From assembly GCA_021604405.1 (NCBI GenBank), contig BQJA01000001.1:52890-116889 (forward strand): DNA of 64,000 nt, read 5' to 3'. This DNA comes from Nitrosomonas sp. (GTDB lineage Bacteria > Pseudomonadota > Gammaproteobacteria > Burkholderiales > Nitrosomonadaceae). The position numbers and the translations under genes are program-made. The notes under the pieces are model-generated. The model had not been told where the DNA came from. It saw only the letters and a list, made by a program, of their open reading frames with translations, and made no database searches. This document shows, one piece after another, positions 1 to 64,000 of the stretch (position 1 is the first letter of the stretch; every line of letters begins with the position of its first letter).

Positions 1-2979
1 CGCATTATACCGCTTAACACGCCTTCTTCTGTGGCGGTGCAAAAAGGTCTGGATGGTCAGTCGGGCGGTGCGCTCACAATTGATTATCGCGGTAACGAAG
101 TAGTGGCTGCATGGCGTTATCTGCCACTGATGGATTGGGGGATGGTCGTGGAAATGGATGTGGCGGAAGCATTTGCGCCCATTTATCGTATCCGTATTAC
201 GGGTTTGATTATTCTTGTATTAACGCTTATTGCGGCAGTACTTGGCGCTTTTTTGTTTAATCGCCGGGTTGTCACACCTTTAAAAAATCTTAATCGTAGC
301 GCACAGGATATTGCTGCGGGGAATCTGCATCAGCGTGCCCCGGTAGAAGGCTGGAACGAAATGGGCGAACTTGCGCATACGTTTAATAATATGACCGTGC
401 GCTTGAATGCCAGCAACCAGGAACGGGAGAACGCGCAAAAAAAACTGCGGCAGCTTAATCTGGAATTGGAAGAGAGAGTTGGGTTGCGTACAGAGGATTT
501 AGAACGTGCCAACGCAGCTTTGGCCATCAAGGAAGAAGAAATTCGCTCCGTGGTTGAACATATGGTTGACTGCGTGGTGACGACTGATCAAAGGGGTCTC
601 ATTCTTTCCGCCAACCCTGTCATGGAAAAATTATTCGGTTATACCCCTGAAGAAGCCATTGGCCAGGATATTGCAATGCTTGTACCGGAACCCGATCGCA
701 GCATGCATCAGTTATATATGGAACGGTATTGTAAAACTGGAAAAGGGCAGGAATATGTAGGACGTCCGTATATAAAAGGCTCGCATGGGATAGGTCGTGG
801 CCGTGAAGTGGAAGCGGCGCATAAAAATGGCGAGCTTATTCCCGTTTATCTTGCAGTCAGTGAATATTTTGTCGGGGATGAACGGCATTTTACCGGCGTA
901 ATGCGCGATATGCGTGAGCATGTGCGCATCATGAATGATCTAGAGCAGGCAAGGAACGACGCAGAGCAGGCGAATAAAGCTAAATCAGCTTTTCTGGCGG
1001 CGATGAGTCATGAGATCCGTACGCCGATGAACGGCATCGTTGGCATGATCGACATGTTAAGACAGACGAGTCTCGGCGGGTACCAAGTGGATATGGCCAA
1101 TCTCATCCGTGATTCCGCCTACGATTTACTGGATATCATTGAGGATATCCTCGATTTTTCCAAAATTGAGGCCGGTAAACTGGAAATTGAACGCGTGCCA
1201 ATGTCCTTGATAGGCGTGGCGGAGAAAGCTTGTAGTGTGCTCGAACAACTCGCCGCGAGAAAAAATGTGGAATTAACATTGTTCACCGATCCGGGAATTC
1301 CAGCGCAAGTAATGGGCGATGCCATGCGATTGCGTCAAGTGTTGATAAATATTGTGAACAATTCAATTAAATTCTCTAGCGGTTTAAATCGATTAGGCCA
1401 AGTATCGTTACGGGCTGAGTTGACCGATTCCAGCGCCGACCGGATTGTGGTGTCATTCAAGGTGATTGATAACGGAATCGGTATGGACCAGGAAACGCAG
1501 CGGCGGCTTTTCACTTCTTTTACCCAGGGTGATGCATCGACCACCCGCCGTTTTGGCGGTACCGGACTGGGTTTGGCGATTTCCCGGCAACTGGTGAGTT
1601 TAATGGGTGGAGAAATCTCAGTGAAAAGTGCGCCCGATCAGGGGTCCACATTCATCATTAAAATACCGTTTAAATCATTGCCTGCAAAAGATGAAGCAGA
1701 AACTGAAGTGTTTAACTTGACGGGTGTGCATTGTTTGGTGCTTGGGAAAAATAAGGGTTTAAGCGATGATTTAGCGACCTATTTAAGTAGCGCGGGCGCT
1801 GATATAGTGCAAGCAGCGAATTTATCCGCCGCCAAAAAAGAGATGAACAGTTTGCTTTCTACTTTATGGGTGATAGTTATTGACGCGGAACATGACCCCT
1901 TGAAAATGGATGAGATTCGCGCTGCTTTTAAAGCGAACTCAGTGAAAGATCACGTTGATGCGCCGGATAAGCCGATTGCCAAGCTGGACAAGAAAGGGCC
2001 ACGTTTTGTAATAATAAAGCGTGGACGGCGCCGGCATGAACGAATTGAAGACACAGATATTGTAACGCTGGATGGCGATATTATGTACCGTGATTCCTTC
2101 CTGCATGCAGTGTCTGTTGCCGCCGGAAGAATACGAATGGAAGAGGAAGCGCCCAAAACAGGTCGATTGGAGAGAGCACCCGTTCCACCTACCAGAGAAG
2201 AAGCCTTGCAGCATGGCCAGTTAATTCTTGTGGCTGAGGATAATGAAATCAATCAGAAAGTAATTCGTCAGCAGCTTGCTTTGCTTGGTTATGCGGCCGA
2301 TCTTGCAGTGGATGGTCGTGAAGCGCTGAAACGTTGGGAAAGTGGCGAGTACGCGTTATTATTGACAGACTTGAATATGCCAAATATGGATGGTTATCAA
2401 TTAACCAAAACAATTCGCGCCAGTAAGGCGGCGCATAAAGATATTCCAATTATTGCGTTGACTGCCAATGCGTTAAAAGGAGAAATGGAGCATTGCCGCA
2501 GTATTGGCATGGATGATTATTTGAGTAAGCCAGTGCAGCTTGAAAGTTTGCAAACCACCTTGGAAAAATTTTTGCGAACCAGTAAGCCGGGTGTGGAGTC
2601 GTTATCGCCGAAAAAGGCAGCGCCATCAGCAACTGAAGTGCCGGTAGACATACAAGTTCTCAAAGATCTGGTTGGCGATGATGCGGAGATGATCAAAGAT
2701 TTGTTACAGGAGTATCGTGATAATTCCGCCGCGACAACAAAAGCTTTGCATGCTGCTTTTCAGGCCGGGCAATGGTCAACGGTTGGTTCGACAGCGCACA
2801 AACTGAAATCTTCTTCTCGCTCGGTTGGTGCAATGGCGTTAGGAGAGCTGTGTGCTAAATTAGAACAAGCCGGGAAAGCGAATGATGTTAAGACATTGGA
2901 ATCTTTGCTGCCTGATTTCGATAAGGAAATGGCCAAGGTGGAAGCATTTCTGGCGCACTATAATACAACACAGGATTAA
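1..2979 (+). CDS. Hybrid sensor histidine kinase (5' truncated by window edge): TM-HAMP-PAS-HisKA-HATPase-REC-Hpt
   Basis: The frame is open to base 1, so the listed GTG at 31 is not necessarily the start. HAMP after a TM helix; PAS ([30 protein letters not shown]); H-box [19 protein letters not shown] boxes ([23 protein letters not shown]); REC ([13 protein letters not shown]...[12 protein letters not shown]); C-terminal Hpt ([13 protein letters not shown]). Confidence 0.95.
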
Positions 2980-2999
2980 AAAATAAAGGAAGAAGGCAA

Positions 3000-4181
3000 A
3001 TGAAAATCCATGAATACCAGGCTAAGGAAATTTTGCGTAAATATGGCGTTGCCACCCCCAACAGCATTGCTTGTTTTACGGTGGATGAAGCGGTAGCAGC
3101 GGCAGAAAAACTGGGGGGGAGTTTGTGGGCGGTAAAAGCGCAGATTTACGCAGGTGGGCGAGGAAAAGGCGGGGGCGTGAAGGTTGCCAAAACAATAGAA
3201 GAAGTGCGACAGCATGCGGCAGCGATTTTAAATATGACGCTCGTAACGCATCAAACAGGACCGCACGGACAAACAGTGCATCGACTTTTGATAGAGCAAG
3301 GTATCGATATCAGTAAGGAATTTTATGTCGGCCTGGTGGTTGACCGGAGCAATCAACGCGTTTGCTTGATGGCAAGCTCAGAAGGTGGCATGGACATCGA
3401 ACAGGTTGCTGCCAGCACACCAGAAAAAATTCATAAGGTCCTGATAGACCCCATGACGGGATTGGCAGACCCGGAAGTTGATGATATTTCGCGCAAGATC
3501 GGTATTACGGATTCCTGCATAATCGAAGCCAGGGAATTGCTGAAAGCGTTGTATCGGGCATTTGATGAAACGGATGCATCATTAGCCGAAATCAATCCCC
3601 TGACGATGACTGGGGATGGGCACATCATTGCACTTGATGCAAAAATGAGTTTTGATGATAACGCGTTATTTCGACATCCTGAGATTGTCGCGCTGCGTGA
3701 TCTGGAAGAAGAAGATCCAGAAGAAATTGAAGCTGCTAAACATGATTTGTCTTATATTTCATTGGATGGCAACATTGGTTGCTTGGTTAATGGCGCAGGG
3801 CTGGCGATGGCAACGATGGATATCATTAAATTATTCGGTGGAAATCCTGCGAATTTTCTGGATGTTGGCGGGGGCGCAACAGCGGAAAAAGTCACAGAAG
3901 CATTCAAACTGATGCTGCATAACCCCAATTTAGAGGCGATTTTAATCAATATATTTGGCGGTATCATGAAATGTGATGTGATTGCTGAAGGTGTCGTGAT
4001 GGCGGCAAAGCAGGTAAAACTCAATGTACCATTAATCGTGCGTCTTGAAGGAACCAATGTGAAATTGGGGAAGAAAATTCTGGCTGAATCGGGTTTGCCG
4101 ATTATATCGGCGGATAACATGGCCGATGCAGCTAAAAAAGCCGTTGCGGCTGCCTCCGGTTCTAAAGTGGATGAAGAATAA
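3000..4181 (+). CDS. sucC: Succinate-CoA ligase (ADP-forming) subunit beta
   Basis: [17 protein letters not shown] start; ATP-grasp [30 protein letters not shown] motif; followed by sucD. Confidence 0.97.
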
Positions 4182-4204
4182 AACCAAATAAGGAGTTAGC
4201 ACTT

Positions 4205-5083
4205 ATGTCAATCCTCATCAATCAACACAGCCGGGTCATGACGCAGGGCATAACCGGGAAAACAGGGCAATTTCATACTCGCATGTGCCGCGATTACGCG
4301 AATGGAAAAAATTGTTTTGTCGCCGGGGTAAATCCAAGAAAACCCGGTGAAAATTTTGAAGGAATTCCCGTGTACGGTACGGTCCAGGAAGCAAAACAAG
4401 AAACCGGCGCGACTGTTTCAGTGATATATGTGCCGCCGCCTTTCGCCGCCGCGGCTATTGATGAAGCCGTCGAAGCGGAATTGGACCTGGTAATTTGTAT
4501 TACCGAAGGGATTCCTGTCCGCGACATGTTACGTACACGTTACAATATGCAGGGACGGAAAACGCGCCTGATAGGTCCGAACTGCCCGGGTATTATTACG
4601 CCCGATGAAATTAAAATCGGTATTATGCCGGGATACATCCATAAAAAAGGGCGTATTGGTGTAATATCCCGTTCTGGGACATTGACCTATGAAGCCGTGG
4701 CACAGTTGATGGAACAAGGGCTTGGCCAGTCGACGTGCATTGGTATTGGCGGTGATCCCGTCAACGGAATAAAGCACCTGGATGCTATGAAATTATTCAA
4801 CGACGATGACGAAACTGATGCTGTTTTGATGGTTGGCGAGATTGGTGGCTCGGATGAAGAGGATTGCGCGCGCTGGATCAAAGCAAATATGAAAAAACCA
4901 GTCGCCGGTTTTATCGCGGGTGTGACTGCGCCGCCCGGTAAACGGATGGGACATGCCGGTGCAATTATTTCCGGTGGGCAAGGTACAGCACAAGAAAAAC
5001 TGGCAGTCATGGAGGAATGCGGAATCCGCGTGACGCATAATCCTGCCGAGATGGGTAGTTTGCTGAAATCTGTTTTAAGATGA
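4205..5083 (+). CDS. sucD: Succinate-CoA ligase subunit alpha
   Basis: [37 protein letters not shown], active-site region [14 protein letters not shown]. Confidence 0.97.
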
Positions 5084-5108
5084 ACGGAATCCTAACGAGA
5101 GAACTGCC

Positions 5109-5423
5109 ATGCAATTTGTACGGACAATACCAATCTTTTTAATGTTACTTGCGCTGACAAATTGCGCAGTGATGGAGCCAATCCTGCCACCGCCCGAACC
5201 GGAAATCAAGGAACGCCCACCCGGGCCGCTACCGCCCAGCACGCGCCCTGTTTATAATCTCTCCGGATATCCGCCTGCGATGCAAGATGGTTATATTGAT
5301 GGTTGTGAAACGGCTAAAGAAACGCCTTATGGACAAAAAATTGAAAGTCGCTATGCCACCGATGGACAGTACCGCATGGGTTGGGATGACGGCTTTGATA
5401 TGTGCCAGACTAAAACCAAGTAA
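5109..5423 (+). CDS. Small putative lipoprotein with C-terminal GYxDGCxxA...YRMGWDDGFDMC motif
   Basis: Signal peptide and lipobox LALTNC; ORF closely follows sucD. Confidence 0.75.
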   Translation: MQFVRTIPIFLMLLALTNCAVMEPILPPPEPEIKERPPGPLPPSTRPVYNLSGYPPAMQDGYIDGCETAKETPYGQKIESRYATDGQYRMGWDDGFDMCQTKTK

Positions 5424-5436
5424 TCTTATTTGATCA

Positions 5437-6897
5437 TTGCAGGCTTTGCATATGACGCAATCGGTGCGCCGCATCATCCTAAGTTTCGTACTGTTTAATT
5501 TTACATTGCCTGTTTTTTCCGGCAATCTGCCCGCGCCTGTTGAACAGGCGCTTAAGCGCGCAGGCGTGCCCGTATCCGCTGTGGGCGTTTATGCGCATGA
5601 AATTGGCGCGCTGCAACCCTTGTTAGCCGTCAATGCAGATATGGCGATGAATCCAGCATCTGTGATGAAACTTGTCACAACTTTTGCAGGACTGGAATTG
5701 CTGGGTCCGGCTTATACTTGGCAAACCGTCATATATGCGCATGGCAAACTGGAGTCAGGGGTGTTAAAAGGCGATCTGGTTATCAAGGGCTATGGTGATC
5801 CCAAGCTGGATCTGGAAAACTTCTGGTCACTTGTCTATCGTTTACGTCAGACGGGTTTGCAAAAAATTACCGGTGATCTGGTTCTTGATCACAGCCATTA
5901 CGATATACCAAGAGAAGATCCAGGTGCTTTTGATGGTCAGCCTTACCGGACTTACAATATTCTCCCTGAAGCGTTGTTGATAAACTACCGGACGACGACC
6001 CTGCATTTAATACCACAACCGAGTCATAACAGCGTACGGGTGGTCGTTGAACCAGCATCGGATACATTGTTTCTGCAAAATGATCTGAAATTGACCCGTA
6101 ACCGGTGTGGCGATTGGCGTCATTTGCTGGATGCGGATATTCTTCTGGATCAGGACAACAGCAGCCGGGTGATGGTTAAGCTAAATGGCACTTATTCACT
6201 TCACTGCGGCAAGCGATCATATCCCCTAGGCTTGCATGATAGCTCAATGTATACTTTTGATTTGTTTAAAAGATTATGGGAGCAGCAGGGTGGGGAATTG
6301 CATGGCAGCGTGGTGATTGATGATGAGGCGCCGAATGGCTTAACGCCGTTGAAAGTCTATCAATCGCCACCATTGGCAGAAATTATTCGTGGTATTAACA
6401 AGTATAGTAATAATATCGCGGCGCGGCAATTATATTTAACGTTAGGAACGGCTTCAGCGACATTTCGTAACCCGCCGCCTGCCACATTAGCCAAATCGGA
6501 ATCGGTAATTAAACAGTGGCTTGCTTCAAGGCAATTGAATTTTCCTGAATTGGTCATTGAAAATGGCTCAGGCCTGTCTCGCAAGGAGCGAATTAGTGCG
6601 AATCATATGGGTAAACTCTTGCTGGCAGCCTTCCAAAGCCCGGTGATGCCGGAATTTATTGCATCAATGCCAATTGCTTCGGTTGATGGCACCATGAGAG
6701 ACCGCCTGAGCAATACGGCAGTGAGTGGACTGGCGCATATGAAAACCGGTGCGTTAAATAATGTCAGGGCACTGGCTGGTTATATGCTTGACCAGTCCGG
6801 GCGGCGAATCGCAGTGGTTTTTTTTGTGAATCATGCCAAAGCGGCTTCTGCCCGAACTGCAATGGATGAACTGGTACAATGGTTATATGTAAGGTGA
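5437..6897 (+). CDS. dacB: D-alanyl-D-alanine carboxypeptidase/endopeptidase (PBP4 family)
   Basis: SxxK motif (NPASVMKLVTT), SNN (KYSNNIAARQLYL), KTG (HMKTGALNNVRALAGY). The ORF may start at the internal ATG (5452). Confidence 0.92.
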   Translation: MQALHMTQSVRRIILSFVLFNFTLPVFSGNLPAPVEQALKRAGVPVSAVGVYAHEIGALQPLLAVNADMAMNPASVMKLVTTFAGLELLGPAYTWQTVIYAHGKLESGVLKGDLVIKGYGDPKLDLENFWSLVYRLRQTGLQKITGDLVLDHSHYDIPREDPGAFDGQPYRTYNILPEALLINYRTTTLHLIPQPSHNSVRVVVEPASDTLFLQNDLKLTRNRCGDWRHLLDADILLDQDNSSRVMVKLNGTYSLHCGKRSYPLGLHDSSMYTFDLFKRLWEQQGGELHGSVVIDDEAPNGLTPLKVYQSPPLAEIIRGINKYSNNIAARQLYLTLGTASATFRNPPPATLAKSESVIKQWLASRQLNFPELVIENGSGLSRKERISANHMGKLLLAAFQSPVMPEFIASMPIASVDGTMRDRLSNTAVSGLAHMKTGALNNVRALAGYMLDQSGRRIAVVFFVNHAKAASARTAMDELVQWLYVR

Positions 6898-6915
6898 GTC
6901 GTTCTTTCAGGCGGG

Positions 6916-8256
6916 TTACAGCACATAACGCGCCAAATCTTCACTTTGAGACAGATCCTTAAGTCGGGCATCGACATAAGATGCATCAATAACAACTGTT
7001 TCGCCGCTATGTTTTGATGCGTCATAAGAAATTTCTTCCAACAGTTTCTCCATAACCGTATGCAAGCGTCTTGCCCCAATATTTTCGGTTTTTTCATTTA
7101 CCGAAAAAGCGATTTCAGCCAACCGCTTGATGGCATCATCGTTAAATGTCAATTCAATGCCTTCTGTTTTCATTAATGCTTCGTATTGCCGTGTCAGGCA
7201 GGCGTCTGTATTGGTCAGGATTTGTTCAAAGTCACTCACACTTAAGCTTGCCAGCTCGACACGAATCGGAAAGCGTCCCTGCAATTCCGGAATCAAGTCG
7301 GAAGGTTTGGTAATGTGAAACGCGCCACTGGCGACAAATAGGATATGATCCGTTTTAATCATGCCAAATTTGGTGGATACCGTGGTACCCTCAACCAGCG
7401 GCAGCAAATCCCGTTGTACTCCCTGACGTGATACATCAGCGCCGGAAGTTTCCGAACGGCTGGTTATTTTGTCAATTTCATCCAGAAATACAATGCCATT
7501 TTGCTCGACATTCTGGGTGGCAAGTAACTTCAAATCTTCATCATTAACAAGTTTGGCTGCTTCTTCCTCGACCAATAGTTTTTTTGCTTCACGGACTTTT
7601 AATTTGCGTGTCTTTTTTTTGTCGCCAGACATATTCTGAAACATACCCTGGATTTGAGAAGTAAGATCTTCCATGCCGGGCGGCGCAAAGATTTCCATAC
7701 TGGCGCGTGGTATCGCGACTTCGATTTCGATTTCTTTATCATCCAAGTCGCCTTCGCGTAATTTTTTGCGGAATTTTTGGCGCGTATTATTATCCCGTTC
7801 TTTATCTTCTTCAGAACTTGCGCGTAGATCATACTCTCTTGCTGGCGGAAGGAGTGTGTCCAGGATACGTTCTTCGGCGCGGTCTTCTGCGTGAGGCCGC
7901 ATTTTCCTGGTTTCTTTTTCACGGGACTGTTTGATAGCCGCCTCTGTCAGGTCGCGGATAATCGAATCCACGTCTCGCCCGACATAACCAACTTCTGTAA
8001 ATTTTGTTGCTTCGACTTTAATAAATGGCGCGTCGGCCAATCTTGCTAACCGTCGTGCAATTTCAGTTTTACCAACGCCGGTTGGGCCGATCATAAGAAT
8101 ATTTTTTGGGGTGATTTCCTGCCGTAACGGTTCGGCAACCTGTTGTCTGCGCCAGCGATTTCGCAGTGCAATGGCTACAGCACGTTTTGCGGTATCTTGC
8201 CCAATAATATGTTTATCCAGTTCGTGGACAATTTCTTGCGGGGTCATTTGTGACAT
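6916..8256 (-). CDS. hslU: ATP-dependent protease ATPase subunit HslU
   Basis: [37 protein letters not shown]; Walker [10 protein letters not shown]; Walker [11 protein letters not shown]. Start set at MSQM rather than the longer listed ORF (8289). Confidence 0.97.
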
Positions 8257-8317
8257 AGTTATTTGTTCTGAATTATTAGTGATTAACAAATAGATTGCAG
8301 TTTCAGAATTCTAAAAC

Positions 8318-8839
8318 TTAATCGATGGATTCGATGACAGCATCCTGATTCGTATAAATGCAAAGATCACCCGCGATAATAAGTGATTTGCTGACGATTT
8401 CTTTGGGTGTCAAACTGGTGTTTTCAAGCAGCGCACGTGCCGCGGCGTGCGCATAGGAGCCGCCACTGCCGATTGCCCCCAGACCGAGTTCGGGTTCGAT
8501 GACATCGCCAGCACCGGTAATAATGAGTGTGACTTCCGGATCGGCGACGACCAGCATGGCCTCCAGCCTGCGCAGAATTCGGTCGGTTCGCCAATCTTTT
8601 GCCAATTCAACGGCAGACCGCAGGAGATGCCCCTGGTGTTTTTCCAGTTTGCCTTCAAATCGCTCAAATAAGGTGAAAGCGTCAGCCGTCCCTCCTGCGA
8701 ATCCTGCAAGAATTTTGTCATGATAAAGTCTGCGTACTTTGCGTGCACTGGATTTTGCGACAACGGCTCCTAAAGTTACCTGGCCATCACCACCGAGCGC
8801 AACTTTTGAACCACGCCTGACTGAAACTATTGTGGTCAT
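8318..8839 (-). CDS. hslV: ATP-dependent protease proteolytic subunit HslV
   Basis: [24 protein letters not shown] with catalytic Thr after Met; adjacent to hslU. Confidence 0.97.
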
Positions 8840-9240
8840 AAGATTAAACTGAGTTTATTAAAATAAAGAATTATAACGCCGATTGATAAATTAAATGCGA
8901 CTATAGCTGCTGCTGAACAAGCCTGGAAAAATTATGTGCGGCATTTCAGTGCCTCGGCTGTTTTTTGCGGTTGTATTCATTGGCAAAATGGATTTCTTCG
9001 TTGATTTTACAATTGATCATGGGCACGCTGCACTGCGGATAACAGTAAAGTGACCGGTTTTTAACGTTTGCCGCGTATTATGTGTGGTCGTTAAGCAACC
9101 CATCGCAAGCGCTGATTTGATGCCGCGATAAATCAGTCTGACCTATCATCGATAGATAAATATATTACTACTTGAGTCAAGTCGGCATAATACCGACGGA
9201 TTTATCTGCAGAAGAAAAGAACGATTGCGGAAATTAGTTG

Positions 9241-9405
9241 ATGGATCATGTCGTTGAGTTAGCTGCATTCAGCCGCAAACACGATCCGGCGATAACCAGA
9301 GAAATTATTATTTGGCTCTGTGCGCGTAACAGACCAGAAGTATGTGCAATAGCTGCCTGTCTGGTCATAATTGGTGCAGTATTATTTGTCATGCTGACCC
9401 AGTAG
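9241..9405 (+). CDS. Possible 54-aa small protein with one C-terminal TM helix
   Basis: ATG...TAG: MDHVVELAAFSRKHDPAITREIIIWLCARNRPEVCAIAACLVIIGAVLFVMLTQ; below the ORF-track length cut-off; no clear RBS. Confidence 0.25.
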   Translation: MDHVVELAAFSRKHDPAITREIIIWLCARNRPEVCAIAACLVIIGAVLFVMLTQ

Positions 9406-9506
9406 CCAGACGCATACGACTACGTCTAACTACTGGAAAATTTGAAATCCAATCTTTCTCGAATAGCGCCTGATAATATTAACGCTGAACGATAACGATT
9501 AGAAAA

Positions 9507-10325
9507 TTACGCATCGGTGCTGTCGTCAGCTGCATCATCGCCTGTGTCATCAGCTGCATCATCACCGGTATCGTCGGCAGCATCATCACCGGTATCATCG
9601 GTGGCGCCATCATCGGTAGCACCGTCTGTACCCGTATCGCCACCATCAGCTGTGCCAGCATCGCCACCATCAGTACCGCCGGCGCCGTCTGTACCAGTTC
9701 CTGTGTCGTCTGTGTCATCCGTTGCCTGAGGAATTGCTGCAACATCTGCCGTACCGACAACAAACCCTTCAGTGAATGATTCTACTGCAAAAGCAGCGTT
9801 AAGTGCCGCAGCAGCTTCCGCTGTTAAGGTCAATGCAACGTCATTAACCGTTAGTTCAGTATCGGATGAAACGGCTATTACGTTCGAAAAGTCCATGTTA
9901 AACAGTGGCGTGCGTCCGGCAAGGCTGTCATTAACGCCAGCCAGTCCTGTCAGTGCAATCGTACTGTTACCTGAAGAATTATCGATAGCGAAATTCAATA
10001 AATCAACAACCGTGGCGCCATCCGCAGAAGTAAATGACAGGCCGCCAGAATGAGAAATATCGCCGATAGACGTTGCCAAATCAATTGCGCCGGCAACGAT
10101 TGGGAAGACGGCAACATTGGCATCATCAATCGTCCCGGGATCGGACGCGTCAACTGTCACGCCAAGTGTTTCGAGTCCTGTTGTGAAGCCCTCATCGAAC
10201 GTTACGGATGTTGTACCGTCAACAAAAACAACGGTCGGTTCCGCGCGCACCTGGCCGACCAAAGCAGCGCACAATGCGAGTGCAAGCGTAAGCTGCAAAA
10301 AATAGCTTAATTTAAAACTTTTCAT
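9507..10325 (-). CDS. Secreted protein with acidic, repetitive Asp/Thr/Gly/Ala C-terminus
   Basis: Signal peptide MKSFKLSYFLQLTLALALCAALVGQVRA; RBS-like taggag upstream; C-terminus ...TGDDAADDTGDDAADDTGDDAADDSTDA. Confidence 0.75.
   Translation of the reverse strand: MKSFKLSYFLQLTLALALCAALVGQVRAEPTVVFVDGTTSVTFDEGFTTGLETLGVTVDASDPGTIDDANVAVFPIVAGAIDLATSIGDISHSGGLSFTSADGATVVDLLNFAIDNSSGNSTIALTGLAGVNDSLAGRTPLFNMDFSNVIAVSSDTELTVNDVALTLTAEAAAALNAAFAVESFTEGFVVGTADVAAIPQATDDTDDTGTGTDGAGGTDGGDAGTADGGDTGTDGATDDGATDDTGDDAADDTGDDAADDTGDDAADDSTDA
9521..9600. repeat. 24-bp in-frame tandem repeat (about 3 copies plus a degenerate one)
   Basis: tgtcgtcagctgcatcatcgcctg / tgtcatcagctgcatcatcaccgg / tatcgtcggcagcatcatcaccgg / tatcatcggtggc...; encodes TGDDAADD on the minus strand. 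Confidence 0.85.
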
Positions 10326-10631
10326 TATATTATTCTCCTAATCATGACATTAAATTACCAATTCCCGCCAGTTTATTTCATATGTAATATTTGTAGTGAC
10401 ACAAACAGGCGAAAAGACCCCCACTTTCAAGTGCCAGATCTCTATGTGATTTTTTATACTATCCGGCAAAGGTAGTCTACTATTTGTTTGTATTATGTCA
10501 ACATAAAGCTGAAGTTTTGCCGCATTTAATTCGAAGAGAGCGTAAACACTGCTTAGCGATAATCATTCATAATCAGAAAACAAACGCGTCACGTTAAACT
10601 GTTCTGCCAATAACTGACAACCGAATATTTT

Positions 10632-10650
10632 CGTTGCGCAATGCGCAACG
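10632..10650. promoter_or_regulatory. Perfect 9-bp-arm palindrome CGTTGCGCA-A-TGCGCAACG (candidate operator)
   Basis: Read directly in the intergenic region between divergent genes at 10325(-) and 10888(+). Confidence 0.4.
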
Positions 10651-10887
10651 TATCGAGAATGCATTGCAAACTCTAAATCATGAATGAGAGAATTACCTGT
10701 CGTTGTGGATCGTTTGATGCAAGTGGCGATGGCGTGTTATCAGGATACAGATAAGTTTGCAGGAAACGCCTAAACAACAACATAATTACGATGCAGATAA
10801 ACGGGATGAAAACAAACAGGTTTCGCGAATTGTGTAGTCATTGTGCGACTTGAAAACTTTTGTCTGTTATTTTGGAGGAACTTGTTG

Positions 10888-11592
10888 ATGAACAAATTGC
10901 CGCTGTTAATTTCTGTCCCGCATGCGGGTTTGCGGGTGCCGCAGGAGGTCGAAGATTTATGTGTTCTGAGCGAGGATGACATTGTCAAGGACGGTGATGA
11001 GCACGCTGCAGCAATTTATTATCCGCTGAAGCAAAATGTGGCCGAATTTCTCACCACCGACATTGCCCGGGCAATTGTTGATCTGAACCGGGCAGAAGAT
11101 GACTTTAGAAAAGACGGCGTTATTAAAACCCATACCTGCTGGAATGTTTCAGTCTACCGTGAATTTCCTTCAGCAGAAATGATTAAAGTTTTGCTGGCCA
11201 AGTATCACAGGCCATATCATGATCGACTCAAGTCACTTGCGAAGACCGGTGTTGCGCTTGGTGTTGATTGTCATACCATGGCCGAAATTGCACCGCCCGC
11301 AGCGCCAGATCCCGGCAAGGAGCGGCCGGCGGTCAACCTGGGTGATGCCAATGGAAGTATCCCGGCTGAATGGCGCGATTCTTTGATGGCATGTTTCCGG
11401 CAGGCTTTCGGCAGGCATAGCGTAACGCTAAATGATCCGTTCTCGGGCGGCTATATCACGCGGGCCCATGCGTCAGAGTTACCCTGGTTGCAGGTGGAAC
11501 TTTCCCGCGCTTTTTACATGAGTAATGAAGAAAAAACAGCTTGTGTGCATGAGGCGATGCGTAACTGGTGTGAACGTTACCTTTATAAATAA
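10888..11592 (+). CDS. N-formylglutamate amidohydrolase family protein
   Basis: LLISVPHAGLRVPQEV, DIARAIVDLNRAEDDFRKDG, GVDCHTMAEIAPP, NDPFSGGYITRAHA; ggagg RBS before ATG at 10888. Confidence 0.85.
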   Translation: MNKLPLLISVPHAGLRVPQEVEDLCVLSEDDIVKDGDEHAAAIYYPLKQNVAEFLTTDIARAIVDLNRAEDDFRKDGVIKTHTCWNVSVYREFPSAEMIKVLLAKYHRPYHDRLKSLAKTGVALGVDCHTMAEIAPPAAPDPGKERPAVNLGDANGSIPAEWRDSLMACFRQAFGRHSVTLNDPFSGGYITRAHASELPWLQVELSRAFYMSNEEKTACVHEAMRNWCERYLYK

Positions 11593-11678
11593 CCAGAATT
11601 ATTTTATTCGCCCGAACGCTGTTTTTTGCTGGTATCTGTCAATTTTCAACCAGTCATGATATCTGTGGCGGATGTGAA

Positions 11679-12242
11679 TCAGGTCGCATGTTGCTTGCCT
11701 TCAACATGGACAGTGCTCGCTTGAGGACCTTGTTCACCGGTTTCCTCAATGAAATGGACGGATGTGCCCACTTCGAGTTTTTCAAAATCCGCGTCGAAAA
11801 CACTGTTGCGATGAAAATATATTTCCCGATTGTCACTTGACGCGATGATGCCATAGTTCTCATCAGGCACCAGTCGGATTACCTTGCCGTGCGGCATTGA
11901 TTCATGTGCCTTGGTCTTTCCGTGACGTTTCCGCACATAATCTTCCAATTGCCTTCGTGCAGCATCGAAGGCGTCACGAATGGCGACATAGACATCTTCA
12001 TGCGCGTGATGTTTGTCGGAATGCCTGCTGGCGAGAATCTCAGTGCCAGGTAATGTGATATCGATTTTGACATGGTAAATATTACCCTGGTGGTGGTGTT
12101 TATGTGGCGCCTCGATGGTTACCCTGCAACTGGTGATATGTTCGGCAAAACGTTCCAGTTTCTCGGCTTTTACTCGGATTACAGACTCTATGGCATCCGA
12201 CGCTTCCAGATTGCGCCAAGTGATTTGTAGTGGTAATTGCAT
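11679..12242 (-). CDS. HPF/RaiA-type ribosome-associated domain fused to a cold-shock domain
   Basis: N-term MQLPLQITWRNLEASDAIESVIRVKAEKLERF...(RaiA/HPF-like); C-term HGKVIRLVPDENYGIIASSDNREIYFHRNSVFDADFEKLEVGTSVHF (CSD-like). Confidence 0.85.
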   Translation of the reverse strand: MQLPLQITWRNLEASDAIESVIRVKAEKLERFAEHITSCRVTIEAPHKHHHQGNIYHVKIDITLPGTEILASRHSDKHHAHEDVYVAIRDAFDAARRQLEDYVRKRHGKTKAHESMPHGKVIRLVPDENYGIIASSDNREIYFHRNSVFDADFEKLEVGTSVHFIEETGEQGPQASTVHVEGKQHAT

Positions 12243-12567
12243 AGATTGCTTCTCCTTGCTTTCTAATGAAATTTTATCTGTTGCAATGGGTGTAAATTAA
12301 GGTTAAGTGCAAATCACTGAATGTAATTGGCCGTCATCCCATAGTTATCTTATCCACGAGTACCCGCAGCGAAAGTAAATGATGGCTGGACAATCTCCAA
12401 AAGCCCAAAATGAAAACGGGATGGTTAGCATATACAAAACAATCAACGTTTAGTTGTGGGAAAGTTGATTAACTCTCGGTTTTATCCGCTTATGCTACCA
12501 GATATTTTTTAAAAAAAGTATTGACTGGTACAACTGATCGGTTTAGTTTTTTTTGCAGGAGACAGTC

Positions 12568-13344
12568 ATGACGTCAGAAATTTTTAGTAAAGTCGCGGCC
12601 AGATCAGATACCAAAACAAATAGGTTGATGCGTGGTTTTGCAATAGCCTATGCACTATTTGCTTATTGTGTCGGTGCCAGTACGTTATTCTGGTTTTTTC
12701 TGGCGTCGGTTGGGTTTGCGCCCTATTCGCTTTCCCGTATCGAAACTGACAGTATTCTTGCGGCGTTGGGTATAAATTTTTTCCTGGTATTTATGTTTGC
12801 CTTGCAGCACACCGTTATGGCCAGAAAAAGCTTCAAACAAATATGGACTCGGCTTATTCCTGAGCACCTGGAACGGTCAACTTTTGTTTTGTCGGCCGGC
12901 GTCTGTATGGCACTCATGTTGTGGTATTGGCAGCCTCTTCCCGGTGTTATCTGGTCGATTGGCAATGAATATGCCAGGCTGGCAGTACTGAGTCTTGCTT
13001 TTGCTGGAGTAGCCTATGTGTTGATCACTACGCTGGTTGCCAATCACTTTGAATTGCTTGGAATACGCCAGGCGTGGCTCTATGCCACCGGAAGGTCCTA
13101 TACGCCATTGGAATTTAAAAGACACTGGGTTTACAAGTACAGCCGTCACCCAATGATGCTGGGTTTACTGGTTGTGATCTGGGCAACCCCGGACATGTCC
13201 GTTAGCCGTCTGGTATTCGCCGTATTGCTGACGATTTACCTGTTTGTTGGCATTCAGTTTGAAGAGCGCGCCTTAATACAGGAATTTGGTGACAAGTACC
13301 GGGAATACAAAAAAGAAGTCGGTATGTTTTGCACTTTTCGATAA
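12568..13344 (+). CDS. NnrU/MddA-like integral membrane methyltransferase (candidate methanethiol S-methyltransferase)
   Basis: Multiple TMs; FALQHTVMARKSFKQIWTRLIPEHLERSTFVL; VYKYSRHPMMLGLLVVIWATPDMS; EERALIQEFGDKYREYKKEV. RBS gcaggagac before ATG 12568. Confidence 0.72.
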   Translation: MTSEIFSKVAARSDTKTNRLMRGFAIAYALFAYCVGASTLFWFFLASVGFAPYSLSRIETDSILAALGINFFLVFMFALQHTVMARKSFKQIWTRLIPEHLERSTFVLSAGVCMALMLWYWQPLPGVIWSIGNEYARLAVLSLAFAGVAYVLITTLVANHFELLGIRQAWLYATGRSYTPLEFKRHWVYKYSRHPMMLGLLVVIWATPDMSVSRLVFAVLLTIYLFVGIQFEERALIQEFGDKYREYKKEVGMFCTFR

Positions 13345-13633
13345 ACAGACCCATACATCATCACGAAATCGGCAAATTGCTGAGCGAGATGCGTCATGCG
13401 TTCCTGCCTTCGATAGCTTTTCATATTCTATATTGAAAATAATTTCAATAAGTTGTTAAGACAAAGCGACGGTTTTGTGGCTGGCGAGAACAATGTACAA
13501 TGTGCACAAGTAATTATCTTAAGTCTAATGTCGCCAATTCTCTTAGTTTCCAACGACAAGCAGGGGTTGTTTTGATGTCGGTATTTGATCGGCAGTAATC
13601 AGCCAATGTCTTGTCATTTGATTTGCCATTTCC

Positions 13634-15208
13634 ATGCGCAGAATACAATTCGCCATAAAACATAATATCGGTACTAAGTATATTTTTGAATTGCTTGCCA
13701 AGGAATATCCGCGTAATGAAAAACACCAGGTGCGTATTCACCGGCAATATCTCGATTCCTTTGATTGGCGGATGCATCAGAATTCTTATGTTTGCGGGAC
13801 AGATGACAATGATGCGGTAAAAAATTTTTTTCTGGAAAAAAGCGAAACCGGCGAATGTGTATATACGCTTCCATTGAGTGAGACGCCAAAATTTTCGCAG
13901 GACATTCCCCACGCAAAGTGTCGTCGACTTCTTGAAGGTATTCTTGAAATCAGAGCGCTTATAGGTGCCGCATCGGTAACTATCCGGCAAAGACAGTTGC
14001 TTATACTGGATAATCAACATAAGACGCTGATTAGACTTCACGTTGAGAGTTACACGATTCCCGGATGCACCGGTTTACAGGCGATTCCAGGGCGGTTAAT
14101 GGTTTTTCCAGTCAGAGGCTATAAAAAAGTATTGCATGGTGTCGTGCAGTATATTTCTGAGCAGTTAAGACTCAGCCCGGTAGAAACCAATTTGCTGGAT
14201 GAAATACTGGTGGTAATCGGTAAAGTACCTGCCCCTGCGGCGCTCGATGTAACCAAGAAGCTGAGTGGTTCACTTAATACCTGGCAAGCTGCGCAAATTT
14301 TGTTCAGTGATTTGCTAAACGTGATGCAGGCAAATGAGCAGGGCCTGCGTGATGCCATTGATACGGAATTTTTACATGATTATCGGGTTGCATTGAGGCG
14401 CACCCGCTCGCTTTTGACGCAAATTAAACATTTGTTTCCCAGCAAAGAACTCGAGTACTTCAAACAGGAATTTTACTGGCTTGGGTTGATTACCAGCCCC
14501 ACTCGTGACCTTGACGTATACTTGCTGAAATTTGATAATTATGACAAGGTGCTGCCAGTAGCGCTCCGTGATGATCTTGTGCCGTTTCGGCAGTTCCTGC
14601 GTCGACACTGGAAAGCGGAACATACACGTTTATGTGAAGCGCTCAATTCAAAAAGATACCGTAAGCTCATCCGCGAATGGAAACGGATTTTGCAGCGCCG
14701 GAGTATCCAGTCGCCACAGACGTTTAATGCCAAAAATCCCGCTAAACAGGTTGCCAATCAACGAATCTTGAAACTTTATAGGAAAGTTTTAAAGGAAGGC
14801 GGTGCAATTGCGCCGGAATCACCTGATGAGGATTTGCATGAATTACGTAAAACCTGTAAAAAGTTCCGTTACTTAATGGAATTCTTTCAGAGTTATTATC
14901 CCAGTGATCAAATTAAACGTTTGATAAAAAATCTAAAAATGTTGCAGGATAATCTGGGAGATTTTCAAGATCTGTGTGTCCAAACGCAACAACTAAGCGA
15001 TTTTGCACAGCAAATGCAAGATGAAGGGCTGGTTGATACCAAAACGATTATGGCCATGGGTGTATTAGTGCAAAACCTTGTCACCCGGAAAGAAACAGTG
15101 CGGCGTCATTTTAGCGAACGATTCAAGGAGTTTTCCTCGGCGGAGAGAGTGATGGAATTTAAAACAGCATTCAGTTGTGCTAACACATTAGAAGGTGCGC
15201 CTGCATGA
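13634..15208 (+). CDS. CYTH-like/CHAD domain protein
   Basis: CHAD features: FLHDYRVALRRTRSLLTQIKHLFP, LITSPTRDLDVYLLKFD, DLHELRKTCKKFRYLMEFF, LKMLQDNLGDFQDLCVQ. N-terminal ~200 aa divergent CYTH-like (inference). Stop overlaps next ATG. Confidence 0.88.
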   Translation: MRRIQFAIKHNIGTKYIFELLAKEYPRNEKHQVRIHRQYLDSFDWRMHQNSYVCGTDDNDAVKNFFLEKSETGECVYTLPLSETPKFSQDIPHAKCRRLLEGILEIRALIGAASVTIRQRQLLILDNQHKTLIRLHVESYTIPGCTGLQAIPGRLMVFPVRGYKKVLHGVVQYISEQLRLSPVETNLLDEILVVIGKVPAPAALDVTKKLSGSLNTWQAAQILFSDLLNVMQANEQGLRDAIDTEFLHDYRVALRRTRSLLTQIKHLFPSKELEYFKQEFYWLGLITSPTRDLDVYLLKFDNYDKVLPVALRDDLVPFRQFLRRHWKAEHTRLCEALNSKRYRKLIREWKRILQRRSIQSPQTFNAKNPAKQVANQRILKLYRKVLKEGGAIAPESPDEDLHELRKTCKKFRYLMEFFQSYYPSDQIKRLIKNLKMLQDNLGDFQDLCVQTQQLSDFAQQMQDEGLVDTKTIMAMGVLVQNLVTRKETVRRHFSERFKEFSSAERVMEFKTAFSCANTLEGAPA

Positions 15209-15963
15209 AGATTATTGCTTGCTACAATATCAAGGGTGGCATTGGCAAAACGGCAACAACGGTTAATTTAGCCTATCTTGCGTCACAAGAAGGTGCGAAG
15301 ACCTTAGTTTGGGATCTTGATCCACAAGGCGCGGCCAGCTTTTATTTTCGCATTAAACCCAAAGTAAAAAAAGGCGGGAAGGGACTGCTTACTGGTAAAA
15401 AAGAGCTGGATGATGTGATTAAAGGCACGGACTTTGAGAACCTGGATCTTGTTCCGGCAGATTTTTCCTATCGGAATCTCGATCTTGAACTCGATGATTT
15501 TAAAAATGCAGATAAACAAATACGTAAGCTTTTAAAACCGCTGAGGCAGGAATATGATTATGTTTTTCTTGATTGCCCGCCCAGTGTATCGTTAGTGTCG
15601 GAAAATATTCTGGTAGCAGCCGATATCATTATGGTCCCGACGATTCCTACGACATTATCATTGCGTACACTGGATCAGATTATTGAATTTTGCAAAAAAA
15701 TAGGGATTGCGCAATCTAAGATATTGATGTTCTTTTCCATGGTGGATATTCGCAAGAAACTGCACAAAGAGATTCTCGAGATCCCGGCTAAAAATATAAA
15801 GGCGTTAAAAACCAGCATTCCGTATGCAAGTGACGTGGAGAAAATGGGTTTGCATCGCCAGCCGGCACCCGTATTTGCCAGTCAAAGCCGCTCTGTTAAA
15901 GCGTATCAAGCTTTATGGCACGAAACCAAGCGTTATATGGCTGAAGACGTGCGGGGTGAGTGA
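15205..15963 (+). CDS. ParA/MinD-type ATPase
   Basis: Deviant Walker A KGGIGKTATTVNLA, DLDPQGAASFYF, YDYVFLDCPPSVSLVSENIL; ATGA overlaps on both sides. Confidence 0.93.
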   Translation: MKIIACYNIKGGIGKTATTVNLAYLASQEGAKTLVWDLDPQGAASFYFRIKPKVKKGGKGLLTGKKELDDVIKGTDFENLDLVPADFSYRNLDLELDDFKNADKQIRKLLKPLRQEYDYVFLDCPPSVSLVSENILVAADIIMVPTIPTTLSLRTLDQIIEFCKKIGIAQSKILMFFSMVDIRKKLHKEILEIPAKNIKALKTSIPYASDVEKMGLHRQPAPVFASQSRSVKAYQALWHETKRYMAEDVRGE

Positions 15964-16472
15964 TGACACATTTCCTTTTTTTATTACGTCACGCAAAATC
16001 TGACTGGCAAACAGACGCTGCCTCAGACTTTGAACGGCCGCTCTCAGAGAGAGGATTAAGAGATGCGCAAAAAATGGCCCATTGGTTGATTCAACAATCA
16101 AAGATGCCGGCAACGATCGTCAGTTCCCCAGCGTTGCGGGCTTATCAGACAGCGCTTGTTTTCGCTCATGCGATGAAAATACAACCAGGAGACATTAGCT
16201 TCGATAAGCGGATTTACGAAGCGAGCCCTCACCATGTCCTGGAAATAATAAGGTGTTTTCCAGAAACCGGGAAGTCGGTATTGTTAATCGGACATAATCC
16301 CGGGTTTGATTCTTTATTGCAGATGCTTTGCAAAATGACTGAATCGCGTGCTGATGGCAAGTTGATGACAACTGCCGCAATCGCCAGGATTCGTGTGACA
16401 GGCTCTTGGCGGGGGATAAGTGATAATTGTTGTGTGTTGGATGGCCTTACTCGGCCGAAAGATTTGCACTAA
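15960..16472 (+). CDS. sixA: SixA-type phosphohistidine phosphatase (histidine phosphatase superfamily)
   Basis: LLRHAKSDW, FERPLSERGLRDAQKMA, SSPALRAYQTALVF, LLIGHNPGFDSLLQML. Confidence 0.9.
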   Translation: MMTHFLFLLRHAKSDWQTDAASDFERPLSERGLRDAQKMAHWLIQQSKMPATIVSSPALRAYQTALVFAHAMKIQPGDISFDKRIYEASPHHVLEIIRCFPETGKSVLLIGHNPGFDSLLQMLCKMTESRADGKLMTTAAIARIRVTGSWRGISDNCCVLDGLTRPKDLH

Positions 16473-16503
16473 CAGTCCTGAGAACATGCCCCAGAACTGT
16501 TAG
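16469..16503. terminator. Inverted repeat at the sixA 3' end (possible terminator; stem overlaps stop codon)
   Basis: CTAACAGTcCTG-agaacatgccc-CAGaACTGTTAG; weak T tract, between convergent genes. Confidence 0.4.
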
Positions 16504-16544
16504 TTGATTGCGCGGTGCAATATCCTTAACGGATGTTATGAAAG

Positions 16545-17153
16545 TCAGTGAATACTGCCCAACGTTTGCGAAATCACCGCCTTCGACGACGCGTAAACTT
16601 TATCAACCGTCTTGTTTGTGACTTTGCGGTAAGCCGCGCGTGAAGAGGCTGTCTGATCGCCTGCTTCTTTTACTTCCACGTTATACAATTCCTTTCCGTT
16701 GGTATCATAAAAAGAGTACAAAACGCCGATATTCGACACAATCTTATCGTTAAAACCTTCGGGTACTGAGATATTTGAAGTAATCAGATCAACCTTGATA
16801 ATCAAATTACCCTGGCCAGTAAATTCGTCGAATGAGCTAATGAAACATTGACTTCCAAACATGTTTTGTGAAATATCCTGGACATCCTCCTCAATCATAT
16901 GACCAACTTCCAGGATAACGGTGTTATCTCTTTTAAAATGATTTTCTACAAAAAAGCCATAACTGTTATCCATGAATGCCGGTGTTGATACGATGGTTGC
17001 ATGATTCGATAATTTTTTGTCAATAATAAAACAGGGTTGATAGGTGTTCTTTAAATCCGCATAGCGGGCTGAAGGGGCGGCTGCCTTTTGGGTGCTAATA
17101 CTTTCACATCCAAGCAGTGCAATAAATATAACTAATAATAGTAAGTTTTTCAT
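16545..17153 (-). CDS. Putative lipoprotein of unknown function
   Basis: MKNLLLLVIFIALLGCESISTQ lipobox; ORF of about 200 aa. Confidence 0.65.
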   Translation of the reverse strand: MKNLLLLVIFIALLGCESISTQKAAAPSARYADLKNTYQPCFIIDKKLSNHATIVSTPAFMDNSYGFFVENHFKRDNTVILEVGHMIEEDVQDISQNMFGSQCFISSFDEFTGQGNLIIKVDLITSNISVPEGFNDKIVSNIGVLYSFYDTNGKELYNVEVKEAGDQTASSRAAYRKVTNKTVDKVYASSKAVISQTLGSIH

Positions 17154-17728
17154 AGCTTTTCCTCGCCAAAAATTTATCTCTTGCATCCACTACTTCAAAG
17201 GATAGCGATTATGGTAATAGACTTTGCAGTAACCTCGCTGCGGCGAAAGCATTGCCGATTGCAAATCATTGTAGAATCAAAGCGGCGCTGAATATAAGGG
17301 AGATCGCTCCTCTTTTATGTGAAACATTTAACCCATTTTTATTGTTATAAATCGGGACATTTATCCTAATTTGGTTATATTTTTTGTCTTTGTAAGAATT
17401 GGTCAAAGCCTTAATCAGCCAGAACTGAAAATGATTCTGATGCAATATTTATTTGTTTACCCTTTCGTTTAATATTGGTTGTAGCGCTTGGTCTGGTGAT
17501 AGCCGTATCATCCAACCTGATTGATATTATAGAAGCAAAACTCATAAATAGGGGTATTTTGTCGTCTATTTCTCAGAGATATTTTCATACTTTTATTAAC
17601 TAGTTGTTATAAAGGCAAAAAATTTGTCACTATATAGCAACAATCGTTATAAAATATGATATACCATTGAATAATAAAGATTATTCATCTGGTTATTGGT
17701 ATCGCACTGGTAACGGGGGGGTTAAGAT

Positions 17729-17751
17729 GCCACCAGCGAACAACTGGTGGC
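17729..17751. terminator. Stem-loop downstream of entericidin-like gene
   Basis: GCCACCAG-cgaacaa-CTGGTGGC, perfect 8-bp stem just 3' of the minus-strand ORF; no long T tract. Confidence 0.4.
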
Positions 17752-17769
17752 GTATTTACCAACGAGTGA

Positions 17770-17895
17770 TTATTGGGCAGATCGTTCTAAAGCTTCACCA
17801 CCTTCTTGTATATCTTGGCCAGCGCCAGACATGGTATTACAAGCTGTTAGACCAAGCACTACATAAAGAATAATAATTATCTGAAAAATTTTCAT
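17770..17895 (-). CDS. Entericidin EcnA/B-like micro-lipoprotein (41 aa)
   Basis: MKIFQIIIILYVVLGLTACNTMSGAGQDIQEGGEALERSAQ; lipobox LTAC-NT, G-xDIQ-GGEAL motif. Confidence 0.85.
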   Translation of the reverse strand: MKIFQIIIILYVVLGLTACNTMSGAGQDIQEGGEALERSAQ

Positions 17896-17968
17896 TTCTT
17901 TTCCTTTAAAATGTATAGTGAAATTATGAGGCGATAAAACATGAACATGAATACATCGTTCATTCATA

Positions 17969-18136
17969 TCAGATGGATGGCGGACGTCGACCTATAACCC
18001 AGAATATAACAGCCAGAACAAGACCAACCACAAATAAAGTCCAAGCCATTTCAGCAGCAATACTTGCAACCCCCGTTACACCCAATAAACCAGCGATAAT
18101 CGCTAAGACTAAGAAAATAATTGCCAACTTTATCAT
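17969..18136 (-). CDS. DUF1328/YtjA-like small membrane protein (55 aa)
   Basis: MIKLAIIFLVLAIIAGLLGVTGVASIAAEMAWTLFVVGLVLAVIFWVIGRRPPSI; aggagagg RBS; absent from the ORF track, which lists the antisense ORF 17973..18194 instead. Confidence 0.88.
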   Translation of the reverse strand: MIKLAIIFLVLAIIAGLLGVTGVASIAAEMAWTLFVVGLVLAVIFWVIGRRPPSI

Positions 18137-18617
18137 CGTCCTCTCCTATGTTGTTGACCGAAGCCTCAATAAAAAAATGAATTGCTGTCGATAAGTATGG
18201 GGGAGTCTTTCAAGCAAGCGTTATTAACTATGTTAATGATAGTCATAACAATTTAAATACTTTTATCTGTGTTGAGTGTCAGATGCGGTCTACTATCTCA
18301 TATCAGCAATTGGTCAGCCGCCTTGAACCTTGATTTGTCCGCCAACTTTTTGCTTAATGTAATGTCTCATATTACTCAATTAAATGGTCGGCTAGAAACG
18401 AATTCAAAAAGGGGAAGGATCATGAAATTGCATAACTCAGCACAGCTTGCCGGACGAAACCAGAAATGCGCATACTTCGTTTAGCCGCGCAATAGGGGTT
18501 TGGAGATGAATTCAGCGTGTCGGCCGAGGGGAGTTGAAGAGGGCTAACGTTGAGGCAGTCAGGAATAAAGTAATGACTCGGTTAAATTGACCGGGAGGGA
18601 ATTATCGTCTGAAACCG

Positions 18618-19946
18618 TCACGCCATTAATGATTCTTCAGTTGTTACTATTGGGAAAGTCATTGAAACCAGCAGTCCTCCCTGAGGATGATTGCTTATTT
18701 TCATAACGCCTTGGTGGTGTCTGATTATCCGTTGCGAAATACTGAGGCCAAGGCCATAGCCTTCTGTATTATTTTTTCTATTCGCACGATAAAAAGGGGT
18801 GGTCAGCGCGGATAATTCTGCGTCATCGACACCCGGGCCATGATCACGAATTTGAATTTCAACATGTTTATTGATTTGTTGTGCGTAAATAATGACCCGT
18901 GATTGTTCAGGTGTATGTTTACATGCATTACGTAAAATATTTTCGAAGGCTCTGTTTAGCCTTTTTGCATGGCCTGTTATAGCTAATTGCGCATCAATAT
19001 GATTCAGTTGAATGGGATGTGTGGGATATTCAAGTTGAATACCTTCAACCAGTTTACGAAATAGTGCAGATAGATTAACGGGTGTTGCGGATTGCTTATT
19101 ATCCTGGTCGTAGTGCATGCGTGAATAATCCAGTATTTCCTGAATCAATTCATTCATACGGATACATTCTCGTTCGATACGCTTAACCTTTATATCATTT
19201 GATGCATCCGGATGCTGTTGCATTATCGCTGAAATCGCTTGTAAACGACCCAAGGGTGCGCGTAATTCATGGGAAACATCATGTAGTAATTGTTGTTTTG
19301 AATTGATAAGGTTATCCAACGTATTCGCCATTTCATCGAGTTCCCGGGATAGGTCACCGATTTCATCATTGCGTTCTAGTAATTTTTTTTCTACACGGGA
19401 TTGCATATTTCCTTCAGATAGACTGCGCGCATGCTTTTTCAGTTTTTTTAGTGGCTGAATAATTAACAAGCTCATAATAAAGCTCGCGACAACCGTAAAA
19501 AGAAACACGATGGCAAAGCGTACAGTATGTCGCGGGTTAGACAAGTACTGGAATATATTAAATTTTCTCGGCGTACTTATCCTTATGCGATATTGGTGAC
19601 CGGAGTCGCTATGATAGTTGATAAAAGATTGCTGGTGGTTTTTCTGAATGTTTTCACTGCCAAAAATGACTTTGTTTTGGTCATTCAGAATCAATATGCG
19701 TTTAAGCAAAAAACGGCCTTTCATTGGCGCGCTAAGTCCACTCTGATAAGGTTGAAGCAGTTGCACTGATTCACCGGATTCAATACGCCCAATAATTGTT
19801 TTCGCCATATTAATCGCGAGTTCCTTATGGAACTCGCGGAGTTCCTTGCCATCCGCTGGCAAAAAAATGTATATTACCAATCCCATCGCCAGTATATTCG
19901 CGGTCAGGAATGCGGCGAATATTTTCCAGAACAGACTACTCAGCAT
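18618..19946 (-). CDS. CpxA-like sensor histidine kinase
   Basis: MLSSLFWKIFAAFLTANILAMGLVIYIF; HAMP; LLHDVSHELRAPLGRLQA H-box; GYGLGLSISQRIIRHH; start re-set to MLSS. Confidence 0.93.
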   Translation of the reverse strand: MLSSLFWKIFAAFLTANILAMGLVIYIFLPADGKELREFHKELAINMAKTIIGRIESGESVQLLQPYQSGLSAPMKGRFLLKRILILNDQNKVIFGSENIQKNHQQSFINYHSDSGHQYRIRISTPRKFNIFQYLSNPRHTVRFAIVFLFTVVASFIMSLLIIQPLKKLKKHARSLSEGNMQSRVEKKLLERNDEIGDLSRELDEMANTLDNLINSKQQLLHDVSHELRAPLGRLQAISAIMQQHPDASNDIKVKRIERECIRMNELIQEILDYSRMHYDQDNKQSATPVNLSALFRKLVEGIQLEYPTHPIQLNHIDAQLAITGHAKRLNRAFENILRNACKHTPEQSRVIIYAQQINKHVEIQIRDHGPGVDDAELSALTTPFYRANRKNNTEGYGLGLSISQRIIRHHQGVMKISNHPQGGLLVSMTFPIVTTEESLMA

Positions 19947-20661
19947 TGATATCTTTTCCTTCGGTAACCATCTGATAGCCTGATCCGCGGATGGTTTTAA
20001 TCGGCATTTTACCTTGCAGCGCTTTCGCCAGTTTTTGGCGCAATCGGCTGACATGTACCTCGATACTGCGATCATAAGCAACTAACTTGCGTTGTAACAC
20101 TTTCTCGGTCAGCTCTTTCTTGCTCAGGACTTGTCCTGCGGATTGCATCAACAATGCCAGCACATTAAACTCGGCGCCGGTTAATTCCAGCGGCTCGCCA
20201 TGCACTTTGACCTGGCGCTGGGCTTTATTCAATTCAATACCATTTAATACAAGGGTTACAGCCATGGCGTCCGTGCTGGTATAATGCTGGCCACGGCGTA
20301 ATACCGCACGTAACCGGGCGGCTAATTCCCGCGGAATGCATGGCTTGCCCAGATAATCGTCGGCGCCCATCTCCAAACCGACAATACGATCAATATCACC
20401 TCCACGTCCGGTCAGCATAATAACCGGGATATTGTGCTGTGCCCGTATCGCCTGTAATACTTCCAGGCCATTGATCTGCGGCATCATAATATCCAACACC
20501 ACCGCGTTGAATCGATGGTCTTGCTGTAATACGTGCAACGCCGAGTAGCCATCGTGACAGCTGCTGACCTGGAATTGTTCATTTTCAAGATATTCTGCGA
20601 GTAACCCGCATAACTCCGTGTCGTCATCTACCAGCAAAATGTGAGGTTGCGTATTGTCCAA
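19936..20661 (-). CDS. OmpR/CpxR-family response regulator
   Basis: ILLVDDDTELCGLLAEYL, VVLDIMMPQINGLEVL, ADDYLGKPCIPRELAARLRAVLRR, winged helix C-terminus; overlaps downstream kinase. Confidence 0.94.
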   Translation of the reverse strand: MDNTQPHILLVDDDTELCGLLAEYLENEQFQVSSCHDGYSALHVLQQDHRFNAVVLDIMMPQINGLEVLQAIRAQHNIPVIMLTGRGGDIDRIVGLEMGADDYLGKPCIPRELAARLRAVLRRGQHYTSTDAMAVTLVLNGIELNKAQRQVKVHGEPLELTGAEFNVLALLMQSAGQVLSKKELTEKVLQRKLVAYDRSIEVHVSRLRQKLAKALQGKMPIKTIRGSGYQMVTEGKDINAE

Positions 20662-20975
20662 ACTTACACCTTATAAGGAACTGCATATTTATTAATACCA
20701 GATTTACCAAACTTTACATTCTCTTAACCCAACTTCTTATTTACATTGGATATCCTTCAATTGTACCTATGCCTCTACGGTTAGCGACAGCAATAGTTTA
20801 ACAATTTACCTGCTGAACACGTGTTTAACTCCGTTGGCTATAAAAAAAGATTGAAAATGAATATAAATTGATATCCGGCGTGGTCTTTTGCTGTCTGTCT
20901 ATATGTCGTGGCATTTAACGATAAGCGTTAAAGCAAACATCATGCGGGTAATTTCTTACAAAGGTAACAACAAAC

Positions 20976-22256
20976 ATGGCGAATTTACTATCTATCAACA
21001 ATTATTATTACCGGCGCGGCGGCGCTGAAGTGGTTTTTCTGGAGCAGAACAAAATATTCGAACAGCTCGGATGGAACATTACCCCTTTCAGTATGAAACA
21101 TGATAAGAACGAGCCGACAGAATGGCAAAATTATTTTGTTAATGAAATAGAGTATGGCGCCAGCTATGGCTGGCGCCATAAATTAATTAATGCTCTCAAA
21201 ATTATTTATTCCTGGGAAGCAAAGAATAAACTGCAATCGTTAATCGATATGATCGAACCAGATGCCGCGCATCTGCACAACATTTATCATCATCTATCAC
21301 CTTCCGTATTGCCGCTGCTAAAAAAGAATGGCATACCTACGGTAATGACATTGCATGACCTCAAATTATTATGCCCGGCGTATTTAATGCTTGATGAAAG
21401 CGGTATATGTGAAAAATGCAAGGGCGGGCATGTCTATAATGTCGTGACAAATAACTGCATGAAACAGTCGTTTCCATTAAGTTCACTCATTTTTATGGAA
21501 ACATTGGTTCACCGATTGTTAAAAATTTATAAAAAAAATATCGATACATTTATTTTACCGAGCCAATTTTATCTCAATAAATTTATTGCGTGGGGATGGG
21601 AGCCGGACCGTTTAATTCATATTCCGAATTTTGTTAATACAACCGCACTAAGGCCGGATTACCAGCCCGGTGAGTATTTTGTGTTTTTTGGGCGGCTGTC
21701 AAAAGAAAAAGGCGTCAGAACGCTGATACAGGCAGCGAGTGAGGCAAATGTCGAGTTAAAGATTGTCGGGCGTGGACCACAGGAAGAAGAATTAAAGATC
21801 TTGGCTGCAAGCCTGGATGCCAATGTCACTTTTCTGGGTTTCCGTACCGGCGCAGCACTGCATCAAGTCATATCCAATGCAAGAGCGGTCGTGCTGCCAT
21901 CAGAGTGGTATGAGAACGCGCCGATGAGTGTCATGGAGTCCTATGCGCTGGGCAAACCGGTGATTGGTGCGAATATCGGCGGCATACCGGAGCTTATCCG
22001 AGACGGTGATACAGGTATCACGTTTCAATCAGGCAATGTAGAAAGCCTGATCATGTCACTCATACAATTCAAGCGTATGAGAAACAGCGCGGTGGTTGAA
22101 ATGGGAAAGTCGGCAAGACAATGGGTTGAAGCTGAATACTCTGTTGAAAAGTACGCCGAAAGGCTGCTAAATCTGTATTCAGGACTGGGCGTGAAAAATA
22201 TAATGGGTTTGCCTTCCATGTCACAAAAGAAGATGCCTGCGCTGCCTGTTGTCTGA
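20976..22256 (+). CDS. Glycosyltransferase family 4-type (group 1)
   Basis: YYRRGGAEVVFLEQ, FFGRLSKEKGVRTLIQAA, VVLPSEWYENAPMSVMESYALGKPVIGANIGGIPELI. Confidence 0.9.
   Translation: MANLLSINNYYYRRGGAEVVFLEQNKIFEQLGWNITPFSMKHDKNEPTEWQNYFVNEIEYGASYGWRHKLINALKIIYSWEAKNKLQSLIDMIEPDAAHLHNIYHHLSPSVLPLLKKNGIPTVMTLHDLKLLCPAYLMLDESGICEKCKGGHVYNVVTNNCMKQSFPLSSLIFMETLVHRLLKIYKKNIDTFILPSQFYLNKFIAWGWEPDRLIHIPNFVNTTALRPDYQPGEYFVFFGRLSKEKGVRTLIQAASEANVELKIVGRGPQEEELKILAASLDANVTFLGFRTGAALHQVISNARAVVLPSEWYENAPMSVMESYALGKPVIGANIGGIPELIRDGDTGITFQSGNVESLIMSLIQFKRMRNSAVVEMGKSARQWVEAEYSVEKYAERLLNLYSGLGVKNIMGLPSMSQKKMPALPVV
21153..21180. repeat. Perfect 12-bp-arm inverted repeat inside glycosyltransferase CDS
   Basis: TATGGCGCCAGC-tatg-GCTGGCGCCATA. 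Confidence 0.85.
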
Positions 22257-22735
22257 GTACTTAAGCTGCTTGATGTTCTGTTGATATTCTTAACGAAGCC
22301 AAATCAATACCGGGACGAACCGAATAAACGTTATGTTTTTTCTGCAGGTAGCCAGATTGCTGCGTACCCGCCAGAAGATATCGGTTCATTTTTGGGACAA
22401 AAGCAACCGGGTATTTTCTGGGGTACCTTGTTGAATCTGATATCATTCTCACTTTGTAAAACAAATATCGCTGCAATGTCATGATTGCATTTTAGTGCCA
22501 AAATCCTGTCAAACGTTTTTACACTTTTTCATAATTATTACAGTATTTTTACTTTAATTTTATTGGAAAAAAAAAGCAGAATGCTAGACTGAAAATGGCG
22601 TTTATTTTCCCTCAAATAGATGCGCCAACGTCAAAAAAAATCATAACTGCGTTCATAGCGGGGTTAAGATTAATTATAAGGGGAGAAATATACGGAGCAC
22701 CAAAAGCGACATAATATATTCAGGGAGACTCTACA

Positions 22736-24481
22736 GTGGAAAAGAAAAGCAGGAAAAATGCCGGATACAAAGAAACGTCACCAACAATAAATCCAGAAAA
22801 AGAGCATCAGCAGGCGCACTATTCAAATTTGAATAGACGAGAGTTCATGTCAGGCGTTGGCCGGGTAACTGGCGCTGCTTTGACGGCAGGGGTCGTGGGT
22901 AGTTCAACACTCATAACTTCACATTCAAATGCGACCGAGACCTCACCGGAATTGGCGCAACCCACTAAAAATGAAAAGTCGTTTGTCGATGGGGAGAAAC
23001 GCCGCAAAGTTTCATTTAAAATAAGAAAGAATGCGGCGCTGGATGAAAGAAACCGTGGAGTTATCGATCACGAAACCAATGGTGACGAAGACGAGTATCC
23101 GAACCGAATCGGCAATTTCTCTAAAACACTGCCGCATGATTCCGTAACCGGAGAAGTTGACCCGGATGCTTACAACGCTTTACTGCACGCATTGAATTCC
23201 GCGAAGTTTGACGATTTCGAGAATATTCCTGCGGGTGGCCGGGGTAGTCTGATTAATCCCATGGGTGGTTTTGCTTACAACCTGGAAGGACCGGATAACG
23301 CCGCGATTAAAATTAATCCGCCGCCCACGCTGGCAAGCCCGGAATTCGCAGCCCAGCTCGCAGAACTCTACTGGATGGCTTGCCTTCGTGACGTTCCTTT
23401 TTCGGAATTTTCTTCTCACCCGTTAGCACTGGCGGCTCAAACTGATTTATCTAAGTTTTCAGGTTACACCGGTCCTTCAGACCAAGGTGTTATCGGTCCG
23501 CAAGATTTATTTCGTACGAGTTATCGTGGTGTGCGGACAGGACCGATGGTTTCGCAGTTCTTGTACCTGCCATTTAGCTTTGATGGTATCGCGATTGATC
23601 CAATGATTGATGCGCCCGCCCAAGAAGACTTCGTGACCGATTTTGCAACCTGGGTTGACGTGCAGAATGGCAATGGACCGAGAGGTATACCTACCGACGG
23701 AACCAAAGTTTACCCGCGTACAGTACGTGATCTCGGCAAAGTTGCAGGAAGCGACACGATAAATTCAGTATACTTCAGGGCGATGCAGATTTTTGGCTTT
23801 CTAGGACCAACCGATGCAGCCAATCCTTACAAAAACGCCGCGCGTCAAATTCCATTTGCAACCTTTGGTCTAGGGCATCTGGTTGAACTTATTGGCAAAG
23901 TTCACAAAGGAGAACGTCACGCATGGTGGCAGAAGTGGAATGTTCACCGTTTTCTGCGACCGGAGGCTGCGGGTGGACGTGTGCACAGGATCAAGACTGA
24001 TGGCGCGGATTACCCTGTCCACGATGATCTGATCATGCGTTCAAGTGTTTTGGATCATATTCATGATAAGTTTGGCAGTTACCTGTTGCCACAAATGTTC
24101 CGCAACGGCGCACCGTCACATCCTTCGTTCGTTGCCGGACATGCTATCTCAGCTGGCGCTTGTGTGACATTGATGAAAGCCTGGTACGACGAAAACGCAG
24201 AGTGGCCGTTTGATCCTGTTGAGGCGACACCTGATGGTCAGGTTTTAATCCCCTATGTTAGTGAAACCCTAACGGTGGGTGGTGAACTCAATAAACTCGC
24301 GCATAATCTATCATTCGGCCGCGACATGTCTGGCGTACACTGGCGCGCTGATAATATTGAAGGTATACGTCAAGGAGAAGAACTTGCTATCCGTATTCTC
24401 AGGGAAGAAAAAGTAACCTATGCGGAAAATTTCGACGGATTCACCTTGACCAAGTTCGATGGAGAAACCATAATAATTTAG
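22736..24481 (+). CDS. Vanadium-dependent haloperoxidase-like protein with Tat signal
   Basis: GTG start; Tat motif NRREFMSG followed by a hydrophobic stretch; metal-site-like motifs KWNVHRFLRPE, HPSFVAGHAISAG, GRDMSGVHWRADNIEG. Confidence 0.85.
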   Translation: MEKKSRKNAGYKETSPTINPEKEHQQAHYSNLNRREFMSGVGRVTGAALTAGVVGSSTLITSHSNATETSPELAQPTKNEKSFVDGEKRRKVSFKIRKNAALDERNRGVIDHETNGDEDEYPNRIGNFSKTLPHDSVTGEVDPDAYNALLHALNSAKFDDFENIPAGGRGSLINPMGGFAYNLEGPDNAAIKINPPPTLASPEFAAQLAELYWMACLRDVPFSEFSSHPLALAAQTDLSKFSGYTGPSDQGVIGPQDLFRTSYRGVRTGPMVSQFLYLPFSFDGIAIDPMIDAPAQEDFVTDFATWVDVQNGNGPRGIPTDGTKVYPRTVRDLGKVAGSDTINSVYFRAMQIFGFLGPTDAANPYKNAARQIPFATFGLGHLVELIGKVHKGERHAWWQKWNVHRFLRPEAAGGRVHRIKTDGADYPVHDDLIMRSSVLDHIHDKFGSYLLPQMFRNGAPSHPSFVAGHAISAGACVTLMKAWYDENAEWPFDPVEATPDGQVLIPYVSETLTVGGELNKLAHNLSFGRDMSGVHWRADNIEGIRQGEELAIRILREEKVTYAENFDGFTLTKFDGETIII

Positions 24482-24719
24482 CCGCATTGTTATATCCTAA
24501 ACACGGGACGGAAGAAAACAATAGACATTTCTTTGGTTGAATCCGGCCCCGTATTAATCCCGAAGAATTTGAAAAATGCGGTTGTCTATCAGTCTGCTAC
24601 AGTCAATAGCACTTAATAATTTTTACGGTAAAACAGCATAGACGCAGTTTGAATGATCAGACCAAGACACTTTGCAAAAGTGCATAAGGGATATCTATGC
24701 TGGCCCGCATTGATGATGG

Positions 24720-26192
24720 CTATTCAATTTTACTGTCCAGCCCATGCTCAGCAATTTCTGCGGCCCGGAGTAAGGCTTTCGCTTTGTTTTGTGTTTCAAT
24801 CCACTCGTTTTTTGGAATAGAGTCGGCGACGATTCCCGCACCTGCCTGCACGTGTAGTTTGCCATCTTTAATGACGCCCGTCCGAATGGCAATGGCAAGA
24901 TCCATATCGCCATTAAATCCGAGATAGCCGACCGCACCTGCATAGATACCCCGTCTGGATAATTCCAGTTCATCGATAATTTCCATAGCTCGCACTTTGG
25001 GCGCACCACTCACCGTGCCTGCCGGAAAAGTTGCGCGCAAAACATCAATTGCAGTGAGATTGGGTTTGAGCTTTCCATCCACATTTGAAACAATGTGCAT
25101 GACATGTGAGTAATTTTCAATTTGCATATTCTCAGTAACCTTAACGGTACCTGTTTGTGCAACGCGTCCGATATCATTGCGTCCCAGATCCATCAGCATA
25201 ACGTGTTCTGCGCGCTCCTTGGGGTCCGCCAACAGATCTTTTGCCAATTCGGCATCTTCCTGCATAGTTTTGCCACGCGGTCGGGTACCGGCAATTGGAC
25301 GGACAGTGACTGTGTCACCTTCAAGGCGCACCAAAATTTCCGGCGAAGCACCCACCACATGAAAGTCGCCAAAATGATAGTAAAACATGTAGGGCGATGG
25401 ATTGAGGCTGCGCAATGCACGGTACAGCGCCAGTGGCGAGGCGTGATATGGTTTGCTGGTACGTTGTGACAATACGACTTGCATGATGTCGCCATCGTAG
25501 ATATAGCGTTTGGCGCGCTCTACCGCCGCCATAAACGCATCTTCAGTGAATTCCGAAACGGCTTTTTCTTTCTTGGCTGCTTCTTCCAGCGGAATATCAA
25601 CCGGTTGGCGCAATAGCAAAAGCAGTTCTTTCAGGCGCTTGCGGCCAGACTGGAAGGCGTTTTTGTTTTCCGGATCAACATAGATAATGAAAAAAAGCTT
25701 GCCGGAAAGATTGTCAACCACAACCAGCTCTTCTGATTGAAGCAGTAAGATATCCGGGGTATTAAGGGTATCGGGTTGCACATGACCGGCAAGTTTGTGT
25801 TCTATATAACGGACGGTGTCGTAAGAGAAATATCCGACCAGGCCGCCGCAGAAGCGGGGCAGGCCTGGATAAGGTGCAGCGTTGAATTTTGCCAGATAGG
25901 ACTCAATGTAAGCCAGCGTGTCATCCACTTCAAATTCTTGTGTGTTGCCATTTGCTTCGATGCGAATTTGATTGCCGCGGACTTCAAGCCGTGTTGATGC
26001 GGGAAGACCGATGAAGGAATATCGTCCAAAGCGCTCCCCGCCCTGTACGGACTCCAGCAAATAAGAGTAGGGCTGATTGGCAAGCTTGAGGTAGACAGAT
26101 AAGGGTGTATCAAGATCGGCAAATGTTTCGAGCACAACAGGAATGCGATTGTAACCTTGCGCTGCGAATTGCTTGAATTCTTCTTCGGTCAT
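24720..26192 (-). CDS. trpE: Anthranilate synthase component I
   Basis: [83 protein letters not shown]. Confidence 0.96.
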
Positions 26193-26255
26193 GCGGTCAC
26201 ACCATAAGAAAATCTGTGGTCAACTGAGAATGTTTGATGCACCGATTATCGAAGT

Positions 26256-26984
26256 TCATGGAAATTGCTTGATTAGTTTTGTTGCTTCAAGAATGGTCTC
26301 TACGATGGCATCGCAATCAAGTTCACGCACGTCGTTGCCTTCATTGTATCCATAAGGTACGCAGAATACATGGCAGCCAGCCGCCCGCGCTGCCGTGGTG
26401 TCATTCAATGAATCGCCAATCAACAGCATTTCATGGGGCGGCACGCCAAAAAACTGACTGATATGTAATAACGGCATTGGATCAGGTTTCCGTTTTGGCA
26501 GGGTGTCGCCCGATACAACGATCTCAAAGTAGTCCATAAGATTCGTGGCACGTAACAACGGCAAGGTAAATACTTCGGTTTTATTAGTAATGCAGGCTAA
26601 TTGAAATCCCGCTTTGTGCAGGGCTTTTACTCCATCCATAACGCCCGGATAAGGACGCGTATTAACACAAAGATTTTCCGCATAGTGGCGCCTGTATATC
26701 GGTATTGCGCGGGCAAGCAGCACGGGTTCCGGCTCACCGTCCATTTCGCCAGTTAATGAACGTTTTATCAATCTTTGAATGCCTTTGCCGATAAAAGACT
26801 GGATGGTTGCGGTTGATAATTCCGGCTTACCCAGCTCGCGCAACATTTTATTGGCTGCAAGCGCAAGATCGCTGGCTGTGTCCAGTAACGTCCCATCCAG
26901 ATCAATCATTACCGCTTTCACCGGCAGCGGAAATTCAATTGCACCGGTTGTCGCGCTGGTGCGTTCGTAATTTTTATTGTCCAT
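26256..26984 (-). CDS. gph: Phosphoglycolate phosphatase (HAD family)
   Basis: VMIDLDGTLLDTASDLALAANKML, CITNKTE, LIGDSLNDTTAARAAGC; next to rpe and trpE. Confidence 0.93.
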   Translation of the reverse strand: MDNKNYERTSATTGAIEFPLPVKAVMIDLDGTLLDTASDLALAANKMLRELGKPELSTATIQSFIGKGIQRLIKRSLTGEMDGEPEPVLLARAIPIYRRHYAENLCVNTRPYPGVMDGVKALHKAGFQLACITNKTEVFTLPLLRATNLMDYFEIVVSGDTLPKRKPDPMPLLHISQFFGVPPHEMLLIGDSLNDTTAARAAGCHVFCVPYGYNEGNDVRELDCDAIVETILEATKLIKQFP

Positions 26985-26995
26985 ATGAAATACAA

Positions 26996-27673
26996 TTAAA
27001 CTTTGTTAAGCTCAGCACGTAAGGCAGAGATGACAGAATCGTAACGGTGGGGGTCGCTGTCTTTTCCGGCATTGTATATAGCGGAGCCAGCGACAAAAGT
27101 ATCGGCCCCGGCGCGCGCAATCTCAGCAATATTGTCAACTTTTACGCCACCATCAATTTCCAGCATGATATCCTTGCCGCTTGCATTGATTCGTTTACGG
27201 ACAGCGGTTAATTTTGTCAGCGCTTCGGGAATGAATTTTTGTCCGCCAAAACCGGGGTTGACTGACATAATCAGCACCAGGTCAAGCTTATCCAGAACAT
27301 GGTCAAGGTAATGCAGGGGGGTTCCCGGATTAAACACCATACCGGCTTTGCAGCCCTCATCTTTAATCAATCCGATGGTGCGGTCAATGTGCCTGGACGC
27401 TTCCGGATGAAAAGAAATAATATTGGCGCCGGCCTTTGCAAAATCTGGAATAATCCGATCTACCGGTTCAACCATCAGATGGACGTCAATCACTGCGTCG
27501 GTTAATGGACGGATAGCTTCGCATATAAGTGGACCGATAGTCAGATTGGGAACATAATGGTTATCCATGACATCAAAATGAATAATATCTGCGCCTGCGT
27601 CAATGACATTGGTGATTTCTTCGCCTAATTTGGCAAAATTTGCGGAAAGTATGCTTGGTGCAATGCGGTACAT
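26996..27673 (-). CDS. rpe: Ribulose-phosphate 3-epimerase
   Basis: [55 protein letters not shown]. Confidence 0.97.
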
Positions 27674-27826
27674 GATATCCTCGCTAAAATTCAAACGGAG
27701 TATTTTAACTGTAAAAAGACCTTACGCGTTAAAAAACCTTTAACTTTGTTTGCCGGAAATAGATTTTTATCGTTATGATTTACGTATTTTGTTTGATTCA
27801 ACCTGAAAAATCGTGTGCAATTCGTT

Positions 27827-28210
27827 ATGACTGAACCAAAAAAATATGAATTTGATATAACCATACGCACGGCTTACCTGCCTGAGCAATCGGATATGGA
27901 AGCTGATCGTTATGTGTTCGCATACACTATTAAAATTGCGAATATCGGTACCATTGCGGCACAGTTAATCAGCCGGCATTGGATTATTGCCAATGAAGAG
28001 GGGAATGAGCAGGAGGTGCGTGGTTTGGGTGTGGTTGGTGAGCAGCCAATGTTAAAGCCGGGTGACAGCTTTGAATATACGAGTGGGACGGCTATTTCAT
28101 CATCTGTTGGAACGATGAAGGGTAGCTATCAAATGGCCGCCGAAGATGGTCACCATTTTGATGTTCCGATTCCTGAGTTTATTCTCAGTGTGCCGAGAGT
28201 ATTACATTAA
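27827..28210 (+). CDS. apaG: ApaG/CorD-like protein
   Basis: FAYTIKIANIGTIAAQLISRHWIIANEEG...EVRGLGVVGEQPMLKPGDSFEYTSGTAI. Confidence 0.95.
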   Translation: MTEPKKYEFDITIRTAYLPEQSDMEADRYVFAYTIKIANIGTIAAQLISRHWIIANEEGNEQEVRGLGVVGEQPMLKPGDSFEYTSGTAISSSVGTMKGSYQMAAEDGHHFDVPIPEFILSVPRVLH

Positions 28211-28255
28211 CTCAGGTGACTTTCAGCCCGGTTTTATCTATTCTTGTTTTAGTCG

Positions 28256-28975
28256 ATGACCAGCAAGGTAAAATCCGGCGTACTTTATCTTATTCCGACC
28301 CCTTTGGGAGAAGGTGACTTTGGCTGGACGATGCCTGCCGCTGTTCGCCAGTGTATCGGCAGCCTTAGCAATTATATTGTTGAGCGCCCTAAAACGGCGC
28401 GTCATTTTCTCAAACAAGCCGGATGCAAATTGCCGCTGCAAGAAATTCAAATGCAAGTATTGGACAAGCACACCCGGCCTGATGAATTACCTGCGCTGCT
28501 TGCGCCATTGTTGTCAGGACATGACGTCGGCCTGCTGTCTGAAGCAGGTTGTCCGGCAGTGGCTGATCCCGGTGCAGACCTGGTAAGGTTGGCGCATCTG
28601 AACAATGTCAGGGTAATTCCGCTGGTCGGACCCTCTGCTATTCTTTTGGCGTTAATGGCATCCGGTTTAAATGGTCAGTGTTTTAAATTTCATGGCTATC
28701 TGCCGATAGAAAAAAACGCGCGTGTCAGCAAAATAACGGCACTGGAAAAGCAATCCGTTCAATATGACCAAACACAGATATTTATCGAAACACCTTATAG
28801 AAATCAAGGCCTGCTGGTGTTGCTAACGCAAACCTGTCGCAGAGATACTGATTTATGTATCGCCAGTGACCTTACGCTTGCCACTGAATATATTGCAACC
28901 AGAACGGTTAAAGCGTGGCAGCATAATTTGCCCGATATCAATAAGAAACCCGCCATGTTTTTGATGCATGGGTAA
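28256..28975 (+). CDS. SAM-dependent methyltransferase (tetrapyrrole methylase/RsmI-like fold)
   Basis: LYLIPTPLGEGD, DVGLLSEAGCPAVADPGADLVRLAH, LVGPSAILLALMASGLNGQCFKFHGYLP. Confidence 0.88.
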   Translation: MTSKVKSGVLYLIPTPLGEGDFGWTMPAAVRQCIGSLSNYIVERPKTARHFLKQAGCKLPLQEIQMQVLDKHTRPDELPALLAPLLSGHDVGLLSEAGCPAVADPGADLVRLAHLNNVRVIPLVGPSAILLALMASGLNGQCFKFHGYLPIEKNARVSKITALEKQSVQYDQTQIFIETPYRNQGLLVLLTQTCRRDTDLCIASDLTLATEYIATRTVKAWQHNLPDINKKPAMFLMHG

Positions 28976-29046
28976 AGCAACACATCATTTTTGTCTTTGT
29001 GAGAAAAGTGTTTGGTGCCTGTTAAAGCTGGCCGGTCAATTGAATG

Positions 29047-29436
29047 TTATACGTTCTTTTTTTGTATAAATTCAATTTTGTAGCCATCAGGATCTTCAAC
29101 AAAGGCAATCACAGTGGTGCCGTGTTTCATGGGGCCTGCCTCACGTGTTACGTTTCCACCCAGTTTTTTGGCTTCATCGCATGCCCGGTAGGCATCTTCC
29201 ACCTCGATCGCAATGTGGCCAAACCCTTCGCCAAGATCGTAGTGAGCTGTATCCCAATTGTGGGTTAATTCCAGCACCGTGCCTTCCGCTTCATCCTGAT
29301 ATCCGACAAACGCAAGCGTAAACCTGCCGTCAGGATAATCTTTGCGGCGAAGCAGTTTCATTCCAAGGACGGCGGTGTAAAAATTGAGCGATTTTTCCAA
29401 GTTGCCAACCCGGAGCATTGTGTGCAAGATACGCAT
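29047..29436 (-). CDS. gloA: Lactoylglutathione lyase (glyoxalase I)
   Basis: [66 protein letters not shown]. Confidence 0.96.
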
Positions 29437-29625
29437 TTATACTTTCACCATTTCAAAATCTTCTTTACGTGCGCCACATTCAGGGCAGGTCCAATTCACG
29501 GGAACATCTTCCCAGCGTGTTCCCGGGGGGATGCCTTCTTCCGGAGATCCTAGGGCTTCATCATATATATAGCCACAAATTAGACACATATAACGGTTGT
29601 AATCACGATTCTCTTCGGTAGGCAT
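29437..29625 (-). CDS. Rubredoxin
   Basis: [48 protein letters not shown]; two CxxCG knuckles. Confidence 0.96.
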
Positions 29626-29677
29626 GATAGATCGAAGCTTCCTTTTAAGTTAAAATGACATTTTACGGTATTTTTGC

Positions 29678-30511
29678 ATGATACAGCCACCCCCAATTGT
29701 ATTATCGTTCGCTGCCAATGACCCGAGTGGTGGCGCTGGCCTCAGTGCGGATATCCTTACACTTGCGAGTTTGGGGTGTCATCCGTTATCGGCGATTACC
29801 GCTGTGACAGTGCAAGATACAGTGGGTATTGATGATATTATGGCCCTTGATCCAGAATTTGTTGCCGACCAGGCGCGGGCTGTGCTGGAAGATATGCCAG
29901 TTCATGCTTTTAAAACAGGTCTGCTGGGCAGTGTTGAAATTATTGCGGTTATTGCTGAAATAATATCAGATTACCCGGATATTCCTTTCGTCATGGATCC
30001 GGTGCTTGCATCAGGTCGTGGTGATGAAATCGCCAACGAGGAAATGGTACAGGCAATGAGTGAACTGTTACTTCCTCAGGCCACCATTATTACGCCTAAC
30101 AGTCTTGAAGCTAGAAAGATTGCGCAATCGCAGTATGAAGACGATGACGAACAGGAACTGGATTTGCATCAATGCGCAGACAGGCTGTTACAGTTTGGCT
30201 GTGAATATGTTTTGATCACCGGTGCGCATGAGAATACGTCACAAGTAGTCAATACCCTATATGGTGCGGATGGTGTATTGCGTTCAGATAAGTGGCAGCG
30301 CTTGGCAGGTTCTTACCATGGATCGGGATGCACATTGGCAGCCGCCATTGCAGCATCGCTGGCAAACGGCCTGCCGGTTTATGACAGCGTTTATGAAGCG
30401 CAGCAATATACTTGGCAGACACTCAAAGCCGGGTTCCGTCCGGGCATGGGCCAATATTTGCCAGACAGGCTGTTTTGGGTGGATGGAGATGATGAGGCAG
30501 AGGCAGACTAG
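29678..30511 (+). CDS. thiD: Hydroxymethylpyrimidine/phosphomethylpyrimidine kinase
   Basis: SFAANDPSGGAGLSADILTLASLGCHPLSAITAVTVQDT; GSYHGSGCTLAAAIAASLA. Confidence 0.95.
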   Translation: MIQPPPIVLSFAANDPSGGAGLSADILTLASLGCHPLSAITAVTVQDTVGIDDIMALDPEFVADQARAVLEDMPVHAFKTGLLGSVEIIAVIAEIISDYPDIPFVMDPVLASGRGDEIANEEMVQAMSELLLPQATIITPNSLEARKIAQSQYEDDDEQELDLHQCADRLLQFGCEYVLITGAHENTSQVVNTLYGADGVLRSDKWQRLAGSYHGSGCTLAAAIAASLANGLPVYDSVYEAQQYTWQTLKAGFRPGMGQYLPDRLFWVDGDDEAEAD

Positions 30512-30530
30512 ACTTGAATTGTCGTACACG

Positions 30531-31151
30531 ATGTCATCAATAATTGGCGGATTATACGCGATAACTCCGGATTGTGCCGATACTGAGAATTTGTTAGTAA
30601 TGACAAAAAAAGCACTGACGGGTGGCGCGAAAATGATTCAGTATCGCAACAAAATCGCTGATGCAACGTTGCGGCGAAAACAAGCCGGGGAATTAGCGCT
30701 CCTTTGCCGGGAATATGATGTGCCATTTATTATCAACGATCATCTTGACCTGATGCTGGAAGTTGACGCGGACGGCCTGCACCTGGGTCGGAACGATATT
30801 TCTGTTAGGGACGCCCGCATGACGTTGGGAAATAATAAAATAATTGGTGCTTCTTGTTACAATCAGATTAATCTGGCTGCGCGCGCTGAAGATCAAAGTG
30901 CTGATTATGTTGCCTTTGGCGCTTTTTTCGCATCAATCACAAAACCAGATGCCGTGGTGGCGCCCCTAGAGATATTAGCTTTGGCAAAACAAAAATTGCG
31001 TACACCAGTTGTCGCGATTGGTGGCATTACACGACAAAATGCCGCGGTGTTGATTGCGCAGGGTGGTGATGCAATTGCGGTTAGCAGTGCCTTATTTGGG
31101 ACACGGGATATACAGATAACGGCTAAATCATTTTCGCTGTTGTTTTCTTAG
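30531..31151 (+). CDS. thiE: Thiamine-phosphate synthase
   Basis: GLYAITPDCADTENLLVMTKKALTGGAKMIQYRNK; FIINDHLDLMLEVDADGLHLGRNDI; FGAFFASITKP; start set at ATG 30531. Confidence 0.93.
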   Translation: MSSIIGGLYAITPDCADTENLLVMTKKALTGGAKMIQYRNKIADATLRRKQAGELALLCREYDVPFIINDHLDLMLEVDADGLHLGRNDISVRDARMTLGNNKIIGASCYNQINLAARAEDQSADYVAFGAFFASITKPDAVVAPLEILALAKQKLRTPVVAIGGITRQNAAVLIAQGGDAIAVSSALFGTRDIQITAKSFSLLFS

Positions 31152-31393
31152 GCGCCTGCTCGATCAAAATAAATATACAGTTCTTGCTGTGTTTAATCTT
31201 CATCCCGATGCAGGTAAAATAAATAAGTAACGACTCAGCCCTGTGGCGCACACTTTCTGATCGCTCCTGAATTCCGTCTGTTCAATGTAAAAAGCTGACA
31301 TAAGTAAAAAATCATTATGTAACGCTAAAATGACGGGCCGCAGAGGTCAGCCGAAAAAATACAAAAATTTTTAATAAATTCAAGAGTTAAAAA

Positions 31394-32674
31394 ATGACTT
31401 CACGAAATCAACAATTATTTGAACTTTCCCAGAAATATATACCTGGTGGTGTTAATTCTCCCGTCCGTGCATTCAAATCTGTCGGTGGCACGCCAGTTTT
31501 TTTTCAACGAGGTCAGGGTGCTTATGTATGGGATGTGGAAGAAAAAGCCTATATTGATTACGTCGGATCATGGGGGCCGTTAATACTTGGCCACGCACAT
31601 CCTGAAGTTATAACGGCAGTACAATCAGTAGCACAAAAGGGATTGACTTTTGGTGCACCAACCGAGGCGGAACTGGAAATAGCCGAGCTTATTTGTCAGT
31701 TAGTTTCTTCAATTGAACAGGTCAGACTGGTTAGTTCCGGGACCGAAGCTGGAATGAGTGCCATTCGCCTGGCGCGCGGTTATACCGGCAGGAGTCATAT
31801 TATTAAGTTCGAAGGTTGCTACCATGGCCATGATGATGCGTTGTTGGTAAAAGCGGGTTCTGGTGCATTGACTTTTGGCCATCCAAGTTCAGCGGGTGTG
31901 CCTGAGGAAACGGTTGGACATACCATTGTGCTGGATTATAACGACTTATCCGGCGTGGAAGCGACATTTAACCAGCTTGGCGACAAAATAGCCGCGGTTA
32001 TTGTTGAACCTGTCGCGGGCAATATGAACCTGGTGGCGCCAAAAGACAATTTTTTGTCTGTTTTACGCGATTTATGTACCAAGCACGGGAGCATTCTGAT
32101 ATTTGATGAGGTGATGACAGGTTTTCGTGTTGGCCTGAATTGCGCGCAGGGCATGTACCATGTTGAACCGGATCTAACAACGCTGGGTAAGGTAATTGGT
32201 GGCGGTATGCCAATGGCCGCTTTCGGTGGCCGCCGCGATATTATGCAATGTCTGGCGCCTATAGGTGCGGTTTATCAGGCTGGCACACTTTCTGGGAACC
32301 CTGTCGCGGTCGCTGCAGGACTGGCTACATTAAAGCAAGTGCAGCAAGCGGATTTCTATAAAAATCTCGGCGAAAAAACCAGCCGTCTTACCGATGGTTT
32401 GGTAACAATCGCCAAGAAATATGGCGTCAGTTTTTGTGCGCAGTCAATAGGCGGGATGTTTGGATTATATTTTCGCAACACGGTTCCGACCAGCTTTGCC
32501 GGCGTGATGGAATGCGACAAGGATTTATTTAACCGTTTCTTTCATGCGATGTTAAATGAGGGTGTTTATTTTGCACCTTCGGCATTTGAAGCGGGATTTG
32601 TCTCTTCCGCTCATACTAACGTTGAAATTGACAAGACGCTGGCAGCTGCAGAGAAGATATTCGCTGCGTGGTGA
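31394..32674 (+). CDS. hemL: Glutamate-1-semialdehyde 2,1-aminomutase
   Basis: [71 protein letters not shown]. Confidence 0.97.
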
Positions 32675-32689
32675 TGCTTCCTTGCAAGT

Positions 32690-32721
32690 AAAAAAAGCGG
32701 CTTCAATCGAGCCGCTTTTTA
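32690..32721. terminator. Rho-independent terminator (likely bidirectional) between hemL and cytochrome c4 gene
   Basis: aaaaaaGCGGCTtcaatcgAGCCGCtttttatt. Confidence 0.85.
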
Positions 32722-32747
32722 TTGTTGCAATATGTGTAGCTGCAGGA

Positions 32748-33401
32748 TTATTTTAAGCTGGTGATGAACTCAGCAACAGCGCGTTTTTCCCGTGCACTCA
32801 TGCGGGAAACAACCAGTCGCATCACCTCATTATCGTTCTTGCGGTTTTTGTCGAATGCGCTTAATTGCGCATAGGTATAATCTGCATGCTGACCGGCAAG
32901 CCGCGGGTAATTTGGTGGAAGACCGTTACCATTCGGTGAATGGCAGCTGGCGCAGGCCGGCACTTCATTTTCCAGATTGCCGCCACGGTAAATAATTTCC
33001 CCCAATTCGAGCAAATCATCCCCTTTTTTATTGCTAATGCCGGTCTGTGGGGTCTGTTGGGCATAGTATGCTGCAATGTCTCTCATGTCTTCCGGGGAGA
33101 GCGCTGCAACCATCGGCGCCATGATAGGATTAGGCCGTTTAGCTGGTTCACCGTCATCACCTTCTTTAAACTCCATCAGTTGCTTGAAGGTATACGCTGC
33201 ATGCTGGCCGGCCAGGACTGGATTGGTCGGAATGATGCTGTTGCCATCAGGGTTGTGGCAGCCAGCGCAGGTTCCTGCTGCAATTTCCTTGCCTTTTTCG
33301 GCGTCACCTTCGGCAGATGTTGTGCTCGAACCAGCCAGCGCAGGGGCCGATAGCGATAATGTCATGGCAAACACTATCGCCGAATTCTTGAATATTCTCA
33401 T
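32748..33401 (-). CDS. Diheme cytochrome c4
   Basis: Signal peptide; two heme sites CAGCH and CASCH in duplicated c-type domains (PVLAGQHAAYTFKQL / PRLAGQHADYTYAQL). Confidence 0.93.
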   Translation of the reverse strand: MRIFKNSAIVFAMTLSLSAPALAGSSTTSAEGDAEKGKEIAAGTCAGCHNPDGNSIIPTNPVLAGQHAAYTFKQLMEFKEGDDGEPAKRPNPIMAPMVAALSPEDMRDIAAYYAQQTPQTGISNKKGDDLLELGEIIYRGGNLENEVPACASCHSPNGNGLPPNYPRLAGQHADYTYAQLSAFDKNRKNDNEVMRLVVSRMSAREKRAVAEFITSLK

Positions 33402-33967
33402 TGTTTCGCGTCCATTTTCTTAAAGGGCTTCCGGAAAATCCGGTTTTCTCTTTTGATTTAAGTGATGTATTCTAACAAGGCAGAAAATAGTTCACAACAG
33501 AAACTACCTGCAAATTAATAATTTTCAGTACGACAATAACGGTTTAACGGTTTTGCCAGTTTTAATCTCAGGAACATATTATCATCGATAATCGGGCGCG
33601 CAAAAATAAATGACCCTGCCCAGATGCCGGTATCGTTTGAATGTAAGCGTCTACATTCTGAATATTCTAGTGAATCACGGCACAGTCTCGAACGCTGGCG
33701 GCAAAAGTTATGACCGGCAAAAAACATTCGCGTATTATCCTGTTGTTCAATAAACTGCACACATATGTGACGGCATGCCGATGGGTGATCATTACTAAAA
33801 AGGTTGTGTCGCGTTCATCTAAATATTCAAAGCAATTAATAAGGTTTAGAATATATAGTCTTGCAACCGGTTAACAGCTCAATACTCAACGCTCGCTGGG
33901 CCATTGATTAGTCAACGTACGACAATTAATTGCGCCGAGAAAAATGCCAGATTAGTCTGAAATTATT

Positions 33968-34768
33968 ATGAAAATACATATAAAAACTCCTCAAGAGATT
34001 GAAAAAATGCGCGTGGCGGGCAGACTTGCCTCAGAGGTGCTCGACTATATAACGCCTTTCGTTAAGCCGGGCGTAACAACCGAGGAACTTGACCAGCTTT
34101 GCCACGATTACATGGTCAACGAACAGAACACGATTCCTGCACCGCTCAACTATGCGCCAAAGGGCCATAAACCCTATCCAAAGTCGATATGTACTTCAGT
34201 CAATAAACAAGTTTGTCATGGTATTCCGGGTAAAAAAAGACTAAAAGACGGAGATATTGTCAATATTGATGTGACAGTCATTAGTAATGGCTATCATGGC
34301 GATACCAGCCGCATGTTTTTTGCCGGCAAGCCTTCCATTCAGGCGAAACGTCTGTGTGAGTTAACCTTTGAAGCGATGTGGCGGGGTATTGACGAAATTA
34401 AGCCTGGCGGCTATCTCGGTGATATTGGCCATACCATTCAAAAATTGGCTGAAAATGCCGGTTTCAGTATTGTTAGGGAATTTTGTGGCCATGGGATAGG
34501 CGTGCAATTTCATGAAGATCCACAAGTGTTGCATTACGGAAAACGAGGAACGGGGGTAAAACTTGAACCCGGCATGATCTTTACGGTCGAGCCGATGATT
34601 AATGCCGGTAAGGCAGCAATACGTCATCTACCGGATGGGTGGACGGTTACCACCAAAGATAATAGCTTATCCGCGCAATGGGAACACACGATTCTGGTTA
34701 CGGAACATGGCCATGAAGTGCTAACACTTTCTGCTGGCGCGCCAGCAAAACCGGTGTACCGTTTCTAA
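33968..34768 (+). CDS. map: Type I methionine aminopeptidase
   Basis: MKIHIKTPQEIEKMRVAGRLASEVL, NIDVTVISNGYHGDTSRMFFAG, REFCGHGIGVQFHEDPQVLHYG. Confidence 0.97.
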   Translation: MKIHIKTPQEIEKMRVAGRLASEVLDYITPFVKPGVTTEELDQLCHDYMVNEQNTIPAPLNYAPKGHKPYPKSICTSVNKQVCHGIPGKKRLKDGDIVNIDVTVISNGYHGDTSRMFFAGKPSIQAKRLCELTFEAMWRGIDEIKPGGYLGDIGHTIQKLAENAGFSIVREFCGHGIGVQFHEDPQVLHYGKRGTGVKLEPGMIFTVEPMINAGKAAIRHLPDGWTVTTKDNSLSAQWEHTILVTEHGHEVLTLSAGAPAKPVYRF

Positions 34769-34825
34769 TCGATTTACGGTTTCTTGATATTTAATTTTAC
34801 AGTCAAATAAAGGATAAGAATAATA

Positions 34826-35545
34826 ATGCGCAATGGCAATAGGAAACCAGATCAAGTTCGGCCGGTAGCAATGACGCGTCATTACATTAAGCATGCCGAT
34901 GGGTCGGTATTGATCGCATATGGTGATACGCAAGTCATATGCACAGCCAGTATCAAAGAGCAGGTTCCTCCTTTTCTCAGGGATAAAGGACAAGGCTGGC
35001 TGACTGCGGAATATGGTATGTTGCCATGTTCGACGAATGAGCGCATGCAGCGTGAAGCTGCCAGGGGAAAACAGTCTGGCCGAACCATGGAAATTCAGCG
35101 CCTGATCGGCCGTGCATTACGCGCCGTCGTAGACTTAAAGAAACTGGGTGAACGTACCATTCAGATTGATTGCGATGTTATTCAGGCGGATGGTGGTACC
35201 CGCACAGCCAGTATAACCGGCGCATTTGTCGCGCTGCATGATGCGGTGCAAAAATTACTGAACCAACAATTAATTGGAACCACGCCGATACGTGATCATG
35301 TGGCTGCCATCTCGGCAGGTGTGTATCAGGGTGTACCGATACTTGATCTGGATTATCAGGAAGATTCGTCATGCGGTACGGATATGAACGTTGTCATGAC
35401 AGGCGAAATGGGCCTGGTGGAAGTGCAAGGAACAGCCGAAGGACAACCATTCAGTCGGCAGGAGTTGGACGCGATGCTGGACATGTCGCAACGAGGAATA
35501 CAGGCGCTTGTTGCGCTGCAGAAAGAAACGCTAATGAGCACATGA
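34826..35545 (+). CDS. rph: Ribonuclease PH
   Basis: [81 protein letters not shown]. Confidence 0.97.
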
Positions 35546-36150
35546 TACAAACACCATTAACCAAACTTGTCATTGCCAGTAATAATAAAGGAAAATTGCA
35601 CGAAATCAGATCGTTGCTCGATCCGCTTAGGATTGAAGTTTTTACTCAATCCGAATTTAAAATTCCTGAGGTCGATGAACCTTTCCATACCTTTGTAGAA
35701 AATGCACTGACGAAAGCACGCAACGCGAGTAAGCATGCTGGACTGCCTGCACTGGCAGATGATTCCGGTATTTGTGTTAATGCACTTAATGGTGAGCCAG
35801 GCGTTAAATCGGCACGCTTTGCCGGCGAACCTAAATCGGACCAGCGCAATAATCAGAAATTAGTGGAAGCACTTAAAAATCAAGCCGACAGAAGCGCATA
35901 CTATTATTGTATTATTGTGCTGCTAAGACACGCAGACGATCCCCAGCCGATCATCGTCGATGGCACCTGGCAAGGTGAAATAATTTTGGAACCAAAAGGG
36001 CAAGGCGGATTTGGTTATGATCCGTATTTTTATCTGCCTGAGCTAGGCAAAACAGCAGCAGAACTCCCCGCAGAACAAAAAAACCGCATCAGTCATCGTG
36101 GCAAAGCTTTGGCCGAACTGGCTGCGTATATACAGGGCCGCAAGTCATAA
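35542..36150 (+). CDS. rdgB: XTP/dITP diphosphatase (RdgB/HAM1)
   Basis: [50 protein letters not shown] overlap with rph. Confidence 0.96.
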
Positions 36151-36484
36151 CAAAATGCATCCAATTGGTCCGGTTAAGTTGAAATAAGCCGGAACGGGAA
36201 CCATTTGATTTCAAGTGAAACTCATTATCTTATTGTCCTGACTTTAGAATTTCTGGATTGCCACTGACTGAGTATTGTATGAATCGACCCAATACCGATA
36301 CAAATGTTGGGTTGGCACATTAAAGCAGACGTGTATACGTTTTTTGCGAAGATGCAATGTATGAAGAAACGTTATTGCATTTTTATTTTTTTATTCAATA
36401 TGATTTGTATGCGCTTGTTCGTGCTGGGCTATTTCTTGAATCTACTTTATGGGATAATGCCCGGATTGACATAGGCTTATCACG

Positions 36485-37894
36485 ATGGAAACTTTATACG
36501 ATAAACTCTGGCATCAACATGTTGTCCATGCTGATGCCAATGAACCTGAAAGTATGGCGTTAATTTATATTGACCGCCATTTGGTGCACGAAGTGACCAG
36601 CCCGCAGGCATTTGAGAGTCTGAAAATGGCGGGGCGCAAACCCTGGCGCGTCCGTTCGATTCTTGCAGTCGCTGACCATAACGTCCCGACGACCGACCGT
36701 AAAAATGGGATTAGTGATCCAATTTCGCGGTTGCAAGTGGATACGCTCGATCAAAATTGCGAAGAACTTGGTATTACTGAATTTAAAATGGATGATCTGC
36801 GCCAGGGAATTGTTCATGTTATCGGCCCTGAGCAGGGTGCGACCTTGCCGGGTATGACCGTTGTTTGTGGTGATTCACATACCAGTACGCACGGAGCGTT
36901 TGGCTGTCTGGCGTTTGGTATCGGGACTTCAGAGGTCGAGCATGTGCTGGCAACGCAATGTCTGCTGATGAAAAAGGCAAAGTCGATGCAGGTATTGGTC
37001 GAGGGTGAGCTTGGTTACGGTGTCACTGCCAAGGATATTGCGCTGGCTATCATTGGTCAAATCGGTACTGCGGGTGGAACAGGTTATGCAATTGAATTTG
37101 CAGGCAGTGCGATTCGTTCGCTGTCTATGGAAGGACGCATGACGCTTTGCAATATGGCGATCGAAGCAGGTGCGCGCGCTGGCATGGTCGCGGTAGACGA
37201 TACCACAATTGAATATATTAAAGGCCGGCCTTTTGCGCCGCAAGGTGAGCGATGGGAAAAAGCCGTAGAAAACTGGCGTACGCTGAAAAGCGATCCAGAT
37301 GCCGCATTTGATCGTGTTGTCAAATTCGATGCGCCGCATATTAAGCCGCATGTGACATGGGGTACTTCGCCGGAAATGGTCACGACAATCGATGGCGCTG
37401 TGCCGGACCCATTGAAAATAACAGATGAAGTGAGCCGCCACGATATCGAACACGCGCTGGCGTATATGGGATTGTCGCCGAACACGCCGATGGAACAGAT
37501 TTTTATCGATAAAGTTTTTATTGGTTCTTGCACCAACTCGCGTATTGAAGATTTGCGTGCTGCAGCAGATGTTGTGAAAGGAAAGCGGCTTGCTTCAACG
37601 ATTAAGCTCGCTATCGTGGTGCCAGGCTCTGGTTTGGTGAAATCCCAGGCGGAGCGGGAAGGCATTGATAAGATTTTCACAGAAGCCGGCTTTGAATGGC
37701 GCGAGCCGGGATGTTCAATGTGCCTGGCGATGAACGATGATCGTTTAGGCCCCGGAGAGCGTTGTGCTTCGACCTCCAATCGTAATTTTGAAGGAAGGCA
37801 GGGACCGGGCGGACGAACACACTTAGTCAGTCCGATAATGGCTGCTGCTGCAGCCGTGGCAGGTCACTTTGTGGATGTGAGGACACTGGGTTAA
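36485..37894 (+). CDS. leuC: 3-isopropylmalate dehydratase large subunit
   Basis: [67 protein letters not shown]. Confidence 0.97.
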
Positions 37895-37931
37895 TTCATT
37901 CACGATCTGTTTATTTTTTAAGGAGCAACTT

Positions 37932-38057
37932 ATGAGAATGTTTTCTGTGTTTATGATGCTGATGGCGGTTATTTATTTATCAGCCTGTAATACGATGGCC
38001 GGCGTTGGTAAAGATATCCAAAGAGGCGGAGAAGCACTTGAAAATGCAGCGGACTAG
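37932..38057 (+). CDS. Entericidin EcnA/B-like micro-lipoprotein (41 aa) between leuC and leuD
   Basis: [41 protein letters not shown]; aaggagc RBS; too short for the ORF track. Confidence 0.88.
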
Positions 38058-38065
38058 TAACGTTA

Positions 38066-38704
38066 ATGGAAAAATTTAATACTTTTACCGGGGTTGTGGC
38101 ACCGTTGGATCGTGCTAACGTGGATACGGACGCAATTATCCCTAAACAATTTCTGAAATCGATAAAACGTTCCGGATTTGGACAAAATTTGTTTGACGAA
38201 TGGCGTTATCTGGACCACGGTGAACCGGGCATGGATGTCTCGCAAAGAAAACTTAATCCTGATTTTGTGCTCAATCAGCCGCGCTATCAGGGTGCACAGA
38301 TTTTATTGGCGCGAGATAATTTTGGTTGCGGCTCAAGTCGTGAGCATGCGCCCTGGTCACTTCAGGATTATGGTTTCAAGGTAGTCATTGCGCCAAGTTT
38401 CGCCGATATTTTTTTCAATAATTGTTTCAAGATTGGACTGCTGCCAATTGTACTTAAATCACAAATTGTGGATGCGTTGTTTACAGAGGTAAAAGCGGCT
38501 AGCGGCTACCGCCTGACGGTGGATTTGGATGCGCAAACGGTTACAACGCCGGATGACCAGCAATTTCACTTTGATACCGACAAGTTCCGGAAACACTGTC
38601 TGTTAAATGGTCTGGACGATATTGGCATGACATTGCAGCATGCCGAAAAAATAAAACAATTTGAACAAAAGCGACGTGCCGAACAGCCTTGGTTGTTTAC
38701 TTAG
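38066..38704 (+). CDS. leuD: 3-isopropylmalate dehydratase small subunit
   Basis: [49 protein letters not shown]. Confidence 0.97.
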
Positions 38705-38733
38705 CAAGTACCTTATTATTTTAGAAAATTTAT

Positions 38734-39795
38734 ATGAAAATTGCAGTTTTGGCGGGTGATGGAATTGGGCCGGAGATTATCGCTCAAGCTGTTCGTGTGC
38801 TAACCGAACTGCAGCGCGAAGGACTGAAAGTTGAGCTGGAATACGGTTTGTTGGGTGGTTGTGCAGTGGATAAAACTGGCGCGCCTTTTCCGGAAGATAC
38901 GCAAAACCTGGTTGCCGAAGCGGATGCGGTTTTGTTGGGTGCGGTCGGCGGGCCGCAATATGATGCGCTGCCACGTGCACAGCGTCCCGAGCAAGGGTTG
39001 CTTGGTATTCGTAAATCACTGAACCTGTTTGCAAATTTACGCCCGGCGGTACTTTATCCAGAATTGGCGAATGCCTCGACACTCAAGCCGGAAGTTGTTG
39101 CCGGGTTGGATATTATGATTGTGCGTGAATTGACGGGCGATATTTATTTTGGCGAGCCAAGAGGAATAGAACAGCGCGACAATCAGCGTGTCGGTTTTAA
39201 TACCATGATTTATAGCGAGGCTGAGATACGGCGAATCGCGCATGTTGCATTTCAAATCGCTGAAAAAAGAAATCGTCAACTGTGTTCGGTCGATAAAATG
39301 AACGTGCTGGAATGCACGCAACTCTGGCGTGATGTGGTGTCTGAAACGGCAAAAGATTACCCTGATGTAACGCTTTCTCATATGCTGGTTGATAATGCCG
39401 CGATGCAATTGGTTCGTGATCCTAAACAGTTTGATGTCGTGGTCACTGGCAATATCTTTGGTGATATTTTATCTGATGAAGCATCGATGCTTACAGGTTC
39501 GATCGGTATGCTGCCATCCGCGTCGCTGGATGAAAACAAAAAAGGCATGTACGAGCCGATACATGGCTCTGCGCCGGATATCGCCGGTACGAACATGGCT
39601 AACCCATTGGCAACCATCTTATCACTCGCAATGATGCTGCGGTATACTTTTAATTATGAAGAGGCTGCGCAACGAATTGAAAGTGCAGTAAAAAAAGTGC
39701 TGACACAGGATTACCGTACAGCAGATATTTATGAGCCGGGGATGAAACAAATCGGTACCGTTGAAATGGGCGATGCAGTTTTGAAGAATTTATAG
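38734..39795 (+). CDS. leuB: 3-isopropylmalate dehydrogenase
   Basis: [64 protein letters not shown]. Confidence 0.97.
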
Positions 39796-39811
39796 ACGAG
39801 AGATGGATTAA

Positions 39812-40924
39812 ATGAAACGAGTTGGATTTATTGGCTGGCGTGGCATGGTTGGTTCGGTTCTTATGCAGCGTATGCGTGAGGAGGATGATTTTTCACAAAT
39901 AGAGCCGGTATTTTTTACAACGTCCCAGAAGGGCGGAAGCGGTCCTGATATTGGCAAAGAAATCCCGCCGCTGCAGGATGCATACGATATAGCCAAGCTT
40001 AAAACACAGGATATTATCATTTCTTGTCAAGGCGGCGATTATACCAACGAAATTTTCTCTAAATTGCGTGATTCTGGCTGGCAAGGCTATTGGGTCGACG
40101 CAGCTTCCAAGCTTCGCATGGAGAAGGATGCGGTGATAATCCTGGACCCTGTCAATATGCCCGTGATCAAACAGGCAATGCATAAGGGCATTAAAAATTA
40201 TATTGGCGGCAATTGCACAGTCAGTTTAATGCTAATGGCAATTGGCGGCTTGTTTGAAAAAAATATGGTGGAATGGACGAATGCCATGACGTATCAGGCG
40301 GCGTCCGGCGCAGGGGCACAAAATATGCGCGAGCTTCTGCAACAAATGGGGGAAGCGCACCGGGTTGCAAAGGATTTGCTGGATAATCCGGCGTCCAGCA
40401 TATTGGATATCGATCGTGAAGTGGCGGGTACGCTGCGCGATGGAAACTTTCCCGTCAATAATTTTGGTGTGCCGTTGGCCGGGAGTCTGATACCTTGGAT
40501 AGACAAGGACGCCGGTAACGGCCAAAGCCGCGAGGAATGGAAGGGGCAGGCTGAAGCCAATAAAATCATGGGGGCTGGTGATTATCCCATCCCGATTGAT
40601 GGAATTTGTGTTCGTATTGGTGCAATGCGTTGTCATAGCCAGGCTTTGACCATCAAGTTGAAGCAGGATGTGCCTTTGGATGAAATTGAAGAAATTATCG
40701 CGGACTCAAATGATTGGGTACAGGTTGTGCCGAATGAACGGGAAACAACAACCAAAAAATTAACCCCGGCTGCTGTTACCGGTGAACTGTCAATTCCGAT
40801 TGGCCGCATTCGAAAACTTAATATGGGTGGAGAATACCTTTCTGCGTTTACTGTTGGTGATCAATTACTTTGGGGCGCAGCCGAACCACTGCGAAGAATG
40901 CTGCGGATTTTGGTGGAACATTAA
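39812..40924 (+). CDS. asd: Aspartate-semialdehyde dehydrogenase
   Basis: [55 protein letters not shown]. Confidence 0.97.
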
Positions 40925-41195
40925 TTGTTTGTCCATAGTGCGCGCAATAGAAATTCATGCATAGCCTATGCATATTTTCAGTAAACTGCGCGATTTTCTT
41001 TTAATGTAAGTTTAAATGTTGTTAATTTAGACAGTACGTGTGGTCATTGCTGCCTTTCCATGTGTTGACTGGAAATGGCTGACAGGTTAATAATTGAATA
41101 CCCTGATATCAATAGGTTAGATAAATGATGTAAAGTTTTGCAGCGAATAAGCCGTTAATTCAACGCATAATCTTAGCTTAAACGAACAAGTTTGA

Positions 41196-43931
41196 ATGCT
41201 AGCATTTTTTATCTTGCCAAGAATTAGAGAGGGTACCTCTGTGTATAAGTCTTCATTTAGAGCATGTTTGCTTGTATTGCTATTAATGTCGCCGTGGGCT
41301 GTTTTAGCAGCCGGACTCGGGAAATTGACGATTAATTCTGCCTTAGGGCAACCACTTCAAGCAGAAATCGATCTTGTTGCGGTTAATAATGAAGAAATTT
41401 CATCTCTAGCGGCACAACTAGGGTCGCATGAGGCATTTCAGCAGGCTGATATCGACTATAAGCCCTTTTTTTCTGCCTTTGATATTTCCATTGAGCCACG
41501 GCCAAATGGCGATCCTTTCATTAAAATTACATCAGCTAACGCAATTAGCGAACCGTTCCTGAATATGTTGATTGAACTGAGCTGGGCATCAGGACGTTTA
41601 ATGCGGGAATATACTGTTTTGTTAGATCCCGTAGAATCAGTTAGTCCTGAGCCGGTGGCGCCAGTCATTAATAATAATTCCGTTGCGATAGAGAACCGGT
41701 CAGACAAACCGGGTGCTTCTGTGCCCCCAACACAACAGACAGTGACGCCAAAAACAGCGGAAAAGGCTCCTGTTTCAGACAACCAGCGGAGCACCACTTA
41801 TGGTCCAGTGGTACAGGGCGACACATTATCTGATATTGCCAGACAGATTTCACCTGCGGGTGTCAGCCTTAATCAGGTGCTTATTGCAATGTTCCGTGCA
41901 AACCGAAATGCGTTTATTGAAGACAATATAAATTTATTAAAGGTTGGCGAGGTCTTGCGTATACCGAATCAGGGTGCAATTGCTGCAATTCCTGAGGAAG
42001 AAGCAACTCAAGAAGTTAAAGTGCATGTGGCAGATTGGCGTGGTTATCGCAACAAACTTGTTGTGGCTGCGAATGAGTCATCTGAGCGCGAAGTTATTAA
42101 ACAATCAGATATGGGTCAAATAACTGCGACCATGGCGGATGATGCGGCCGAAAACAAAGGGGAGCTTAAAGAATTTCTTAGACTGTCGAGCGGCGTACCG
42201 CTCGGTGATTCGTCAAGCTCCGGCGGTAGCGGGAACGAGATGCCGCAAGATAGATTGCGCATGATGGAGGAAGATGCCACCGCGCGGAATCTAGCACTGG
42301 AAGAAGCAAATGAGCGAATCGCTATATTAGAAAAAAATATCCAGGATCTGCAACGCCTCCTGGAATTGAAAAATCCAACGCTGGCAGAGGCGCAAGTGCA
42401 GGCTGAAAATTTATTATCACCTGAGCCAGCAGCCCCAGAGTTGATGGCTGACCAGGAATCAGAACGAATGCATGATTCGGAGTCGGCGCTTGAATCTGAA
42501 TCCATTGCGGTCATGGCAGATTCATCTGAGTTCCTTTCAGATACCGCGATAAATGACCGTGTCGATCCAAACTTAATGGTGCAAACAGGGGCTGCCGAAC
42601 CATTTTTTCCACCGGATGAATTAATCCCGGGTGAAGAAGTTTCACTGATGGATCAGCTGATGAAAAACATTACTTATATCGGCGGTGCTGCGGCATTCTT
42701 GTTGTTAGGCACCCTTGCCATTGTCAGAATACGTCGCAAGAAAGCAGAAGATGAGCTGGCTGCTGATGAAATGGGGATTGAAGCATCGATGGCTTTACGC
42801 GAACGTCTGGCTTCTGTAAAAGCGGCTGATTCATTAGCTTCGCATGATGGTTCAGCCGCCGACCGCTTTGATCCGGACAGTGCAATGGCGGATGATGCAC
42901 TGGATGCCGAACAAGTTTATGAAGACCAGCATATTACAGAATTAAATGCTGCCGCTGATGAAAATACGGACAAAACATCCGCTGATATCGAAATGGATGC
43001 AGAATCTGACTGGCAGCAGGAAGCTGAAAATTCATCAATCCAGTCTGATGATGAGGCTAATATTGACTTGGGAGATTTGGCTGATACCAGCGAACAGGCT
43101 GCACAAGACGACCAATCTGATGATGTGGAATTTAATCTGGACTTAGATGAGCCGGTTTCTGACGAATCGGTTTCTGATAATGATTCAGAAGTGTCAGATC
43201 AAAAGGAGCCTGAATTAGATTTGAATATTGATGACGAGCCTGCGCTTAAGAAGTCGGGAATACCGGATCTGGCAAGCAATGGCAATGAAGCTGACAATAT
43301 GTTAGATCTGGATAGTCCAGAAATTGATGATAACGTTGTCACCGGGGAGGCTGAAGAAAAATCTGAAACTGAAACAGCCGCTTATGAAACGGACAACGGC
43401 ATGCCATTTGATTTGGATACCCCAGCCGGAGAGGCTTCGCCGGGGCCAGCCGATTTGGAACAATCGAAGTCTGATGAACAAAGCGAAGCGATGGATCTGG
43501 CAATTGATTTTCCAGATGTCTCTGAAAGTACAATGCAGGCTGAAACAGATGAAACCAATGAGGTTGTTCCTGATTCGGATTCATCAGCAAATCAGGATAA
43601 AACGACGGATCTGGAATTGGATCTGGATTTGGATTTGGATCCGAAGTTTGATGCACAAAGCGCTAATTCAAATTTATTGTCCAGCGATTCAAGTTTGTCA
43701 GATCTTAAATCAGAAATGGAAATTCCACCCCATGAGCCTGAGGAAATTACTGAAACGCTTGCTGGAGAGAAGGGTGCAGATTGGCACGAAGTTGAAACCA
43801 AAATTGATCTGGCAAGAGCCTATTTAGACATGGAAGATAAAGAAGGGGCTAGAGAAATTCTGGAGGAAGTTATCAATGAAGGTGATGAACAGCAAAAAGA
43901 CAATGCAAAAACTATGTTGGCAGCGTTGTAG
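41196..43931 (+). CDS. fimV: FimV-like pilus assembly/peptidoglycan-binding protein
   Basis: Signal peptide; GLGKLTINSALGQPLQAEIDLVAV; LysM-like YGPVVQGDTLSDIARQI; single TM; acidic Asp/Glu-rich cytoplasmic region; C-terminal KIDLARAYLDMEDKEGAREILEEVINEG. The true start may be downstream of 41196. Confidence 0.93.
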   Translation: MLAFFILPRIREGTSVYKSSFRACLLVLLLMSPWAVLAAGLGKLTINSALGQPLQAEIDLVAVNNEEISSLAAQLGSHEAFQQADIDYKPFFSAFDISIEPRPNGDPFIKITSANAISEPFLNMLIELSWASGRLMREYTVLLDPVESVSPEPVAPVINNNSVAIENRSDKPGASVPPTQQTVTPKTAEKAPVSDNQRSTTYGPVVQGDTLSDIARQISPAGVSLNQVLIAMFRANRNAFIEDNINLLKVGEVLRIPNQGAIAAIPEEEATQEVKVHVADWRGYRNKLVVAANESSEREVIKQSDMGQITATMADDAAENKGELKEFLRLSSGVPLGDSSSSGGSGNEMPQDRLRMMEEDATARNLALEEANERIAILEKNIQDLQRLLELKNPTLAEAQVQAENLLSPEPAAPELMADQESERMHDSESALESESIAVMADSSEFLSDTAINDRVDPNLMVQTGAAEPFFPPDELIPGEEVSLMDQLMKNITYIGGAAAFLLLGTLAIVRIRRKKAEDELAADEMGIEASMALRERLASVKAADSLASHDGSAADRFDPDSAMADDALDAEQVYEDQHITELNAAADENTDKTSADIEMDAESDWQQEAENSSIQSDDEANIDLGDLADTSEQAAQDDQSDDVEFNLDLDEPVSDESVSDNDSEVSDQKEPELDLNIDDEPALKKSGIPDLASNGNEADNMLDLDSPEIDDNVVTGEAEEKSETETAAYETDNGMPFDLDTPAGEASPGPADLEQSKSDEQSEAMDLAIDFPDVSESTMQAETDETNEVVPDSDSSANQDKTTDLELDLDLDLDPKFDAQSANSNLLSSDSSLSDLKSEMEIPPHEPEEITETLAGEKGADWHEVETKIDLARAYLDMEDKEGAREILEEVINEGDEQQKDNAKTMLAAL

Positions 43932-43965
43932 TTATTCCTGATCAAGTGATTATGTTGCAAAATCT

Positions 43966-44766
43966 GTGAGAGTTGTCCTGATTGTGGAATACAACGGCAG
44001 CCACTATTGTGGCTGGCAGAGTCAATCAGCTGGCTGTTCGGTACAAGATGTACTTGAATCTGCTTTATCTAAGATTGCATGCTGTAAAATTCGTACCATC
44101 ACCGCAGGACGGACCGATGCGGGTGTTCATGCACTCTATCAGGTGGTGCACTTTGATACCGCCGCGCAACGGCCTATGAATGCTTGGATACGCGGTGTTA
44201 ATGCCCATTTGCCAAAAGATATCGCGGTCATTTGGGCGTCAGAGGTTTCGCTTGATTTTCATGCACGATACAGTGCGACGGAACGCCGGTATTTATATTT
44301 TCTGTTAAGTCATCCAGTGCGTCCCGGACTTTATCATCAAAGAGTTGGCTGGTTTTATCAGCCGCTTTCCTTGCCGCAGATGCAGGCTGCAGCAAAAATT
44401 TTGCTCGGTCAGCATGATTTTTCGGCTTTCCGTGCTGCTGAATGTCAAGCAAGCTCACCGATACGAACATTAACTAAACTGGAAATTTCTTGCCAGGGTA
44501 ATATCATTATCTTTGAGTTGTGCGCTGATGCATTCTTGCAGCATATGGTGCGTAATATCATTGGTTGTTTGGTGTATGTGGGCAAGGGAAAAAATTCACC
44601 GGACTGGATGCAAACACTTCTTGAAAACCGGAATCGTGCAAAAGCAGCGCCTACTTTTTCAGCGGCCGGATTATATTTGGCGGGTGTTCGTTATGATCCC
44701 AAATGGAACCTGCCTGATTTTAGCCAGATGCCGTTCATGGTGACTTTGCCGCTGGCTGGTCGATAA
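43966..44766 (+). CDS. truA: tRNA pseudouridine(38-40) synthase
   Basis: EYNGSHYCGWQSQS, ITAGRTDAGVHALYQVVHFDT, HMVRNIIGCLVYVGKGK. Confidence 0.96.
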   Translation: MRVVLIVEYNGSHYCGWQSQSAGCSVQDVLESALSKIACCKIRTITAGRTDAGVHALYQVVHFDTAAQRPMNAWIRGVNAHLPKDIAVIWASEVSLDFHARYSATERRYLYFLLSHPVRPGLYHQRVGWFYQPLSLPQMQAAAKILLGQHDFSAFRAAECQASSPIRTLTKLEISCQGNIIIFELCADAFLQHMVRNIIGCLVYVGKGKNSPDWMQTLLENRNRAKAAPTFSAAGLYLAGVRYDPKWNLPDFSQMPFMVTLPLAGR

Positions 44767-44907
44767 GTTATGTGAACCGGTTGTTGGGATCGGGTTTTGC
44801 TGCAAATGTTCCCGCATACCTTTTGTTTTAAAAACGCGATATTCTCAATCAGCAATCCCCAATATTGTTGGCGTATCTGGATTGATCCTGTTGGACAATT
44901 CCCCGGC

Positions 44908-46023
44908 TCAACGTGACAGATGTTCATGATCAGAGAAAGATGCGTCGACTAGATCTTTTTTCCAATGGTTATCCACGGCCATTTGCAGAATAGATGTTCG
45001 TTCTTCTTTTGGAAGTTTACTTATTTCTTTAACAACCTTGAAAAATAATGTCATGTCGCCATTTTGCTGCGCGAGTAGTGCCTGAAATGCAGGCAATAAC
45101 TGCGTATAAATTGAAACGGTCGCCAGCAGCGCATTATTCATAGGTTGTGCAAACCAGCGGTTGTAACGGTTGAATTCTACGCGCGAGGTTTTTAATAAAG
45201 CAAATTGTTCCTGCAAGTCATTCAGAATATGTGCTTTTCCGGCACGTTTCTGCGCTTCGCTTTGGCTGGAAGAATACAGCATCGCCAGCCGGTTGCGATG
45301 ATGTGACACCAATGAGTTAAAAATAGTCTGTGTTCTCAGCTTCGCCTTATATGCAGCAAATTCCGATGTTGCTTTTTTTTTCTCAAGCCAGCGCTTGATG
45401 CCTTCTTGTTCAACCACGGTGGCAAATGATTCATTGAAAACGGTGTCGCCAGGCGCATAGGCCACCTGGTGTGAAAGTTCATGAAATATCAAGCGGGCGA
45501 GCTCAAGTTCTGAGTAATCAATAAAGGTATTCAGCACCGGATCATTGAACCAGCCTAATGTAGAATAAGCGCGAACGCCACCGACATGTACATCATAACC
45601 ATCATTTCTGAGTTTTTCTGCAAAGCGTTCAGCTTCAGTTTGGGAAAAGAAACCGCGATAACTGACACATCCGGCTTTTATAAAACACCATTTTTTTAGC
45701 TTAATAGAAAGCTCTGGCGTGGCAAAAACATTCCAAACGGCGTAAGGGCGTTTTATATCCGCGTACCGGGTATAACTTTTATTGTCGGGAAGTTTTAATT
45801 CTTGACTGGCGAATTTTCGGAGTGTCAGTACTTTGGTTAGCGTGCGCTTTAGATTTGCGTCTGTGTCAGGGTCAGTGATTATTGTTTGGATGGACTGAGA
45901 TCGCCGTAAAACATCGATGTGACCATCAACGGCCTGCGCATAATAAGGAAGATTAACGCATCCGCTAAGCCATTGAATCTGGATAACAATAAATACAATT
46001 TTAAGTTGGCGCAATATTCGCAA
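44908..46023 (-). CDS. Putative zinc aminopeptidase (COG4324-like), lipoprotein
   Basis: Lipobox WLSGC; RAYSTLGWFNDPVLNTFIDYSELELARLIFHELSHQVAYAPGDTVFNESFATVVEQEG (HExxH-like HELSH). Confidence 0.85.
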   Translation of the reverse strand: MRILRQLKIVFIVIQIQWLSGCVNLPYYAQAVDGHIDVLRRSQSIQTIITDPDTDANLKRTLTKVLTLRKFASQELKLPDNKSYTRYADIKRPYAVWNVFATPELSIKLKKWCFIKAGCVSYRGFFSQTEAERFAEKLRNDGYDVHVGGVRAYSTLGWFNDPVLNTFIDYSELELARLIFHELSHQVAYAPGDTVFNESFATVVEQEGIKRWLEKKKATSEFAAYKAKLRTQTIFNSLVSHHRNRLAMLYSSSQSEAQKRAGKAHILNDLQEQFALLKTSRVEFNRYNRWFAQPMNNALLATVSIYTQLLPAFQALLAQQNGDMTLFFKVVKEISKLPKEERTSILQMAVDNHWKKDLVDASFSDHEHLSR

Positions 46024-46153
46024 TTTTCTCTAACTGGCAATCAATCGATTTAACGCATCTAAATATCGAGACAATTAGTTTCACAGATCACGTGAAGTCC
46101 CGCTTGAGTTATCAAAGGATTTGCATTTTAATCTAGGCTTCTTGAAATTTATA

Positions 46154-46906
46154 TTATTCAGGCTGCGAGATTTTATTTAAGTCATTCAGGAACGCCTTAA
46201 TGCGTGCAGCATTGGTGCCCATGTCGCTGATACCGACCCGTGATACGGAACGCATATCAACGATTGTTTGGTCTTCTTTTTCTGACACGCGAATAACAAC
46301 ATCGTCTTTAAAACCCATAAACCTGGTAGTATCCGTTGCCTCGATAGTGCCCTTTTTCGCAGAGATGTCAACTATCTCCCAATCACGCGACCTGGCGAGC
46401 GAGGCCGCTTCTTCAAAAACCTGCGACGCTTCTTTGTCAATTAGCAAAGGACCTAGATCAGGATATCCAGCTTGCTGGAGTTTGGCAAGGTTTGCAGGAG
46501 AGTTTCGGTCAAGCGGATTATGTGCCGCTGTCCGTACGTTAGCAATGGTTGTAAATTTTGGTGGATCCTGAAGGTCGGTTGTGATGTCATGAATACGCGG
46601 TACTTCGTATCCTGCTTGGACGGACAGAAAAACAGGTGTTACGACAGCAAGGCCAACAATCAATCCGGTTAATGCTAGAAACAGGCCAGATACTTTTGTG
46701 TCAACGGCTGTAATAATGCCGAGAATGCTGACGATACCGGAAAGTACTGCCATCATACCGATGGCTGCTCCGCCAACAAGAATAATCAATGCTACTTGAT
46801 GATTCATTATCCCAAACCGATATCCTAGAACGGCTAGCGCCGCAATTACCGCGGCGAAACACGCATGTTTGAAACTCCAGCGCGCAAAATCAGAGCGTTC
46901 TTTCAT
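46154..46906 (-). CDS. DUF1499-like membrane protein
   Basis: Several TM helices, then VRTAAHNPLDRNSP...DWEIVDISAKKGTIEATDTTRFMGFKDDVVIRV...DMRSVSRVGISDMGTNAARIKAFL. Confidence 0.82.
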   Translation of the reverse strand: MKERSDFARWSFKHACFAAVIAALAVLGYRFGIMNHQVALIILVGGAAIGMMAVLSGIVSILGIITAVDTKVSGLFLALTGLIVGLAVVTPVFLSVQAGYEVPRIHDITTDLQDPPKFTTIANVRTAAHNPLDRNSPANLAKLQQAGYPDLGPLLIDKEASQVFEEAASLARSRDWEIVDISAKKGTIEATDTTRFMGFKDDVVIRVSEKEDQTIVDMRSVSRVGISDMGTNAARIKAFLNDLNKISQPE

Positions 46907-47156
46907 TTTCAGGTCGCCTCATTGAAGTAAAGGAAGAAATTATAACAGCCGTGATCCAGTAGATACTCGCATTTCAGATGCAGATGAAACATTTCCAGAA
47001 CCAGAAGAAATCATATTAAAGCGAATAATGTTATAATTTGCCGATTAATAGATAGGGTGCAAGCGCAATAAAACGTAAAAGTTTATATTAATCAGGTGCC
47101 GCTAAACATAAGTAGTGTACAAGAAAATGAGAGAATAAGATTTCAATTCATTTGAA

Positions 47157-47170
47157 TTGATGCAGATCAA
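47157..47170. promoter_or_regulatory. Perfect FNR/CRP-type box TTGATGCAGATCAA
   Basis: Matches TTGAT-N4-ATCAA exactly; 93 bp upstream of the lipoprotein ATG at 47264. Confidence 0.6.
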
Positions 47171-47263
47171 TTTGTTTTGTATATTATTTGTTATGAAGCG
47201 TGCACTGAATAATAAACAGCTTAATTAGTTTCAAGCGATCACCCAAGATAAGGGAGACAAAAA

Positions 47264-47455
47264 ATGACGATGAAGTATTTATTCCTGGTTGCAGTATCTT
47301 CAGCTTTAATTTTAACTGCTTGTGGTGAGCCAAGGAGAACGCCCGACGGGCATTTGATGGATAGACCAAAAGTGTCGGCGTATGGGGAAGATGAAGCAAC
47401 GGAACAGGATGCTTCTGACGTTGATGATAGTGGATCTGCTGATACGGATTATTGA
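47264..47455 (+). CDS. Small putative lipoprotein (63 aa)
   Basis: MTMKYLFLVAVSSALILTACGEPRRTPDGHLMDRPK...; lipobox LTAC; RBS aagggag. Confidence 0.65.
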   Translation: MTMKYLFLVAVSSALILTACGEPRRTPDGHLMDRPKVSAYGEDEATEQDASDVDDSGSADTDY

Positions 47456-47592
47456 TTGTTCTAGCCGTTTCAAAAGTTAGAAAGGACTAGCAGACAGACT
47501 GAGTTCAGGAAATATGCGTAACAGGGCTTATCTTTACCTATTAAAGCGTACATGGGGCGCGAGAACTCGACTTATAAGCTAGTCCGCCAACG

Positions 47593-47802
47593 CTATTCTT
47601 TTAGCGTGAACCCTACTTTGATTGTAACTTGCCAGTGCGCAATTTTACCTTGAGCGATGTGACCCCGTGTTTCAGTAACTTCAAACCAGCGCATATCATG
47701 GATGGTTTTTGCGGCGCGGTTGATAGCATTCTCTATCGCATTTTGCATGCTGACTGCAGATGAGCCGGTAAGCTCCATAATTTTATAAGTATGATCTGAC
47801 AT
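47593..47802 (-). CDS. Dodecin family protein
   Basis: [67 protein letters not shown]. Confidence 0.93.
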
Positions 47803-48150
47803 TACTTTTTCCTCCATTATTTTGTAGTACCGAAGTGAATCCATGCGGTGTGTTGGGACTTATGCTTTGATTTAAAAGGCCCTCTCGTAAAGACCACCCG
47901 CGCGGTTTTCACCTGTACGTATACGTGTATAAGATGGTTCGAATAATTATTGGTCGAGTTGGAAAATGTAAAAAGCTGTCCGGCATTAACCGGTGTTGAA
48001 AGTATATAGCATATCAGATTGTGTTGCTGTGGCATTTTAGCCGCCAGCATGTTTGATCACAAAAGCAGACAATGATCGGTCATTGTTTGTATTTATTTTC
48101 TGGTTAGTGCAAATGTTTCAGTTCGGCAACAGCGTGACGGGTTTTGGGGC

Positions 48151-48188
48151 AAAAAAATGCCGTCAACTTGAATTAACGGCAAAAAAAA
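48151..48188. terminator. Terminator downstream of porin gene
   Basis: aaaaaaaTGCCGTcaacttgaattaACGGCAaaaaaaa; symmetric hairpin flanked by A/T tracts, 3' of the minus-strand porin. Confidence 0.75.
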
Positions 48189-48286
48189 TTCTACGGATCG
48201 ATTGGTGACCGTTATTTTTTGAAATGACGCATCACTCGGTCAATGTTGGCATTTCGACAGTTTTCTCCAGACAAATCACCGATTGT

Positions 48287-49474
48287 TTAATAGAAATTAT
48301 GTCGGATCCCGGCTGTCCAGATATTGCTGTCACGATCAATCGTGCTATTTTTATCTTCAACATTAACATGTTGATAGCCTGTAAAGAGGCTTGTTCTTTG
48401 GCTTAAATGGTGGAATGCGCCTACCGTATAACTTTTCGCTTTACGGCTAGCAAAGGCCCCGGTGCTGTGGGCATTGGTCATGCCGCCTTGCGCAATCAGA
48501 GTCGTGTTACCCAGTTTGTATTGTCCACCGGTATACCAAACAGAGCCGTCGCCCCCTGGATTGATTGCTGAATTACATCGCCTCGTCACTTCACCAACGG
48601 CTCCTAAGGCAGCCGCGTCAGAGCAGGTCGCTGTACCCAGTGCGTTACTTATGTAATCGTACTGTCCTTGAATCTGGAAGTTTTTGTATGACCACACCGC
48701 CCCGCCACGCCACACATTTTCAGATTTCAGATTAACTGCAGAAATACTTTTCTGTATGGAACTGACATTATCTCTAGAATAACCACCAAATAAATCAACG
48801 TTATGATTTTTATAATCAAAAGCGTATTTTGCGGCAACCTGGAAGTCCCATTGGCCATTGGCGCCACCCGTATTGCCAGCATTATTTCCGCCGCCGCCAA
48901 GGACGCCACCTAGATTGGGTTCAAGACTGTTTGCATCACCAGGCATTAACAAGCCCGCAAAAGAAAAACCATTCACGGTTATCGATTCAATACGTATGAC
49001 ACTATTCACTGCTGTATAGGTACCTGAACCCAGACCGTTGGCGCTTGCAATCATCGTACCGCCACTACCGGTAGCTTGAAGAGAAGTGTAGGTGAAAGGG
49101 TCAATGGTCCATCCGCCGATATAATCAGCAAATAATGAATGCACACGGCCAACTTTAAGTTCTCCCAGCATGTCGCTGCTGAAACCAACGTATCGTTCCC
49201 GACCAGCGCCAATGTCGCCACTCAAGTTGAAACCGTAATCAACAAGCGCGAACGCTTTGAACCCATTACCAAGATTTTCAGTGGCTTTCAGACCAAAGGA
49301 GGAATAGAAGGTTGGGTCATCTATCGATGACTGACTGGAAAACCCATCAATATCGATAACGCTATATTCTGCCTGAATACGGCCGCCTAGTCGCACATCT
49401 AATCCGTATGCGGATGTCACGACTGCAAACATCATTATGCCGGCAAGTATTTTTAAAATAAGTTCTTTTTTCAT
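48287..49474 (-). CDS. Gram-negative outer membrane porin
   Basis: Signal peptide MKKELILKILAGIMMFAVVTSAYGLDVRLGGRIQAEYSVIDIDGF; beta-barrel pattern; C-terminal ...DSNIWTAGIRHNFY ending in aromatic residue. Confidence 0.9.
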   Translation of the reverse strand: MKKELILKILAGIMMFAVVTSAYGLDVRLGGRIQAEYSVIDIDGFSSQSSIDDPTFYSSFGLKATENLGNGFKAFALVDYGFNLSGDIGAGRERYVGFSSDMLGELKVGRVHSLFADYIGGWTIDPFTYTSLQATGSGGTMIASANGLGSGTYTAVNSVIRIESITVNGFSFAGLLMPGDANSLEPNLGGVLGGGGNNAGNTGGANGQWDFQVAAKYAFDYKNHNVDLFGGYSRDNVSSIQKSISAVNLKSENVWRGGAVWSYKNFQIQGQYDYISNALGTATCSDAAALGAVGEVTRRCNSAINPGGDGSVWYTGGQYKLGNTTLIAQGGMTNAHSTGAFASRKAKSYTVGAFHHLSQRTSLFTGYQHVNVEDKNSTIDRDSNIWTAGIRHNFY

Positions 49475-50414
49475 AAAAATAAAATAATTAAAATATGGTC
49501 CTGGTTGGCTTGCTATCAAAAAATTTCTGCTTGCGATAGCAATAGAAATGGTTTACTTTCCGTGTTAAAAGAATTTCGGTATTTTTTTCCTTGCTCAAGA
49601 AAGGCTGCTGATTTCACTATATGTCTTTGGCGAAATGTAATCAGACACAGTAGTAGTATCAGCGTTGAAAGTAATGATATGCTGAAACTTTAAACCGCTT
49701 AGCCTTGAAAAAAAGTGATTTTTTATCTCATATTTGCGTTTGTTCTTTTGCTGGTGCTGGGATGTTTAAGCATTAAATAGTGCATTACGTTGACAATCAC
49801 AGGCTTGTCGAAGCGTAAAGCTACCACCTGTTTATAATTCTTGTGAGAAACGCCTGGTGGCCGAACAAATTACGCGGGTGTAAGAAAACATGAATCGATA
49901 CATACTGCTATGGAAATAAGTTGGTGCCGACTAGAATTTCCCGGCGCTAGGCCAGATATTGGGAACGATCTTGTTCCAGATATTCGGTAAGCAGTAACGC
50001 TAAACTTCCAGGTTTATGTTTGTTTCGATTACATTTCAACTAAAAATAGAGCAATAATTGTGCCAAAATATTTTATTGATGTAAGTCAGTCGGTTGTATT
50101 CGAAACGCTGAATGACGCGGCGCTAGATTGTTGTTTATTGTAAACAGAGAAATCGTCAATATCATTAATCTATTGTTTTATAGATATATTTATTGTTTCA
50201 AGAAAGAGACAATCAAAAAGAGCCCAGTGAAATTCCAGTCTCTCATTCCGTAATGTTCCTCGTCGCTGCGGCATTTGGACAGTCAATGGCTTGACTATCT
50301 GTATAGAGATTTGAGCTGGTTGGGGTAAGTGTTCGGGGGAGAAGAAATGAGTGGTGCCAGGATGGAACCGTATTTCGTTCCGGAACTATTGAATATTGAA
50401 ATGATGCCGACTGA

Positions 50415-51686
50415 TTAATTCGTGACTGATTGATTGCGGGGATTGTCTGCTGCAGCGTTTCGTATAGCATTCAAAAGCTCCAGGTCAGGCTGACCGTCAG
50501 CAATGCGCTGGGTATTTTTCTGAAAACGGCTTAGGGCACGACGCGTGTCCGGGCCAAAAATTCCATCAATTTTGCCAGCATCAATGCCCAATATGGACAG
50601 ATCAAGTTGAAGCTGGCGCACTTGTTCTCGCGTTAGTTTGAGACTGCCAGCAGGAGGAGAACGATGCAGCACCTGTGCCCCTGCAATTCGATCCGCCAAA
50701 TGGCCAACCGTCAGAGCATAGAATTCCGAGTGATTCCAGTCCATCAGAACATTGAAGTTTTCATAAACGAGAAAAGCCGGCCCTTTGTGGCCAGCGGGAA
50801 CCAGCAATGAGGCTTTCTGGTTAGCCGGTGGCAACGCAGTACCGGAAACAGCCCTTACGCCGATTGCTGTCCATTCTGTTAGACTGAGGGATTGATGCCT
50901 TCCGGACAAAGCGTAATCAAAATCGGCAGGCAGTTTAACTTCTTGCCCCCAGTGTTGCTCAGGCTTCCAACCAAGTTGCTGCAAAAAGAAACCTGCCGAT
51001 ATGAGTGCATCCGGGATACTGTCCCATAAATCTCGGCGGCCATCTCCATCACCGTCGCGGGCGTAGCGCAGATATGTTGAAGGCATGAATTGCATGTGCC
51101 CCATTGCACCGGCCCAAGAACCTACCATATGGTCTGCTGAAACGTCTCCTGCATCGATAATACGCAACGCATTCAACAGCTCGCCGGTAAAAAAAGTTTG
51201 ACGCCGTTGATCGCAGGCGAGTGTGGCAAGCGCATTTGGCACCGATGTGTTACCCAGATAGCTGCCGTAGTTGGTTTCAAGCCCCCAGAGCGCGATAAGG
51301 TATTGCGCGGGTACGCGCGTTTCCTGCTGTATTCTATTGAGTAATTGACGGTGCTTGGTCAGCAATGTTTTGCCACGTCTGACACGGTCTTCGGTGATTC
51401 GCGCGCTGAAATATTCGGCAAAAATTTGCGTGAATTCTGGTTGACGACGATCAAGCTCGATAACACGCGGCATGAACTCGATTTTATTCAATACCTGTGT
51501 AACCGTTACTTCTGAAATACCTTGCACGCGCGCTTCTTTATACAGTTTAGAAATACAGTCAGAAAAATTACCGGTGCCAGATGGAATTGAATCCGCAACC
51601 GCCAGATTGTGGATCATTAACGCGATGAATAAAACAATCAAGCACCACAAACTGTGAATATAACTAGGCCAGCTAGGCATTAGCAA
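50415..51686 (-). CDS. Lytic murein transglycosylase (MltB/SLT_2 type) with C-terminal PG-binding domain
   Basis: QYLIALWGLETNYGSYLGNTSVPNALATLA, GSWAGAMGHMQFMPSTYLRYARDGDGDGRRDLWDS; LQLDLSILGIDAGKIDGIFGPDTRRALSRFQ. Confidence 0.93.
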   Translation of the reverse strand: MLMPSWPSYIHSLWCLIVLFIALMIHNLAVADSIPSGTGNFSDCISKLYKEARVQGISEVTVTQVLNKIEFMPRVIELDRRQPEFTQIFAEYFSARITEDRVRRGKTLLTKHRQLLNRIQQETRVPAQYLIALWGLETNYGSYLGNTSVPNALATLACDQRRQTFFTGELLNALRIIDAGDVSADHMVGSWAGAMGHMQFMPSTYLRYARDGDGDGRRDLWDSIPDALISAGFFLQQLGWKPEQHWGQEVKLPADFDYALSGRHQSLSLTEWTAIGVRAVSGTALPPANQKASLLVPAGHKGPAFLVYENFNVLMDWNHSEFYALTVGHLADRIAGAQVLHRSPPAGSLKLTREQVRQLQLDLSILGIDAGKIDGIFGPDTRRALSRFQKNTQRIADGQPDLELLNAIRNAAADNPRNQSVTN

Positions 51687-51832
51687 GGCAAAATAATAAC
51701 AGCGTGTGGGAAAACTTCACTTGGCATGTTAAACCTGCCGCCACAACTGAAGTCATTTTAATTACGCTCATGAATAACTGCTGTCTAAATTAATAAAACT
51801 ACTTCGGAATTATCCTTTATCAGGTGAATTCG

Positions 51833-52273
51833 TCATGTTTTCAGGTGCGGACAATCGGGTTTAACACATTCTGCATAAAGAGATAACGAGTGTTCCTGAA
51901 GCTTAAAGCCGCGCGCCTTGCAGATTTTAATCTGGCGTTTTTCAATTTCAGCATCGTAAAACTCTTCAACACGTCCGCATTGCATACATACTAAATGATC
52001 ATGGTGACCATCGCTTTTTAATTCAAAGACTGCTTTGCCACTCTCAAAATGATGACGCTCTAACAGACCTGCCTGTTCAAATTGTGTGAGCACACGGTAG
52101 ACGGTGGCAAGACCAATATCCTCGCCTTCATTCAATAATTCTTTATAAATATCTTCAGCTGAGCGATGACGTACTTCACTTTTCTCAAATAGATTTAGTA
52201 TCTTAAGCCGTGGCAGGGTGGTTTTTAAACCAATGGTTTTGAGATCTATGCTTTTCGGATTACCTGAATTACT
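51833..52273 (-). CDS. fur: Ferric uptake regulator
   Basis: [67 protein letters not shown]; divergent from bamE. Confidence 0.95.
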
Positions 52274-52353
52274 CATGGATTTCACTGTCCGGTAAATTGT
52301 TTCCAATATGATATAGTGATGGGCTTGCTTTGGAAATAGTTTATGTTAATAAA

Positions 52354-52758
52354 ATGCTTTTGAAATTACTCACGTTACTTGTATTACTTCAATTTTCAGG
52401 GTGTTCGGTTTTTCCTTCAATACTTTATAAAATTGATGTGCAGCAAGGAAACATCGTGACGCAGGATATGGTGGATAAATTAAAACCCGGCATGACAAAG
52501 TCTCAGGTTCGTTTTGTATTGGGTACGCCGTTGATTGTTGACGCTTTTCGTGATAACCGCTGGGATTATGTTTACATGCGTCAGGAAAAGGGAGAACTGA
52601 TTGAACAAGAAAGTCTGACGATCTTTTTTGAGAATGAAATCTTGACCCATTTTGAGAATCATCTGTTAAGTTCGGGTAATGCCGACGTAGTCGAATCAAG
52701 AGAGTTTTATTCCGAGAAAGTTGAGTCGCCTGAAGAAAGTGTTAATAATCAAGATTAG
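52354..52758 (+). CDS. bamE: Outer membrane assembly lipoprotein BamE (SmpA/OmlA)
   Basis: Lipobox [54 protein letters not shown]. Confidence 0.95.
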
Positions 52759-52802
52759 ACGATACAATATATGGTGATAAATAGCTTATCTTGTCAACAT
52801 AA

Positions 52803-53633
<831 letters not shown>

Positions 53634-53672
53634 TTAAATGATTCGGAATCTACGCTAATATGCGGAAACAAC

Positions 53673-54494
53673 ATGGCGATCTACGCAATTGGTGACTTAC
53701 AGGGTTGCTATTCATCGTTACAGCAACTTCTGGAACTGATCAACTTTGATGCGGCCAGAGACAGGCTGTGGTTGGTGGGTGACATCGTTAATCGTGGCCC
53801 GGATTCACTTGCGACGCTACGTTTCGTCAAAGAATCAGGTAATGCGGTTACCATGGTGCTCGGCAATCATGATCTGCATCTGCTTATGGCGGCGGCAGGT
53901 GTTGCTAAAATGCGTACCAGCGACACGCTACAGCCAATTCTAAGTGCGCCGGATCGAAATGATCTGCTGTTTTGGTTGCGGCATCAGAAATTATTACACC
54001 AGGACGGTGAATATGTCATGGTGCATGCGGGTTTATTGCCGGATTGGAGTGTTGCACAGGCTGCGCAATTGGCGCATGAAGTTGAAAAAGCGTTGCGTAA
54101 AGAAAATTTTCAGAAAGTGTTTTCCCGGCTTTATGGTGATAAGCCGAATTGCTGGAATGATAATTTGACCGGGAACGAGCGGCTGCGGGTGATTGTGAAC
54201 GCCATGACGCGAATGCGTATCTGTACGCCGGAAGGAAAAATGAATTTCTCCTTTAAAGGGGATGCACAGGCAATTCCGGATGGTTATCTGCCATGGTTTG
54301 AAGTCCCGACGCGCGCTCGGCAAAAAGTCACGATCATTTGCGGTCACTGGTCAGCGTTGGGTCTGAAAATCAACCATAATCTGATTGCACTGGATACCGG
54401 ATGTGTGTGGGGTGAAAGCCTGACAGCTATCCGTCTGGACGACCGGAAAATTTTCCAGGTTCCATGTGCGCAACTGAAAGCGAAAGCGCGTTAG
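53673..54494 (+). CDS. apaH: Bis(5'-nucleosyl)-tetraphosphatase (symmetrical)
   Basis: MAIYAIGDLQGCYSSLQQLL, LWLVGDIVNRGPDSLATLRF, VLGNHDLHLL, ALDTGCVWGESLTAIRLDD. Confidence 0.97.
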   Translation: MAIYAIGDLQGCYSSLQQLLELINFDAARDRLWLVGDIVNRGPDSLATLRFVKESGNAVTMVLGNHDLHLLMAAAGVAKMRTSDTLQPILSAPDRNDLLFWLRHQKLLHQDGEYVMVHAGLLPDWSVAQAAQLAHEVEKALRKENFQKVFSRLYGDKPNCWNDNLTGNERLRVIVNAMTRMRICTPEGKMNFSFKGDAQAIPDGYLPWFEVPTRARQKVTIICGHWSALGLKINHNLIALDTGCVWGESLTAIRLDDRKIFQVPCAQLKAKAR

Positions 54495-55221
54495 CAATGG
54501 CTTGTTCAGAAAGACGTGCCAATTCCCGCCGGTTTTTCCCCATGCTTTCGATGGGTTCAAGAAACGTCACATCAACGTCAATGCGTATTTGGCGCAGTAT
54601 TTGTTTTAACGATAATAGCAAAGAAGAGTCGATATATGCCGCTTCTTTGCAGATTTCACCTTCCGTATTGCGATAGCGAATGGCGATTGGATATAACTGA
54701 CCGCCGACCGATGCGGCGGATTGCAACAATGATGCATGAAAGTGCTGCAAAATAGTGCCATCACTGGTTGTTCCTTCCGGAAATATCGTGACGCGGTCAC
54801 CGGCTGTCAACACATCGCTGATGTTTTGGTTAATACGCCGGGTATCACTGCGTTTGGTACGCTCAATAAATAACGTTCCCGTATTCTGGCTCAGCAGGCC
54901 GACCACGGGCCAGTTACGAATCTCAGCCTTGGCCACAAAACGTGTTGGGCAGGCTGCCATTAATACGCAAATATCCAGCCAGGAGACATGATTGGCCGCG
55001 AATAATACGCGTTGCGTTTCAATACCCGGCGGTTTCCCATTGCAGTGCAGCTTTACATTAAGAATTTTGAGAAATTCAGCCGCCCAAAATTGCTTCATCC
55101 GCCTTTGAATTGACCGTGAAAAATAGGGATACACAAGAGACTGTGTGAATCCCGAAACGACATGTAAAAGTAAGCGGAGAAAGCGAAGAATGCGTATCGG
55201 CAGAGGCGTGATGTTATGCAT
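54427..55221 (-). CDS. plsC: 1-acyl-sn-glycerol-3-phosphate acyltransferase
   Basis: FAANHVSWLDICVLMA (NHxxxxD), GTLFIERTKRSDTRR, VTIFPEGTTSDGT. Confidence 0.93.
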   Translation of the reverse strand: MHNITPLPIRILRFLRLLLHVVSGFTQSLVYPYFSRSIQRRMKQFWAAEFLKILNVKLHCNGKPPGIETQRVLFAANHVSWLDICVLMAACPTRFVAKAEIRNWPVVGLLSQNTGTLFIERTKRSDTRRINQNISDVLTAGDRVTIFPEGTTSDGTILQHFHASLLQSAASVGGQLYPIAIRYRNTEGEICKEAAYIDSSLLLSLKQILRQIRIDVDVTFLEPIESMGKNRRELARLSEQAIANALSLSVAHMEPGKFSGRPDG

Positions 55222-56092
55222 GCTGCCAGAGTTGTGTTGTTTTTTCGTGCGGCATGTCGATAACGACAGCCCGCATCAGCGTGTTAATTCTTATTGGTTT
55301 CATACGCATTATTATACGCAGTACGGCGATGGACTGGAAACATTGCATCCAGGTTTTTAAGCGTGTGGTTTGAATTGGATGCAGCAGGACTAAAATGTCC
55401 TGTGCATTAAACCCGCATGGCTTCTGCGCAGTGTGTTTTCGAGCTAACTGTGTCGGTAGACGGTGTTGGTCTTGGTTTAGCGTGACGGGTATCCGGGCAC
55501 CGAAGTTTAATGATGAAAATCGGTGTTATTTCATTCACCTACGCGCATGTCTAAATCTATTACCATAATTGCTGGCGGATCAATTGAGGAAATAATGGGT
55601 ATTTCCGGGTTTGATCATCAATGGAAAAATTTTTCTGTTGGACTATTATCAACCAATCAGTTTTGCCTGCAACTAAGTGGTGGTAAAAAGTGATGATTTA
55701 TCAATAAACGCGATAAATTCAATAGCACAAAATACCTGCGGGCAGCATTCGTCAGAACAATTTTACAACCATTCATGGATACTGACATTTCAGTTTTCCC
55801 GGAAAAATTGGTTCCGTCGCAAACTAAATACGAATTAACCCGTTGCAAAGGCTAGAGTCATTTCAGAAAGATGTAAGTATCAGCATCCAGCGTATTAACG
55901 AGAATTGCGCATATGATGCCACACTGGCGAATTATAACATTTACTGAAAAGACACTGTTTTGGGGTCCAAAATCGACACACAAACCCCCGGATTTTGTCA
56001 AACCGCATGAGATGGATTAAAACGATACTTCGAAAATTGGTTTTTTTCATGCACAGGGTCCGCGCATCGCTGAAATTTTTTAGAGAAGAAAG

Positions 56093-56533
56093 TTGTTTAA
56101 AAATATACTTATAGTCTGCATTGGCAATATATGCAGAAGCCCGATGGCCGAGGGTTTATTAAGACATATACTCGTTGAGGCAAATAAAACAGATTGCAAT
56201 GTCAGCTCTGCGGGACTTGCTGCACTTGTGGGTCATAAAGCGGATCCCAATGCCTGTCAACTCATGATGAAAAGAGGAATCGACATTTCGAGTCACCGAG
56301 CCTGTCAATTACATGCTGAATTGATTCATAAAAATGATCTGATTTTGGTGATGGACTTAAGTCAAAAGAACGCTATCCTCGAGAATCAACAGAGTGCAAG
56401 GGGAAAAGTTTTTAGACTAGGTGAATGGGAAGGATTCGATATTGCGGATCCGTATCAAAAAAATTTTGCTGCTTTTGAGGAATCTCTGGTGTTAATTGAG
56501 CAAGGGATCACGCAATGGATGGAAAAGCTGTAA
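56093..56533 (+). CDS. Low-molecular-weight protein tyrosine phosphatase (Wzb-like); TTG start
   Basis: ILIVCIGNICRSPMAEGLL (CxxxxxR P-loop), VMDLSQKNAIL, DIADPYQK. Confidence 0.92.
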   Translation: MFKNILIVCIGNICRSPMAEGLLRHILVEANKTDCNVSSAGLAALVGHKADPNACQLMMKRGIDISSHRACQLHAELIHKNDLILVMDLSQKNAILENQQSARGKVFRLGEWEGFDIADPYQKNFAAFEESLVLIEQGITQWMEKL

Positions 56534-56577
56534 TTTTAACTACCGAAACGCTAATTTAAAAAATTCAAAATTAACTG

Positions 56578-57834
56578 ATGGCTGTGAACGCTTATAAGAA
56601 ACGCTTAGATGCAAGAATAATGCATATTAAAGTTGTTATTAATCTGTTTATTCTGATAATACTGAGTCAACTGGCGGCTTGTACGATAGTGCCCGGTCAA
56701 CATATGCAGCAATTCGCCACGCAGTCAAGTACAGAAATGCCTGTCAGAGAAAATAATGAAACCATTCTAAAAAAGCTCGATATTAAAACCATTAATGCCC
56801 AGTTAATTGTCGATTTAGAAAAAGATATTAATAATCGTAGCTTAGGCCCGGATAATGTGGCGAATCATTATTTCGATTACCGTATTGGCGCGAATACAAT
56901 TAAAGGCGTGCCGGCTAAGGAGGACTACAGTCAATATCGTGTCGGCGCCAGAGATGTTCTGACGATAACTGTCTGGGGGCATCCCGAGTTGACCATCCCC
57001 GCCGGTGAATTTCGTAATGCAGAATCGGCTGGAAATGTTGTGGGTGAAGACGGCACCATTTTCTATCCTTTCGCAGGTGTTGTTCAAGCGGCGGGAAGAA
57101 CGGTCGAGGAAATCCGTGATGATTTGATCGGGAAACTTTCAACGTATATTGAGAATGTCCAGCTTGACGTGCGTGTTGCAGCGTATCGGAGTCAACGGGC
57201 TTATATTGTTGGTGAAGTCGCTCAGCCGGGCATCCAGACGGTGAAGGATATTCCTTTGACCGTATTGGAAGCAATCAATAATGCGGGCGGGGTAACTGCC
57301 GAGGCTGACTTGCGTAACATCACGTTAACGCGAGATGATAAAACTTATAGTATTAACTTATTGAGTCTTTATGAAGGAGGCAATACAAGTCAAAATGTGT
57401 TACTCCAGCACGGTGATGTTTTGAATGTGCCGGATAATGTGTTCAATAAAGTTTTTGTGCTTGGAGAAACCACGCTGGGCCGTGGTTTTGGTATCGGTAG
57501 AGCGAGAGACCTGATCATGAATAAAGGTCGTCTGACGTTGACTGAAGCGCTAAGTCAAGGCGGGGGGCTCGATCAGGAAACATCCGATGCCGCTAGAATT
57601 TTTGTTTTTAGAACCGCGTTGGGAAATTCAGAAATATTTCACCTGGACGCAAAATCTCCGGACGCGTTTTTACTGGCGGAGCGATTCCCGCTGCAGCCAC
57701 GTGATGTGATTTTTGTTGACCGGGCCGAGGGTATTCGCTGGAATCAGATTATTGCGCAAATCCAGCCGACAGTTACGCTGTTGAACGCCTTTGACGGATC
57801 ACTAAAAGTCCAGCCATTTAGAAGTTTCCCGTAA
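56578..57834 (+). CDS. Polysaccharide export outer membrane protein (Wza-like)
   Basis: Lipobox LAAC; YRVGARDVLTITVWGHPELTIPAG...VVGEDGTIFYPFAGVVQAAGRTVEEIRDDLIGKLS; SLBB-like repeats. The start may be 56620. Confidence 0.93.
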   Translation: MAVNAYKKRLDARIMHIKVVINLFILIILSQLAACTIVPGQHMQQFATQSSTEMPVRENNETILKKLDIKTINAQLIVDLEKDINNRSLGPDNVANHYFDYRIGANTIKGVPAKEDYSQYRVGARDVLTITVWGHPELTIPAGEFRNAESAGNVVGEDGTIFYPFAGVVQAAGRTVEEIRDDLIGKLSTYIENVQLDVRVAAYRSQRAYIVGEVAQPGIQTVKDIPLTVLEAINNAGGVTAEADLRNITLTRDDKTYSINLLSLYEGGNTSQNVLLQHGDVLNVPDNVFNKVFVLGETTLGRGFGIGRARDLIMNKGRLTLTEALSQGGGLDQETSDAARIFVFRTALGNSEIFHLDAKSPDAFLLAERFPLQPRDVIFVDRAEGIRWNQIIAQIQPTVTLLNAFDGSLKVQPFRSFP

Positions 57835-58204
57835 AATTTACTTGAAAAAATTCATGCATGCGTTAATCAACATGTGGCAGCGCAATTTTTTCATCTTTTG
57901 TCGATAATTCTGGCAGTCGCTTGATTTTTCTACATTTTTAAAAAATCGGAGGCTGCCGCTGTCATCAACAGGCCGCGGCCGCATCTGCGTGTTATCTCGA
58001 CACAATTTTCTATTCAGAAGATTATATGATTTTGTGCCGGGGTGAGCAGGGCAGGCGTGACTGACTTGAATGTTGCAACAGAAAACCTGCTAACCAGGCA
58101 TGCTGATATTCGTGCGTTAAACCGAATATGCAATCAATTATGAAAAAACCTGCATTCGCATTGACTTGAGAATGATTGTCTTAAGCAGCAATTTTGCGGT
58201 CTTT

Positions 58205-58381
58205 TCAGAGGCTTTGTAATTCTTCATCAGTCAGATTGCGTTGGTCCCGCGTCATATTGAATGGTTGCGCTCCTGGCATGCGCCTAAGTGTCACTTCTCG
58301 CTTCGCTTGTTTAAGGATAAGCCGCATTCGTACCAGCGTGAACTTATTCACGCTTCGCCTATTTGCGTCTGACTTGTTCAT
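58205..58381 (-). CDS. Possible 58-aa basic small protein
   Basis: MNKSDANRRSVNKFTLVRMRLILKQAKREVTLRRMPGAQPFNMTRDQRNLTDEELQSL; just under the ORF-track cut-off; no strong RBS. Confidence 0.3.
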   Translation of the reverse strand: MNKSDANRRSVNKFTLVRMRLILKQAKREVTLRRMPGAQPFNMTRDQRNLTDEELQSL

Positions 58382-58516
58382 TAATGATCAAACTACTTTA
58401 AATCAGTAGGTATAACCAGAAGATATAAAAGAAAAAAATTTTAATTAAATGGCGTCTTGAAATAATTCAGTGTATTCAAGCACTGAGTCCCTCTTTCTGT
58501 AAATAAGGGGATAAAA

Positions 58517-58648
58517 ATGCCCTTATTCCCAGGTTATGTCGTCGAACTGTATGGGATGATTACGCGAAATTTGATTCATTTTATTGGCGGGTATGCGACG
58601 ATTTTGATAGATCGTGATTATATTCGTAAGCCTTTTATTAATAAATGA
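58517..58648 (+). CDS. Possible 43-aa small protein upstream of wzc-like gene
   Basis: MPLFPGYVVELYGMITRNLIHFIGGYATILIDRDYIRKPFINK with aagggg RBS-like sequence. Confidence 0.3.
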   Translation: MPLFPGYVVELYGMITRNLIHFIGGYATILIDRDYIRKPFINK

Positions 58649-58722
58649 TATTCAACTGTCCTTCGCGATTCAGTAACAAATTTATTCTAACCGAAACTTA
58701 AGTCTAACTAGATTGCTACGTA

Positions 58723-60999
58723 ATGGCCGACTCTACTGCTGCACATATTCAAGCACCGATCAATTACTCGCCAATCCAGGATGATGGTGAAATTGATTTA
58801 GGTGAATTGCTGGGAATATTGATTGATGGTAAATGGCTCATCATTCTCGCGACATTGATTTTTCTATTTTTTGGATTAGTTAAGATTTTTCTTGATAACC
58901 CAGTTTATAAGGCTGATGCCATGTTGCAAGTCAATGAAAAATCGCAAACGCTGGCAGGGTTAAATCCATTCACCGATTTATTGGATAACAAAATGCCGGT
59001 AATGGCAGAAATAGAAGTTATTAAGTCGCGGATGATACTGGGGAAGGCGGTTGAAAATCTTGATCTGGATATTATTGCAGAGCCTAAATATTTTCCGGTC
59101 ATTGGCAAAGCGATTGCCAGGCGCTTCGTGCAACGTAATCAAGATAATGTCGTTTCGCAACCTTTGTTTGGCCAATTTCAATATGCCTGGGGCGGCGAAG
59201 CTATTCAGATCGATAGGCTCACGATACCGGCTGACTGGGAAAATGAGGAATTGCTCTTAGTGGCCGGTAAGCAAGGCCGTTATCAGCTTAATTATGGCGG
59301 CGAGTTGGTCCTTGACGGTGAAGTAGGAAAGCCGGCCAGCAAACGCTTGGCGGGTCATCAGACGCCGATTAGTATTTTTGTTTCAGTATTAAAATCGCGT
59401 CCGAATACGCAATTTTCCATTATTCGGCAATCTAAAAGACGGGCAATCAGTCAATTAAACAGCGACCTGGCTGTTACAGAAAAAGGCAGAAATACTGGGG
59501 TGTTGGAGTTGACGATGGAATCGTACAGCCCGGATTCTGCAGTGAAAATATTAAATGAAATTGCCAATATTTATCTGCAGCAAAACGTCGAGCATAAATC
59601 TGCCGAATCACAGAAAACGCTGGCTTTTTTGGAGAAGCAGCTGCCTATCGTTAAAGAACAAATGGAAGCCGCGAATAACGTCCTGAATGATTATAGAAAC
59701 CGCATGGGTTCTATCGACCTGGGCGTTGAAACAAAAAATATTCTGGAAGGTATGGTGGAAATATCGACGCAAGAAACGCTGCTGCGTCAAAAACGGGATG
59801 AACTTCGCCAAAAATATACTCAGGCGCACCCCAGCGTTGTTGCAGTCGATAAACAAATCGCCCGGTTGCAAGCGCAATTGCGCTCTCATGACACGATGGT
59901 CAAAACGCTGCCCAAAACACAGCAAATTGTTGTTGAGCTTTCTGGGGACGTAGAGGTGAAGACCAATCTCTATACAACGCTACTCAATAATGCCCAGACG
60001 CTGCGCGTGGCGAAAGCCGGAACAGTGGGGGATGTAAGGATTATTGATTATGCCGTCATGCCTGATAAACCAATTAAACCCAGAAAAGTGATGATTGCTG
60101 GCGTTGCACTGGTTTTGGGCTTATTTGTAGGTGTTATGGCTGTGTTTATTCGGAAACTGTTGCATCGTGGCATAGAAGATCCGGATTTAATCGAAAAACA
60201 ACTGAATATTCCCGTTTATGCGACTGTTTTGCACAGTAAAAACCAGGAAGTACTGGTTAACAAATACCGTAAAAGAAACTCCAATAGTGTAGTCAATCAG
60301 CCGGCTTTATTAGCTTTGGCGGCGAAAGACGACATGGCCGTAGAAAGCCTGCGCAGTTTGCGCACAACATTGCACTTTGCGTTGCTGGAGGCAAAAAATA
60401 ATATTATTTTGATTACCGGGCCCAGCCCAGGTGTCGGTAAAACTTTTATATCGACCAATCTCGCGGCCGTTATGGCCGATGCCGGAAAAAAAGTATTGCT
60501 CATTGATGGCGATATGCGCAAAGGCCTTGTGAATAAAATTTTGAGTGTAAACAGAGAAAATGGTCTGTCCGAAATTATATTGAATACCATAACTGTAAAC
60601 GATGCCATTCACTCAATACCGTTCGCAAATTTTGATTTCATTTCTACAGGGTCAATCCCCCCAAATCCGTCAGAATTGTTGTTGCATGAACACTTTGCCA
60701 CTTTCCTGGAAGGTGTTTCCACGAAGTATGATCTTGTCATCATTGATTCGCCGCCTATCCTGGCTGTAACCGATGCTGCAATTATAGGCCGTATGACGAG
60801 TGCAGCCTTTATGGTAGCGAAAGCGGGAAAGCATCCAATGCGAGAATTGGAGCAAAGTGTAAGAAAGCTTGTTAATGCGGGTACGAATGTGAAAGGCATC
60901 ATTGTTAATGATGTGACAGAGTCACCTTCCCGCTATGGCTATGGGAAATATGTTTATCAATATAATTATTCAAACAAGCCTGTGAAACTATCCATATGA
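58723..60999 (+). CDS. Chain-length determinant/BY-kinase (Wzc-like)
   Basis: Wzz domain; ITGPSPGVGKTFISTNLAAVMADAGKKVLLIDGDMRKG (Walker A/A'); LVIIDSPPILAVTDAAII; C-terminal Tyr cluster SRYGYGKYVYQYNYSNK. Confidence 0.95.
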   Translation: MADSTAAHIQAPINYSPIQDDGEIDLGELLGILIDGKWLIILATLIFLFFGLVKIFLDNPVYKADAMLQVNEKSQTLAGLNPFTDLLDNKMPVMAEIEVIKSRMILGKAVENLDLDIIAEPKYFPVIGKAIARRFVQRNQDNVVSQPLFGQFQYAWGGEAIQIDRLTIPADWENEELLLVAGKQGRYQLNYGGELVLDGEVGKPASKRLAGHQTPISIFVSVLKSRPNTQFSIIRQSKRRAISQLNSDLAVTEKGRNTGVLELTMESYSPDSAVKILNEIANIYLQQNVEHKSAESQKTLAFLEKQLPIVKEQMEAANNVLNDYRNRMGSIDLGVETKNILEGMVEISTQETLLRQKRDELRQKYTQAHPSVVAVDKQIARLQAQLRSHDTMVKTLPKTQQIVVELSGDVEVKTNLYTTLLNNAQTLRVAKAGTVGDVRIIDYAVMPDKPIKPRKVMIAGVALVLGLFVGVMAVFIRKLLHRGIEDPDLIEKQLNIPVYATVLHSKNQEVLVNKYRKRNSNSVVNQPALLALAAKDDMAVESLRSLRTTLHFALLEAKNNIILITGPSPGVGKTFISTNLAAVMADAGKKVLLIDGDMRKGLVNKILSVNRENGLSEIILNTITVNDAIHSIPFANFDFISTGSIPPNPSELLLHEHFATFLEGVSTKYDLVIIDSPPILAVTDAAIIGRMTSAAFMVAKAGKHPMRELEQSVRKLVNAGTNVKGIIVNDVTESPSRYGYGKYVYQYNYSNKPVKLSI

Positions 61000-62573
61000 T
61001 AAATAATATATTTTTTCTATTGTTATTATGTGTGGCGTTGTCGACGGTATCTATTTATATGGCGATAAAGTGGGCGAATACCTACCGCATTGCCGACCAT
61101 CCTGGCGAGCACAAACAACATGATGAAAGTACGCCATTTGTGGGTGGGGTGGGGTTATTCGCGGCTGTATGTGTCGCATTTGCCATGTTGATCAGTGTTT
61201 ATCCCGAGCATATACAAAAATGGCTGGTTCTTGGTCTGTGTTCCGTCATTATCTTCATCACAGGTTTTACCGACGACATTGTGCGGCTCAGTTATAAATC
61301 CCGCTTGATTATTCAGTCGGTTGTTGCGCTGATTATGGCGCTGGTCGGCGGCATTGTACTCAATGATCTGGGCGGATTGCTGTTCGGTTTAACCCTGCAA
61401 CTCCATCTGCTTGCCATTCCTTTTACCGTGTTTGCCATTGTTGGCGGTATTAATGTTATCAATATGATCGATGGCATTGATGGTCTTTCCGGATCTCTTT
61501 CTCTGATTAGCTTGCTGCTCCTCGGCATCGTAGCGCTTGTCGCCGGAGACATGCCTAATCTTTTGCTGATTACCACGTTGATCGGCGGTATCAGTGGTTT
61601 TCTGTTTTTTAATCTTCGATTTCCTTCACAATCCAGCGCGCGGGTTTTTCTGGGTGACAATGGCAGTATGCTGATCGGGCTTCTGTTGGCCTGGCTGCTG
61701 GTCGATCTTTCCCAGGGTTCCAGCCCGGCGATGCGGCCAGTGGTGGCAATCTGGCTGCTTGCGATTCCACTCATGGACGCGGTCAGCGTTATGCATCGAC
61801 GGATTCGTATGGGGTTATCTCCGTTCAAACCGGACCGTAATCACTTGCACCACATTCTGCTGAGAGCGGGTTATCGTGTCGAAGAAGTTGTTTTTGCAAT
61901 TGTGTTCTTGCACTTTCTGCTGGGCATTATCGGGCTTACCGGCTTATACCTGAATGTGCCCGATACGGTCATGTTGTTTGGTTTTCTCTTGATCTATGCG
62001 GGATACCTGTATCTCACACTGCACCCCTGGCATTATATTCCGGCACTGTGCATTCTGCATACCCGTTTGCATCTGACGCCTGCCGCGAGTCGTGGCACAT
62101 TTGCCGAGCGACACACAGATATCGTTGCCAAGAAACTGGCGCGGAGAGTCAGTAAAGAAATTCGATCGAGCCGGTCCCGGGTAGATTTCTGGGTGCAGAT
62201 TTTTGAACAACTGTCCGAGAGCAGTAGTTCTGAAAAACGGTACGCGCTTGCGCTCAATGTAAGATTATCCAGAGACTATTCGTATTTTAAAATAAAACGA
62301 TATATTGCATTGCTGCAGCAACGGCTCAATAACAAGTACGGCATCCGGCTGCGGCAACTTGTTGCGCGCAAGAGCGATATCGACTGGAAAGTAATTGATC
62401 ATGACGACGACACAGATCGGTTGCCTGTGGAGGATAAGCGCAAAGCCTTTCAACGCACTCCGGGTTCTAAGGTACTGGTGTTTGAAGTTTCATGGGATGT
62501 GGTGAATTTAAAAGAACCTGATGAAACTGAGCGTAAAAAAGAATCAAACCTGCCAGAAACAATCGCACATTAG
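60996..62573 (+). CDS. WecA-like polyprenyl-phosphate glycosyl-1-phosphate transferase (GT4) with ~170-aa C-terminal extension
   Basis: Multiple TMs; DHPGEHKQHDESTPFVGGVGLF, GGINVINMIDGIDGLSGSLSL, ARVFLGDNGSMLIGLLLAWL, DRNHLHHILLRAGY; overlaps wzc stop. Confidence 0.93.
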   Translation: MINNIFFLLLLCVALSTVSIYMAIKWANTYRIADHPGEHKQHDESTPFVGGVGLFAAVCVAFAMLISVYPEHIQKWLVLGLCSVIIFITGFTDDIVRLSYKSRLIIQSVVALIMALVGGIVLNDLGGLLFGLTLQLHLLAIPFTVFAIVGGINVINMIDGIDGLSGSLSLISLLLLGIVALVAGDMPNLLLITTLIGGISGFLFFNLRFPSQSSARVFLGDNGSMLIGLLLAWLLVDLSQGSSPAMRPVVAIWLLAIPLMDAVSVMHRRIRMGLSPFKPDRNHLHHILLRAGYRVEEVVFAIVFLHFLLGIIGLTGLYLNVPDTVMLFGFLLIYAGYLYLTLHPWHYIPALCILHTRLHLTPAASRGTFAERHTDIVAKKLARRVSKEIRSSRSRVDFWVQIFEQLSESSSSEKRYALALNVRLSRDYSYFKIKRYIALLQQRLNNKYGIRLRQLVARKSDIDWKVIDHDDDTDRLPVEDKRKAFQRTPGSKVLVFEVSWDVVNLKEPDETERKKESNLPETIAH

Positions 62574-62870
62574 TAGTAGTAGATGACGACCGGCATATGT
62601 CTTTCCCGGACACTGTGTTCGTAAGTATTGACAAGGCCGGTTACGCCATCAAAGGGGGTTGTAAGTCGACCATCAGTACGGTGATTTGTTAAGTAACGGG
62701 AAACTTTGTTTAACAGGTGATGGAGCAAGTCTGAAACGCTTCTTTTTTTTAATCTGCGTCTGTTGTCCCACGAGCAATTACGAATATGGAGTGTCTGGGA
62801 TAAAAAAGCGCGTTGCCCCTTCTCGCAAAGGCCGGGTAAAAGTTTACACACTAGATAAGGTAATAGAAGT

Positions 62871-64000
62871 ATGAAAAAAATAGCTGTTATTGGCTTAGGT
62901 TATGTCGGTTTGCCGCTTGCGGGACTATGTGCAAAAAAAGGGTACGAAGTCGTCGGTCTTGAATCCAATACAGAGGTGGTGGCGCTTCTAAAAAATGGCA
63001 AAAGCCATATCAAAGACCAAGTCGTTGAACAATTGCTTTCAGAAGCCCATGCTACAGGCCGGTTTTACCCAACGGCGGTGCTCGCCGAATTGGCGGACTG
63101 CGAAGCGTATCTGATTTGCGTTCCCACCCCGGTGGACGGCGATTTTGATCCGGATTTAACCCCTCTGCTCGATGCAGCCAGAGATATCTCCCCCTATCTT
63201 ACAAAAGGGAATCTGGTTGTAGTGGAATCGACCGTTTTTCCCGGGACCTGCGAAGGCATCGTGCTACCCATACTGGAAGCGGCGTCCGGTTTGAAAGTTG
63301 GCGAGGACCTGCACCTTGCGCATTGTCCGGAGCGGGTCAATCCAGGTGATGCATTCTGGACTTCAGAAAATATTCCGCGGGTCGTTGGCGCTACATCACA
63401 ACAAGGGGTTCGCATTGCCGCCGAGTTTTACAGTTCCATTCTGGGTGGAGAAATTCTTGATGTAAGCGCTGTGCGGGAGAGCCTTAGGCCAAAATTCAGA
63501 ATGACGGATAACGACTATGAAGAAAGCCATATTCCCCTGGGCAGCGTAACCATGATGCGATCCATTCGGGACGCCGAGGCGGTAAAAGCCATGGAGAATA
63601 CAGTAAGAGATGTGAATATCGCCTTTGTTAATGAACTGGCCAAAATCAGTGATGTGCTCGATCTTGATGTCGTCGATGTTATTGACGGCATGTCAACCAA
63701 GCCATTTGGCAAGGGGCCATTCTTTCCCGGCGTCGGCGTTGGCGGTCACTGTATTGCGGTTGATCCTGAGTGGCTTAAAGCTGCATCTGTTAAAGCCGGG
63801 TACATGCCGGAATTGATTCAGCTCTCAAGGAGCACCAACAACGGCATGCCGGCTTATACCATTAACCTGTTGCAAGATGCATTGAATGACTGCGGTCATC
63901 CCATCAAAGGAACGGCGATAGCTATCCTTGGCGTAGCGTATAAGAAGAACGTGGATGATGGCAGGGAATCACCTTTCTTTGCCGTTCACAAGTTACTTCA
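62871..64000 (+). CDS. Nucleotide-sugar 6-dehydrogenase (UDP-GlcNAc/ManNAc dehydrogenase type), truncated at window end
   Basis: Frame open to window end: MKKIAVIGLGYVGLPLAGLCAKKGYEVVGLE, VESTVFPGTCEG, CPERVNPGD, GVGVGGHCIAVDPEWLK. Not in the ORF track. Confidence 0.92.
   Translation, partial: MKKIAVIGLGYVGLPLAGLCAKKGYEVVGLESNTEVVALLKNGKSHIKDQVVEQLLSEAHATGRFYPTAVLAELADCEAYLICVPTPVDGDFDPDLTPLLDAARDISPYLTKGNLVVVESTVFPGTCEGIVLPILEAASGLKVGEDLHLAHCPERVNPGDAFWTSENIPRVVGATSQQGVRIAAEFYSSILGGEILDVSAVRESLRPKFRMTDNDYEESHIPLGSVTMMRSIRDAEAVKAMENTVRDVNIAFVNELAKISDVLDLDVVDVIDGMSTKPFGKGPFFPGVGVGGHCIAVDPEWLKAASVKAGYMPELIQLSRSTNNGMPAYTINLLQDALNDCGHPIKGTAIAILGVAYKKNVDDGRESPFFAVHKLL

Follow-up and report, generated by a model that had tools for sequence, protein, structure and literature searches.

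Genes and features of the locus

The locus lies within a 64 kb stretch of Nitrosomonas sp. DNA (hereafter the window) and comprises three consecutive genes on the plus strand at 13634-16472, which ORF calls and Pfam place just as originally predicted. They encode a CHAD protein, a ParA/MinD-type ATPase and a SixA-like histidine phosphatase, with the following features.

13634-15208, plus strand: CHAD gene (ORF; 524 aa), encoding a TTM-like N-terminal domain and a long CHAD domain
13634-14233, plus strand: N-terminal domain (about residues 1-200), with a CYTH/TTM fold lacking ExExK
14279-15172, plus strand: long CHAD domain (about residues 216-513), 35% identical to CtCHAD, fold rmsd 1.7 Å
14375-14872, plus strand: span of the six polyphosphate (polyP)-contact residues H248, R251, R255, R291, R412 and Y413, by alignment to CtCHAD
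15205-15208, plus strand: ATGA stop/start overlap of the CHAD and ParA genes, read from the sequence
15205-15963, plus strand: ParA gene (ORF; 252 aa), a ParA/MinD-type ATPase of the CHAD-linked ParA clade
15232-15252, plus strand: deviant Walker A motif KGGIGKT, with signature lysine K10 and P-loop lysine K15, read from the sequence
15960-15963 (GTGA, if GTG is the start) or 15961-15965 (TGATG), plus strand: junction of the ParA and SixA-like genes, read from the sequence
15960 (GTG) or 15963 (ATG) to 16472, plus strand: SixA-like gene (ORF; 169-170 aa)

ATGA overlaps had been described at both junctions. The first is present, but the second was a small slip: the letters there read GTGA or TGATG, the latter giving a 1-nt overlap if the ATG at 15963 is the start. 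Promoters and terminators were predicted no more often than in shuffled sequences. Elsewhere in the window (9507-10325, minus strand) lies a gene for a predicted exported protein with C-terminal Asp/Thr-rich repeats (DDAADDTGDD).

The product of the first gene matches Pfam CHAD with an E-value of 1.3e-61. The best Foldseek match of its AF2 model (pLDDT 93.7, pTM 0.90) is the CtCHAD-polyP complex from Chlorobium tepidum (6qva), and the sequence alignment of the two proteins spans residues 224-505. Mutagenesis identified H253, R256, R260, R296, R418 and Y419 of CtCHAD as polyP-binding residues (PMC6537752). Their equivalents in the window protein are, in the same order, H248, R251, R255, R291, R412 and Y413, and all six are invariant across an alignment of 54 CHADs. 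This invariance strongly supports the protein as a predicted polyP binder, as had been proposed.

The N-terminus had been called divergent and CYTH-like. The fold is borne out by the model, which matches the TTM enzymes 7nsf, 2gfg and 5a67 in Foldseek (approximately 10% identity, probability 1.00, E-values of 3e-5 and weaker), but Pfam CYTH has no match in any of the 54 CHAD members. In the family profile (residues 3-15 and 36-58) the ExExK motif is absent, and the strand 1 region reads F-x-[LI]-P instead; the domain is probably a non-catalytic TTM. Partners of ParA proteins usually have a positively charged, disordered N-terminus (PMC10241942). Such a basic disordered N-terminus was not found among the 54 CHADs, whose tails reach medians of only 7 and 8 residues and carry almost no net charge; the N-terminal tail has a median length of 7 residues and a median net charge of 0. 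Contact with ParA would therefore need to be of a new kind. Two further CHADs are encoded in the window's genome, at G000:C26:9583-10281 and G000:C99:2207-2833 (L047 and L046); one is fused to a proper CYTH domain (YgiF-like), and the other stands alone with a CYTH-like gene about 0.7 kb upstream.

The second gene product matches Pfam AAA_31/ParA with an E-value of 1.2e-40. Its Walker A motif had been singled out as deviant, and KGGIGKT is indeed the deviant form that ParA/MinD proteins regularly carry; K10 and K15 are invariant throughout the aligned family. In the tree, the CHAD-linked ParA clade stands apart from Soj with an SH-aLRT support of 100, and conserved residues specific to the family include R90, R154, K184, H187, E212, R218 and W238. 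The C-terminus, which in membrane-type MinD bears an amphipathic membrane-targeting extension, falls on inspection of the alignment close after the last helix, as in Soj. One family member (L045, 6104-7696, minus strand; 529 aa) carries a C-terminal extension of approximately 270 residues with no Pfam match; a CYTH-like domain suspected there by eye was discarded, as Pfam gives it no support.

The original prediction also reported no neighbouring ParB, and held that a nearby ParB or parS would mark a conventional partition locus. Both were looked for and are absent. The single ParB match in the window's genome (G000:C31:12158-12442) adjoins its own Soj, and a search for parS gave one match with three mismatches in 64 kb against 0.32 expected, with none above chance.

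Conservation and limits of the CHAD-ParA linkage

A ParA scan of 85,462 genomes yielded 80 best ParA loci in named genomes. CHAD lies directly upstream of ParA in 57 of these, distributed over seven phyla (Pseudomonadota, Actinomycetota, Acidobacteriota, Chloroflexota, Thermodesulfobacteriota, Myxococcota and Dormiibacterota), although for the many metagenome bins among the 57 the phylum assignment can be trusted no further than the binning. The pair occurs in the named isolates Nitrosomonas marina, Methylotuvimicrobium buryatense and Sedimenticola selenatireducens; L067 is from M. buryatense 5G, an established laboratory strain. At 36 of these 57 loci the stop and start of the two genes share a 4-nt overlap. 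Among the 23 ParA loci without an adjacent CHAD, four are at or near a contig edge and one has a truncated CHAD (L064), leaving 18 testable exceptions. Every one of these 18 genomes has a matching CHAD elsewhere (17 at E <= 1e-120 and one, a fragment, at 7e-23). Chance cannot explain this linkage, although the loci are related to one another. The adjacency thus reaches well beyond close relatives, to which its confinement would have counted against the original prediction.

In L064 (Nitrosomonas sp. Nm51, 1238-1663) only the N-terminal part of CHAD remains beside an intact ParA and SixA-like gene, through either true loss or assembly error. In the Methylococcales loci L078-L140, the CHAD-linked ParA has moved away from CHAD, which stays elsewhere in the genome, and now lies beside glycogen phosphorylase, MgtE or D-Tyr-tRNA deacylase.

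Closer to the window, ParA matches in 61 genomes of relatives fall into two groups: a close family with 43-100% identity, and ordinary full-length ParAs whose identity does not exceed about 33%. The close family has 13 full-length members besides that of the window, and a fragment in G018. CHAD is directly upstream of every close-family ParA that has enough contig, and the genes further out vary. Across the 37 genomes of the genus the two genes are present or missing together: 14 genomes carry the pair and 22 lack it entirely, ParA never occurs without CHAD, and CHAD stands without ParA in a single genome, whose contig ends inside the CHAD gene. The evolutionary distances of CHAD and ParA correlate (Mantel r 0.775, against at most 0.26 in shuffles), a figure confounded by shared ancestry.

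The linkage does not extend to all relatives of this ParA. A sample of 399 genomes of the phylum was searched with thresholds of E<=1e-50 for ParA and E<=1e-30 for CHAD. ParA was found in 69 genomes, and CHAD in 47 of those 69 as against 26 of the other 330, a difference confounded by phylogeny. A deep ParA clade in this sample is without adjacent CHAD, and 11 of the 69 ParA-positive genomes (E<=1e-50) have no CHAD by Pfam. The wider ParA family is therefore not bound to CHAD everywhere, and the claim of a module applies to the CHAD-linked ParA clade. A ParA score alone was rejected as a marker of linkage, as the search at E<=1e-50 also picks up the orphan clade. The loci of that deep clade (L167-L191) are single ParA genes whose 1.5 kb flanks show no recurring operon partner.

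The accessory third gene and other neighbours of the pair

CHAD, ParA and SixA had been predicted to form a three-gene unit, which does not hold across loci: elsewhere the third gene encodes a NUDIX or CYTH protein, or there is none. The core is the CHAD-ParA pair, to which the SixA-like gene is an optional addition. Among the window and its relatives, six loci have a SixA-like third gene, the window's being one of them; four, all from the same genus, have NUDIX in that place and one has CYTH. In the distant set, a SixA-like gene adjoins the pair in 11 of 57 loci, located downstream, upstream on the same strand or upstream and divergent, and many CHAD-ParA loci are without one. One locus has the order CHAD-ParA-CYTH-NUDIX (L164) and another encodes a NUDIX-histidine phosphatase fusion (L124). 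PPK1 is found near the pair in L066 and L130, and PPK2 in L066; an initial guess that placed PPK1 and PPK2 at L109 was refuted, L066 being the true locus. Other neighbours are an H+-pyrophosphatase (L092), PhoR (L084) and MgtE (L102, L105), and ppk1 is present in the window's own genome. Phosphoanhydride chemistry is the theme common to the recurring neighbours.

The window's third gene product matches Pfam His_Phos_1 with an E-value of 4.7e-11 and has a catalytic RH pair (R9-H10, in LLRHAKSDW) together with R59 and H111, counted from the ATG at 15963. Against NCBIfam TIGR00249 it scores 55.5 bits, below the curated equivalog cut-off of 74.5, so the label "SixA" was too strong. Membership of the histidine phosphatase superfamily and a SixA-like character stand; assignment to SixA proper does not. 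A same-genus relative holds a second, unlinked SixA-like copy (G006:C1:811570-812073) with 60% identity to the window protein.

What might such an enzyme act on? PPK1 works via a phosphohistidine intermediate. E. coli SixA dephosphorylates Ndk (PMC12934123), as does mycobacterial MutT1, a protein with NUDIX and RHG domains, for NDK (PMC11784022). Since both act on Ndk, either Ndk or PPK1 is a reasonable guess for the substrate of the SixA-like protein, and action on a phosphohistidine is possible. A fuller version, which we put forward only tentatively, is that the SixA-like protein removes phosphohistidine from Ndk or from the PPK1 intermediate and so tunes nucleotide-polyP exchange, with NUDIX proteins either serving as equivalents or cutting dinucleotide polyphosphates. 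The recurrence of SixA-like genes in three arrangements among the distant loci as well as in Nitrosomonas-type loci, the NUDIX genes of the four same-genus loci and L164, and the fusion in L124 are consistent with this proposal. However, the window protein falls below the SixA cut-off, the SixA-like gene is missing from many CHAD-ParA loci, and in MutT1 it is the NUDIX domain, not the RHG domain, that acts on NDK (PMC11784022). The proposal bears on the third gene alone and is no rival to the favoured explanation of the pair given below.

Candidate roles of the pair and known systems

The original prediction, in which the ATPase distributes polyP granules with CHAD as its adaptor and SixA acts on a phosphohistidine, is as a whole partly supported. 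The reading that we favour, with modest confidence, is that CHAD and ParA form a dedicated module for polyP positioning or partition, with CHAD holding polyP and either recruiting a granule-positioning ParA or stimulating it. CHAD would coat or nucleate polyP via its basic pore and would engage ParA through a CHAD surface or through the non-catalytic TTM-like domain, the latter being the proposed ParA-facing part of the protein. ParA would alternate between an ATP-bound dimer attached to a matrix (the nucleoid being the likeliest) and a detached state, such that polyP granules could be spaced and inherited as carboxysomes are with McdA. The third gene product, SixA-like here and NUDIX or CYTH elsewhere, may be an accessory phosphohydrolase of phosphoryl or nucleotide-polyphosphate turnover. 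For positioning we count the CHAD-ParA linkage, the co-occurrence within the genus, the polyP-contact residues, the neighbours, the distance correlation and the signature lysine; against it, the lack of a basic CHAD tail, the acidic residue at position 210 of ParA (see below), the CHAD-less ParA clade and the shared ancestry behind the statistics. A broader proposition, which we hold more loosely and regard as roughly balanced, is that this is an ATP-driven system of granule positioning and inheritance, either predating the divergence of several phyla or passed among them as one unit, in which a dead TTM domain has been reused as an adaptor for the ATPase.

The main rival, in our judgement rather unlikely, makes ParA a regulatory or assembly ATPase of polyP metabolism. 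By shifting CHAD from one state to another it would govern the nucleation of granules, the recruitment of PPK1 or the breakdown of polyP, and granules would not be moved along the nucleoid. This reading is modelled on BcsQ, an ATPase serving the cellulose machinery, to which profile searches relate the window's ParA weakly. Conservation and neighbours fit this reading just as well, and so does a CHAD protein without a ParB-like basic tail. The residues expected to contact DNA point both ways. Position 210, mostly D or E in the family, aligns with an invariant arginine of Soj, a known DNA contact in the B. subtilis protein, which suits a regulator; yet position 183, aligned with a second DNA-contact arginine of Soj, is R in 80% of members and forms a conserved basic cluster with the new residues K184 and H187. 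The solved structures nearest to ParA likewise tell against a regulator, being DNA-segregating ParA/Soj proteins and not BcsQ, with McdA among only the distant matches. In favour of a regulator is the Streptomyces CHAD protein PptA, which affects polyP use (PMC8003754).

A static tether is improbable. Here ParA and CHAD would anchor granules to the nucleoid, with ATP needed only for loading and unloading and no dynamic partition, in the manner of AlgP, a histone-like protein that sets granule spacing in P. aeruginosa and for which no ATPase is known (PMC13052382, PMC9239181). All of the genomic evidence is equally compatible with such an anchor, but a ParA-class ATPase would be costly in a static role, and the catalytic and signature lysines are invariant. 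The reading as a conventional plasmid or chromosome partition ParA that neighbours CHAD by chance, to which membership of the Soj-like superfamily and the naming of one Acidithiobacillus homolog as a plasmid partition protein (PMC10892726) might lend weight, is largely refuted and extremely improbable given the conserved linkage to CHAD in seven phyla, the overlapping genes, the separation of the clade from Soj and the absence of ParB and parS nearby, the only ParB being at C31 beside Soj.

Part of this arrangement has been seen before. A folD-ppk-parA-CHAD cluster, with CHAD adjacent to parA and ppk, is reported in one genus, Acidithiobacillus (PMC10892726, PMC6416229), and is probably the same module. 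One of these studies reads the ParA as plasmid partition (PMC10892726), and the other labels it a chromosome partitioning protein and interprets the CHAD protein as a CYTH protein that makes cAMP (PMC6416229). Adjacency of CHAD and parA in Acidithiobacillus is thus already known; in the open-access papers searched, none was found that recognizes the pair as a widespread module or as a polyP positioning system. The Streptomyces ppk-pptA(CHAD)-nudix operon resembles the present loci in combining CHAD with NUDIX and ppk, but no ParA is mentioned and its CHAD protein has another architecture (PMC8003754). CtCHAD (6qva, 6qv7 and 3e0s; Q8KE09) is similar to the window protein in having a long CHAD domain after approximately 206 residues, the six polyP-contact residues and a fold within 1.7 Å; only its CHAD part was crystallized.

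Hardly any proteins are known that place or share out polyP granules in bacteria, and the CHAD-ParA pair is a named and testable candidate. The one protein named for polyP granules in a 2025 review is AlgP; the same review describes the granule-positioning proteins of Caulobacter as unidentified and leaves undecided whether ATP is spent (PMC13052382). AlgP controls granule spacing in Pseudomonas aeruginosa, but it is a DNA-binding protein with neither an ATPase nor a CHAD domain. Positioning by CHAD and ParA would supply an orphan ParA clade with a likely cargo, and the widespread CHAD proteins would gain a cell-biological job beyond binding polyP.

The closest functional parallel to the proposed positioning module is the McdAB system of carboxysomes. 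The partner there is McdB as opposed to CHAD, McdA structures are only distant matches to the window's ParA, the CHAD protein has no basic disordered N-terminal tail and the cargo would be a polymer granule. What the two have in common is a ParB-less ParA-class ATPase with the signature lysine fold, encoded beside a partner that is linked to the cargo, by prediction in the case of CHAD.
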